Positions 1 to 48,094 of a stretch of 48,094 nucleotides of DNA are shown here, piece by piece. The stretch covers positions 1 to 48,094 of the forward strand of contig JAIBBF010000022.1 of assembly GCA_019694795.1 (NCBI GenBank). The letters run 5' to 3'. The notes beneath the pieces are model-generated. The model had not been told where the DNA came from and made no database searches. It saw only the letters and a program-made list of their open reading frames with translations. Numbering within the stretch: the first letter of the stretch is position 1; every line of letters begins with the position of its first letter. Source of the DNA: Flavobacteriales bacterium (GTDB lineage: Bacteria; Bacteroidota; Bacteroidia; Flavobacteriales_D; UBA2798). A program made the position numbers and the translations under genes.

Positions 1-1
1 T

Positions 2-787
2 GATGACGAACAGGCGAGTAAACTCGAAGAATTTCTTAAATCAAAAGTCAAAAGGATTAAAGCGTTTCAGGACGTAAAAAATATTTCTGGTTATTTGAAA
101 ACACCGGGAATTGATTCCTCATATAAAGAAAAATTTGAAGCGACTTTGACTGACATAATTAATCCTAATAAAAACAAAATTCCTTGGTTTGATATCAGAA
201 GATCATATGTTACTGAATTCATGTCCCAACTTCTACTTTCTAAGCAATTTCAATGTGTATTTTATGAGGAAGCTGATCGTAGAATGAATGCTGATGCAAT
301 TACTATCAAGAAGCACTCTCCGGGAATCGATGTAACTGGAGTTCGTAACGAAGGAGGAACCTTGAAATTTGTTGTGTGTGAGGTTAAGGCCTCAAAGGAT
401 AAAATACCAACTTCAAGCGCAGCAGATTTATTGGATGACATTAAAAAATCGTTGACCGATGAAAGCGATCGCTTGAGTAGTGAGATTTTATACTTTATGC
501 AGCAGTTACTAAACAAGGGAGAGTTCTTTGAACAAACTATTAATTTTCTCTTGAAGTGTTTGTCTGAAAAGGTAGAAAAGGGTATAGTGTTGGAAAACGT
601 GATCTTCTTTCCCTTTTTAATAAGAAACAACGAAGAAATTGTAAAAGATCAAAATGTTGATGATTATACTGAATTTGGGAATCATTCTTTTGATGATACT
701 TCTGTAAATGGAATTATATGGTCTTTCAATAAAGACATCGATGATTTTTGTATTTCAATTTGGGAGAATGCAGTAAATGAGCTCTGA
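2..787 (+). CDS. hamA: HamA-like (DUF1837) nuclease of a Hachiman defence system, 5' partial
   Basis: The reading frame is open to the first base of the window, so the N-terminus is missing; the TTG at 95 is not a convincing start because about 31 in-frame codons precede it. The visible 261 residues are soluble with no signal peptide. A PD-(D/E)xK-type nuclease signature is visible: Asp in GIDVTG (329-331), then Glu and Lys in the CEVKAS stretch (380-382 and 386-388). HamA proteins (DUF1837, also AbpA) are effector nucleases that cut DNA once released by their helicase partner. The gene overlaps the following helicase by 11 bases, which implies translational coupling and matches the hamA-hamB order of Hachiman loci. 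The assignment rests on architecture, motif and size; another nuclease of the same fold paired with a helicase is the main alternative. Confidence 0.72.
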   Translation, partial: DDEQASKLEEFLKSKVKRIKAFQDVKNISGYLKTPGIDSSYKEKFEATLTDIINPNKNKIPWFDIRRSYVTEFMSQLLLSKQFQCVFYEEADRRMNADAITIKKHSPGIDVTGVRNEGGTLKFVVCEVKASKDKIPTSSAADLLDDIKKSLTDESDRLSSEILYFMQQLLNKGEFFEQTINFLLKCLSEKVEKGIVLENVIFFPFLIRNNEEIVKDQNVDDYTEFGNHSFDDTSVNGIIWSFNKDIDDFCISIWENAVNEL

Positions 788-3700
788 AGCAAAGATAAAA
801 TACATTGATGATCAGATTAAATCATTGTTTGATTCAATCGGAGAGACTGTTCCTGATATTCTCTCAATACTGCATGCGAAAGAAAAGCACCATTTAATTC
901 ACAAATTTATTGATCAAACTGTCATTGATGAAAATTGGGAATCAATAAAGAGTAGAATTGACTTTAAAATTGACGTTATTGATACATTAACTTCATATTT
1001 GGTAGATAATTCTCAATTATATGAATCGTCAAATGAACGGAACAAAAGAAATATTATTCCTAAACTCTACAGTGTTTTATCTGATCTTTTTCTAATGAAG
1101 TCGGAAGAGATTCCAGATTTAACTTTTAATAAACTTGAATTTCTTGTTCTGTCTTGTGTTACCGGTGTTGCCGCAGAGAGAACAACTGAGATTGCAATGG
1201 TGGTTAAGGAGAATTCTTCTTGGATAAAGAAATTAGCCAAAGAAGATGACATGACTGAAATGAAAAAAGCAGTCTACATTATTGTAATTGGCTTATTGGA
1301 TAAGATTGAGAAGAGAGAACAGATTGAATGGTTTAATGAATTTATTAAGTCCTCTGAAACGCAACTTCAAAATTTGCAAGTTGAAGAGATGAAAACTGAA
1401 TCATTTTCAATTGAGAATGCGCTAATCATTGGTACTTTTAGCAATCTGTTGCATATAATTAATTCGCAAAGAGAGTATTTGTTTACAGGTAAATTGTCGT
1501 CAGGTGAAAAAGTCCGGGATATTATTCGTGATTACGGCTTTAACGCAATTGAACTTTCAAGAAGAACAGATGATAAAAATCTTCAAAGGCTTTGCTTTCA
1601 TCTTAGAAGAGCGTTCACTCAATTGAGTGATAACGCAATATGGACTTTAGCTGAGAGAAATCCGATATTCAAAGACTTCTTTGATAAAACCCTGAGTGGT
1701 AATGAAAATTTCTTTGTGACACTTTTCCCTTCACAAAGAAAATCGATACTTGACGTTTTAACCGCAAAGAAAAGTATTGTAGTAAATATGCCAACAAGCT
1801 CCGGCAAATCCTTATTGGCAGAAATGTATATCTTATTTACAATTCATACCCAAACGTTTAATAATGTTGAACCAACAGTTGCATATGTTGTTCCAACAAA
1901 TGCATTAATAAATCAAGTCAAGCACAGATTAAAACGACAATTTGCAGATAGATACTTAATTGAAAGTGTGCTTCCATTTTACGAAGAGGATTCCCTCGAA
2001 GAGGAATTTCTTAATAAAAAAACGCACATACATATTATTGTAACTACTCCTGAAAAATTGGACTTTTTGATCAGGAATGAAAGGCCTGTGGTAAAAAACC
2101 TAAAATTGGTAATCTTAGATGAAGCTCATAACCTTTCAAGTAAAAACAGAGGATCAAAGTTTGAACTTCTATTATCGATTATCAAACAAAAAACGTCCAA
2201 TGTCAATTTTTTACTTTTAAGTCCGTTCATAGATGAAAAGAACGCGCAGCAAATTGCAACGTGGCTTGGAGATACTGAAGAGAATTCAAGCACTATTAGT
2301 GTAGATTGGTCACCGACAAAACAATATATCGGTTGTAATACCTTAGAGTCAAATAAGACACAAAGTTTTGTTACGTATTTGCCCTCTCCAACAAATCAAA
2401 TTATTAAGGAAGAAGTAACTATTCCTCTAAATGTGAATTTGCAAAATCTCAAGACTACTTTAGGTCTTGATCGAGTTGATTCTAAGGTGAAGGTAATTGG
2501 GTTGTTAGAGAAATATATATCAATTGGAGAATCAACTTTGGTTTTTTGTGGAGGAATTACTTCGAGTCAGAATACTGCGATAAAAGCCAAGGAATATTTT
2601 AGAAACAAGGGGGTTTTGAAAAATATTTCTGATGACCCTGCTATTGCAAGATGTGTAACTGTAATAAAATACGAATCAAAGGAAGACGATCCTTTAATTG
2701 ATTGTATTGAGCATGGGGTTGCATACCATCATTCTGAATTAAGCGGATTAGTAAAGGAGGAAATTGAACTTTTAATTGCAATGGGGAAAATTAGACTTGT
2801 TTGCTCTACCCCCACTTTGGCACAAGGAATGAATTTTCCAATTTCTACAGTAATATTTGATACTTTATCAATTGGTCGGGATGAAGTTGATAACACGATG
2901 GACAATGCTACCTTTTGGAACATCGCTGGCAGGGCGGGGCGCGCTTACATGGACAAAGAAGGGCATATAATAATTGGTTACAGCACAAATAATGAAATAA
3001 CGAAGGAAGCTACAAAGCAATATATTGGTAAAAAAACTAAAGAAATTATTTCTTCACTGTCGCACTTTTTTGACGCAGTCGGAACGGACGTTGAATTTAA
3101 TCACGCCTTACTACGAAATAATCCTGCCGCATCTAATTTCCTGCAATACCTAAATCATATAATTAAAATCTCTTACAATTACGATTTAAATGCTGTCGAT
3201 TCTAATAAAATTAGAGCGATTTTAAATAACTCACTTTTTTATAAGCAAATTACCTTCAAGGAAGGATTCTTAGAAACAGAACAACGAATAAGCTCTTTTG
3301 CTTCTAAGTATGTTGATCATTTGAAAGGACAAAATAAGGCTAATTTAACTCTTGCCGATGTATTTGGAATTAGTAATATTAGCTTGAATGGAGTAATGGC
3401 AAGGATTATTGAATTCAAAAACGATCTTCAGGCAGAGGGTGTTCTCACCAATGAGAACTTGCATGTCTCAAAAATTATCCTTGAATCTAAGAACGAACAG
3501 AACTTAGCAAAAATTATATCGATAATAAGTGGCATTCCTGAATTGAAAGTTGCAATATTTAATCGTGCCGGAAAATTAGATGTAGAATCAATTTCAAAAA
3601 TACTCATAGGCTGGGTTAACGGAGAGCCAATCAATAAAATTGCTTCTAAGATTCAGAGGCAAAATCAAACGTTAGATCAAGCGATAGGAGAGACAAATAA

Positions 3701-4040
3701 GTATATTAATGGCAACCTCAAAAATTATTTGCCTTGGGGAATGAATATTTATCAAACCTTGACTGAAGATAATAAGAGTGAATCGGCCAAAATGCTTCCT
3801 TCATATATCTACTATGGAGTGAGTGATAAAGAGTCGGCCATTATTGCAAGTATAGGTATTCCGCGTTTTTTGGTAAACAATATTAAATCCAAAGTGAAGG
3901 AAAAGATGCAGAACGCTCCAATCACTGTTGAGAATTTCAATGAAATTAAGAAGATTATAAAGGAAACATCAGACTTCGGAATTGGTAAAGACTCAAACGA
4001 AAAAGCACAAATCAAAAAGATCATAGATAGTCACTTATAA
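777..4040 (+). CDS. hamB: HamB-like superfamily 2 DEAH helicase (Hachiman)
   Basis: This 1087-residue protein is a Ski2-like SF2 helicase. Motif I is TSSGKS (Lys344), motif II is DEAH (448-451), a motif V-like STPTLAQGMNFP follows, and motif VI reads AGRAGR (Arg719, Arg722). About 300 N-terminal residues and about 350 C-terminal residues have no motif I recognise and probably form regulatory or DNA-damage-sensing parts. HamB senses aberrant DNA and holds HamA inactive until its ATPase is triggered. The ATG at 777 lies inside the last codons of the nuclease gene, so the two are one transcription unit; its promoter is upstream of the window. Composition is A+T rich compared with the housekeeping genes to the right, consistent with transfer. 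Fairly sure of helicase, somewhat less of the system name. Confidence 0.8.
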   Translation: MSSEAKIKYIDDQIKSLFDSIGETVPDILSILHAKEKHHLIHKFIDQTVIDENWESIKSRIDFKIDVIDTLTSYLVDNSQLYESSNERNKRNIIPKLYSVLSDLFLMKSEEIPDLTFNKLEFLVLSCVTGVAAERTTEIAMVVKENSSWIKKLAKEDDMTEMKKAVYIIVIGLLDKIEKREQIEWFNEFIKSSETQLQNLQVEEMKTESFSIENALIIGTFSNLLHIINSQREYLFTGKLSSGEKVRDIIRDYGFNAIELSRRTDDKNLQRLCFHLRRAFTQLSDNAIWTLAERNPIFKDFFDKTLSGNENFFVTLFPSQRKSILDVLTAKKSIVVNMPTSSGKSLLAEMYILFTIHTQTFNNVEPTVAYVVPTNALINQVKHRLKRQFADRYLIESVLPFYEEDSLEEEFLNKKTHIHIIVTTPEKLDFLIRNERPVVKNLKLVILDEAHNLSSKNRGSKFELLLSIIKQKTSNVNFLLLSPFIDEKNAQQIATWLGDTEENSSTISVDWSPTKQYIGCNTLESNKTQSFVTYLPSPTNQIIKEEVTIPLNVNLQNLKTTLGLDRVDSKVKVIGLLEKYISIGESTLVFCGGITSSQNTAIKAKEYFRNKGVLKNISDDPAIARCVTVIKYESKEDDPLIDCIEHGVAYHHSELSGLVKEEIELLIAMGKIRLVCSTPTLAQGMNFPISTVIFDTLSIGRDEVDNTMDNATFWNIAGRAGRAYMDKEGHIIIGYSTNNEITKEATKQYIGKKTKEIISSLSHFFDAVGTDVEFNHALLRNNPAASNFLQYLNHIIKISYNYDLNAVDSNKIRAILNNSLFYKQITFKEGFLETEQRISSFASKYVDHLKGQNKANLTLADVFGISNISLNGVMARIIEFKNDLQAEGVLTNENLHVSKIILESKNEQNLAKIISIISGIPELKVAIFNRAGKLDVESISKILIGWVNGEPINKIASKIQRQNQTLDQAIGETNKYINGNLKNYLPWGMNIYQTLTEDNKSESAKMLPSYIYYGVSDKESAIIASIGIPRFLVNNIKSKVKEKMQNAPITVENFNEIKKIIKETSDFGIGKDSNEKAQIKKIIDSHL

Positions 4041-4048
4041 ATCACGCA

Positions 4049-4107
4049 GCATTTATTCACATTAAACAGCATTAACCGCATAAACAAGCATAAATAGACA
4101 TCAAAAA
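4049..4107. repeat. Array of six ~10-bp RCATNAA repeats
   Basis: Starting 9 bases after the helicase stop are six degenerate units of 9-10 bp: GCATTTATTC, ACATTAAACA, GCATTAACC, GCATAAACAA, GCATAAATAG and ACATCAAAAA. They share RCATNAA and are spaced by about one helical turn. No spacers are present, so this is not a CRISPR. The function is unknown: an eroded short tandem repeat, a protein-binding array or the scar of an insertion are all possible. Confidence 0.6.
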
Positions 4108-4198
4108 ACAACATCGAGCAGAAACCGGAAACCGATCTTATAGCCCACCGCATCTTTGTCCTGCCTGTCCTGCTTTTAGCAGGGTAAAACATAATAAA
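4108..4198. other. Non-coding strip with short direct and inverted repeats
   Basis: No gene is visible. GTCCTGC occurs twice, eight bases apart (4159-4165 and 4167-4173), and a 6-bp hairpin CCTGCT-ttt-AGCAGG lies at 4169-4183. There is no T-tract after the hairpin, so it is not a convincing terminator for the helicase gene. The start of the neighbouring remnant contains CAGGACAAA, an inverse copy of TTTGTCCTG in this strip. Confidence 0.4.
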
Positions 4199-4542
4199 AT
4201 GAACAGGACAAAAATAAAAGTACATCCGGCAGCTATTGCAATCTTTACGGATGCATCGTGGGAATTCGCCCACAAACAATTATGGAAAAACTATCCATTC
4301 AGTCAAGCTGAAGAACATTTGCAAAATCATTTATCAGCGAATATTACAAGGACATTCTTCCTGAATTATTTCCCGCTTTTGCAGGAAAACAATTCGATGC
4401 TTTCTGCGAGCGTATTCTAAAGGCCAAACGCTATGTCGAGCGTTATCCGAGCCGCTACATTCCCCATCCTGGACCTTACCCCCCCTCACATTCGCCTAAT
4501 TTCAAGGTGTACATAGCAAGAATTAACCATTCACATAAATAG
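4199..4542 (+). pseudogene. Frameshifted gene remnant, function unknown
   Basis: Two overlapping frames look like one broken gene. The first (from ATG 4199) reads into FTDASWEFAHKQLWKNYPF. Near 4321-4326, at GCAAAA, the protein-like signal moves to the -1 frame and continues as SEYYKDILPELFPAFAG and AKRYVERYPSRYIPHP before dissolving into low-quality sequence and stopping at 4540-4542. The second frame has no start of its own and is closed upstream by a stop at 4309-4311. The RYPxRYIPHP ending resembles the C-terminal tails of some phage or plasmid replication-type proteins, but the family is not identified. Its place beside the defence pair fits an eroded accessory region. A sequencing error in place of a real frameshift is possible, although the degraded 3' end argues for true decay. 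Confidence 0.5.
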
Positions 4543-4569
4543 CTCTGCTTTTCGCACTGAAATGTGAAT
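4529..4569. repeat. Perfect 8-bp inverted repeat before the kinase gene
   Basis: ATTCACAT (4529-4536) and ATGTGAAT (4562-4569) are perfect inverse copies separated by 25 bases. The dyad spans the end of the gene remnant and lies about 25 bases before the kinase start. It could be a regulator site or a leader hairpin. No T-tract follows. Confidence 0.4.
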
Positions 4570-4592
4570 TAAGGAAGATGGATTGATTATTT

Positions 4593-6455
4593 TTGAACGT
4601 GTTCGTCCGCTCGCTCATCACGGTCCTCCTTATTTCGCTTTTTTCAGTACAAGGCGTCAGGGGCCAGATTGTTTCTTCTAAGGGAATAAGCAAGAGCCAG
4701 AATCTCGATACTGCCATAGCAGATGCCGAACGTTTTTTGGCGAATGTGGCATTCAGGAATGATTCGGCCAAAGTATTTAAAGCTTATTGTTTTTTAGCGG
4801 AACAATACACGCTGAAAAGTCGTTACCCCAAAGCCGAAAAATACATTGCGCAGGCGGCACAAATTGCCAATGCATCAGGGAATCTGGTTCAGCAAGCTTA
4901 TGTATTACTCGAAACGGCCAATCTTAAAAAATACGAAAGCAAATTTTCGGAAGCGTTGGATGCTTATCTGCAAGCGGAATCTATTTTGTTGCGCGAAAAT
5001 ACCATCAGCGAATTACCCCGTTTTCAATTGGAGATTGCAGAATTTTACCGGAAAACGGCCCAACATGCCAAGGCGAAAAACTATTTGCAACAGGCCTTCG
5101 ATAATTACGAAAAATCGCAATTGCGCGATACCCTTCTCTTAATACGAATGAATAACCGGGCTGCGGCGATTCATAATGAGTCGACCCCCGATGTGCGGGT
5201 TTCCATTTATTATTCCCGGCGGGCGTTGGATTTAGCGAAACGGATTAAGGACCGCAACCTGATGGCTACCTCCGAGAATGAGTTGGGCTTTACCTATAAG
5301 AATTTGCGTCAAAACGATAGTTCAGAATATTATTATCAGGAGGCAGAAAAAAACTGGTTTGCAGTGGGAAATTACAGCGACGGAATTCACGCCATGAATA
5401 ATCGTGCCATGCTTTACGCACATAATAATTTTTCGCGCGATTCCGTTTTCCGGATTTATTTTCAGATTATCGATAAAGTTGAAAAAGATAAAATTGATTA
5501 TCCACTCAATGAAGTCTATCATTATTTATACCTGGAAAACATTTGGTCGGGCGATACAGGGAAAGCGATTTCCTATCTCGAAAAATACCATTCCGCCGAA
5601 ATGATTATGGAACGGAAAATGAATGATATCGATTTGTTGAATGTGCGCGAGAAATACGAGAATGAAAAAATTAAAAATGCATATCAAAAAGTTTCGGATG
5701 AGTTAAACAAATCAAACCAGGATATTATCACTCACCAACGTGAAAATGTAAGACTTCTCGTTTTTTTAGGTGGACTCCTCATTGCTTTGGTCATCATTAT
5801 AACCCTCACCTATAAATTGAGGTCCTCCAATAAAGAATTGCGCGCTAAAAACAAGGAAAAGGACTCCCTCATTCAGGAAATTCATCACCGTGTGAAAAAC
5901 AATTTGCAGTTCATCAGTTCATTGGTGAATATGCAAATGAAGGCCAGCGAAAATGCAGATGAAATTCACACGCTATCGGATGCTTCGCGCAGAATTAATG
6001 CTATGGCGCTGGTGCATGAAATGTTGTATAATCAGGATGAACAACAAGGGATTTCGGTGAAGCTATATTTGGAGGAATTGATTGATTCGCTGAAAGACAT
6101 TGTTCAGTCCGACTCCAATCCGATCGAATTTATTACCCACATTAAAGAAATAAATTTTACCGTTCAGGAGGCCATTTCATTGGGGATGATTACTTCTGAA
6201 ATTGTAGCAAATTCCATTAAACATGCTTTTGCGGATGTTGATCAACCACAAGTGAAAATTTTGCTGGAGGAATTGGAATCGAAAAAAATCCGCTACACCA
6301 TTTCCGATAACGGAAACGGATTCAATACCACTACATCCAGAAAATCAAGTTTGGGATTAAGGTTGATCGATATTTTTTCGCGTCAATTAAAAGGAGCCTA
6401 TTCCATTGAGGGGAATAATGGTTTTAGCTATACGATTACGTTTAATATTAAATAA
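4593..6455 (+). CDS. TPR sensor histidine kinase, HisKA_2 family
   Basis: A 620-residue membrane kinase. It begins with a signal-peptide-like hydrophobic stretch (residues ~5-24) and then helical TPR-type repeats (~40-330) likely to lie in the periplasm. One transmembrane segment (~386-408) and a short coiled coil follow. The dimerisation domain carries EIHHRVKNNLQ with phospho-acceptor His432 (or 431), and the ATPase domain has the N box at Asn540 and the G1 box DNGNGF at Asp572. The next gene is the cognate LytTR regulator, starting one base after this stop. The start is unusual: an in-frame ATG at 4578 is followed two codons later by a stop, leaving TTG 4593 or GTG 4599 as the only starts that keep the signal peptide. 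The ligand is unknown. Confidence 0.9.
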   Translation: MNVFVRSLITVLLISLFSVQGVRGQIVSSKGISKSQNLDTAIADAERFLANVAFRNDSAKVFKAYCFLAEQYTLKSRYPKAEKYIAQAAQIANASGNLVQQAYVLLETANLKKYESKFSEALDAYLQAESILLRENTISELPRFQLEIAEFYRKTAQHAKAKNYLQQAFDNYEKSQLRDTLLLIRMNNRAAAIHNESTPDVRVSIYYSRRALDLAKRIKDRNLMATSENELGFTYKNLRQNDSSEYYYQEAEKNWFAVGNYSDGIHAMNNRAMLYAHNNFSRDSVFRIYFQIIDKVEKDKIDYPLNEVYHYLYLENIWSGDTGKAISYLEKYHSAEMIMERKMNDIDLLNVREKYENEKIKNAYQKVSDELNKSNQDIITHQRENVRLLVFLGGLLIALVIIITLTYKLRSSNKELRAKNKEKDSLIQEIHHRVKNNLQFISSLVNMQMKASENADEIHTLSDASRRINAMALVHEMLYNQDEQQGISVKLYLEELIDSLKDIVQSDSNPIEFITHIKEINFTVQEAISLGMITSEIVANSIKHAFADVDQPQVKILLEELESKKIRYTISDNGNGFNTTTSRKSSLGLRLIDIFSRQLKGAYSIEGNNGFSYTITFNIK

Positions 6456-6456
6456 A

Positions 6457-7149
6457 ATGAACAACACGCGGATTTTGATAGTTGAGGATGAAATTCTGAT
6501 TGCGGAGGATTTAAAAGATACGCTTTTTGATTTAGGATTTTCACAGGTAGATATGGCGCATGACCGGAAATCTGCTATTGAAATGATTCATACGATGAAT
6601 CCACAAATTGTGTTATTGGATATCCGGATGGAGGGAGAAACCGACGGACTGGAAATTGGTAAGTTCATTGCTGAAAATACGAAACAGCCTTTTATTTACA
6701 TTACTGCACATTCGGATGTGGCCATGGTGAAGGAAATCGTGAAAACAAGACCGGAAGGTTACATCACCAAGCCGGTGAAAAAGTCGGATTTATTTGCTGC
6801 TATTTCACTCGCTTTACAAAAGGTAAAAGTCGAAGATCGGCCCAAATCCATCAGCATTAAGGATGGATATTCTAATGTATTGATCCAGCTGGATAAAATA
6901 TTATTTGTTGAGGCCGAAGGTAATTATCTCAATATCGTTTGTGAAGATCGCCGTTATGTTTCGAGGCAGTCGATGGAGTCAATCATGGAGGAAATGAATG
7001 ATGAACGTTTTTTCCGTATTCACCGTTCTTATTTTGTAAACACGCAAAAAATTCTAAAATACTCTAAAAAAGAAATTCAGATCGGAATCTATAAATTACC
7101 GGTTTCCCGTAATATTGGGAACGAATTTGAAGCGCGAATGCTAAAATAA
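6457..7149 (+). CDS. LytTR-family response regulator
   Basis: A 230-residue protein with an N-terminal receiver domain (acidic pocket E10-D11, phosphorylated Asp55 in LLDIRM, conserved Lys in ITKPVKKSD) and a C-terminal LytTR DNA-binding domain from about residue 130. The ATG at 6457 is chosen because the receiver domain begins directly there (MNNTRILIVEDE); an in-frame ATG at 6406 would only add residues encoded inside the kinase gene. The gene starts one base after the kinase stop, so they form a two-gene signalling operon. LytTR regulators usually bind direct repeats near target promoters; no target can be named. The unit ends at a hairpin at 7152-7171. Confidence 0.93.
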   Translation: MNNTRILIVEDEILIAEDLKDTLFDLGFSQVDMAHDRKSAIEMIHTMNPQIVLLDIRMEGETDGLEIGKFIAENTKQPFIYITAHSDVAMVKEIVKTRPEGYITKPVKKSDLFAAISLALQKVKVEDRPKSISIKDGYSNVLIQLDKILFVEAEGNYLNIVCEDRRYVSRQSMESIMEEMNDERFFRIHRSYFVNTQKILKYSKKEIQIGIYKLPVSRNIGNEFEARMLK

Positions 7150-7151
7150 AA

Positions 7152-7171
7152 CGGGGACTGTTAGGTCCCCG
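7152..7171. terminator. Bidirectional terminator between convergent operons
   Basis: A 7-bp GC-rich stem CGGGGAC / GTCCCCG has a TGTTAG loop. Read on the minus strand it is followed at once by TTTTATTTTAG, so it is best suited to end the efflux/PepSY operon. On the plus strand a TATTTTTTT run follows after about ten bases. Confidence 0.8.
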
Positions 7172-7179
7172 CCTTATAA

Positions 7180-7596
7180 CTATTTTTTTAGTTGTCCATC
7201 CGGACTAAACAACACATCTGTTTTTTTCCCATTTATTTTAGCTTCTGTTTCGTAATAAACAGTGCCGTCGGCCATTGTAATTTTAGCGGCCTCGAGAATT
7301 TTAGCTGTGGGATAATTGGATTTAAATGCGTCCTGAACTTTTTGCGGAAGTTCATTTATTTCCAATTCTGTTTCTGTTTCCAGAAGTGTTGCAGATGGAG
7401 AGAAGGTGGCCGACATTTCCTGATCATTCAGAATAAATTCAGCTTCATAATTTCCATCTTCTTCTTTTTCCCATTTCACTTTTTTGGCATTGGGAAATTT
7501 TTGTTCAAATGCAGATTCAATTGCATCCGGAACTTCAAAGGCCATTACCTGATTGCTGAGCAATGCAATGACCAGTATAAAAAATAACTTTTTCAT
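7180..7596 (-). CDS. Secreted PepSY-like (DUF2874 type) protein
   Basis: The 138-residue product has a clean signal peptide (MKKLFFILVIALLSNQVMA) and two PepSY-like halves. The first carries FPNAKKVKWEKEEDGNYEAEF; the second carries YPTAKILEA and YYETEAKINGKKTDVLF and ends with a DGQL turn. Proteins of this type are periplasmic in Bacteroidota and are thought to bind or inhibit partners; no enzyme activity is expected. The ATG at 7596 is preferred over one 14 codons upstream because the signal peptide begins there. It is the last gene of the minus-strand efflux cluster, 42 bases after the preceding gene, and is followed by a hairpin terminator. Confidence 0.82.
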   Translation of the reverse strand: MKKLFFILVIALLSNQVMAFEVPDAIESAFEQKFPNAKKVKWEKEEDGNYEAEFILNDQEMSATFSPSATLLETETELEINELPQKVQDAFKSNYPTAKILEAAKITMADGTVYYETEAKINGKKTDVLFSPDGQLKK

Positions 7597-7638
7597 GTTG
7601 ATTGATTTTAAATTGAAACGAAGCGATTGATAAAACAA

Positions 7639-8028
7639 TCAGCAGGACGGTGGTTTCAATAGCTTCGGAATAAATTCGAAATGAAAAAGATTCCGGTATT
7701 CCGGTGTATTCCAATGAAGCGAAAGGGATGAAATGAATCCGTCAACTTTATTGGATTGAGCGATATAAACGGAAGGAATTACAATTTTATGTTCGATTCC
7801 CTTATGCGGTTTTTGCTCATCGCCATGGTTGTGTGCATCAAATATGCCGTCGAAATTGATCAAGTGATCGCTGATAAAATCGACCCAGGTCATGTCTTTA
7901 TCTTCCTGCGATTTACAATGGTGATACATCTCCGGTAATTCGGCCAGATAGCTAAAATCGCCCTTTGGTAATAGAAATACACCTAGGGAATAAAACGATA
8001 ACAGCAAATATAGAATGGCCTTTTGCAT
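7639..8028 (-). CDS. Small His/Asp-rich exported protein of unknown function
   Basis: A 129-residue protein with a hydrophobic N-terminus (residues ~4-21, signal peptide or anchor). It then has LPEMYHHC, an aromatic FISDHLINFDG stretch, and a cluster of His and acidic residues, DAHNHGDEQKPHKGIEH, ending in KPPSC. I recall similar small proteins in Bacteroidota, often near cation-efflux genes, but no function is established. His and Asp spacing suggests metal or proton handling; this is inference. It lies 142 bases after the outer-membrane efflux gene and 42 before the PepSY-like gene, so it may be the fifth gene of the operon or have its own promoter in the 8029-8170 gap. Confidence 0.65.
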   Translation of the reverse strand: MQKAILYLLLSFYSLGVFLLPKGDFSYLAELPEMYHHCKSQEDKDMTWVDFISDHLINFDGIFDAHNHGDEQKPHKGIEHKIVIPSVYIAQSNKVDGFISSLSLHWNTPEYRNLFHFEFIPKLLKPPSC

Positions 8029-8170
8029 GCGTTAATATGGTTGTAATTTAAAAAAAATAAATTAAAAAGAGGAGGACCGAAGCAAGCAATCACCAATGTC
8101 GTCCTTTCACTGGCAATTATCCCACCCCGGCCCTCCCTGATCGCGTTGAAAACCGAATAAAACCCTAAAC

Positions 8171-9607
8171 TTATTTCCATCCACCGCCTAATGCGCGGTA
8201 CATGTTAACTGTTGCGATCATTTGCATTTTTCTTGTTTCTATTAATTCAAATCTCGATTCAAGTGCATCACGTTGTGTGAGTAAAACCTCCATGTAGTCT
8301 GCACGCGCAGCTTTAAATAAACCGATGGAGATATCCACCGACCGTGTTAATGCTTCTACCTGGGCTTTTTTCAAATCATAACTTTTCTGAAGGTTATTGA
8401 TATTGGAAAATTGATTCACCACTTCAATGTATCCGTTCAGAATGGTTCGCTCATAATTATATGCGGCCTGAATCTGTTTTGCGTTGGCAGAATAATAAAA
8501 GGCCTTAATCGCATTCCGGTTAATTAAAGGTGCTGCCAGGTTACCGGCTAATGAATACAACATCGATTCCGGTGTTTTAATAATGAACTTCGGATTAAAG
8601 GCTTCAAATCCTAGTCCCGCATTAATTCGAAAGGAAGGATAGAAATTGGCACGTGCCACTTTTACATCGAGTTTCGAAGCGATTAATTCCATTTCTGCCT
8701 GTCGGATGTCGGTTCTGTTTTCCAGCAGTTGCGAAGGAATACCTGCTTGTAACGTATCCGGTGCATTTTCCATTAATGTGGCAGAATTCCGTACTACAGG
8801 TTGCGGAAAGCGTCCCACCAGGAAATTGATTTTGTTTTCGGTCTCCACAATTTTCTGCATGATGAAGTACTGGGCACTTTGATTTTTAAACACCTCTGCT
8901 TCAAATTTTCTTACGGCTAATTCCGAAACTTTAGCGGCAGCTTTTTCTGCTTTAATAATTTCCAGCGCGTTTTTCTGAATGTCGATGATGTTTTTTAATA
9001 GCTCCAGCTGATTATCCAGCGCTTGTAATTCATAATAGGCCGATGAAATTTCGGTGACGAGATTGGTCACCATAAAATTTCTTCCTTCTGTTGTTGCGAG
9101 GTAACGGTACATGGCCGATTTTTTCGCATTGCGGAGTTTCTTCCAGATATCGACTTCCCAACTGGCATCGAAGCCAATTAAATAATTGGGAAGCGGATCG
9201 GGATTTTCTTTTCCCGGATCTATTTCTGTAGTGGCATCCACTGCACCATTGCGTGTGTAACGACCCGATTTTTCAACTCCGGCTCCGCCACCTACGTCAA
9301 CAAATGGAAGATATTCCCCTTTACGTGCGCGGATTTCGTTTTTCGAAATAGCAATTTCCTGCAACAGAATATTTAATTCCTGGTTATTCACCAGTGCTGA
9401 GTCAATCAGTGCAATCAGATTCTGATCCTTAAAAAATGTTTTCCAGCTGATGGTTGCACTATTGATGCTGTCTTTTGTTCCGGCATATGAATCCGGTGTT
9501 GTTCTTTTTTCTGTTCGCGCTAAATTATTTTGCACGGAACAGGAACTGTAAAACACCGAAATGCCAATTACAAAAACAAAGAGATATGGAACGATATGTT
9601 TACGCAT
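8171..9607 (-). CDS. RND efflux outer-membrane factor (TolC/OprM-type lipoprotein)
   Basis: A 478-residue NodT/OprM-like protein. A signal peptide ends in a lipobox with Cys23 (VFYSSCSVQ), so it is a lipoprotein. Two long helical OEP repeats follow, with the usual TWKTFF-like opening (SWKTFFKDQNLIALID), the family LLENRTDIRQAEMELIA motif, and NPxF/YPSFRI barrel parts. It forms the trimeric outer-membrane duct for the pump encoded just upstream. The start codon lies within the last codons of the pump gene (8-base overlap), showing tight coupling. Typical family length. Confidence 0.94.
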   Translation of the reverse strand: MRKHIVPYLFVFVIGISVFYSSCSVQNNLARTEKRTTPDSYAGTKDSINSATISWKTFFKDQNLIALIDSALVNNQELNILLQEIAISKNEIRARKGEYLPFVDVGGGAGVEKSGRYTRNGAVDATTEIDPGKENPDPLPNYLIGFDASWEVDIWKKLRNAKKSAMYRYLATTEGRNFMVTNLVTEISSAYYELQALDNQLELLKNIIDIQKNALEIIKAEKAAAKVSELAVRKFEAEVFKNQSAQYFIMQKIVETENKINFLVGRFPQPVVRNSATLMENAPDTLQAGIPSQLLENRTDIRQAEMELIASKLDVKVARANFYPSFRINAGLGFEAFNPKFIIKTPESMLYSLAGNLAAPLINRNAIKAFYYSANAKQIQAAYNYERTILNGYIEVVNQFSNINNLQKSYDLKKAQVEALTRSVDISIGLFKAARADYMEVLLTQRDALESRFELIETRKMQMIATVNMYRALGGGWK

Positions 9608-12600
9608 GATTTTCGGTTTCTGGTGTTAAATCTTTTAATTCGGGATGATCAATCATGTCTTCGGTGAGTGGACCGATTTCTTCATCGCGGATTAATTTTC
9701 TTCCTTCGGCAAGTGATCCGAAAATGTAGTAGAGACCCGGCACAATAATTACTCCGAAAATGGTTCCCAATAACATTCCTCCTAATGCAGATCCACCAAT
9801 GGTTTTATTTCCAATTGCTCCCGCACCGTGTGCCATAACCAGAGGGACAAGACCCGCAATAAAGGCAAAGGAGGTCATAAGAATCGGACGAAAACGTACG
9901 CGTGCACCTTCAATCGCTGCTTCCAGAATAGTTGCACCCTGGTGATGCTTTTGAACGGCAAACTCAACAATCAGTACCGCGTTTTTACCTAGTAATCCAA
10001 CGAGCATCACCAATCCCACCTGGGCATAAATATCATTGGCCAATCCCATACTCTTAATCAACAGGAATGAACCGAATACACCTGCAGGTAGTGAAAGAAC
10101 TACGGCTAAAGGAATAATAAAACTTTCATACTGCGCTGCGAGTACCAGGTAAACGAAAACAAGTACAATAATGAAAATGTAAATGGCTTCATTTCCTCTT
10201 CGTACTTCATCGTATGATAATGCAGCCCAGTCGATATCATAACCGCGCGGTAAGGTTTTAGCTGCAACTTCTTTTACGGCTGCAATTGCTTCACCGGAGC
10301 TGTAACCCTGTGCTGGTCCACCACGAATGGCAGCGGTGTTATACATGTTGTAACGGTTAATCTCATTGGCACCTTGTTTCTTTTTTATTTTCATAAAAGC
10401 AGAGAAAGGAACCATTTCACCTTTGTCGTTTTTTACCCACATGTTTAATACATCCTTCGGAAGTTTTCTGAAATCCGGATCAGCCTGCACAAACACTTTA
10501 AAGAAACGTTGGTATTTAATGAAACCTAATTCATAGGTACTACCTACGAAAATCGACAAGGTATTCATCGCATTTCCAATGGAAACTCCTTTCTGCATAG
10601 CCAGTTCATTGTCGATTTCCAGCTCGTATTGCGGATAATTGGCACTGAAGAAGGTGAATAATCCCATCAGCTCTTTGCGTTTTTTTAATGCCGCCAGAAA
10701 ATCGTTGGTTACTTTTTCCAGCGCTTTATAATCGCCCGAATTGGTTTTATCCAATAACTGCAAAGCAAATCCTCCTGCTGCACCGTATCCGGGTACTGCC
10801 GGTGGATCAAAAAATTCGATGGTGGCACCGGGAATGGATTTTGCTTTTTCTTCGAGTTCATAAATGATCTCATTTACGGTATGCTCGCGTTCATTCCATG
10901 GTTTTAAATTGATCAAACATGTACCTGCATTTGAACCGCGACCTTCCGTTAAAACCTCGTATCCTGCAATCGACGATACAGATTTTACTCCATCCACTTC
11001 CATAATTAGTTTTTGAAGTTGTTGCGAAATGTCGTTGGTTCTTTCCAACGTAGATCCGGGAGGCGTTTGTACAATGGCGTAAAGCATTCCCTGGTCTTCA
11101 CTGGGAATAAATCCGGATGGAAGCGTTGTGGTGATGACATAAATTCCAACCCCAAATGCCAACCATAAAACACCGGTTACCCATGTGCGATGTGCAATTA
11201 GTTTAAGCAACCAAACGTATTTATTGGTGAGTTTTTCAAATCCACGGTTAAATGAATCGAGCGCGCGATTCAATATGTTTTTCTTTTTCGGTTTGCCATG
11301 CGTGTTCTTTAAAATCATAGCACACAATACCGGAGTCAACGTAAGCGCCACCAGACCCGACAGTACGATGGAACTTGCCATGGTAATGGAAAACTGCCGG
11401 TAGAAAACTCCAACAGGACCAGTCATAAATGCAACCGGTACAAACACTGCTGTCATTAATAATGTAATTGCGATTACCGCACCGGAAATTTCGCCAAGCA
11501 CCAATCGTACTGCCTGATAGGGGGAAACATGAACTTCTTCCATTTTTGCATGCACTGCTTCTACTACCACAATCGCGTCATCCACCACAATACCAATCGC
11601 AAGTACCAATGCAAAAAGTGTAATCATATTAATCGTTAAACCGAAAATCTGCATGAACAGAAATGCTCCAATCAGTGAAATCGGAACCGCAAGCGTTGGG
11701 ATGAGTGTCGAACGCCAGTCGCCCAAAAACACAAATACCACCAAGGCAACAAGAATGAAAGCATCACGCAGGGTGTGCACTACGTTTTCGGTGGAAGCAT
11801 CCAAAAATTTCGAAACGTCGTAACTGATTTCATAATCCATTCCCGGAGGGAACGATTGTTTTAATTTTTCTAGTTCAGCTTTTACATTTTTAATTACCTC
11901 GCTCGCATTACTTCCGTAAGTCTGCTTTAACACAATCGCCGCAGAAGGATATTCATTGAGGTTGGAGTAGATATCGTAATACTCACTTCCTAATGTAACA
12001 GTGGCAATATCTTTTAACCGCAGCATTTCCCCATTGGGATTGGCGCGGATAATGACATTCTCATATTGGGTAGGTTCATTGTAACGGTCGGGATAGGCCA
12101 ATACATATTCCAATGCTTCGGCACGACTTCCGTCGCCGCGACCAATCCTTCCCGGTTTACCAATAATACTTTGTTCACCCAAGGCCTCCATGACTTCATC
12201 CGGAGAAACATTGTAAGCACGCATACGTTCCGGATTTAGCCAGATACGCATGGCATACTGACGACTCCCCAGAATCCGCGCCTGACCAATACCGTTGATC
12301 CGTTGCAATTCCGGAATCATATTTACACCGGCATAGTTGAACAAAAATTTCATGTTGGCGCTGGTGTCTGTACTATACAGATTCACATACATCAACATAC
12401 TTGGCATAATCGGAGTAATGATTACACCTTCACGTTGTACCAGTTCAGGTAAACGATTTCGCACCTGCTCCACGCGATTGGAAATCTGCACGAGGGCCTG
12501 ATTGGGATCGGTTCCCGGATTAAATACAACCTGAATATTACATTCTCCGGCACTGGTTGCATCTGAGGTCATGTAACGCATACCCCATGCACCGTTGATG

Positions 12601-12803
12601 GCTTGTTCGAGAGGAATAATAACCGATTCGGTCAGCGTTTTAGCACTGGCGCCCGGGTAGGAGGCCGAAACCATCACCATTGGGGGTGCAATTTCAGGAA
12701 ACTGAGATGTCGGTAATGTGTATATCGACAACACGCCCATAAATATGATTACCAGCGATAGTACAATCGCAAGGACAGGACGTTTTAAAAATTTATTGAA
12801 CAT
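9600..12803 (-). CDS. RND inner-membrane efflux pump, HAE1 (AcrB/MexB) family
   Basis: A 1067-residue proton-driven pump with the standard twelve-helix RND layout and two large periplasmic loops. The proton-relay residues fall exactly where AcrB has them: Asp408-Asp409 in GIVVDDAIVVVE and Lys940 in GLLGKNAVLIVEF. The first loop has the HAE1 signature SASYPGASAKTL with PLEQAINGAWGM, which separates it from heavy-metal (CusA/CzcA) pumps. Expected to export hydrophobic compounds such as drugs, dyes or bile-type amphiphiles; the substrate cannot be read from sequence. It sits between the adaptor gene (24-base gap) and the outer-membrane factor (overlap). Confidence 0.96.
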   Translation of the reverse strand: MFNKFLKRPVLAIVLSLVIIFMGVLSIYTLPTSQFPEIAPPMVMVSASYPGASAKTLTESVIIPLEQAINGAWGMRYMTSDATSAGECNIQVVFNPGTDPNQALVQISNRVEQVRNRLPELVQREGVIITPIMPSMLMYVNLYSTDTSANMKFLFNYAGVNMIPELQRINGIGQARILGSRQYAMRIWLNPERMRAYNVSPDEVMEALGEQSIIGKPGRIGRGDGSRAEALEYVLAYPDRYNEPTQYENVIIRANPNGEMLRLKDIATVTLGSEYYDIYSNLNEYPSAAIVLKQTYGSNASEVIKNVKAELEKLKQSFPPGMDYEISYDVSKFLDASTENVVHTLRDAFILVALVVFVFLGDWRSTLIPTLAVPISLIGAFLFMQIFGLTINMITLFALVLAIGIVVDDAIVVVEAVHAKMEEVHVSPYQAVRLVLGEISGAVIAITLLMTAVFVPVAFMTGPVGVFYRQFSITMASSIVLSGLVALTLTPVLCAMILKNTHGKPKKKNILNRALDSFNRGFEKLTNKYVWLLKLIAHRTWVTGVLWLAFGVGIYVITTTLPSGFIPSEDQGMLYAIVQTPPGSTLERTNDISQQLQKLIMEVDGVKSVSSIAGYEVLTEGRGSNAGTCLINLKPWNEREHTVNEIIYELEEKAKSIPGATIEFFDPPAVPGYGAAGGFALQLLDKTNSGDYKALEKVTNDFLAALKKRKELMGLFTFFSANYPQYELEIDNELAMQKGVSIGNAMNTLSIFVGSTYELGFIKYQRFFKVFVQADPDFRKLPKDVLNMWVKNDKGEMVPFSAFMKIKKKQGANEINRYNMYNTAAIRGGPAQGYSSGEAIAAVKEVAAKTLPRGYDIDWAALSYDEVRRGNEAIYIFIIVLVFVYLVLAAQYESFIIPLAVVLSLPAGVFGSFLLIKSMGLANDIYAQVGLVMLVGLLGKNAVLIVEFAVQKHHQGATILEAAIEGARVRFRPILMTSFAFIAGLVPLVMAHGAGAIGNKTIGGSALGGMLLGTIFGVIIVPGLYYIFGSLAEGRKLIRDEEIGPLTEDMIDHPELKDLTPETENHA

Positions 12804-12827
12804 GTCTTTTTCTTTTTTAATGGATGA

Positions 12828-13910
12828 TTATTCCACGTAGACATTCAGATTCGAAATCACTTTTTGAGGTTCCTCATAGGTAAATTCAATTTTGTCGCCG
12901 TCTTTCACTTTCCGGATTCCTTCTAATAAAATGCGTTCACCGTCTTTTAATCCTTTCCCTACAATGAAAATATCGGGCATTTCTGCAGCAAGTGTTATTT
13001 CACGCTGGTGAACAACATTGTCTTTGTCGACCACAAAAACATATTTCTTTTCAAGAATTTCGAAAGTGGATTTTTGTGGAATGATCAACGCGTTTTTATA
13101 AGGAGCCGTCATTAAAATATTTCCGGTTTCACCGTGACGTAAAAGTTTTTCTGGATTTGGAAATTTGGCACGGAAGGCGATGTTACCCGTTTCATTATTA
13201 AAATCCGCTTCAATGGTTTCTACAATACCGGGCTGATCAAAAACTTCATGATTAGCCATCTCCAGATGCACATGCATGGTACTGTCTTTTTTAGCCATTT
13301 GTTTATAGGTTAAATATTCTGCTTCAGGCACGTTAAAATAAACCCACATATTGCTGTTGTCGGAGAGCAGCGTAAGTAAATCGCCTTCTTCTACGAGACT
13401 ACCGAGTCGCACATAGAAATGGTCCATAATTCCATCAAACGGTGCACGGATTTCCGTGAATCCCAAATGCGCCTGTGCTAATGCTAATTCGGCTTTTGCC
13501 TTATCTAATTTTGCTTTAGCTAATGCTAATTCGTTTTTCGAAACGTAATTGCTATCTGCTAATGCTTTGGTGTTTTGGTATTCGATTTCTGCAAAATTTA
13601 CTTCTGCCTGCGCACGATTCATTTCTGCTTCATACAAAACCGGCATGATTTTAAACATCAGTTCGCCTTTGTGTACGAGCTGACCTTCATCAACAAAGAT
13701 GTCCTGCAAATAACCACGCTCCATTGCACGCAATTCAATGTGCTGTATGGCATGAATCTGGCACACATATTCGTGAACAACGGTAGTGTCTTTTTTCAGC
13801 GGACTGGTTACTACATACTTAATTTCCTCTTCGCCTTCTTCATGGTGCGATCCGCAGCTACTGCCCAGGATCAGGACGGCAAAACCCATGGTAATGAGAA
13901 TACTTCTCAT
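12828..13910 (-). CDS. RND periplasmic adaptor (membrane fusion protein) lipoprotein
   Basis: A 360-residue AcrA/MexA-type adaptor. It has a lipobox at Cys19 (ILGSSCGS) followed by a short His/Glu-rich stretch. A biotinyl-lipoyl-like half (ERGYLQDIFVDEGQLVHKG), a coiled-coil hairpin rich in AKLDKAKAELALAQ, the second lipoyl half (EIRAPFDGIMDHF...GSLVEEGD), then beta-barrel and membrane-proximal domains follow. It bridges the inner-membrane pump and the outer-membrane duct. First of the three pump genes in transcription order, with a 102-base gap to the preceding small gene that could carry a promoter, although no TAnnTTTG box was found there. Confidence 0.95.
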   Translation of the reverse strand: MRSILITMGFAVLILGSSCGSHHEEGEEEIKYVVTSPLKKDTTVVHEYVCQIHAIQHIELRAMERGYLQDIFVDEGQLVHKGELMFKIMPVLYEAEMNRAQAEVNFAEIEYQNTKALADSNYVSKNELALAKAKLDKAKAELALAQAHLGFTEIRAPFDGIMDHFYVRLGSLVEEGDLLTLLSDNSNMWVYFNVPEAEYLTYKQMAKKDSTMHVHLEMANHEVFDQPGIVETIEADFNNETGNIAFRAKFPNPEKLLRHGETGNILMTAPYKNALIIPQKSTFEILEKKYVFVVDKDNVVHQREITLAAEMPDIFIVGKGLKDGERILLEGIRKVKDGDKIEFTYEEPQKVISNLNVYVE

Positions 13911-14012
13911 GATGTTTGTTTTTTAAATGATTGAAATAATTGGATGCTTGGGGGAATTCCCCAACGATCTTTATTCACTCCGGAAATGGAGTGATTTAAA
14001 AAAAGAAGATGT

Positions 14013-14489
14013 TTAAATCAGAAGTGATCTGTATCGGATAAACAGATCTGAAATAAATAAATCAGGCGATTGAATTTCGCTTGTATTTATTTGGGAAATA
14101 AAGAAGAAATTTCCCTGGTGATTTTGATTGGTTAGTGATAAATATACATCATCATGATGATCTTCTGCACTTTCATTTTCTTCTTCCAGTTCTACCAAGG
14201 TGAGAGGATCACCTAAAAAATCGGAATCTAAAGGATTGGAAAATGGTACAGTATGGATTTCTGCTGAAGCAGAGCTGAAATGATGAACTTGACTCGCTGA
14301 TTTTAATTCGGATGAAAAGGAATTGGCAAATCCAATTACAGTAATCAGCGACAAAATAAAAACAGAAAGACTAAAGCGGAGTCCGTTAAAAAGTTGGATT
14401 TTGAATGATCGTTCTCCAATGACAAATTCGGAATTATTCGCAGAATATTCCGGTGTGTGGTTATTGGTATGGAGGACGACAGGTTTCAA
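14013..14489 (-). CDS. Small membrane-anchored His/acid-rich protein, unknown
   Basis: A 158-residue protein with one hydrophobic segment at about residues 40-56 (FSLSVFILSLITVIGFA) and a probable periplasmic tail. The tail includes VELEEENESAEDHHDDVYLS, a dense acidic/His patch. I do not recognise a family with certainty. It precedes the RND adaptor by 102 bases on the same strand and could be first in the efflux operon. Like the 129-residue protein at the other end of the cluster, it carries clustered His and acidic residues, which hints at a metal-related role despite the HAE1-type pump. The start may lie further in; the N-terminal ~25 residues look weakly conserved in character. Confidence 0.5.
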   Translation of the reverse strand: MKPVVLHTNNHTPEYSANNSEFVIGERSFKIQLFNGLRFSLSVFILSLITVIGFANSFSSELKSASQVHHFSSASAEIHTVPFSNPLDSDFLGDPLTLVELEEENESAEDHHDDVYLSLTNQNHQGNFFFISQINTSEIQSPDLFISDLFIRYRSLLI

Positions 14490-14824
14490 TCGGACATTAT
14501 TTAAACCGATTCAAAAGTCTGTAAACTCATCGAAATGTTTTCATAAAATATTTTTTAGTGATTCATTAGTTTATTTTATAATAGCAATGCTATTGAACTT
14601 TTTTTAGAGATGGATTTTCATTGACAAAATGGTTATAAATTTCATATAAAATCACAATACGAATCAGGAAGAAAATCCAATTATTTGGCACTGTTAAAAA
14701 AGTTTAAATAAGAAATATTGATAGTAATACCCTCTTGCATAAGACCTTTAAATGTTAACGAAAAATTAAAATTCACCCATTTTCCTTCTTTTTATTTATG
14801 TTGCGTTCTGCATAAATATTTTTT
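14490..14824. promoter_or_regulatory. AT-rich divergent regulatory region with a 15-bp dyad
   Basis: This 335-base non-coding gap separates the efflux cluster (minus) from the LysR gene (plus). It holds a perfect dyad AATAGCA-A-TGCTATT at 14580-14594, a plausible operator for the adjacent regulator given that LysR proteins bind short interrupted palindromes upstream of divergent targets. No TAnnTTTG box was found on either strand. No RNA gene or ORF was seen. Confidence 0.45.
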
Positions 14825-15760
14825 ATGAATTACACATTACATCAATTGCAGGTGTTTTCCCGGGTTGTGGACTTAAAGTGCATTACCCGAGCTGCGGAAG
14901 AATTACATATGACGCAACCAGCTGTATCTATTCAATTAAAAAATTTCCAGGATCAGTTTGATATTCCACTTACAGAAATCGTGGGCCGAAAATTATTTGT
15001 TACGGATTTCGGAATGGAGATTTATCATATGACGCAACGAATCCTGGAGGAAGTAGATGCAATTAATTTTAAAACCCTATCCTATAAAGGATTTATTACG
15101 GGTCGCTTAAAAATCTCTTCAGTATCCACCGGATTGTATGTAATGCCTTATTTTTTATCCGGATTTTTAAATGATAATGAAGGGGTTGAATTGGTAATGG
15201 ATGTAACCAATAAATCGAAAGTCATAGAAAGTCTGCAACAAAATGAAATTGATTTTGCACTCGTGTCGGTGATGCCTTCCGATATTCGGTTAAACTCAGA
15301 GCAATTGGTAGAGAATGAATTATTTTTGGTTGGAAATAAAAATCATGATTTAGGGAATAAGTCCTTACACAAACAACAATTTACCAAACTACCTCTTATT
15401 TTTCGGGAAGAAGGTTCTGGTACTCGTTTTGTAATGGAGGAATTTTTCAAGAAGAATAAGATTGATGTGCGAAAGAAACTTGAACTAACTACCAACGAAG
15501 CCGTGAAGCAAGCTGTTGTTTCCGGATTAGGATATTCGGTAATGCCATTAATCGGAATTCGAAATGAATTAAAAGTGGGGGAGTTAAAAATTATTCCCGT
15601 TAGTGGATTTCCGATTGTATCCTCCTGGCGACTGGTTTGGCTGAAAGAAAAAAAGTTATCGCCGGTGGCTGAAGCGTATTTGAAATATTTACGAAAGGAA
15701 AAAGACAGGATAAAATCAGAACATTTTTCCTGGATCACCAAAGCCGGGGGAAGCCGCTAA
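14825..15760 (+). CDS. LysR-family transcriptional regulator
   Basis: A 311-residue protein with an N-terminal winged helix-turn-helix (residues ~1-60; AAEELHMTQPAVSIQLKNFQ) and a periplasmic-binding-protein-like effector domain. The N-terminal MNYTLHQLQVFSRVV resembles CbbR/CysB-type members. The ligand is unknown. LysR regulators are usually transcribed divergently from their targets, so the RND efflux cluster on the other strand is the obvious candidate regulon, with an inverted repeat between them. ATG 14825 starts directly at the domain. Confidence 0.93.
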   Translation: MNYTLHQLQVFSRVVDLKCITRAAEELHMTQPAVSIQLKNFQDQFDIPLTEIVGRKLFVTDFGMEIYHMTQRILEEVDAINFKTLSYKGFITGRLKISSVSTGLYVMPYFLSGFLNDNEGVELVMDVTNKSKVIESLQQNEIDFALVSVMPSDIRLNSEQLVENELFLVGNKNHDLGNKSLHKQQFTKLPLIFREEGSGTRFVMEEFFKKNKIDVRKKLELTTNEAVKQAVVSGLGYSVMPLIGIRNELKVGELKIIPVSGFPIVSSWRLVWLKEKKLSPVAEAYLKYLRKEKDRIKSEHFSWITKAGGSR

Positions 15761-15818
15761 TTTTTGTGAGTAAACCTTTCTGGAAAAATCTCAACATTTA
15801 GGTGAAAAGTGTAAAGTA

Positions 15819-16448
15819 TTATTTCGCTTTTAAAAATTCTTCCACCAGTTTTAAAGCTTGTGGACCCACACCATGCAATTTGTTTAATCGTGCAATGCCG
15901 AATTTTTTCAATTCGTTTTTGTTTTTAATTCCCGCTGCTTGTAGTGCTCTCCAGGCGGGAGCCGAAAGTCCGGGTACAAAACAATTTGTATTTTTGTTTT
16001 CTGCTTCGCATTTCGGACAAGTCCTGCAATCGCTTGTTTTAGTATAGGTGTGTCCCTTTTTGCAGGTAATAATCGTTGCAGTGCTTTTGTTTTTTTCCTT
16101 TACCGTGGTAATTCGGAACAAAACAATTTTTCGGATGAGCGCTGCAGGGATTTTTTTTCCAAATGGAAATTGTATAGTGCCTTTGGAGGTTTTGTAATCG
16201 CTTAGCTCCTCCTTAAAATGTTCGATGGGTTTTGAAGTCGGAAAAAATCCGATATGGTGTTTAAAGGCCGCGAAGTAAACCAGATTCTCACTACTGCGAT
16301 AAGCGGGCATTCCATACGATAGTTTCCGTTCGGCATCAGGAATTAGTTTCGAAATGAGCTGATCCAGTTCAATCATCATACTGGCTGCAGGTTCCGGATG
16401 GCGGTCGATATAATTTCGGATGGGATCCGATTTTTTTATTTCCTTCAT
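15819..16448 (-). CDS. DUF1801 (YdhG-like) protein with zinc ribbon and HhH-like C-terminus
   Basis: A 209-residue cytoplasmic protein with three parts. Residues ~8-118 form a DUF1801/YdhG-like domain (MMIELDQLISKLIPDAERKL, SYGMPAYR, ...FPFGKKIP.. LIRKIV). Residues ~129-155 have four Cys plus His (CKKGHTY...CRTCPKC) suited to a zinc ribbon. The C-terminal ~50 residues (SAPAWRALQAAGI...LHGVGPQALKLVEE) look like the helix-hairpin-helix fold of the RNA-polymerase alpha C-terminal domain. DUF1801 proteins include a bacillary iron chaperone, but function is generally unknown. Divergent from the methyltransferase gene. The zinc-ribbon/HhH tail suggests nucleic-acid contact (inference). Confidence 0.75.
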   Translation of the reverse strand: MKEIKKSDPIRNYIDRHPEPAASMMIELDQLISKLIPDAERKLSYGMPAYRSSENLVYFAAFKHHIGFFPTSKPIEHFKEELSDYKTSKGTIQFPFGKKIPAALIRKIVLFRITTVKEKNKSTATIITCKKGHTYTKTSDCRTCPKCEAENKNTNCFVPGLSAPAWRALQAAGIKNKNELKKFGIARLNKLHGVGPQALKLVEEFLKAK

Positions 16449-16461
16449 GTAAACAATATCC

Positions 16462-16469
16462 TACTTTTG
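16462..16469 (+). promoter_or_regulatory. Bacteroidota -7 box for the rRNA methyltransferase
   Basis: TACTTTTG matches TAnnTTTG, the -7 element used by the Bacteroidota primary sigma factor. It sits 17 bases before the ATG at 16487. No TTG -33 element is obvious at the expected distance. Confidence 0.5.
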
Positions 16470-16486
16470 AGGAATAAAACAAAACG

Positions 16487-17704
16487 ATGGCTTTATCCCG
16501 CCCGCATTTCCCTTTGATCGACGCCGTTTGCCGTGCATTGGATGATATTTTTGAACGCCGGTATTATGCCGATCGTGTGATTGAACGTGTATTGAAGGAA
16601 AACCCCAAAATGGGCTCGCGCGACAGGGCTTTTGTTGCGGAGACCACCTATAATGTGGTGCGTTGGTGGCGTTATCTTTACGAATTAGCAGGAACAGAAG
16701 CTAAAACAGACCGTCCTTCTTTGCTCCGTGTTTTGTCCACTTATTTTTACGTTTTTCATGGCGAGCAATTTACCTGGCAGGAAAATTCGGGGATGGAGTT
16801 TAAATCCATCAACCGGAAAAAAGAGGAATTAAAACAAAATCTTGCCATCACACAGAGTGTGCCCGACTGGATGTTTCAAATGGGAGAAGCTGAATTGAAG
16901 GAAAATTGGATAAAGGAATTATCGGCTTTAAACAAAGAAGCAGATGTTATTCTACGGGTGAATACGCTTAAGACAGATAAGGAAGCCTTGCGCCACAAAC
17001 TTGCAGAAGACGGAATTGAAACCATAGATGTAGCCGGTAGCATTGATGCTTTACAACTGAAACAACGGAAAAATATTTTTAGAAACGAATGGTTTCAAAA
17101 TGGATTTTTCGAAGTGCAGGATAGCGGCTCTCAGCAAATCGGAGAATTCGTTAACCCTCAACCGGGAATGCGTGTAATTGATGCCTGTGCCGGAGCAGGT
17201 GGAAAGTCATTGCAGCTCGGGGCGATGATGAAAAACAAGGGACGATTAATTTCAATGGATGTGGAGGAACGCAAATTAATTGAGTTGAGAAAACGATCTT
17301 CACGTGCAGGAGTAAATATTATTGAAACAAAATTGATCGATTCCGGAAAAGTAATTAAGCGCTTAGCTGATTCTGCCGATCGTGTATTGCTGGATGTGCC
17401 TTGTTCAGGAATGGGGACCCTCAGAAGAAATCCGGATGCGAAGTGGAAATTGAATCCTGAATTTTTCGAAAAGGTAAAAGCACTCCAAAAAGAGATTTTG
17501 TTGAACTACTCGCAAATGGTAAAAGTTGGTGGACAACTTATTTATGCCACCTGCAGTATTTTCCCTTCAGAAAATGAATTGCAGGTAGAGGCTTTCCTCA
17601 AGGAAAAAGGCAGTTCTTTCCGTTTGCTGGAGCAAAAAAGTCTGAGTCCCGCTAAGTCCGGAACCGACGGCTTTTTTATGGCCCGCCTTGAACGAATTGC
17701 CTAA
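16487..17704 (+). CDS. rsmB: 16S rRNA m5C methyltransferase, RsmB/Sun family
   Basis: A 405-residue SAM-dependent RNA cytosine-C5 methyltransferase. The N-terminal ~75 residues look like the NusB-related RNA-binding domain (RYYADRVIERVLKENP). The catalytic Rossmann domain has motif I DACAGAGGKSLQLG, motif IV LLDVPCSGMGTLRRNPD (Cys of PCSG releases product) and motif VI YATCSIFPSEN (Cys of TCS is the nucleophile). RsmB methylates C967 of 16S rRNA in E. coli; exact target here is assumed. Single gene with its own promoter. Paralogous NOP2/Sun enzymes such as RsmF are an alternative, but length and the N-terminal domain favour the RsmB group. Confidence 0.87.
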   Translation: MALSRPHFPLIDAVCRALDDIFERRYYADRVIERVLKENPKMGSRDRAFVAETTYNVVRWWRYLYELAGTEAKTDRPSLLRVLSTYFYVFHGEQFTWQENSGMEFKSINRKKEELKQNLAITQSVPDWMFQMGEAELKENWIKELSALNKEADVILRVNTLKTDKEALRHKLAEDGIETIDVAGSIDALQLKQRKNIFRNEWFQNGFFEVQDSGSQQIGEFVNPQPGMRVIDACAGAGGKSLQLGAMMKNKGRLISMDVEERKLIELRKRSSRAGVNIIETKLIDSGKVIKRLADSADRVLLDVPCSGMGTLRRNPDAKWKLNPEFFEKVKALQKEILLNYSQMVKVGGQLIYATCSIFPSENELQVEAFLKEKGSSFRLLEQKSLSPAKSGTDGFFMARLERIA

Positions 17705-17807
17705 GGTTGAAATCTTTTTTTCTTCCCGATTGTTATAGCCTAATACAAGCCTAAGGTTTACTGTATAATAGAGAGATAATTAGAATCATTCTAAATAAAC
17801 TTTCTTG

Positions 17808-17838
17808 TTGACAGTTTACTTTTGGGCAGTTACATTTG
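17808..17838 (+). promoter_or_regulatory. Promoter of the sdhCAB operon
   Basis: A TTG (17808-17810, part of TTGTTGACAG) and a perfect TAnnTTTG box TACATTTG (17831-17838) are spaced by 20 bases, matching the Bacteroidota -33/-7 promoter. The expected start site is near 17843-17845, giving an untranslated leader of about 20 bases before ATG 17866. Confidence 0.75.
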
Positions 17839-17865
17839 TGCAACTAAAAAACCACATTTTTCGAT

Positions 17866-18567
17866 ATGAGTAAATCTGTTCTGCTCAAGTCTTCCCTCGC
17901 AAAAAAATACTGGATGGGTGCAACGGGATTGTTCCTTTGCCTTTTTCTGGTTGGTCACCTGGCGGGAAATCTTCAATTACTGATATCACCGGCTAACGGT
18001 GCACGAGATCAGTTCAATCTCTACGGTCAGTTTATGACCACCAATCCCTTGGTGAAGGTGTTGAGTTATGTCACCTACATTTCTATTTTGTTTCATGCCA
18101 TTGATGGTTTATTGCTGGCTATGCAAAACAGAAAATCGCGGCCGGTACGTTACCAAAAAGTGGATGCGAATGCCAACAGCTCCTGGGCTTCGCGTAACAT
18201 GGCTTTTTTAGGTACGGTTATGCTGGTGTTTATTGTGCTCCACATGCTGGCCTTTTGGAAAAGAATGCACTGGGGACCTATCGACACTTATACCGGTCCG
18301 CACGGCGAGCAGTTGAAAGATCTTTACTCTATCACCATTCAGGCATTTAAAGATCCGGAAATGGGAATGGCGGTTTGTATGGTTTACCTCGTGGCCATGA
18401 TGGCGATTATGTTCCACTTGTTGCACGGTTTTCAAAGTGCTTTCCAATCACTCGGTCTTCGTCACGCTAAATACACACCGGTGATTAAAATGGTGGGATT
18501 AGGTTTTGCCGTTTTCATTCCGGCATTGTTCGCCTTCATCCCTTTTTACGTACGTTTTATTTTATAA
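17866..18567 (+). CDS. sdhC: Succinate dehydrogenase cytochrome b subunit (SdhC)
   Basis: A 233-residue five-helix membrane protein that anchors the dehydrogenase and passes electrons to menaquinone. His residues in transmembrane segments (His31 in LVGHLAGN, plus those in ILFHAIDG, IVLHMLAF and MFHLLHGF) fit binding of two b haems, as in the single-anchor type B enzymes of Bacteroidota and Wolinella fumarate reductase. The gene is first of three in sdhCAB and is followed by sdhA after 14 bases. A single large anchor instead of SdhC plus SdhD is normal for this phylum. Confidence 0.95.
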   Translation: MSKSVLLKSSLAKKYWMGATGLFLCLFLVGHLAGNLQLLISPANGARDQFNLYGQFMTTNPLVKVLSYVTYISILFHAIDGLLLAMQNRKSRPVRYQKVDANANSSWASRNMAFLGTVMLVFIVLHMLAFWKRMHWGPIDTYTGPHGEQLKDLYSITIQAFKDPEMGMAVCMVYLVAMMAIMFHLLHGFQSAFQSLGLRHAKYTPVIKMVGLGFAVFIPALFAFIPFYVRFIL

Positions 18568-18581
18568 TCCAGAGCTGAACT

Positions 18582-20585
18582 ATGAGCAAGCTTGATTCAA
18601 AAATACCACATGGTCCGATGGACAAAAAATGGACGGATTACAAAAATCACGTTCTTCTTGTTAACCCTGCCAATAAACGTTCTATTGATGTTATTGTAGT
18701 AGGAACCGGTTTGGCCGGATCTTCTGCTGCAGCTTCATTGGCAGAAATGGGCTACAATGTAAAAGCATTTTGTTTCCAGGATTCTCCGCGTCGTGCACAC
18801 TCCATTGCTGCACAAGGTGGAATTAATGCTGCAAAAAATTATCAGAACGATGGCGATTCTGTTTATCGTTTATTCTACGATACAATTAAAGGTGGCGACT
18901 ACCGCGCGCGTGAAGCAAACGTTCATCGTTTAGCGGAAGTTTCTGCGAATATTATTGACCAATGTGTTGCACAAGGTGTTCCTTTTGCACGTGAGTACGG
19001 TGGACTTCTCGACAACCGCTCATTTGGTGGTACACAGGTTCAGCGTACATTTTATGCAGCCGGACAAACTGGTCAGCAATTATTACTCGGTGCATACTCC
19101 GCTTTATCGCGTCAGATTGCGCTGGGTAAAGTGAAAATGTACAACCGTCACGAAATGCTCGATGTAGTATTAGTGGGTGGTAAGGCGCGCGGAATTATTG
19201 CCCGTAATCTTGTTACCGGAGAAATTGAACGCCATTCTGCGCATGCGGTATTGTTATGTTCCGGAGGATATGGAAATGTATTTTTCCTTTCTACCAATGC
19301 TATGGGTAGCAATGTTACTGCTGCATGGAAAGCGCATAAACGTGGAGCTCATTTTGGTAATCCATGTTTTACTCAGATTCACCCAACCTGTATTCCGGTT
19401 TCCGGCGATCATCAGTCGAAATTAACCCTGATGTCGGAATCGCTCCGTAATGATGGTCGTATTTGGGTTCCGAAGAAAAAAGAAGATGCTGTTGCAATTC
19501 AACAAGGAAAGAAAAGAGGAAATGATATTGCGGAAGAAGACCGCGATTATTACCTCGAAAGAAGATATCCTGCATTCGGAAATTTAGTTCCCCGCGATGT
19601 GGCATCACGTGCTGCTAAAGAACGTTGCGATGCTGGTTTCGGAGTTAATCCTACCGGTCAGGCAGTATTCCTCGATTATGCTTCGGCTATTGAACGCTAC
19701 GGAAAAGTTGAAGCTACAAAACGCCATATGCCCAATGCCAGCAAAGAAGAAATTCGCGCTATGGGTAAAGAAGTGGTAAAAGAAAAGTACGGTAACCTGT
19801 TCGATATGTACAAACAAATCACCGGTGATGATCCGTACGAAACCCCAATGAAAATTTATCCTGCCGTTCACTATACCATGGGCGGATTATGGGTGGATTA
19901 TGAATTGATGACTTCTATCCCCGGTTGTTATGCACTGGGTGAAGCCAACTTCTCCGATCACGGTGCAAATCGCCTCGGTGCTTCTGCTTTAATGCAGGGA
20001 TTGGCCGACGGATATTTTGTAATTCCATACACCATCGGAAATTATTTATCGCACGATATCAGAACCGGAAAAATTCCAACCGATTCACCTGAATTTGATG
20101 CAGCAGAAAAAGAAGTGAAAGAGCGTTTGAATTTCTTTATCAATAATAAGGGAAGCAAATCTGTTGATCATTTCCACAAGCGTCTCGGAAAAATTATGTG
20201 GGATAAATGCGGAATGGCACGTAACGAAAAAGGATTGAGAGAAGCCATTCAGGAGATCCGTCAGTTGCGCGAGGAGTTCTGGAAAGATGTTCGTGTTCCT
20301 GGAGAATTAAATGCCTTTAATCCAGAACTGGAAAAAGCAGGTCGCGTTGCCGACTTCCTTGAACTGGGCGAATTGATGTGTATGGACGCACTTAACCGTG
20401 AGGAATCCTGCGGTGGTCACTTCCGTGAAGAATCGCAAACCGAAGATGGTGAGGCCAAACGTAATGATGATCGTTTTGCATATGTAGCTGCATGGGAATT
20501 TAAGGGCGACGTTAAAGATGCCATGTTGCACAAAGAAGAACTCACGTTCGAGGAAATCAAAATGGTTGCTCGTTCCTATAAATAA
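18582..20585 (+). CDS. sdhA: Succinate dehydrogenase flavoprotein subunit (SdhA)
   Basis: A 667-residue FAD subunit that oxidises succinate to fumarate. Visible are the dinucleotide fold [19 protein letters not shown], the covalent-flavin histidine in [15 protein letters not shown], the substrate-site motif [11 protein letters not shown], and the second FAD contact [17 protein letters not shown]. Length and the 30-residue N-terminal extension are typical of the Bacteroidota/epsilonproteobacterial group. In the operon it lies 14 bases after sdhC and 28 before sdhB. Sequence alone does not separate succinate oxidation from fumarate reduction; the aerobic-looking setting favours the former. Confidence 0.97.
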
Positions 20586-20613
20586 TCCGATTAAGAATCT
20601 TTAGTTTTTAGAT

Positions 20614-21363
20614 ATGAAACTTCATTTAAAAATCTGGCGCCAGAAAAACCGTGATGCACAAGGTAAACTGGTTGATTATACCATAGATCACGTTTCTCCG
20701 GATATGTCCTTCCTCGAAATGTTGGATGTGCTGAATGAGGAACTGATCAATAAAGGGGATGACCCAATTGCATTCGATCACGATTGCCGCGAAGGTATTT
20801 GCGGAATGTGCTCCTTGTTTATCAACGGAAGAGCCCATGGTCCAAATTACGGAGTAACCACTTGTCAGCTTCACATGCGTTCGTTTAAGGACGGTGACAC
20901 GATTTATATCGAGCCCTGGAGAGCGAAGGCTTTCCCGGTGATTAAAGACCTTGCGGTGGACCGTAGTGCTTTTGACCGCATTATCCAGGCCGGTGGTTAT
21001 GTAAGCGTAAACACAGGAGGAGCGCAGGATGCGAACTGTATTCCTGTTCCTAAAGTAGATGCAGATAAAGCATTTGCCGCAGCAACGTGTATTGGTTGCG
21101 GAGCATGTGTGGCTACTTGTAAAAACGCATCAGCGATGTTGTTTGTTTCTGCTAAAGTATCGCAGTTGGCTTTATTGCCACAAGGTAAGGTAGAGGCTAA
21201 AGACCGCGTTCTAAACATGGTTGCTCAAATGGATGCCGAAGGATTCGGGAACTGTTCCAATACAGGTGCATGTGAAGTAGAATGTCCGAAAGGAATTTCA
21301 TTGGAAAACATCGCACGCATGAACCGTGAGTACCTCATGGCTTCCTGCTCCAGCGAGAAATAA
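20614..21363 (+). CDS. sdhB: Succinate dehydrogenase iron-sulfur subunit (SdhB)
   Basis: A 249-residue subunit carrying three clusters from FAD to the haem anchor. The [2Fe-2S] ligands are Cys58, Cys63, Cys66 and Cys84 ([11 protein letters not shown]...TTCQ). The [4Fe-4S] motif is [11 protein letters not shown], and the [3Fe-4S] group begins in [15 protein letters not shown]. The last gene of sdhCAB; a strong intrinsic terminator follows within 25 bases. Nothing is missing from the metal sites. Confidence 0.97.
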
Positions 21364-21384
21364 ATAAATGACTATATTTTTTCA

Positions 21385-21418
21385 AAAGCCCGGTTTATTA
21401 AATCGGGCTTTTTTTTGG
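21385..21418 (+). terminator. Intrinsic terminator of sdhCAB
   Basis: AAAGCCCG (21385-21392) pairs with CGGGCTTT (21404-21411) over an 11-base loop, followed by a run of T to 21416. This is a classical rho-independent signal 22 bases after the sdhB stop. Confidence 0.92.
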
Positions 21419-21420
21419 TC

Positions 21421-21454
21421 AAAAAAAAAGGTCGGCAATTAGCCGACCTTTTTT
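21421..21454 (-). terminator. Intrinsic terminator of the small-lipoprotein cluster
   Basis: GGTCGGC (21430-21436) and GCCGACC (21442-21448) form a stem with an AATTA loop, flanked by a long A run on the left and T run on the right. On the minus strand the left A run becomes the T-tract, so it ends the minus-strand lipoprotein genes; it could also act as a second stop for sdhB transcripts. Confidence 0.9.
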
Positions 21455-21472
21455 GCAAGAAGCAAAAAACGA

Positions 21473-21724
21473 TTATTCGCCTTTGAGTTCTTTTTCACAC
21501 TCTTTCATTACTTCTTCGATTTCGCCTTGAGCAGCTTTGTCATCTTTGTACTTAGTCTCCATCTCTTCGCCCATTTTCATACAGCTTTCGAGTTTAGACA
21601 TGTCTTTCATAGCTTCTTTCATGCAATCACAGAATTTCTGACCGTCAGCTTTAGCACCGCCGCCGCCGCAAGAAGTAAGAGCAAGAGCAGAGATAACTGC
21701 TACTGAGAAAAATACCTTTTTCAT
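21473..21724 (-). CDS. Small four-Cys lipoprotein (A) of a tandem family
   Basis: An 83-residue exported lipoprotein. Signal peptide MKKVFFSVAVISALALTSC ends at the lipid-bearing Cys, followed by a glycine run and a highly charged helical body. Four further cysteines are spaced CxC-x13-C-x27-C (FCDCMKEAMKD...ESCMKM...KECEKE). The ATG at 21724 is chosen because it starts the signal peptide; upstream codons in the same frame are not protein-like. Last of four adjacent small lipoprotein genes and followed by a terminator. I do not recognise a named family; two disulphides pinning a helical hairpin are a reasonable guess. Confidence 0.85.
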   Translation of the reverse strand: MKKVFFSVAVISALALTSCGGGGAKADGQKFCDCMKEAMKDMSKLESCMKMGEEMETKYKDDKAAQGEIEEVMKECEKELKGE

Positions 21725-21890
21725 GGTTTGTGGATTAAGTTTGTTAAAGGGTTTATGCTTTGAAATTAGAAAAAAATCGTGAATTCCAATAAAATGTGAA
21801 AAAAAAGGAGCGAAAAGGGGCGATTTTTGTTGTTTGAAGGACCTAAACAAGCAGGTTTCAAAATCGGCGAGGCGCTCAAAAAGGCTTATT

Positions 21891-22142
21891 TCAGCGGTTT
21901 TCCGGTTGCTCATAAACAGCGCAACGGATAATTTCTTCGGCGTAGGTTTTGGCGTCCTTCGGATCTTTTAAATATTCTTTGTGTTCGGCTGCTAATTCTG
22001 CACATTCATTTAACTTATTCTGATCTGAGCCTGCTTCCAGAAAACATTTGCAATAAGCGCGGGCCATTTCTTTGGGATTGGAAGAAGAACAGGAAAAGAG
22101 AAAAAATAAAAATAAGGGACTTAATTTTTTAATCGCATTCAT
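21891..22142 (-). CDS. Small four-Cys lipoprotein (B) of a tandem family
   Basis: An 83-residue lipoprotein: hydrophobic leader with lipobox FFLFSCSSS, then a charged helical body with CxC-x13-C-x26-C (YCKCFLEAGSDQ...NECAELA...IRCAVY). The Cys spacing is the same as in the neighbour at 21473-21724 within one residue, although the other residues differ. Start at ATG 22142 (MNAIKKLSP) is preferred; an ATG at 22154 would add four residues. It overlaps the end of the upstream gene by 14 bases, so the two are probably translationally coupled. Function unknown. Confidence 0.75.
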   Translation of the reverse strand: MNAIKKLSPLFLFFLFSCSSSNPKEMARAYCKCFLEAGSDQNKLNECAELAAEHKEYLKDPKDAKTYAEEIIRCAVYEQPENR

Positions 22143-22383
22143 CGGTCTTTTCATAAATGATGTTCATTTTTTCTTTATCGGTACCATAAGCGCTCTGCGC
22201 TTCAGATTCCAGCATGACGATTTCGTCGACAAGTTTTTTCTTTTCTTCTTCGGTTTTGGCCGACTGAATTTTATGATTGAGTTCGCACCATTGTTCGGCG
22301 TATTTTTCCGGACTGGTGGAGCATGCGCTCAGCAACAGACTAACGACAATTGAGAAATGCAGCGTCGAATTCTTTTTCTTCAT
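22129..22383 (-). CDS. Small lipoprotein (C), divergent member of the array
   Basis: An 84-residue lipoprotein with signal peptide and lipobox SLLLSACSTS. The body is helical and Lys/Glu rich. It retains only a first Cys (EQWCELNHK) and a final Cys near the end (KTDECD), and lacks the second Cys of the CxC pair and the middle Cys seen in its neighbours. It overlaps the gene before it by 44 bases and the one after by 14. Same size class and position, so probably a diverged member; function unknown. Confidence 0.72.
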   Translation of the reverse strand: MKKKNSTLHFSIVVSLLLSACSTSPEKYAEQWCELNHKIQSAKTEEEKKKLVDEIVMLESEAQSAYGTDKEKMNIIYEKTDECD

Positions 22384-22570
22384 CGGTGCCCTTGTATTTT
22401 TTTGTGTACTTATTAAGCAGATTCATGCATTCGTTCATTTTTGTAGTGGCAGCTTCACCTTTCAGGTGATAAACTTCATCATAACATTCGCAAACTTCAC
22501 GCGCATCACGTTCTGGTCCGCAGGAACCCAGTAGACTTAACAATAACAGACTAAACAGAAAAATTCTCAT
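22340..22570 (-). CDS. Small four-Cys lipoprotein (D), first gene of the array
   Basis: A 76-residue lipoprotein. The leader MRIFLFSLLLLSLLGSC ends at the lipid Cys and the body has CxC-x18-C-x26-C (EVCECYDEVYHLKG...MNECMNLL...LNCR), the same pattern as genes A and B with a longer first loop. It is the first gene in transcription order, overlapping the next by 44 bases. The short gap to the divergent aminotransferase gene (22571-22668) should carry its promoter, but no clear TAnnTTTG box was found on the minus strand. Confidence 0.75.
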   Translation of the reverse strand: MRIFLFSLLLLSLLGSCGPERDAREVCECYDEVYHLKGEAATTKMNECMNLLNKYTKKYKGTDEEKEFDAAFLNCR

Positions 22571-22654
22571 ACCCTAAATATAAACAAAGAAGCAAATGAA
22601 AGCAGCAAAAAAAACGAATATTAGCGAAATACGATTTTGGATGTTCAGAAAGGT

Positions 22655-22662
22655 TATTTTTG
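22655..22662 (+). promoter_or_regulatory. -7 box very close to the aminotransferase start
   Basis: TATTTTTG fits TAnnTTTG and ends only six bases before ATG 22669, so transcription would begin at or next to the start codon. TTG at 22637-22639 is 15 bases upstream, a little short for a -33 element. Confidence 0.35.
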
Positions 22663-22668
22663 TTCATT

Positions 22669-23826
22669 ATGCCTAGCTATCCACGATCTATTTCTTCTAA
22701 ATTACCATTGGTTGGTACAACCATTTTTACGGTAATGAGCAAACTGGCGGCAGAAAACAACGCCATTAATCTATCACAAGGTTTTCCGGATTTTCCTTGT
22801 TCCGCTGAATTAATTTCATTGGTGACAAAACACATGCAGGAAGGCAAAAATCAATATGCGCCCATGCAGGGACTCCTCTCCTTGCGCGAAACCATTGCTG
22901 CAAAAATGGAAAAGGCCTATGGAGTTGCTTATCACCCGGAGGGTGAAATAACTATTACCGCCGGAGGAACACAGGCGATTTATTCGGCCATTGCTGCTTT
23001 TGTTCGGGAAGGTGATGAAGTGATTGTTTTTAATCCTGCCTACGATTGCTATGAACCCGCCATTGAGTTGAATGGTGGAGTTACGGTTTTTTCTACACTG
23101 GTGGCACCGGAGTATAAAATTAACTGGACCGAAGTTCGAAAGCTGATCAATCATAAAACACGAATGATCATCATTAACACGCCGCATAATCCAACCGGAA
23201 CTTTATTGAGTAAATCGGATCTTGAAGAGCTGGAAAAAATTACCAAAGGATCGGATATTATAGTGATTTCGGATGAGGTGTATGAGCATCTCGTGTTTGA
23301 TGGCCTATGTCACGAAAGTGTTTGCAGGTATCCCGGACTGGCAGAGCGTTCTATTCTGGTTTACTCCTTCGGAAAAACGTTTCACGTTACGGGATGGAAA
23401 ACCGGATATGTGTGTGGTCCCGCAAATTTAATGACGGAGTTCAGAAAGGCGCACCAGTTTATTGTTTTTGCGGTAAACACGCCAATGCAATATGCGCTGG
23501 ATGAATTTTTAAAACAGGAAGAAAACTATTTATCTCTCGGGAATTTCTATCAGGAAAAACGCGATTATTTTTTAAATGGAATAAAAGGATCGCGTTTTCA
23601 GTTGAAGCCTTCGCAGGGGACCTATTTTCAATTGTTGAATTATTCGAAAATCAGCAATGAGAAGGACACTGAATTTGCCATTCGTCTAACTAAAGAAAAC
23701 AAGATTGCCAGCATACCGGTTTCTGTTTTTTATAATAATGAAAACGACGAAAAAGTTTTACGTTTTTGTTTTGCCAAGAAAAAAGAAACGCTCGACAAAG
23801 CCATTGAAATAATTAATGCGATTTAA
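22669..23826 (+). CDS. Class I/II PLP aminotransferase, methionine/glutamine transaminase type
   Basis: A 385-residue cytoplasmic aminotransferase of the YbdL/kynurenine-transaminase group: opening VGTTIFTVMSKLAAEN with NLSQGFPDFP, the NTPHNPTG motif, SDEVYEHLVFDG, and the PLP lysine at Lys236 in YSFGKTFHVTGWK. ATG 22669 is chosen over a TTG three codons earlier. It is followed at once by an omega-amidase gene, a pairing known for transamination of methionine or glutamine with removal of the resulting alpha-keto amide. Methionine salvage or glutamine transaminase activity is therefore likely; exact substrate unproven. Confidence 0.9.
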   Translation: MPSYPRSISSKLPLVGTTIFTVMSKLAAENNAINLSQGFPDFPCSAELISLVTKHMQEGKNQYAPMQGLLSLRETIAAKMEKAYGVAYHPEGEITITAGGTQAIYSAIAAFVREGDEVIVFNPAYDCYEPAIELNGGVTVFSTLVAPEYKINWTEVRKLINHKTRMIIINTPHNPTGTLLSKSDLEELEKITKGSDIIVISDEVYEHLVFDGLCHESVCRYPGLAERSILVYSFGKTFHVTGWKTGYVCGPANLMTEFRKAHQFIVFAVNTPMQYALDEFLKQEENYLSLGNFYQEKRDYFLNGIKGSRFQLKPSQGTYFQLLNYSKISNEKDTEFAIRLTKENKIASIPVSVFYNNENDEKVLRFCFAKKKETLDKAIEIINAI

Positions 23827-23827
23827 T

Positions 23828-24601
23828 ATGGATTTAAAAGTATCGATTGTACAAACCACCATGGAGTGGGAAAATATTCGCGAAAACATTTTGCATTTCG
23901 ATCAACGCATAAATAAGATTGCAGAAAGTGATGTTATTGTTTTGCCGGAGATGTTTACTACAGGATTTTCTATGCAGACTGATCTTTTGGCTGAGGAGAT
24001 GAATGGATCGGCAGTGCAGTGGATGCTGAATAAAGCCAAAGAAAAAAACGCTGCCATAACAGGTAGTGTAATGATTAAAGAAAATGATCGTTTTTTTAAC
24101 CGGTTAATCTGGGCACAACCCGACGGAAAAATTTTCCATTACGATAAACGCCATTTGTTTCGAATGGGGAATGAGCACCAACACTATTCCGCCGGTAATG
24201 GAAGAATAGTCATTGAATGGCGCGGATGGAAAATTTGTCCACTGATCTGCTACGATCTCCGCTTTCCGGTTTGGGCAAGAAATACAGATCCTTTTTACGA
24301 CGTTTTACTTTATGTAGCCAACTGGCCTGATGTTCGTCGTCACCCCTGGAAAACCCTCATCACGGCACGTGCCATCGAAAATCAATGTTATGTGGTTGCC
24401 GTAAATCGCATTGGGAAAGATGGTCGCGATATAGAGCATGCCGGAGATTCTTGTGTTTGCGATCCAAAAGGACATTGGATTTCGGAAACGCAGCCTTATA
24501 AAGAAAGCATTGAAACAATTGTGTTGAGTAAAATGGAACTGGAGGATTTCCGTGAAAAATTTCCCGTGTTATTGGATGGAGATCAATTTCACATCGATTA
24601 A
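23828..24601 (+). CDS. Carbon-nitrogen hydrolase, omega-amidase (YafV/Nit2 type)
   Basis: A 257-residue nitrilase-superfamily enzyme with the catalytic triad Glu41 (VLPEMF), Lys107 (YDKRHLF) and Cys141 (LICYDLRFP), plus Glu116. YafV/Nit2 enzymes hydrolyse alpha-ketoglutaramate or alpha-ketosuccinamate to the keto acid and ammonia, removing the product of glutamine-type transaminases, which is exactly what the preceding gene should make. ATG 23828 begins the domain one base after the aminotransferase stop; ATG 23816, overlapping it, would add four residues. Its stop shares bases with the convergent membrane-peptidase gene. Confidence 0.9.
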   Translation: MDLKVSIVQTTMEWENIRENILHFDQRINKIAESDVIVLPEMFTTGFSMQTDLLAEEMNGSAVQWMLNKAKEKNAAITGSVMIKENDRFFNRLIWAQPDGKIFHYDKRHLFRMGNEHQHYSAGNGRIVIEWRGWKICPLICYDLRFPVWARNTDPFYDVLLYVANWPDVRRHPWKTLITARAIENQCYVVAVNRIGKDGRDIEHAGDSCVCDPKGHWISETQPYKESIETIVLSKMELEDFREKFPVLLDGDQFHID

Positions 24602-25287
24602 AACCAGGGAACAATTTCTATAGCGAAAAGTTGTTCTGTAGTTTTTAGTGCAACGGCAATGGAAAAACCTGCGAAGAGGAGTCCCCATACAATGGCAGGT
24701 ATATAAGTAATAGAACGGAGATTCGCCGCATCACCGGAGTGACCAGGTTCGTCGGCACTAAGCCATAAAATGACCAATGAAGAATAGACGGCTTCAATGC
24801 TGTTGACGATGGCGCTAAAGCTTAAAAAATACCAGGTAACATGTGGATTGTTATAGTACCAGCATCCGCCAAGTAAAGCGCCAAAACTTAAAATCCAGAA
24901 CCATCCGAATTTGTTTCTTACCCAAAACAAAAGATTAAGGAGTAACCATCCGGCTAATCCGTAAAAAACCCAATCTGTTTTTCCGAGGTGTTGGTAGTAC
25001 AACATGGCCCATCCTGCTAAAATTCCAAATGGATATCCGGCTAAATTAATCAGCATATCACGCAGCCATCCCGATTGCACATATTTGCAGGTTCCAGAAG
25101 TATCGGCATGCAAATCTACGGTGCTGAATTTTCCGGTGAGCAGCAAAGCCATCACGGCGTGACCACTCTCGTGAAACATGGTGTTGAGTCCGCGGAAATA
25201 CGGACCGATTTTATCGATTCTCAATAAGAGAAAAGCCAATACAATCATGCCGATGTATTGATAGGAAGCTGGCGCGAAATCGAGCAT
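24598..25287 (-). CDS. M50-like integral membrane metallopeptidase
   Basis: A 229-residue protein with about six hydrophobic segments. The zinc motif HESGH (residues 39-43) follows TMF, as in peptidase M50B-like proteins (site-2 protease relatives), and family members act inside the membrane. The usual second motif (Asp ligand) is not obvious; the late stretch LSADEPGHSGDAANL supplies Asp candidates. No PDZ domain is visible. Convergent with the omega-amidase gene, overlapping by four bases. Function in this organism unknown. Confidence 0.75.
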   Translation of the reverse strand: MLDFAPASYQYIGMIVLAFLLLRIDKIGPYFRGLNTMFHESGHAVMALLLTGKFSTVDLHADTSGTCKYVQSGWLRDMLINLAGYPFGILAGWAMLYYQHLGKTDWVFYGLAGWLLLNLLFWVRNKFGWFWILSFGALLGGCWYYNNPHVTWYFLSFSAIVNSIEAVYSSLVILWLSADEPGHSGDAANLRSITYIPAIVWGLLFAGFSIAVALKTTEQLFAIEIVPWF

Positions 25288-25370
25288 AATTAAAATTACG
25301 CCGATTCTGCTTCACCCGGTGAAATGCCGCGATGAAATATTAAGAGCGGGAGGTTAATTAAAATTCCCGT

Positions 25371-27290
25371 TTAAAGTTGTGTTGCGCCTTCTTTTATCAC
25401 TTCTACAAGTGAAGGATCCAGCAAGGTGCTGGTATCGCCTAAATTTGACGTGTCACCTTCTGCAATTTTTCGAAGAATGCGACGCATGATTTTACCGCTT
25501 CGTGTTTTAGGTAATCCGGGTACAAATTGAATTTTGTCGGGTTTAGCAATAGGACCAATAATCCGCGATACGGTTTGCGTAATATCCTGCTTAGCCAATT
25601 GCGCATCACCGTGTGAACCATCGTAAATAACATAAGCATAAATGCCTTGTCCTTTTACATCATGCGGATAACCTACTACGGCGCTTTCAATTACACCGGA
25701 ATGCATATTAATAGCATTTTCCACTTCAGCGGTTCCAATGCGGTGACCACTTACGTTTAATACATCGTCCACCCTTCCGGTGATGCGATAATTTCCATTG
25801 GCATCGCGCAAGCATCCGTCGCCTGTAAAGTATTTGTTTTCGTAAGTAGAAAAGTAGGTTTGTCTGCAACGTTCATGATCGCCATAAGTGCTGCGGATAA
25901 TTCCGGGCCATGGTGCTTTCATGCATAAATTTCCGCTTACGTTATTCCCCGTTATTTCATTACCGTTTTCATCGACCAGACAAGGTTGAACACCGGGTAA
26001 GGGTAAGGTTGCAAATGATGGAATACCGGGAGTAACATTAGCAATATTTGAAATTAAAACACCTCCGGTTTCCGTTTGCCACCAGGTATCTACAATGGGA
26101 CATTTTTCTTTTCCGATGTTTTTATTGTACCAGTGCCAGGCTTCTTCGTTGATGGGTTCGCCTACGGTTCCCAATACTTTTAATGAAGAAAGATTTTTAT
26201 TTTTTAATGGATCTAATCCAAATCCCATCAGACTCCGGATAGCGGTTGGGGCGGTGTATAAAATATCGACCTTGTATTTATCTACAATATCCCAAAATCT
26301 GCCTGCATCCGGCCAGGTTGGAATTCCTTCGAACATGAGGGATGTGCCTCCTGCAGAGAGTGGACCATAAACGATATAACTGTGTCCCGTAATCCATCCG
26401 ATATCGGCCGTGCAAAAATGGATTTGTCCGGCCTGGTATTGAAATACATTTACAAAAGTATAGTTGGTCCACACCATATACCCCGCCGTAGTATGCACCA
26501 CTCCTTTGGGTTTACCTGTAGATCCTGATGTATAGAGAATAAATAAAATATCTTCCGCATCCATTTCTACGGCTTCGCAAAATGGATTTCCTTGTGTTTC
26601 CACTTTTTTAATTTCATCTTCCCACCAAAGATCTCTGCCTTTGATCATGCTTACCGCAATTCGGGTTCTGGTACTTACAATCACTTTTTTCACTATGTGA
26701 TTACCCACCAGCGCATCATCAATTACACTTTTTAAGGGAATATCTTTTGCACCACGGTAAGCGCCATCGGATGTGATAATATATTCCGCTTTTGCATCAT
26801 CTAAACGATCAGCAATGGCTTGTGCAGAAAACCCGCCGAATATCACCGAGTGAATGGCACCAATGCGGGCACAGGCTAAAACAGCAATGGTTAATTCGGG
26901 AATCATCCCCATATAAATACAAACGCGATCTCCTTTTTTTACGCCGTTGTTCAAAAGGACATTGGCAAATTGCATCACTTTAAAATGCAATTCACGATAA
27001 GTGAGCACACGGTGATGTTCTTCCGGATCGTTCGGCTCCCAAATAATAGCCGGCTGATCTCCGCGTTCGGCGAGGTGCCGGTCCAGACAGTTTTCTGTGA
27101 TGTTTAATTTTCCTCCACTGAACCATTTTACGTCCGGACCACTAAAATCCCAATGTAAAACCTTGTTCCATTTTTTTTTCCAAACGAAATTTTCAGCAAT
27201 TTCTCCCCAGAAAAGTTCCGGATTTTCTACACTGCGCTTATACTGCAGATCATATTCTTCGCGCGATTTTATTTGATAGGGATATGACAT
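25371..27290 (-). CDS. acs: Acetyl-CoA synthetase (AMP-forming)
   Basis: A 639-residue ANL-superfamily enzyme that converts acetate, ATP and CoA to acetyl-CoA. Motifs: YTSGSTGKPKGV (phosphate loop), WWQTETGG, FTGDGCLRD, SGHRIGTAEVE, and the regulatory lysine Lys600 in LPKTRSGKIMRR, the residue acetylated in Salmonella Acs. The N-terminal part has the usual W-rich acetyl-CoA synthetase opening (WFSGGKLNITENCLDRH). Full length. Separated from trpS by a terminator, so it is probably its own unit. Confidence 0.96.
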   Translation of the reverse strand: MSYPYQIKSREEYDLQYKRSVENPELFWGEIAENFVWKKKWNKVLHWDFSGPDVKWFSGGKLNITENCLDRHLAERGDQPAIIWEPNDPEEHHRVLTYRELHFKVMQFANVLLNNGVKKGDRVCIYMGMIPELTIAVLACARIGAIHSVIFGGFSAQAIADRLDDAKAEYIITSDGAYRGAKDIPLKSVIDDALVGNHIVKKVIVSTRTRIAVSMIKGRDLWWEDEIKKVETQGNPFCEAVEMDAEDILFILYTSGSTGKPKGVVHTTAGYMVWTNYTFVNVFQYQAGQIHFCTADIGWITGHSYIVYGPLSAGGTSLMFEGIPTWPDAGRFWDIVDKYKVDILYTAPTAIRSLMGFGLDPLKNKNLSSLKVLGTVGEPINEEAWHWYNKNIGKEKCPIVDTWWQTETGGVLISNIANVTPGIPSFATLPLPGVQPCLVDENGNEITGNNVSGNLCMKAPWPGIIRSTYGDHERCRQTYFSTYENKYFTGDGCLRDANGNYRITGRVDDVLNVSGHRIGTAEVENAINMHSGVIESAVVGYPHDVKGQGIYAYVIYDGSHGDAQLAKQDITQTVSRIIGPIAKPDKIQFVPGLPKTRSGKIMRRILRKIAEGDTSNLGDTSTLLDPSLVEVIKEGATQL

Positions 27291-27357
27291 AGCCTTTGTG
27301 TTTAGTCACAATATAAAAAATATTATACAAGTGCATTTCCGGAATAGCTAGCAAAAA

Positions 27358-27383
27358 AAATGACAGGCAATGCCTGTCATTTT
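27358..27383 (-). terminator. Intrinsic terminator after trpS
   Basis: ATGACAGG (27360-27367) pairs with CCTGTCAT (27373-27380) across CAATG, with further A-T pairs outside and an A run at 27353-27360 that becomes the T-tract on the minus strand. It lies 20 bases after the trpS stop. Confidence 0.85.
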
Positions 27384-27402
27384 AAATGAAGTATGAATTT
27401 GG

Positions 27403-28371
27403 TTAAAAGCCTAATTTTTCGCGCACCACTTTTAATTTTGCATGAGCAATTTTTCGCGCCTTTTCTTCGCCGATTTTTAGCCGGGCTTCTAATTCAGCAT
27501 GATTCTCCATGTAATACGCATACAACTTCCGTGCTTCTGCAAATTTTTCGAGAATCAAAGCAAGTAATTCTTGTTTTGCATGTCCGTATCCAAAATTCCC
27601 TGCCAGGTATTTGGCGCGCAATTCTGCAACCTGAATTTCGGTGCCCAGCAAACTGTACAATTTAAATACGTTACAGGTATCCGGATTTTTAGGTTCTTCC
27701 AATGGAGTAGAGTCGGTAACAATGGTTCCGATTTGTTTTTTCAATTCCTTTTCCGGAAGAAAAACATCAATGAAATTTTTGTAGCTCTTACTCATTTTTT
27801 GTCCGTCGGTTCCGGGGACAATCATCACCCGTTCATCCACTTTTGCTTCGGGAACTACAAATGTTTCTCCCATTATGCGGTTAAACGATTCGGCGATGTC
27901 TCTCGAAATTTCCAGATGCTGTACCTGGTCTTTTCCAACAGGGATGTATTGTGCATCGTATAACACGATATCGGCAGCTTGCAAAACAGGATAAGTGAAT
28001 AATCCGGCATTTACATCTGCAAGACGATCGCTTTTTTCTTTAAACGAATGGGCATTCGCCAGCATTGGAAACGGAGTAAAGCAATTCAGATACCAGGCAA
28101 GTTCGGTGACTTCGGGGATCTGACTTTGACGGTAAAATATGGTGCGTTCCGGATCCAGACCAAATGCAAGCCATGCAGCTGCAACGGCATTGGTATTGGT
28201 TTTTCGCTGCTCCCCATCTTTTAATGAGGTTAATGAATGCATGTCGGCAATGAAAATGAACGATTCATTTTTCGGATCGTTGCACAATTCAATGGCGGGC
28301 AAAATGGCGCCAAGGATGTTGCCTAAATGAGGAACTCCTGAACTTTGTATGCCGGTTAATATTCTGGCCAT
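27403..28371 (-). CDS. trpS: Tryptophanyl-tRNA synthetase
   Basis: A 322-residue class I aminoacyl-tRNA synthetase. The HIGH-type motif is PHLGN in ILTGIQSSGVPHLGNILGA and the KMSKS motif is intact in GQKMSKSYKN. GKDQVQHLEISRDIAESFN is a typical TrpS stretch. Full length for the bacterial enzyme. It starts 16 bases after the pseudouridine synthase stop, implying co-transcription, and ends at a clear terminator. Confidence 0.96.
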   Translation of the reverse strand: MARILTGIQSSGVPHLGNILGAILPAIELCNDPKNESFIFIADMHSLTSLKDGEQRKTNTNAVAAAWLAFGLDPERTIFYRQSQIPEVTELAWYLNCFTPFPMLANAHSFKEKSDRLADVNAGLFTYPVLQAADIVLYDAQYIPVGKDQVQHLEISRDIAESFNRIMGETFVVPEAKVDERVMIVPGTDGQKMSKSYKNFIDVFLPEKELKKQIGTIVTDSTPLEEPKNPDTCNVFKLYSLLGTEIQVAELRAKYLAGNFGYGHAKQELLALILEKFAEARKLYAYYMENHAELEARLKIGEEKARKIAHAKLKVVREKLGF

Positions 28372-28387
28372 GGTGGTGTAGAAATAA

Positions 28388-30208
28388 TCAGATCATTTTT
28401 AAAAACGAAACTTCTTTTGGAGTTAAAAATCTCCATTTTCCTCTGGGAAGATCTTTTTTAACTAATCCTGCAAACATTACACGATCCAGCTTAATTACTT
28501 TGTAACCGAGATGTTCAAACATACGGCGTACAATACGGTTTCTTCCGCTGTGAATCTCAACACCGATATCGCGTTTGTTGCTTGCATCACCAACGAATTG
28601 AACATCGTCTACTTTAATAAATCCGTCTTCCAGTTCAAAACCTTCCTTCAGCTTCAGCAAATCTTCGCGCGAAACATTTTGGTCGGTCATTACATGGTAA
28701 ATTTTCTTGATGTTGTTTCGTGGATGCGTCAGTTTATCTGTTAGTTCTCCGTCGTTAGTAAAGAGTAATAGTCCGGTGGTATTGCGGTCTAATCTTCCAA
28801 CCGGATAAATACGTTCTTTGGTCGCTTTTTCTACCAGCTCCATTACGGTTCTGCGTTTTTCCGGATCATCCACCGTGGTGATGTAATCTTTCGGTTTATT
28901 CAGTAACACGTACACCAGTTTTTCCTGCGATAAAAGTTGGTCGCCATAATGCACTTTGTCGGTCGGCATTACGCGCGTTCCTAATTCGGTTACGATTTTG
29001 CCGTTGACTTTAACCACTCCGGACTGAATCAATTCATCAGCTTCGCGGCGCGAACACACTCCGGTGTTGGCAATGAATTTATTTAAGCGGATACTTCCGT
29101 CGTCCTCTCGTTTTACGGTAGATTTTTTAGAGCGGGAAGTTTGTACCAGTTTTTTATAATCGGAAGACGATTTTTTTACGCGCTTTTTCTCATCGTCGAG
29201 TTTTTTAAAATCGAATTCTTCATCGTCTTTAAAATCCTCGTTGATATAACTTTTTTTATCTGATTTTCCGGAGAAACCGCTGAATCCGCTTTTACGTTTT
29301 TTAGAAGTTCCGTACGATTCTTCGCCGGATGTTTCTGATTTGTTTTCGAAATCATCTTCTTCTCTTTTTTTGTAACCGCGGCTTTCACTATCGTCGGATC
29401 GGCCAAAACTTTTTTTCTTGCGATCATCGAATTTGCGCGTACCGGAACGTTCATCGTCGCGTTTTCCATATTTGCGTTCGCCACCTTCAGAGGATCTTCC
29501 GTAAGAACGTTTTTCTCCACGGTCATCGTCTCTGCGTTTGCTGAATTTACGCTCACCACCTTCAGAGGATCTGCTATAAGAGCGTTTTTCTCCGCGGTCA
29601 TCATCTCTGCGTTTTGAGTAGGAGCGTTCACCACCTTCAGAGGATCTGCTATAAGAGCGTTTTTCTCCGCGGTCGTCGTCTCTGCGTTTGCTGAATTTGC
29701 GTTCGCCACCTTCAGAAGATCTGCCATATGAGCGTTTTTCTCCGCGATCATCATCTCTGCGTTTGCTGAATTTACGTTCACCATCTTCAGAAGATCTGCC
29801 GTATGAGCGTTTTTCTCCACGGTCATCATCTCTTCGTTTGCTATAGGAACGTTCACCGCCTTCGGAGGATCTGCTATAGGAGCGTTTCTCTCCACGGTCG
29901 TCATCTCTGCGTTTGCTGAATTTGCGATCACCACCTTCGGAGGATCTGCCGTACGAGCGTTTTTCTCCACGGTTGTCGTCGCTTCGTTTAGAAAATTTTC
30001 GGTCTGAATTTTCGGAACTTCTGCCGTAGGATTTTTTTTCTCCCCGGTCATTATCATTTCGTTTGCTGAATTTTTTGTCGCGGTCATTGCTTCTGCCGTA
30101 ACTTCCTCCTTCTGATGATGAGGATCTGGAGGATCTCTTTTCGTATCCTCTGTTGTTTTCGGAACGTCCTGCGGATCTGCGGTCGTTGCCTCTTGATGGG
30201 CGTTTCAT
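28388..30208 (-). CDS. rluB: RsuA/RluB-family pseudouridine synthase with long repeat tail
   Basis: A 606-residue protein, over twice the usual family length because of a ~340-residue charged N-terminal tail. The tail holds eight 25-residue units (residues 48-247) of the form SKRRDDDRGEKRSYGRSSEGGERKF, then Lys/Asp/Ser-rich linker. The C-terminal ~235 residues are a normal enzyme: S4 RNA-binding domain (IRLNKFIANTGVCSRREADELI) and catalytic domain with Asp474 in PVGRLDRNTTGLLLFTNDGEL. RluB/RsuA enzymes isomerise uridine in 23S or 16S rRNA. Arg/Gly/Ser-rich disordered tails occur on RluB in other Bacteroidota, and probably bind RNA. First or second gene of a unit with yraN and trpS. Confidence 0.9.
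   Translation of the reverse strand: MKRPSRGNDRRSAGRSENNRGYEKRSSRSSSSEGGSYGRSNDRDKKFSKRNDNDRGEKKSYGRSSENSDRKFSKRSDDNRGEKRSYGRSSEGGDRKFSKRRDDDRGEKRSYSRSSEGGERSYSKRRDDDRGEKRSYGRSSEDGERKFSKRRDDDRGEKRSYGRSSEGGERKFSKRRDDDRGEKRSYSRSSEGGERSYSKRRDDDRGEKRSYSRSSEGGERKFSKRRDDDRGEKRSYGRSSEGGERKYGKRDDERSGTRKFDDRKKKSFGRSDDSESRGYKKREEDDFENKSETSGEESYGTSKKRKSGFSGFSGKSDKKSYINEDFKDDEEFDFKKLDDEKKRVKKSSSDYKKLVQTSRSKKSTVKREDDGSIRLNKFIANTGVCSRREADELIQSGVVKVNGKIVTELGTRVMPTDKVHYGDQLLSQEKLVYVLLNKPKDYITTVDDPEKRRTVMELVEKATKERIYPVGRLDRNTTGLLLFTNDGELTDKLTHPRNNIKKIYHVMTDQNVSREDLLKLKEGFELEDGFIKVDDVQFVGDASNKRDIGVEIHSGRNRIVRRMFEHLGYKVIKLDRVMFAGLVKKDLPRGKWRFLTPKEVSFLKMI
29468..30067 (-). repeat. Eight tandem 75-bp in-frame repeats
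   Basis: Eight copies of a 75-bp unit encode residues 48-247 of the pseudouridine synthase. Central copies differ by few bases, mainly at codons giving Gly/Ser before the RSS motif and KF/SY at the unit end. Since 75 is a multiple of three, gain or loss of units by slippage or recombination keeps the frame. Confidence 0.92.
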
Positions 30209-30254
30209 AATATAGAACTAGTTAGGGCATAAAGGTACGCTATTTAAGCATTGC

Positions 30255-30617
30255 TTAAGCGAGGGGGTAAAAAGCATCGGGAATGTGTTCTAATACAGGA
30301 CCTTTCGGTCCGTACCAGATTCCGATAATGTCGAAGCGGACCTCCTCTTCCGTGGGATTTTCTTCGAGGTACAGGTTGGCAGCCCGTATAATGCGTGCTT
30401 GTTTTTTGGGGTCCACAAAAGTAATCGGATCGCCAAAATCCACACTGCTTCTCGATTTTACCTCTGCAAAAACAAGCGTAGTTCCTTCCCTGGCAATGAT
30501 ATCGATTTCGAGATGCTGTTTTTGCCAGTTGAGGGCCAGGATTTCAAATCCCTTTTCCACCAGGTGAAACATGGCCAGTTCTTCACCTCTTTTCCCTTTA
30601 TTTCTAGAGTTTTCCAT
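30255..30617 (-). CDS. yraN: YraN-family (UPF0102) putative nuclease
   Basis: A 120-residue protein of the YraN family: GKRGEELAMFHLVEKGFEIL, the nuclease-fold core EIDIIAREGTTLVFAEVKSRSS (Asp and ExK of a PD-(D/E)xK site), and KKQARIIRAANLYLEE. Biochemical role is not settled in the family; an endonuclease/Holliday-junction-resolvase-like fold is predicted. On the same strand as and 46 bases upstream of the pseudouridine synthase gene. A dyad TTAAGCA-T-TGCTTAA (30244-30258) covers its stop. Confidence 0.9.
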   Translation of the reverse strand: MENSRNKGKRGEELAMFHLVEKGFEILALNWQKQHLEIDIIAREGTTLVFAEVKSRSSVDFGDPITFVDPKKQARIIRAANLYLEENPTEEEVRFDIIGIWYGPKGPVLEHIPDAFYPLA

Positions 30618-30679
30618 TTTTCGGAACGGCTTTTGTAATGACTATATCGATTAATTTGTTTATCTTTAAAGTTAAAATC

Positions 30680-31339
30680 ATGAGAACCAATAATCCAAGA
30701 CATCATATGACAAGGTTTTTAAGCTTTTTACTGTTTGGTCTTTTCTTTATCGGCGCAGGTTCCGTAAAGGCAGGATTCGAAGGGGTGATTGAATTCACCA
30801 AAAAAACAGGAAGTACTGAAGTAAAGTACAAGTACTATATCAAAGGATCTAAAACGCGTATCGAAGATTTCGGTACCGACGGAACTTTACAAGGGGTGAT
30901 GCTGATTGATGCAGCGGCCAATAAAGTGATCGGGATTTCTCCGGAGCGTAAATTGTGGATGGATATGCCCAACAATCGTCAACGTAAAGATGTAAAGTTG
31001 GATATTCAAAAAACAAATAACACAAAAGAGATTGCCGGTTATAAGGCAACGGAGTGGAAAGTAACGTGTAAAGATGATGACCGTGTTATCAGCTACTGGA
31101 TGGCAGATGGTGCATTTGATTTTTTCATCCCACTTTTAAAAACCTTGAATCGTGCAGATAAACTTTCTATTTACTTTTTAAAATTAAGTGGAGCAGAAGG
31201 TTTGTTCCCTATTATGGGAGAAGAAAAAAAATCAGACGGAACCGTGATTACTACCTTAAAAACCCAATCGGTTAAAAAGCAGGCATTAGAAGAGTCATTA
31301 TTCGAAATACCAAAAGGTTATTCGAAATACGATAAGTAA
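30680..31339 (+). CDS. Exported DUF4412-like protein
   Basis: A 219-residue secreted protein. The start is ATG 30680 (MRTNNPRHH) or ATG 30707, which would begin right at the signal peptide (MTRFLSFLLFGLFFIGAGSVKA); the former is kept because the extra residues are basic and plausible. The body has the DUF4412 layout: FEGVIEFTKKTG, KYKYYIKGSKTRIEDF, IDAAANKVIGISPERKLWMD, and a C-terminal half with EIAGYKATEWKV and ISYWMADG, ending EIPKGYSKYDK. Function unknown; likely a periplasmic or surface lipid-binding-type beta fold by family resemblance. Monocistronic, followed by a terminator. Confidence 0.8.
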   Translation: MRTNNPRHHMTRFLSFLLFGLFFIGAGSVKAGFEGVIEFTKKTGSTEVKYKYYIKGSKTRIEDFGTDGTLQGVMLIDAAANKVIGISPERKLWMDMPNNRQRKDVKLDIQKTNNTKEIAGYKATEWKVTCKDDDRVISYWMADGAFDFFIPLLKTLNRADKLSIYFLKLSGAEGLFPIMGEEKKSDGTVITTLKTQSVKKQALEESLFEIPKGYSKYDK

Positions 31340-31347
31340 AAAGAAAG

Positions 31348-31373
31348 ATCCGCTGAGAGGCGGATTTTTTTTT
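31348..31373 (+). terminator. Intrinsic terminator of the DUF4412-like gene
   Basis: ATCCGC (31348-31353) and GCGGAT (31360-31365) flank a TGAGAG loop, followed by nine T. It lies nine bases after the stop codon. Confidence 0.88.
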
Positions 31374-31378
31374 GAGTA

Positions 31379-32260
31379 TTATTTGGAGAAAGAACTCTTT
31401 AGTTCGGAATGTTCTTCAATTTTCATTGTTAATCTGCCTCCCATAATTAATGTTCTGTTATCGGGAATATGTCCGCCGGGAAATCCGAAGCATACCGGAT
31501 ATTCATAATCGGCCACATGTTCCAGGATAATTTCTTCTGCGCTTTTCCCGAATGGAATGGCGTTATCTTTCATTTCGGTAAACCCACCGATGATGAGTCC
31601 ATTTAATTGCGCCAATATGCCACTGCGTTTTAAACTTAACATCATGCGGTCGACGTGGTAGAGGTATTCGTCCAGATCTTCCAGAAACAGAATTTTTCCT
31701 TTAGCATCGGGTAATGATGCAGAACCTTGCAAGGCATACACCAGCGATAAATTGCCTCCGAATAAAATTCCTTCACTCATTCCTTTTCTATTGAGCGGAT
31801 GGGATGAAAGGGTATAGGATAAATCCTTCCCTTCAATGGCATCGAGAATTGATTGTAAGGCTTCCGGTGTATTGCTTTTCATATTCACCGGCATGGTGCT
31901 GTGCAGCGACATCAGTTCATGTTGTGCTAAAAGATGATTGTGAAGCACGGTAATGTCGCTATAACCTGCAATTAGTTTTTTGGTTTTTTTTAATGAAGAA
32001 AAATCTACCAGATCCACCATCCGTAAAGTTCCATAACCACCTCGTGCGCAAACAATACAATCGATGCGGTCGTCAAGAATAAAATCCTGCAATGCTTTTG
32101 CGCGAATGGCGTCTGTTCCTGCAAATTGATGATCGCTTTCCCATAGGGACGGATGCGTAATTACCCGGTAACCCCGCTCCTGGAAAAATAAAATTCCGGC
32201 TTCAATTTCTTCGGGAGAAATTTTGCGGGCGGTTGCGGTAATACCAATGGTTTTAGACAT
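31379..32260 (-). CDS. LD-carboxypeptidase (peptidase family S66)
   Basis: A 293-residue serine peptidase that trims the terminal D-Ala from L,D-linked murein tetrapeptides during peptidoglycan recycling. The nucleophile is Ser101 in IAGYSDITVLH; the acidic member is in LFLEDLDEYLYHVDRM and the His in GFPGGHIPDN. CARGGYGTLR is the family motif that precedes the nucleophile. No signal peptide, so cytoplasmic. It shares the minus strand with the large outer-membrane protein and starts 14 bases after that gene's stop, which suggests co-transcription. Confidence 0.93.
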   Translation of the reverse strand: MSKTIGITATARKISPEEIEAGILFFQERGYRVITHPSLWESDHQFAGTDAIRAKALQDFILDDRIDCIVCARGGYGTLRMVDLVDFSSLKKTKKLIAGYSDITVLHNHLLAQHELMSLHSTMPVNMKSNTPEALQSILDAIEGKDLSYTLSSHPLNRKGMSEGILFGGNLSLVYALQGSASLPDAKGKILFLEDLDEYLYHVDRMMLSLKRSGILAQLNGLIIGGFTEMKDNAIPFGKSAEEIILEHVADYEYPVCFGFPGGHIPDNRTLIMGGRLTMKIEEHSELKSSFSK

Positions 32261-32274
32261 GCATCAAATATAAA

Positions 32275-35200
32275 TTAAAAATAAGCCCGAATTTGCACGC
32301 CTCCGGTGTGAATGGATTTATTGCTTTCTGTTTTACGGGCATTGTAGGTTAGATTCAATTGCATGTGTTTCGATAAATTCTGTTGCCAGCTGGCGGTCCA
32401 GGTGAAATTTGTTCCGGGTTTTAAAGCATCCAGCATTTCAAAACCGAGAGAGCTGGAACTGTTGCCGTTGTAAATGATGCCTACATAGTTAAATGTAGCA
32501 AGCAGACTTCCTTTGTTCACCACATTATATCGGATCTCCAACCCTATGTCATTAATCACGGCATGTTCGTTTCCATATTCTTCTTTGTTTTGTTTGTCGG
32601 AATACTTGTAAGCAATGGTCGACCTGAATTTTGTGTTGGGCTGATAACTGAATTTCGGATTTGCTTTCAGATAACTGATGCTGTAATTTCTTCCGCTTAG
32701 AAAATCAGAATTATTTCCTTTTGTTCCCTGTTCGCCCTCTACCACCAAATTGTATTCGGGGGTTATGTTCCAGCGAATTTTTACAAGATGAAAACGGTTA
32801 AATCTCGAATCGAATCCATTCGTCAATAAACTTTTTCCGCGTACATCCTGATAGGTGTGATCGATTCCGAAAACAGATCCCGTTCGGTTAATAAAAAAGG
32901 TATTTCGGAACGATGCGTTGAGCGACAATAAACTGGAGTCGGATACTTCACGCAAAAAGGGATTAAACCTGTTTCCTTCGCTTTCCGAATTGGTTTTGCG
33001 GTCCACACGATAAGCCGTTTGATTCGATAGAACAGATAATTTTTTGCGGATTCCTTTTTTATTTTTCCAGATGTTGGCGGGATTTAAATTGAGGGTTTGA
33101 CTAAACTGGTTGGTGTATGTTTTTACATATTCATTGGTGGGTGTAAATGAACGGATATACGTTGCCTGATCCGGAAAGGCAGCAATCTCGAATTCATTTA
33201 ATTCTTTTACTCCATTTTCATTGTAATCGATCCAGGTATATATGCCTTGTCCTGCCGGCACTTCCAGGTAAATAAATTCCTTTTTAAGTTCCTGTCCGGT
33301 TCCTATTTCATAAAAAGTAGATAACGAAACAGCATTTTTTGCCATTTTAAAATCGTATTCTATCCGTGTTAAAATGGTTTGATCGGGTTTTTGCGAAGTA
33401 AGTGTGGTGTCGATAATTTCCAATTCGCGATATCCTGCATTGATGCGTAACTGATTTTTCGGATTTTTTAATAGATCAGTTTTAATGGCATACTGCCGTG
33501 CACGGGTGGCTTTGGATAAAGAAAGGGTATCCGATATCCGGTCGCGTCGTTCGCGGTATGATGCGCCAAAGCGATTATTACTCGAATCGGCCGACTGAAG
33601 GTAAATTTCATAATCGTAAAACGAGTAACTGTTTTTAGCCAGACTATCACTCGTGCGTATGAAAAATTTATTGCTTTCCTGTTCGTCCCGAAAACCGATG
33701 GTGATGCCTTTTATGTTTTTAGACAGATTAGATTTGTGACGGTTAAATTGGGTTTTAACGGCTCCGTCTGTTTGTAATGAACTTCCCGTAAAACGAAGAT
33801 CCCATCCTTTTTCCTGGTAGTTTAAAATACCATTTTGCATTTGTCCCTGAAACGACGAGCCCGAATAAAAGGTATTAAAACCATAACCTAATCTTCCGGT
33901 TTTTCCTTTTAGCACGTCGAACTTAACATCACTAATGTATTGATCACCCGTTAGGGTGCGGTTTAAAATATTCCAGTTCCGTTCAAACTCTACAGCGCGA
34001 AAACGTTCTATCTGACTGAAATTTTTACTGATGTTTTCTATACTTACTTTGGGTACAATTCGGATATCATTTTCTTTTTTTCCAATTCTTATTTCCTGTT
34101 CATATCCAATTTTAAATCCATATCCCTGATCATCGCTTTTGTTCAAATCCGAAAATGTATTGCGGTTGTAATTGGTATAAACACCCTCCACCGAAAATTT
34201 CCCTTTTTTGCCGATTTGTTGTTCTAGTCCGGCACTTACCATTTGTCGTTTTTTGGGGGAGATTAAAACCTGGACCGGATTGTGGTCGCCCCGCTGATAA
34301 ATAATGCCTCCCACCGTGTCCGGCGCAACCCATTTAAAGGTTCTGCCCAGTGCTGTAAATTCCGATTGCACATAATCTCCTTTTCCGCTTCCTACAAATG
34401 CAAAATGCAGACGATATAAAGCAGAATCGGGATTCGTGGAATACACGTACACCGGATTGTATCCGAGGGAATCGGTTTTTTTATACAAAACCAAATTGTC
34501 GCTGTATCCAACGCTGTCTGCCGAAGGAAAAACAGCAAGCTGTGTACTATCGCCCACACTGTTCAGCAGAAGTTTTGCACTATCGCTGAGGTTTTGTTGC
34601 AAGGGTTGATTTTTGCTGTCCTGCTCGGAATATGCATTAACATAAATCAGCGTTTTTTCCTTGCTAAAAACATTGTTCGACTCCAGAATGGAACGCGCAT
34701 AATTTTTATCGGAATACTGAAATTCGACTATAATCCTTCGGTCTTTGGTAATAAGCCGGTTGGGTGTAAAGGTAATTTCGGAGGTGTTGTAATCGATCAC
34801 GTAATCGTTTTCTTGCCCGCGTTTTAATTGCTGACCATCAATGTAAACGACTTCAGTTCCGGCCAATACAATGATGAATGTTTCGTTTTCCGAACCTTTC
34901 AAGCGGTAGGGACCTTGATTTCCTTCTACACCTTGAATAACGTTTCTTGCGAATTTTCCTTTCGAAATGGCTGCACTTGTTCGCGTTTCGTAGCTGAAAT
35001 TTTTAAAATCCTGTTTCGTGGAAAAGGATGCGCCTTGTCCGCGTTTCTGATAAACCATAAAATATCCTTTTGGTTTTTTCATCCAGAAATCACCGGCTAT
35101 GAGCGCAGATTTTTGATCATACACTTTAATAAATACCTGATCGAAATCCTGCAATTGTTGTGTATTTCCATCGGGTTGTATGGGAATGTTATCGTCGGTT

Positions 35201-35718
35201 ATACTGGCCAGAATACTTACGCGGTCGCTGATTTTTCCCGATAGCTGAAGGTTGAGGTTGGAGTTGACGGATAAATCCTGATTGTTCCCGAAATTTACAC
35301 CGCGGGATATGCTTCCCGATTTGGACAATCCATCACTGTCGAAGAAGTCGGAATTTTTTTTCCCGGGCTGAAAAGAAAATGAATTGGGTCTGTTTTTAAT
35401 ATCGGGACTATTCTCCGGAAGTGATTTGTGATAATGAATGCGTGTAAGTTGTTCCGGAAAAACCCGGTAATTGATTTGAATGGAATCACCCGGTGGCAAT
35501 GAAAGGAGAATATATCCGTAAAAAGGTTCTTCCCGGATCAGGCTCGGGTCAATAGTTTTTCCATTCCGGATTACTTCCACGGTACCCGGAACAATACTCA
35601 GCGTGTCGAGCCAGATCGTGTCGGTGGTACTAATCCAGTTTTTACTCCTGAAATTAGTTTGCGCTAGAGCACCTTTCACCATAAGGATGGTGATGAACAA
35701 AAGAGATATGCGCAACAA
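32275..35718 (-). CDS. Large outer-membrane beta-barrel-like surface protein, unknown
   Basis: An 1147-residue protein with a signal peptide (MLRISLLFITILMVKGALAQ). The N-terminal ~320 residues hold beta-rich modules with SKSGSISRGVNFGNNQDLSVNSN, LQLSGKISDRVSILASITDD and DGQQLKRGQENDYVIDY, in style like parts of SprA/gliding-type secretion proteins, but far shorter than SprA. The remainder alternates short amphipathic strands and polar turns, and the protein ends GGVQIRAYF with a terminal Phe as outer-membrane barrels do. I do not recognise a named family or a TonB box/plug. It precedes the LD-carboxypeptidase in a likely two-gene unit. Function unknown. Confidence 0.75.
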   Translation of the reverse strand: MLRISLLFITILMVKGALAQTNFRSKNWISTTDTIWLDTLSIVPGTVEVIRNGKTIDPSLIREEPFYGYILLSLPPGDSIQINYRVFPEQLTRIHYHKSLPENSPDIKNRPNSFSFQPGKKNSDFFDSDGLSKSGSISRGVNFGNNQDLSVNSNLNLQLSGKISDRVSILASITDDNIPIQPDGNTQQLQDFDQVFIKVYDQKSALIAGDFWMKKPKGYFMVYQKRGQGASFSTKQDFKNFSYETRTSAAISKGKFARNVIQGVEGNQGPYRLKGSENETFIIVLAGTEVVYIDGQQLKRGQENDYVIDYNTSEITFTPNRLITKDRRIIVEFQYSDKNYARSILESNNVFSKEKTLIYVNAYSEQDSKNQPLQQNLSDSAKLLLNSVGDSTQLAVFPSADSVGYSDNLVLYKKTDSLGYNPVYVYSTNPDSALYRLHFAFVGSGKGDYVQSEFTALGRTFKWVAPDTVGGIIYQRGDHNPVQVLISPKKRQMVSAGLEQQIGKKGKFSVEGVYTNYNRNTFSDLNKSDDQGYGFKIGYEQEIRIGKKENDIRIVPKVSIENISKNFSQIERFRAVEFERNWNILNRTLTGDQYISDVKFDVLKGKTGRLGYGFNTFYSGSSFQGQMQNGILNYQEKGWDLRFTGSSLQTDGAVKTQFNRHKSNLSKNIKGITIGFRDEQESNKFFIRTSDSLAKNSYSFYDYEIYLQSADSSNNRFGASYRERRDRISDTLSLSKATRARQYAIKTDLLKNPKNQLRINAGYRELEIIDTTLTSQKPDQTILTRIEYDFKMAKNAVSLSTFYEIGTGQELKKEFIYLEVPAGQGIYTWIDYNENGVKELNEFEIAAFPDQATYIRSFTPTNEYVKTYTNQFSQTLNLNPANIWKNKKGIRKKLSVLSNQTAYRVDRKTNSESEGNRFNPFLREVSDSSLLSLNASFRNTFFINRTGSVFGIDHTYQDVRGKSLLTNGFDSRFNRFHLVKIRWNITPEYNLVVEGEQGTKGNNSDFLSGRNYSISYLKANPKFSYQPNTKFRSTIAYKYSDKQNKEEYGNEHAVINDIGLEIRYNVVNKGSLLATFNYVGIIYNGNSSSSLGFEMLDALKPGTNFTWTASWQQNLSKHMQLNLTYNARKTESNKSIHTGGVQIRAYF

Positions 35719-35780
35719 TAGTTTCAGCTGTGACTAATTCGAATACAAAATAACGTTAAATCATCTTTTCTAGCATGAGC

Positions 35781-35810
35781 TTGTTGGCCAAGCAATAATC
35801 TTTATTTTCG
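35781..35810 (+). promoter_or_regulatory. Probable promoter of the exonuclease III gene
   Basis: TTG (35781-35783) and TATTTTCG (35803-35810; one mismatch from TAnnTTTG) are 19 bases apart. The box ends three bases before ATG 35814, so the transcript would be leaderless or start just inside. Confidence 0.35.
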
Positions 35811-35813
35811 TAC

Positions 35814-36581
35814 ATGGCTAAAATCATCACCTACAATGTAAACGGAATAAGAGCTGCCATTACAAAGGGCTGGCTCGATTGGTTAAAGGCAGTGGACGCC
35901 GATATTGTCTGTTTGCAGGAAATCAAAGCAACCCCCGATCAGATTGATATTCGTCCCTTCGAAGAAATGGGTTATTTTACCCATTGGCATCCGGCCGATA
36001 AAAAAGGCTATAGCGGTGTTGCCATTTTAAGCAAACTGGAGCCGGACAATGTTGAAATCGGCTGCGGAATGCCCAAATACGACCATGAAGGGCGGATTAT
36101 CCGCTGCGATTTTGGCGATGTTTCGGTGATGAGCGCCTATTTTCCCAGCGGGAGTTCCGGTGATGAACGTCAGGCGTTTAAGATGGAATTTCTGGAAGAT
36201 TTCCTCCCTTATGCTACCGAATTACGCAAAAAACGACCAAACCTCATTATTTCGGGCGATTACAATATTTGTCACAAAGCCATCGATATCCATAATCCGG
36301 TGAGCAATAAAAATTCATCCGGATTTCTTCCCGAAGAGCGGGAATGGGTAGATCGTTTTGTGGAAAGCGGGTTTGTGGATGCGTTCCGGGTTTTTAATCA
36401 GGAGCCCAAGCAATATACCTGGTGGAGTTTCAGGGCCAATGCCAGAGCTAAAAACCTGGGCTGGCGCATCGATTATCACATGGCCACAAAGCCATTGGAA
36501 AAGCGACTAAAGGCATCCCGAATATTACCCGAGGCCAAACATTCGGATCATTGTCCGGTTCTCCTTGAGATCGACCTTTAA
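35814..36581 (+). CDS. xth: Exodeoxyribonuclease III (AP endonuclease)
   Basis: A 255-residue EEP-fold nuclease of base-excision repair. Metal and catalytic residues are in place: Asn8 (TYNVNGIR), Glu36 (CLQEIKA), SGDYN with Asp/Asn, WWSFRANAR, and the final SDHCPVLLEID. Usual length. It incises DNA at abasic sites and trims 3' blocked ends. Alone on the plus strand. Confidence 0.95.
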   Translation: MAKIITYNVNGIRAAITKGWLDWLKAVDADIVCLQEIKATPDQIDIRPFEEMGYFTHWHPADKKGYSGVAILSKLEPDNVEIGCGMPKYDHEGRIIRCDFGDVSVMSAYFPSGSSGDERQAFKMEFLEDFLPYATELRKKRPNLIISGDYNICHKAIDIHNPVSNKNSSGFLPEEREWVDRFVESGFVDAFRVFNQEPKQYTWWSFRANARAKNLGWRIDYHMATKPLEKRLKASRILPEAKHSDHCPVLLEIDL

Positions 36582-36642
36582 TTCCGTTTGTCAACTTTAT
36601 TTCCCATCGTTCACTTTCTCCTTTATTTTTTAATTATTTGGC

Positions 36643-36650
36643 TATATTTG
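36643..36650 (+). promoter_or_regulatory. -7 box of the peptide-binding lipoprotein gene
   Basis: TATATTTG is a perfect TAnnTTTG match 27 bases before ATG 36678. No TTG -33 element is clear at the expected distance. Confidence 0.5.
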
Positions 36651-36677
36651 CCTTCGTCGCTAAAAAATACCGAACAA

Positions 36678-38432
36678 ATGATGAAAAAGCTTATCCCTGT
36701 TCTTGCGCTATCTGCTTTGTTAGCTTCCTGTGGTGGAGGTAAAAATGGAGAAGAGATTAAAATGGTTGAAGCCAAGGGTGGAGTAGTTTACGGGGGGATC
36801 TTTAAGATCAACCAGGTAGAAGATTTCAAAAATCTGTTTCCCCTGAGCATTAACGATATCACCTCACATCACATCGCCAGCCAGATGTATCAGGGTCTTC
36901 TGAAATTCGATCAGAAAACGTTGGAAGTTGTTCCAAATATTGCTGAATCATTCGAAGCCAATCCCGATGCAACGCAGTTCACCTTTAAAATCAGAAAAGG
37001 TGTAATGTTCCACGACGATGAATGTTTCGGTGGTAAAGGCCGCGAGGTAACCGCTAATGATTTTAAATATTGCTTCGATAAAATCTGCACCGCTACCGGT
37101 GATAACAAGGTTTACTGGTTGTTTAAAGACAAAGTAAAAGGAGCCAATGAACATTACGATGCAACCATTGGCGGAAAGCCGGGTCCTGCAGGTGGTGTTT
37201 CGGGTATTAAGGTAATCGACAACAATACCCTTCAAATCGATCTTAATTTTTCATTCTCTGCTTTCCCGAAAGTGATTGCACACTCTGGTTGCTGGGTTTA
37301 TCCGAAAGAAGCGTATGAAAAGTACAAGGATGATATGCGTACGAAAGTGGTAGGTACGGGTCCTTTTGTTATCAAGTCGATTAAAGACGGACAAATGGTT
37401 CTTCTTGAAAAGAATGAAAACTACTGGGAAATTGATGAACACGGAAATAAACTTCCTTATTTGCAAGGTGTAAAATTCACCTTCCACAAAGAGAAGAAAA
37501 CCGAATTGATGGAATTCCGCAAGAAGAATCTGGATATGGTCTGGAAGCTTCCAGTAGAAGAAATTTCATCTGTACTTGGTTCGCAGGAAGAAGCAAAACA
37601 AGGTGGAAATATCGACTTTGAACTTCAAATGATTGATGCTTTATCCATTCAGTTTTACGCCTTCCTGAGCAATGGAGATGTATTTAAAGATAAGCGTGTA
37701 CGTCAGGCATTCAACTATGCTATTGACCGTGAAAAATTAGTTACTTATACCCTTCAGGGTGAAGGAACAGCTGCTACTTATGGATTTGTTCCTCCTTTTG
37801 GTAACTATCCGGCAAGTAACGTAAAAGGATTTGCATTCGATCCGAACCTGGCACGTAAGCTGATGTCGGAAGCAGGTTATCCCAATGGAAGAGGATTCCC
37901 TAAAGTGGTATTGCAACTTAACTCCGGTGGATCAACCAATGAATTGTTGGCTGAAGCTGTACAAGGAATGTTAAAAGAAAATTTAGGGGTTGATGTCGAA
38001 ATGCAAGTGATGCCTTTGAATCAACTCATCGAAAATTTCGAATCGGGTAAAGCTGATTTCTGGCGCTCTGCATGGGTGGCCGACTATCCGGATCCGGAAA
38101 ACTTCCTGAACTTGTTCTACGGAAAACATGTTCCTGCTAATCCATCCGACAAATCATACATCAATTTTACCCGTTATTCAAGTCCGGTTTTCGATTCAAC
38201 CTTCCAGGCTGCGCTTCGTACCGTGGATGAAAAAGAACGTTTAGAGTTGTTTGCTAAGTGCGATCAGATTATTATTGATGATGCAGTTGTTATGCCTGTT
38301 TATTACGATAACTACATTCGTCTGGTACAAACCAATGTTCGCAATTTCCCGATCAATGCCATGGAGTACAGAGATCTCTCCCGTGTGTATTTTGCATTGG
38401 ATGAAAAGAAAGATAAAAAAGGAAAAAAATAA
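36678..38432 (+). CDS. ABC transporter substrate-binding lipoprotein, family 5 (peptide type)
   Basis: A 584-residue DppA/OppA-like solute-binding protein. The start is ATG 36678 or the adjacent ATG 36681, giving a short leader with lipobox ALLASCGGG (Cys18). The body shows the family 5 pattern: GGIFKINQVEDFKNLFPLS, the MYQGLLKFD and IAESFEANPD motifs, VMFHDDECF, GTGPFVIKS and VRQAFNYAIDREKLV. Probably captures oligopeptides for import; permease and ATPase genes are not nearby, so the partners are elsewhere. Longer in-frame starts upstream are rejected as they lack a signal peptide. Followed by a strong terminator. Confidence 0.92.
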   Translation: MMKKLIPVLALSALLASCGGGKNGEEIKMVEAKGGVVYGGIFKINQVEDFKNLFPLSINDITSHHIASQMYQGLLKFDQKTLEVVPNIAESFEANPDATQFTFKIRKGVMFHDDECFGGKGREVTANDFKYCFDKICTATGDNKVYWLFKDKVKGANEHYDATIGGKPGPAGGVSGIKVIDNNTLQIDLNFSFSAFPKVIAHSGCWVYPKEAYEKYKDDMRTKVVGTGPFVIKSIKDGQMVLLEKNENYWEIDEHGNKLPYLQGVKFTFHKEKKTELMEFRKKNLDMVWKLPVEEISSVLGSQEEAKQGGNIDFELQMIDALSIQFYAFLSNGDVFKDKRVRQAFNYAIDREKLVTYTLQGEGTAATYGFVPPFGNYPASNVKGFAFDPNLARKLMSEAGYPNGRGFPKVVLQLNSGGSTNELLAEAVQGMLKENLGVDVEMQVMPLNQLIENFESGKADFWRSAWVADYPDPENFLNLFYGKHVPANPSDKSYINFTRYSSPVFDSTFQAALRTVDEKERLELFAKCDQIIIDDAVVMPVYYDNYIRLVQTNVRNFPINAMEYRDLSRVYFALDEKKDKKGKK

Positions 38433-38439
38433 TCTATCA

Positions 38440-38466
38440 AGAGCCGGTTCATCCGGCTCTTTTTTA
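38440..38466 (+). terminator. Intrinsic terminator of the peptide-binding gene
   Basis: GAGCCGG (38441-38447) and CCGGCTC (38453-38459) with a TTCAT loop and six T after it. The stop codon of the convergent gene (38464-38466) lies at its edge. Confidence 0.9.
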
Positions 38467-39171
38467 TTTCAGGTGATTCCAAAGTTTCTTACGCGCTATG
38501 GGTAATACGGTAGATTCCTCCGGATACATCCCCGCATCCAAATTCAGGTAATAGGCCGCCATAGCTCTTTTACCGGAATGCTCCCATAGTTTCATTTTTA
38601 TACGGGATAAGCTCTCACTGAGTGATAAAAAGAAATCACCTGCAAAGGTGGTGGAGATGGATAGCGATTCGTCCTGAGTAGCCTGATATAAAGCAGAACG
38701 TTTAAATTGGAAAGCACGAATAACCCTGGCCGAACGTGGAAATAGAATGAAACCTTCTTCCGGTTTTATCGGTTCCACCCCAATGGGTTCCAGCGCTGTT
38801 TTATATTCAATTTCCAGCTCCATTTCTTGGAATTGGCGACATCTGGTATGGAGGAGGGGAATGGACCATTTGGCAATTTTTTCCAGGGTAATCAGGTATT
38901 CATCCTTCACCGGGTGATGAGCATAATCCAGTTCCCATTTAGCTGTATTTACACCTTTTAAATCGCCTTTTTCTACATCGGCTAGATCGGCCATTCCGCG
39001 TAAAAATTGGTGCAGGATTTCCTCCTTTAACTCCAGTTCATTCCGCCAGGGAAGCAGTTCTTTATTGGCAAAGGCATGGTCAACCCCTTGCAGCCAGGCC
39101 AGCAGGGTATACGATTTACCTTCAAAATCGATGGAGGGTTGAAGGAACCAATCGTGATCAAGTCCGTTCAT
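38464..39171 (-). CDS. Conserved-looking protein of unknown function
   Basis: A 235-residue soluble protein with no signal peptide. It is rich in aromatic and acidic residues, with motifs LLAWLQGVDHAFANKELLPWRNELELKEE (split here only by description), LEKIAKWSIPLLHTRCRQF and IKPEEGFILFPRSARVIRAF. I recognise no domain. Good codon structure, no frameshift, and its own strand setting between two plus-strand genes argue for a real gene. Possibly restricted to Bacteroidota. Confidence 0.7.
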   Translation of the reverse strand: MNGLDHDWFLQPSIDFEGKSYTLLAWLQGVDHAFANKELLPWRNELELKEEILHQFLRGMADLADVEKGDLKGVNTAKWELDYAHHPVKDEYLITLEKIAKWSIPLLHTRCRQFQEMELEIEYKTALEPIGVEPIKPEEGFILFPRSARVIRAFQFKRSALYQATQDESLSISTTFAGDFFLSLSESLSRIKMKLWEHSGKRAMAAYYLNLDAGMYPEESTVLPIARKKLWNHLK

Positions 39172-39244
39172 CTTCCTGTTTTTTCTTCATAACGTTTGTT
39201 CAAAAAAAGAGTTGCCTTAAAGTGAAGAATCTTAGTTACTGGCA

Positions 39245-39252
39245 TAATTTTG
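39245..39252 (+). promoter_or_regulatory. -7 box of the OmpA-type lipoprotein gene
   Basis: TAATTTTG fits TAnnTTTG, 35 bases before ATG 39288. No convincing -33 TTG. Confidence 0.45.
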
Positions 39253-39287
39253 AGGGATACGGAAAGGTTGAACTTTATTAAACTCTT

Positions 39288-40283
39288 ATGAAGACAAAAA
39301 GAATCCTGTTTATTATTTTACCACTCTTGGCACTTTACCTCAGTGCTTGCGTGCCTTCGCGCAAACTCGATGAAGCCGAAGCCAAATACAAGGCTTGCGA
39401 CGCAGAACTGAAAGCATTACGCGACAGTACCCGGAAGTTTTTCGATGAACATAAAGAAATGCAAAGTGAATTAACGCGATTGAAAAAAGCGACGGATGCT
39501 TTATCGCGCGACACTTCTATTTTGGGAGCTTCCTATCGCCAGATGCGTGAGCAATACGACAAAATCAATAAGCTCAATGATGAAATCATGAAGAAACTTG
39601 AATTGCTTCAAAAAGGAAGTGAATTAGAATCTTCAAAATTATCTGCACAGCTGGAAGCCACTCGTCTTGAATTGCAAAAGAAGGAAGATGATTTAAAAAT
39701 GTTCGAGCGCGAACTGAATGTGAAAAAGCAGGAACTGGATTTAAAAACCAAAGAACTTGCCGATAAAGAAAAACGCATTCGTGAACTGGAAGATGTGCTT
39801 GCTCGTCAGGAAGCCGCTTCGAAAGCGCTGAAAGAAAAAGTAGCCAATGCATTGCTTGCGTTTAAAGATAAAGGCTTAACAGTGGAGCAGAAAAACGGCC
39901 GCGTTTATGTTTCCATGGAAGCGAAATTGCTTTTTGCATCCGGTAGTTATAAAGTGGACCAGGAAGGTAAAGAAGCATTGATTAAACTCGCAAAAATTCT
40001 GGAAGACCAAAAGGATATTGAAGTACAGGTAGAGGGTCATACCGACACCGATAAACTTAATTCTCCAAATGTACCGCGCGACAATTGGGAACTATCCGTA
40101 TTGCGTGCCACCTCGGTTGTAAAACTCATGATGGAGAACTCTAAAATGGATCCAAAACGAATTACCGCTGCGGGAAGAAGTGAATTTTTGCCTGTTGATC
40201 CTAATGATAAATCGAAAAACAGAAGGATTGAAATTATTCTGATTCCAAATTTGGATGAGTTGTATAAAGCGATTCAGAATTAA
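39288..40283 (+). CDS. OmpA-family lipoprotein (peptidoglycan-binding)
   Basis: A 331-residue lipoprotein. The lipobox YLSACVP gives Cys21. A long helical coiled coil covers residues ~25-190 (KLSAQLEATRLELQ, KQELDLKTKELADKEKRIREL), followed by a C-terminal OmpA domain: KLLFASGSYKVDQEG, VEGHTDTDKLN, NWELSVLRATSVVKLM, ITAAGRSEFLP and the closing NRRIEIIL. It tethers the outer membrane to murein. Common architecture in Bacteroidota. Convergent with the S46 peptidase gene, with a shared terminator between them. Confidence 0.93.
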   Translation: MKTKRILFIILPLLALYLSACVPSRKLDEAEAKYKACDAELKALRDSTRKFFDEHKEMQSELTRLKKATDALSRDTSILGASYRQMREQYDKINKLNDEIMKKLELLQKGSELESSKLSAQLEATRLELQKKEDDLKMFERELNVKKQELDLKTKELADKEKRIRELEDVLARQEAASKALKEKVANALLAFKDKGLTVEQKNGRVYVSMEAKLLFASGSYKVDQEGKEALIKLAKILEDQKDIEVQVEGHTDTDKLNSPNVPRDNWELSVLRATSVVKLMMENSKMDPKRITAAGRSEFLPVDPNDKSKNRRIEIILIPNLDELYKAIQN

Positions 40284-40301
40284 TGAAAAATAATAAGCAA
40301 T

Positions 40302-40330
40302 AAAAAAGGGGGCCTAAGCCCCCTTTTTTT
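40302..40330. terminator. Bidirectional terminator between OmpA-type and S46 genes
   Basis: GGGGGC (40308-40313) and GCCCCC (40318-40323) with a CTAA loop, an A run on the left and T run on the right, so it works on both strands. It lies 19 bases after the plus-strand stop and 15 before the minus-strand stop. Confidence 0.92.
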
Positions 40331-40344
40331 ATGTAGTGAAATAA

Positions 40345-42486
40345 TTATTTCACCAATGTCATTTCATCGATCAGATGTTTCGCACCGGCATATTTATCAA
40401 TAATAAATAATACATAGCGAACATCTACAGAGATGGTACGTTGTAAGTTCGGTTCAAATGCGATATCGCCCGACATTGCTTCCCAGTTTCCGTCGAAAGC
40501 AACACCGATTAATTCGCCGTTACCGTTAATTACCGGACTACCCGAGTTTCCTCCGGTGATGTCGGTATTCGAAAGGAACGCAACTTTCATTACACCGTTC
40601 TCTCCATATTGACCATAATCTTTGTTTTTCCAAAGCTCTTTCAATTTCGCAGGAACGATAAACTCATCGTTGTTAGGGTCTTCTTTTTCAATAATACCAT
40701 CCAGGGTAGTGAAGTACGAATAGCTCACTGCATCCTGAGGAACATAAGCCAGAACTTGTCCATAGGTTAAACGCATGGTGAAATTCGCATTCGGATAGAA
40801 TTTTTTATCCGTCATCATTTTGCGAATACCTTCAACATATAAACGAGTAGCTTCTGTGAGTTTGTTGGTTGCTTCGGCAGATTGTGCACTAAAGGTTCTG
40901 TAAACGGTAATGAAATCCATCATTAATTTGAATCCGAGGTCTGCTTCAAGTTTTTTCAGATCAGGTTTTTTCAAATAAGCATCTAAGCGTGCTTTATCGG
41001 TGAATACAGATTTAGCATAATAAGCGCTTACCCATTTTTGGAAATCCCCTTTCGATTTTTTGTGAATTTCGGTAAGGAATTTCGGATGGTATTCAGCAGG
41101 AATATCTGTGTAGTACATTTTCATCATGGCAGCCATGAGGTTGATGTCGGTAGACGCGTTGTGGTTTTTGAAATAATCTTCAACTTCCGGACGAACACTT
41201 TCTACAACGGCATTTAACTGCTCAGGAGCGATATCCGGATTTTTCAATGCGCCATAGAGCGGGAATAATTTGAGGAAAAGCATATTGATTTCCATTCCGA
41301 AAACACACTCATTGAAGTAAACATCCGGAAGAATTACTTTATCGAGTTCCTTATAGGCAGTTTCCATATCGGAAATCACATTAGCATAACGTGTCTTGCG
41401 GTTAGCATCGGCATTGATCCATTGTACAAATGCCTCTTCTTCAGCTTTTTTCTTTTCGTATACTTTCAGGCGTTTTAATCCACGGGTCTGACCAATGAAG
41501 TACTTCCAGTAGTTCGAAATCTGAGCGTAATGAGAAGCGTATTGAATACGGATTTTGTCGCTTTGATCCATGTCTTTTTTCATGATCTCAAGGCGGGTTC
41601 CACGCAGCTTCACACGAGCAGGCTGCTCAATGTCGATCGCCTGTTTTACTCCATACGAAGTAAGGAAACGATCTGTGCTTCCTGGATAACCCATAATCAT
41701 GGCAAAATCATTTTGCTGAACACCTTTTAGTGAAATGGGTAAATGGTGACGAGGCTTCAGCGGAACATTGTTGGGTGAGTATTCTGCCGGTTTTCCATCG
41801 GGACTCATATAAACTCGGAGAAGAGAGAAGTCACCGGTGTGACGAGGCCACATCCAGTTGTCGGTATCTCCACCGAATTTTCCGATGGAACTTGGAGGAG
41901 CTCCTACTAAACGAACATCCTTATAAGTTTCGTAAATGAACAAGTAGTATTCATTACCGTCGAAAAACGATTTTAATTCAGAGATATAGTGCGTACCCTT
42001 GGTAGCATTCGCTCTGATTTCATCACTTTTCTTTTTGATGATATCCTGACGAGCTTGTCCGCTAGTGTTTCCGGCAGCAGTCATGATTTGTTCAGTAACA
42101 TCTTCCATGCGAACCAGGAAGTTTACATATAGACCAGGAACATTCAATTCTTCCGATTTTTTCATAGCCCAAAAACCATCTGTCAGGTAATCGTGCTCTA
42201 CCGTAGAAAAGGTTTGCACTGCATCATAAGCACAGTGGTGGTTGGTCAATAATAAACCTTCATTGGAAATCACTTCTGCAGTACAAAAACCGCCAAGTGA
42301 AACCACGGCGTCTTTTAATCCGGGTTTATTGATGTTGTAAATATCTTCTGCAGTAAGTTTAAAACCTTTCTTCTGCATATCTTCCTGATTCATCTTTTTC
42401 AGATGCATCAGCAGCCACATTCCTTCATCGGCATGAGCTGTCGCCGCGGTTAAGAGGGCTGCGACAAATACAAGGATCTTTTTCAT
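40345..42486 (-). CDS. S46-family dipeptidyl-peptidase, DPP7-like
   Basis: A 713-residue exported serine peptidase that removes dipeptides from protein N-termini. The signal peptide is MKKILVFVAALLTAATAHA. Catalytic residues are His84 (TNHHCAYD), Asp219 (RHTGDFSLLRVY) and Ser648 (TGGNSGSPV). Eighteen residues after the serine lies Gly666 (FDGNWEA); Porphyromonas DPP11 has Arg here (Ser655, Arg673) for acidic substrates, so this enzyme should be a DPP7-like type preferring hydrophobic P1 residues. Open codons upstream to 42924 are an artefact of low-complexity DNA of the next gene. Amino-acid scavenging role. Monocistronic. Confidence 0.92.
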   Translation of the reverse strand: MKKILVFVAALLTAATAHADEGMWLLMHLKKMNQEDMQKKGFKLTAEDIYNINKPGLKDAVVSLGGFCTAEVISNEGLLLTNHHCAYDAVQTFSTVEHDYLTDGFWAMKKSEELNVPGLYVNFLVRMEDVTEQIMTAAGNTSGQARQDIIKKKSDEIRANATKGTHYISELKSFFDGNEYYLFIYETYKDVRLVGAPPSSIGKFGGDTDNWMWPRHTGDFSLLRVYMSPDGKPAEYSPNNVPLKPRHHLPISLKGVQQNDFAMIMGYPGSTDRFLTSYGVKQAIDIEQPARVKLRGTRLEIMKKDMDQSDKIRIQYASHYAQISNYWKYFIGQTRGLKRLKVYEKKKAEEEAFVQWINADANRKTRYANVISDMETAYKELDKVILPDVYFNECVFGMEINMLFLKLFPLYGALKNPDIAPEQLNAVVESVRPEVEDYFKNHNASTDINLMAAMMKMYYTDIPAEYHPKFLTEIHKKSKGDFQKWVSAYYAKSVFTDKARLDAYLKKPDLKKLEADLGFKLMMDFITVYRTFSAQSAEATNKLTEATRLYVEGIRKMMTDKKFYPNANFTMRLTYGQVLAYVPQDAVSYSYFTTLDGIIEKEDPNNDEFIVPAKLKELWKNKDYGQYGENGVMKVAFLSNTDITGGNSGSPVINGNGELIGVAFDGNWEAMSGDIAFEPNLQRTISVDVRYVLFIIDKYAGAKHLIDEMTLVK

Positions 42487-42600
42487 TTTAATTTTTGTTG
42501 GGAAGCGAATATAGCCACTAAAGCCGTTTTTAGTCCAAAAATTTCGATAAGTGGCAAAAAAGCGAGATAAATCATGTTTTTTGGAGGAATAGGGACAAAA

Positions 42601-42624
42601 AAAGGGGGCAACCGCCCCCTTTTT
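42601..42624 (-). terminator. Intrinsic terminator of the giant repeat protein gene
   Basis: GGGGGC (42604-42609) and GCCCCC (42614-42619) with loop AACC, A run on the left (T-tract on the minus strand) and T run on the right. Same stem as the terminator at 40302-40330. Confidence 0.88.
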
Positions 42625-42640
42625 CTTTGTGTAATATGCT

Positions 42641-45600
42641 TTATTTAACCCCTTCTTCGTTAACGGTAATCCCGTTTTTACCGGTTGGTTTAATGCCTCC
42701 CGCTTTTTCCTTTTTCTTAGCCTCCTCTTCAGCAGCTTTTTTCTTGGCTTCTTCTTCGGCTTTTTTCTTTGCGGCCGCTTCTTCAGCTTTCTTCTTAGCA
42801 GCTTCCTGTTGCGCTTTTTGTTGTGCTTCTTGTTGCGCTTTCTGCTGCGCTTCTTGTTGGGCCTTGCGTTGTGCTTCTTCCTGTGCTTTACGTTGCGCTT
42901 CCTGGTTCGCTTTGTTTTGTGCATCCTGGTTCGCCTTACGCTGTGCTTCTTCCTGCGCTTTACGTTGTGCTTCTTCCTGAGCTTTGCGTTGTGCTTCTTC
43001 CTGCGCTTTACGTTGTGCTTCCTGGTTATCCTGACGCGCTTTTAAACCAGCTTCACATTGAGCGATTTTTTCGCGTGGATAAGATTCATTCGGCTTGTAG
43101 CTAAGGGCTTTTTCGTATTGTTTTTTCGCAATTACAAATTTCCCTTCGTTATAGGCTTTATCACCTTCGGTGATGGCATCGTTATACGCTTTGTTCGGAT
43201 CGATGGATTGACCACCCTGCTGAACGTTGTTGTTTCCGCCGGACTGTGTGTTTTTGTTGTTTCCATGATCGTCATCATCGTTGTTATGATTACCGTTATT
43301 TCCGTTGCCGCTATTGCCATTATTTCCATTCCCATTATTCCCGTTTCCGTTGTTGCCGTTGCCCTGATTGTTAACGCATGATCCGAGATAATCTCCATGA
43401 TCAAGATGCGCTTGCAAGGCACTTAAAGGAATGTTAATGGTTTGCGGATTATTGGTGTTTCCGGGAGGAAGGTGACAAATAGTAACGGTGCTGTCTTCAA
43501 CAACATTGTTATTACCATGGTCATCGTCGTCATCGTCATTGTGATTTCCGTTGTTGCCATTGTTTCCATTGTTATGATCATCATCGTCATCATGATCTCC
43601 ATTGTTGTTATGGTCGTCATCATCTTCGTGGTGACCATTACCATTATTTTGGTTGTTGGTCGGACATGCACCCAACGCATCACCATGTGCCTGGTGAGCA
43701 GCCCATGCGCTTAATGGGATAGTGATGGTTTGCGGGTTGTTCGGGTTGCCCGGAGGGATGTGACAAATGGTGATGGTGCTATCGGAATTGTTATTACCAT
43801 TTTCGTTGTTGCCATTTCCATTGTTGCCGTTATTTCCATTCCCGTTATTTTGGGTGTTGGTCGGACAAGCACCTAATACATCACCATGTGCCTGGTGGGC
43901 AGCCCATGCGCTTAATGGAATAGTAATGGTTTGCGGGTTGTTCGGATTACCCGGAGGGATGTGACAAATGGTGATGGTGCTATCGGAATTGTTATTACCA
44001 TTTCCGTTATTGCCATTGTTACCATTATTTCCATTATTACCGTTGCCATTGTTATTTACAGGAGGCGTATACGTTACGGTAAAGTTTTTATATGCATTAC
44101 CGCAATCGCCGCGAACTGCAATCTGAATGGTATTGCTTCCTTGTGGTAACGTCATGGCACAAGAAATACCTGGATTTCCTGTATAAGTACAAACTGCAAG
44201 TGAATTCAGATTTACCGTAATCACATTGTTTGTTCCACCAATTACATTCGCAATCACAGTAAAATTAGGATCACTTACGGTGATGTTCTGGCTGGTTGGA
44301 TTAACCATGTTAATGGTAGGAGCAGTACAAGGTTGCGATGTGATGTTGATGGTTTTGGTATCGCTTCCGCAAGGACCATTTACACTAACAACAATGGTGT
44401 TTGCACCTTGAGTCAGAGAAACGGATCCGCTGAATATTCCACCACTGTATGAAACATTAACCGGGTTACCATTAATGGTAGCGCTTAAAGTTGTGCCGTT
44501 GAAATTACTTACCATACCGGTTAAACCTAATGAAGTTGCCGTAGTGGTATTACCGTTTTGGTTGATCTGATCGAGTGTAATTTCTGGTGCAAGACAAGGT
44601 GTGTAGATAATGGTAAAGCTTTCGCTGTCGTTACCGCAAGAGCCGCTTACCGATACGGTAATGTTATTGGTACCTGCATTTAAATTCAGTCCCGCAGTTA
44701 TAGAACTGCCATCGAAATTAGAAGCAACAGTGCTTCCGTTTAATGTAACGGTTGCAGTGGTGTTGTTTCCGTTTTGAACCATGGCAGCAAGGTTGAAGTT
44801 CGCTGCGCTAACATTGGTAGAATTTCCTGATGGTTGGCTCATGATAATTTGCGGAGCAAGACAAGGCTGATAAGTGATCGTGGTTTGATCCGTTGCTTGT
44901 CCGTCATTATTGGTACCGGTAATTACAATCGTATTTAAACCTGCGTTTAATGTAATGCTTGCGCTAAACTGGTCTGTATTCGGATCGTAGGTAAAGTTGC
45001 TGTTCGCATTTCCATTCACCATGAACGATACATTCGATGAGCTGCTCACATTGGTGATTACTGCTGTAACGTTTGTTGTAGCATTAGCCGTAACTGTTCC
45101 ATTTTGTGGTGCAGTGATGTTTACTGTTGGAGGAACAAGCGGACGATTATACGTAATGCTGATGTTATCGCTTGCATTTCCACAATTACTTCCGGCGCTG
45201 ATTTCAACAAAGTTACTTCCGTCGATCAATGTAATTGATGCAGATACTTGTCCGTTGTTAAACGTGAATGGAACACTGTTACCATTCAATTTTACGGTGA
45301 TTGCATTTTGATTGGTGACATTCGTAACTGTTGCAGTAACTGTTGCTGATGAATTGCTTACTGTAGAATTCGCAGCAGGAGAAGTGATGCTAACCGTTGG
45401 GGGATTACATGGAGCTACATACTGATAGATGATGGTATGTGATTCAGAATCTGTTCCATCTGCATTTGTTCCGATGATTTCAATGGTGTTTGTTCCGGCA
45501 ACCAATGTAATGTTGGCTCCAAATACATCGCTGGTTGCATTATAGGTAAATGCAGTACTGGTAACACCGTTTACTTTAAAGGTGATATCTGATGCACCGT

Positions 45601-48094
45601 TTACATATTGAACGGTTGCTGCAATAGCAATATTTGCCGTTTGTGAAGTGTAAGGGTCAGTAGCAGGTGATGTAATGGTTACAACCGGTGGTTGTAAAGG
45701 ACGGTTGTAATTAATGGTGAAGTTGGCTACTTCGGTTCCGCAATTGTTCGTTGAAGAAACTTCGAAGGTATTGGAACCATCAACCAATGTAACTGCAGCA
45801 GTTAATACATGTGTAGTTGCATTGTAATTGAATGGTTTGTTTACACCATTTTGTTTTACAGAAATCTGTGCTTGTGTTGCATTTAATACGGCTGCCTGTA
45901 AAGTGTAGTTTGCACTGCTAACCGTTTCTGAAGTGGTGGCAGGTGCTACCATTGTAATTACAGGATTGTTACAAGGAGCTACAACAGGTTGGTAGATAAT
46001 CGTTGTGCTTTGCGAATCGCTTCCGTCGGTATTTACCGCAGAAATAGTGAACACATTATTTCCTTGTGCCAGCGTAACCGAACTGGAGAAAATATCTGTA
46101 TTCGGATCGTAGGTAAAGTTGGTAGAATTAACTCCGTTAATGGTGTAAGTTACATTCGACGCTCCTGTGATATTCAGAATTTTTGCCGTAATGGTATAAT
46201 TAGCTACCGTACTGGTGTAAGGATTTTGTCCTGGATTAAGAATAGTAACTACAGGAGGTAATAGCGGACGATTATAAGTTACACTTATCGCTGAAGTGGA
46301 TGTTCCGCAATTGTTGAGTGCAATAATTTCAACGGTGTTGCTTGGATTCACCAGGGTGATGTTTCCAATAAAGCTGCCATTTGCTGAATTGAATGTAAAT
46401 GGCAACGCTTGTCCGTTTAATTTAAAGGTGATGTTATTGGCGCTGGTCACATTTAAAATGGTAGCCGTTACTGCCAATGAACTTGTTCCGGTGGTGTAAG
46501 TGGTTCCGGATGGGTTGGTCATTACAATTACCGGTTGTTGACATGGAGGAGCAACAGGTTGATACATGATCACTGTGCTTTTCGAATCGCTACCGTCGTT
46601 GTTTGTACCTGTAATCTCTACTGTATTTGCTCCGGTAACCAGGTTAATGTTGGCGCTAAACTGTGTGCTTTGCGGATTAAATGTAAATGCGGTAGAAGGC
46701 ACACCATTCACCTTAAAGGTGATGTTGGATGCAGCTGCTACATGTTGCACAGTTGCGTTGATGGTGGTGCTGGACGTGGTGGATGTATACGGATTGCTGG
46801 ATGGGTTGGTAATGGTAACCACCGGTGGCACCAATGGAGCTTGGTAGTAAATCAATACCGATTGTGTAGCCATTCCGCAATTGTTGGTCGCTTTTAATTC
46901 AACCGTATTGCTGGCACCGCTTAAAGCTAAGGTTGCGTTTACCGTTCCGCTGTTCGGATCGAATGTAAATGGATAACTGTTCCCGTTTAATTTAAATGTA
47001 ATCGCACTTTGGTTGCTGATGTTTTGTACGATTGCAGTAAACGGTAAATTGGAAAGTGAAGTCTGGAAGTTGATACTTGCAGGTTGAATCAGTGTAATGG
47101 TTGGTGCATTACAAGGAATCGAGTAATTAATGGTTTGCGATTCACTTGCCGTTCCGTAATTGTTGCTTGCCGAAATTTCGTACACATTCGATCCTGGATT
47201 TAATGTTACGTTGGCAAGGAAAACATGCGTGCTGATATTATAGCTAAAGTTGCTGCTGGGAACACCATTAATTTTAAATGTAATTTGATTTGCAGCCGTC
47301 ACATTCAATACCGAAGCAACAATAGAAGCATTCGGATTGGTGGTAGCATATGGATCAACAGAAGGGTTGGTGATGGTAACCACAGGAGGAACACCTGTTG
47401 TGTTTTTCTGGTAGATGATGGTTGTGCTGGCAACATCGGTACCTACCTGATTGGTTCCGGTAATCTGCACCACATTTGAACCTTGCAATAAGGTAGCCGT
47501 AAAGCTTACCACTTTTGTGTTGGTATTGTAAGTGAAATTATTTACCGGATTGCCATTTAGTTTTACGGTAATGTTACTTTGACCCGCAACATTCAATACA
47601 GTAGCTTTTACAAGTTTAGTATTGGTAGTGGTGGTGTAAGGATTTACTGCAGGATCGGTAAAGGTAACTACCGGTGGTAATGCAGTTTGCTTAACGTAAA
47701 TAATGGTGGTGGCTTTAATGTCGGTACCCGCGCTATTGGTGGCTTTAATTTCAAATGTATTTGCACCGTCAATCAGCGATGAAACGATGTTCATCACCTT
47801 CGTGGTGGTGTTATAGGTAAAATTAGAGCTGAGCTGACCATTAATTTTCAACGTAATGTCGGCCGCAGAATTTACATTTAACACAGTAGCATCTACGCTG
47901 GCAGAGTTAACGTAAACGGTGTATGGATTTAAAGTAGGATTGGTAATGGTTACAACCGGAGGCTGAACAACCTGTACCGGCTGGTAATTGATTACAACAC
48001 TTTTCTGATCCTGACCCGCATTGTTCACCGCTTTAATTTCGATGGTGTTGGGACCAGGATTTAAACTGATCACACTTGAGAATGCACGGGTAGA
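42641..48094 (-). CDS. Giant Ig-like repeat surface protein with Cys/His motifs and TPR/coiled-coil tail, 5' partial
   Basis: The frame is open to the right window edge (codons before 48073 read STRAFSS), so the N-terminus and signal peptide lie outside. At least 1817 residues are visible. From the N-terminal side: about 14 complete Ig-like repeats of ~92 residues plus one partial (~44060-48094), each with a PVVTITNP-type opening, an FKINGVPSSNFTYN-type middle and a NTVEIxGTNxDG end; an N/G/D/H-rich linker (43210-44060) with three CHIPPGNP motifs; one TPR-like helical pair (TEGDKAYNEGKFVIAKKQYE; ~43041-43203); and a long A/Q/E/K coiled coil (42690-43030) ending in a Lys-rich tail. No type IX secretion C-terminal domain is seen. 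Adhesion or a structural surface role is inferred; function unknown. Confidence 0.85.
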   Translation of the reverse strand, partial: STRAFSSVISLNPGPNTIEIKAVNNAGQDQKSVVINYQPVQVVQPPVVTITNPTLNPYTVYVNSASVDATVLNVNSAADITLKINGQLSSNFTYNTTTKVMNIVSSLIDGANTFEIKATNSAGTDIKATTIIYVKQTALPPVVTFTDPAVNPYTTTTNTKLVKATVLNVAGQSNITVKLNGNPVNNFTYNTNTKVVSFTATLLQGSNVVQITGTNQVGTDVASTTIIYQKNTTGVPPVVTITNPSVDPYATTNPNASIVASVLNVTAANQITFKINGVPSSNFSYNISTHVFLANVTLNPGSNVYEISASNNYGTASESQTINYSIPCNAPTITLIQPASINFQTSLSNLPFTAIVQNISNQSAITFKLNGNSYPFTFDPNSGTVNATLALSGASNTVELKATNNCGMATQSVLIYYQAPLVPPVVTITNPSSNPYTSTTSSTTINATVQHVAAASNITFKVNGVPSTAFTFNPQSTQFSANINLVTGANTVEITGTNNDGSDSKSTVIMYQPVAPPCQQPVIVMTNPSGTTYTTGTSSLAVTATILNVTSANNITFKLNGQALPFTFNSANGSFIGNITLVNPSNTVEIIALNNCGTSTSAISVTYNRPLLPPVVTILNPGQNPYTSTVANYTITAKILNITGASNVTYTINGVNSTNFTYDPNTDIFSSSVTLAQGNNVFTISAVNTDGSDSQSTTIIYQPVVAPCNNPVITMVAPATTSETVSSANYTLQAAVLNATQAQISVKQNGVNKPFNYNATTHVLTAAVTLVDGSNTFEVSSTNNCGTEVANFTINYNRPLQPPVVTITSPATDPYTSQTANIAIAATVQYVNGASDITFKVNGVTSTAFTYNATSDVFGANITLVAGTNTIEIIGTNADGTDSESHTIIYQYVAPCNPPTVSITSPAANSTVSNSSATVTATVTNVTNQNAITVKLNGNSVPFTFNNGQVSASITLIDGSNFVEISAGSNCGNASDNISITYNRPLVPPTVNITAPQNGTVTANATTNVTAVITNVSSSSNVSFMVNGNANSNFTYDPNTDQFSASITLNAGLNTIVITGTNNDGQATDQTTITYQPCLAPQIIMSQPSGNSTNVSAANFNLAAMVQNGNNTTATVTLNGSTVASNFDGSSITAGLNLNAGTNNITVSVSGSCGNDSESFTIIYTPCLAPEITLDQINQNGNTTTATSLGLTGMVSNFNGTTLSATINGNPVNVSYSGGIFSGSVSLTQGANTIVVSVNGPCGSDTKTINITSQPCTAPTINMVNPTSQNITVSDPNFTVIANVIGGTNNVITVNLNSLAVCTYTGNPGISCAMTLPQGSNTIQIAVRGDCGNAYKNFTVTYTPPVNNNGNGNNGNNGNNGNNGNGNNNSDSTITICHIPPGNPNNPQTITIPLSAWAAHQAHGDVLGACPTNTQNNGNGNNGNNGNGNNENGNNNSDSTITICHIPPGNPNNPQTITIPLSAWAAHQAHGDALGACPTNNQNNGNGHHEDDDDHNNNGDHDDDDDHNNGNNGNNGNHNDDDDDDHGNNNVVEDSTVTICHLPPGNTNNPQTINIPLSALQAHLDHGDYLGSCVNNQGNGNNGNGNNGNGNNGNSGNGNNGNHNNDDDDHGNNKNTQSGGNNNVQQGGQSIDPNKAYNDAITEGDKAYNEGKFVIAKKQYEKALSYKPNESYPREKIAQCEAGLKARQDNQEAQRKAQEEAQRKAQEEAQRKAQEEAQRKANQDAQNKANQEAQRKAQEEAQRKAQQEAQQKAQQEAQQKAQQEAAKKKAEEAAAKKKAEEEAKKKAAEEEAKKKEKAGGIKPTGKNGITVNEEGVK
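42800..43030 (-). repeat. 24-bp degenerate repeats encoding AQRKAQEE coiled coil
   Basis: The DNA is a run of related ~24-bp units that encode AQRKAQEE / AQQKAQQE / ANQEAQRK octads near the C-terminus of the giant protein, giving a long charged helix. Low complexity makes the other strand and frames look open as well. Confidence 0.8.
43376..43477 (-). repeat. Cys/His 34-residue motif, copy 3
   Basis: Encodes C-HLPPGNTNNPQTINIPLSA-LQAHLDHGDYLGS-C. It keeps Cys1, His2, the two His and Asp of HxxHGD, and Cys34 seen in copies 1 and 2, but differs at about a quarter of residues. Confidence 0.85.
43664..43765 (-). repeat. Cys/His 34-residue motif, copy 2
   Basis: Encodes CHIPPGNPNNPQTI... AAHQAHGDALGAC. 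Nearly identical at DNA level to copy 1 at 43865-43966, so it is a recent duplication together with the flanking STITI strand. Confidence 0.88.
43865..43966 (-). repeat. Cys/His 34-residue motif, copy 1
   Basis: Encodes CHIPPGNPNNPQTI... AAHQAHGDVLGAC; differs from copy 2 by one residue. The fixed Cys1, His2, His24, His27, Asp29 and Cys34 could form a disulphide or a metal site. Confidence 0.88.
44060..48094 (-). repeat. Tandem Ig-like domain repeats
   Basis: About 275-bp units in tandem encode ~92-residue beta-sandwich repeats, 14 complete and one cut by the window edge. From the fifth visible repeat on, domains with two Cys (one in a PC linker before the domain, one in NNCG) alternate with domains lacking Cys (NNDG); the last three all have Cys. 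Confidence 0.85.

Follow-up and report, generated by a model that had tools for sequence, protein, structure and literature searches.

A previously undescribed, tandemly expanded family of small lipoproteins with a conserved cysteine code in Bacteroidota

The Lipoprotein Array and Its Setting

The window analysed here is a stretch of 48,094 nucleotides from the genome of a Flavobacteriales bacterium (3.4 Mb, 99.9% complete). It contains an array of four genes of 76-84 codons, all on the minus strand, each of which encodes a precursor with a lipobox-type signal peptide. The first in the array is gene D (22340..22570, 76 aa), in which the lipid Cys is followed by CxC-x18-C-x26-C. Next come gene C (22129..22383, 84 aa), gene B (21891..22142, or up to 22154 with an alternative start; 83 aa, CxC-x13-C-x26-C) and gene A (21473..21724, 83 aa, CxC-x13-C-x27-C). 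Recomputing these spacings from the sequence gave the values that the initial annotation had reported for A, B and D, and agreed with its description of gene C as similar in size with only two cysteines. These are the first and last of the code (C1 and C4, where C1-C4 are the four cysteines after the lipid Cys), separated by 49 residues. The same annotation had all four genes overlapping by 14-44 bases, which is correct only for D and C (44 nt) and for C and B (14 nt); A lies 166 bp beyond B, without overlap.

A promoter specific to A may lie in the gap between B and A (21725..21890, minus strand), where by eye we spotted a candidate resembling TTG-N18-TAATTTCA. Downstream of A, the sequence GGTCGGC-TAATT-GCCGACC forms a strong terminator-like hairpin with a T-run behind it (21424..21454, minus strand; -21.7 kcal/mol, z = -4.6). 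No strong hairpin with a T-run was found between D, C, B and A, and it is thus plausible that one terminator is shared by all four, as had been proposed, although A could also have a promoter of its own. The hairpin could be used in either direction, in which case it would also face sdhB.

The array is flanked on one side by genes for a PLP aminotransferase and an omega-amidase-like hydrolase, and on the other by a convergent succinate dehydrogenase operon. The closest named relatives of the SdhB encoded in the window are from Flavobacteriales and Flavobacterium (82-84%). In each of 80 named genomes inspected around SdhB, the array is absent from that place.

Two other features of the window were recorded. 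At 95-4040 on the plus strand is a two-gene candidate anti-phage defence system, Hachiman-like, with a 1087-aa helicase (PADLOC PDC-M23B, E = 9.6e-151; Hachiman HamB, E = 1e-61) and a 230-aa partner (PDC-M23A, E = 2.5e-7). At 42641-48073 on the minus strand, a gene that reaches almost to the end of the window encodes a very large repetitive protein of exported type, with many repeats and N/G-rich linkers.

Homology Among the Four Genes

Pairwise similarity among the four proteins is low; a single search of the same genome with gene A matched B at E = 6.6e-6. Because signal peptides draw false matches, all residues up to the lipid Cys were cut off before profiles were built, and we refer to what is left as the mature domain. 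We then built a profile from 25 mature domains with four Cys, every one of them from outside the bacterial family to which the window belongs. It scored A at 32.4, D at 31.0, C at 25.8 and B at 22.7 bits, with a mild ascertainment bias, as the sequences in it had originally been picked up by an earlier profile that combined A, B and D with their relatives in bacterial family f1. Shuffled sequences with the cysteines held in place scored 15.6 bits at most, and none of 300 reached the real score for any of the four proteins. Thus, the similarity extends past the cysteine code. Searched against the whole genome, the mature-only profile matched exactly five places, namely A-D and, on a different contig (G000:C26:11340-11585), a paralogue of C type. 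We conclude that A, B, C and D are true homologues. The initial annotation was right that they share little sequence between the cysteines when compared pair by pair, but it understated a likeness that the profile detects. Gene C is a member of a coherent two-Cys subfamily with relatives of its own, rather than a decayed copy.

Short sequences are prone to low complexity, and spurious matches can arise from signal peptides alone, so that short open reading frames with common lipoboxes and incidental cysteines might in principle produce such a pattern by chance. Against this, the mature-only profile beats all of the Cys-fixed shuffles and matches just the five places genome-wide. Moreover, both synteny and overlaps are kept in a genome of the same genus (G001), in which the order D-C-B-A, with overlaps of 41 and 14 nt, lies between the same aminotransferase and sdhB. 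We regard the probability of an artefact as practically negligible.

Extent and Distribution of the Family

Among the loci examined there were 86 distinct matches to the family, one of them false (YidC), which leaves 85 members. The initial annotation had named homologues that never carry the spacing as evidence against its proposal. We find the opposite, in that 76 of the 85 carry the code C1-x-C2-x(9-23)-C3-x(25-28)-C4, with 9-23 residues between C2 and C3 and, in 75 of the 76 CxC-C-C members, 25-28 between C3 and C4. Of the deviating members, seven keep just C1 and C4, one carries an additional Cys, and L185 is missing C3 and C4. Genes A, B and D carry the full code, and gene C, like the rest of its subfamily, carries C1 and C4. 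The lipid Cys is present in all 39 aligned members; in one relative (L253) a membrane anchor takes its place. The proteins are acidic, with a median pI of 4.75.

Within the order, 71 of 399 genomes (~18%) are positive with the mature-only profile. Across a sample of about 395 genomes of the phylum the profile matched the window's own genome. Beyond that it gave only two partial matches, in frames of 604 codons, which we put down to chance; one of these frames reads as YidC. The family is restricted to one order of Bacteroidota, probably Flavobacteriales.

The initial annotation had called the family undescribed, and our searches agree. No match above cut-offs was obtained in Pfam, NCBIfam, PHROGs, PADLOC or, by sequence, the PDB; in PHROGs the matches were weak only, and no PADLOC model matched A-D at E <= 1. 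Structure searches with AlphaFold models of A and D returned no PDB match better than E = 1.5, the top match of D, a Vibrio membrane-localisation four-helix domain, being too weak for use. Gene D had no match in a plasmid collection, and literature searches found no description of the family. We therefore consider it a real and previously undescribed family.

Several loci contain related or adjacent lipoproteins of other types. Five small CxC lipoproteins are arrayed at 5680-7791 of locus L159 (genome G083) and about seven at 4969-7510 of L167 (G012); in some members of these arrays the inserts are longer (up to about 125 aa) or a second copy is fused on, and the superfamily is probably wider than the profile captures. 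In bacterial family f10 we observed two-Cys relatives at L172 and L173, among them one gene (L173:758-1288) with two domain copies in tandem. Two small Cys lipoproteins of a different code (C...CxC...C, 'EYCSCTQEKFEAKYP') are encoded at 5138-5932 on the minus strand of L035 (G002:C27); they are profile-negative and possibly represent another undescribed family. Adjoining a family member at L168 (G012:C189; 4677-5063, minus strand) is a gene for a lipoprotein with terminal EEGKCEEGKC repeat units, possibly metal-binding.

Predicted Fold, Cysteine Pairing and Location

AlphaFold models, which rest on the four sequences of the window proteins, predict a three-helix bundle for A and D with a pLDDT of about 90-95 over the mature parts. 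The predicted helices span residues 24-40, 42-58 and 63-80 in A (about 90 pLDDT across the mature part) and 19-34, 38-59 and 65-75 in D (mean pLDDT 84). In both models C1 and C2 are placed on helix 1 and C3 on helix 2, and C4 falls at the end of helix 3 or close to it. The earlier description of the proteins as helical is supported by these models.

Pairing of the cysteines is suggested by the way in which they are lost. In a 39-row alignment, 34 members have all four, five lack exactly C2 and C3, and none lacks just one. The loss is seen in the C clade and separately in bacterial family f10, and thus perhaps reflects two events. Because C2 and C3 disappear together while C1 and C4 are kept, the pattern points to C1-C4 and C2-C3 pairs; L185, which lies beside an intact copy and lacks C3 and C4, goes against this rule. 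Two disulphides in a three-helix fold are likely on these grounds, and so is the earlier suggestion that the proteins are disulphide-pinned.

The cysteines could instead bind a metal (Zn, Cu or Fe), in which case the proteins would act as periplasmic metal chaperones or traps. The predicted bundle holds the CxC and the two other cysteines at a similar level, the genes of bacterial family f9 lie in a SUF neighbourhood (see below), and the host genome encodes neither DsbB nor VKOR. However, a coherent clade that includes gene C keeps C1 and C4 only, which fits two independent pairs better, and His, Met and Asp are never invariant. Nor can an exported apo-protein acquire a cytoplasmic SUF cluster through Sec, and we count this against metal binding as well. 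We take the possibility seriously, although we think it unlikely, and favour the two disulphides. Absence of DsbB and VKOR does not refute them, because disulphides are documented in the periplasm of Flavobacterium johnsoniae, including by way of a CxC motif (PMC12635249). Within the order, only two of 249 genomes were positive for VKOR. The family offers a clean test of how disulphides form outside the cytoplasm in an order that almost lacks VKOR and whose genome sampled here has no DsbB either.

The initial annotation placed the proteins on the cell surface. Using published definitions of the Bacteroidota surface lipoprotein export signal, LES (PMC5080379), we tested for X-K-(D/E)2, Q-A-(D/E)2, SDDDD and SDDFE after the lipid Cys. 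None of these known signals is present in A-D, whose mature sequences start GGGGA, SSSNP, STSPE and GPERD, respectively, and the claim is thus unsupported. Only one of 39 members, gene A of G001 (KKDDP), fits a signal. A periplasm-facing anchor is therefore the default.

Age, Expansion and Selection

The D-C-B-A order is shared with G001, in which only 10 bp separate B from A, versus 166 bp in the window. The array is also syntenic in a genome of the same bacterial family (G002), which has D and B together with five A-like genes and a further fragment. In G012, from another family, about seven such genes are arrayed next to the same aminotransferase, and one array of five is present in a genome of family f3. 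In the tree, which has several long tips and rests on a short alignment, D groups with all f3 genes of D type (96/93), a C clade (96/89) takes in a relative from an f9 genome, and B lineages group together (97/93) and with f11 (92/86). In f3 the orthologue of D is a single gene, and D is likely the ancestral copy. B and C also predate the genus. The proposal of an old tandem duplication is borne out by the shared gene order and by the age of the B, C and D lineages, all of which predate the genus.

When the window's genome is compared with G001, dN is 0.41-0.65 for the lipoproteins and 0.06 for SdhA and SdhB. The corresponding dN/dS is about 0.17 for B and 0.23 for C, rough estimates given that dS is saturated. 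The genes of the array evolve fast under purifying selection.

High dN, tandem expansion in several lineages and the small size and acidity of the proteins are also what might be expected if the array served to diversify lipoproteins for immunity or exclusion, acting in toxin immunity, phage superinfection exclusion or lysozyme inhibition. There is in addition a faint likeness to Spackle, the small helical protein with which phage T4 inhibits lysozyme in the periplasm, yet the likeness is lost when signal peptides are removed. A dN/dS well under 1 speaks against such a function, as do the single copies in f3 and f9, which are well conserved and have housekeeping neighbours. Neither toxin nor secretion genes were seen beside the arrays, and the defence and phage collections gave no match (PADLOC) or weak matches only (PHROGs). 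We find an immunity or exclusion role decidedly unlikely.

Association With SUF Genes and Possible Role

In bacterial family f9, which may be Flavobacteriaceae, the lipoprotein gene adjoins the SUF iron-sulphur operon, lying next to sufA in divergent orientation or else immediately 3' of sufE (sufE, sufS and sufA were identified by Pfam). A first set of 15 f9 loci was SUF-linked, and a prospective test on fresh f9 loci found the link in 15 of 17. The two exceptions are tandem pairs located elsewhere, and for one of these genomes another locus is SUF-linked. Altogether, the link is present in 30 of the 31 f9 genomes with a strong four-Cys match that were examined, from nine genera; this count leaves out G227 (C-type), G241 and G217 (weaker or partial matches), and the loci seen in G227 and G241 have no SUF link. 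Part of the association may be explained by gene order inherited within f9. At L249 (G709), tandem lipoproteins lie beside sufA, one like the sufE-linked type (QPR motif) and the other nearer the sufA-linked type; in this arrangement the SUF-linked pair may have kept its ancestral state.

The association is not universal. Neighbours in f3 are aldehyde dehydrogenase and RidA genes or dnaJ-rpiB (both in L156), the window array lies between sdhB and the aminotransferase, and no one neighbour is common to all loci.

Thiol exchange with the gliding or type IX secretion machinery is another conceivable role for a periplasmic CxC. SprF exchanges a disulphide with GldK through its Cys-Xaa-Cys tail, and thus a working periplasmic CxC thiol exchange exists in the same order (PMC12635249); by analogy, the lipoproteins, which probably face the same compartment, could be exchange partners of this kind. 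The CxC of the family, however, is inside a predicted helix and accompanied by two further conserved cysteines, the surroundings of the f9 and f3 loci examined contain no recognisable gld, spr or por genes, and only about 18% of the order's genomes have the family. A part in this machinery is highly unlikely in our estimation.

With a probability of roughly 0.6, we favour a tandem-expanded family of small lipoproteins that form a two-disulphide, three-helix periplasmic module with an original role linked to SUF. Each protein would be exported and lipid-anchored, facing the periplasm. Helix 1, carrying C1 and C2, would be clamped to helix 3 through C1-C4 and to helix 2 through C2-C3, and the resulting mini-bundle may serve an envelope partner as a small acidic module with a binding or adaptor function. 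Translational coupling, at least of D-C-B, would allow the array to yield four diverged versions together. The SUF link would tie the original role to redox, sulphur or iron stress in the envelope and not to carbohydrate uptake or defence, and this is the weakest step of the model.

For a candidate function, SUF is nevertheless the best lead. More specifically, the lipid-anchored CxC-C-C bundle might sense or buffer redox state or metals in the envelope in the service of SUF, and some lineages would have made diversified operonic arrays from it. We consider this version unlikely; if true, it would add a periplasmic component to a system thought to be purely cytoplasmic. The neighbour clue itself, in 30 of 31 f9 genomes, is strong and connects an envelope lipoprotein with iron-sulphur assembly. 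Should the link reflect inherited gene order only, the value of the family would lie in adding a model to the family collections and in allowing many 'hypothetical proteins' to be named. Small lipoproteins are often missed by annotation, and this family is old and near-invariant in its cysteine geometry.

Comparison With Known Systems

The matches that looked stronger, to PG1828, BamJ, Lpp/OprI and Spackle, rest on signal peptides or fade after their removal. For example, the PG1828 family likewise consists of small Bacteroidota lipoproteins, and its likeness to gene A is limited to the signal peptide and lipobox (NF050142, residues 1-26 only, 24.4 bits versus a cut-off of 50). TIGR04454 (Lepto_4Cys), which from its name we take to describe small Leptospira lipoproteins with four cysteines, resembles the family, by name, as small lipoproteins with four extra cysteines. 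Of the 39 members, one touches this model (E = 0.0011; cut-off 35 bits), and in the host genome nothing exceeds the cut-off, the best weak matches falling outside the array.

Phage T4 Spackle presumably has no lipid anchor. It is small, all-helical and periplasmic and has a Cys pair (PF25676; PDB 6x6o), but unlike the family it has no CxC. Its structure comprises five helices and one loose Cys29-Cys81 pair (PMC7650644). A relationship was rejected, as the similarity present with signal peptides is gone with the mature-only profile.

The twin cysteines of SprF/PorG are like those of the family in forming a periplasm-facing CxC in the same bacterial order (PMC12635249). They differ in position, being in the C-terminal tail of an outer-membrane-spanning protein, whereas the CxC of the family is in the helical bundle of a lipoprotein.

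Alpha-hairpinin and CHCH-type proteins are cysteine-pinned helical hairpins with nested disulphides (C1-C4 and C2-C3). Neither Pfam nor the PDB links the family to them. The nested pairs that we propose here would be alike, but the family is predicted to have three helices and has its CxC on one helix, in place of the CX3C or CX9C pairs of the alpha-hairpinin and CHCH proteins.
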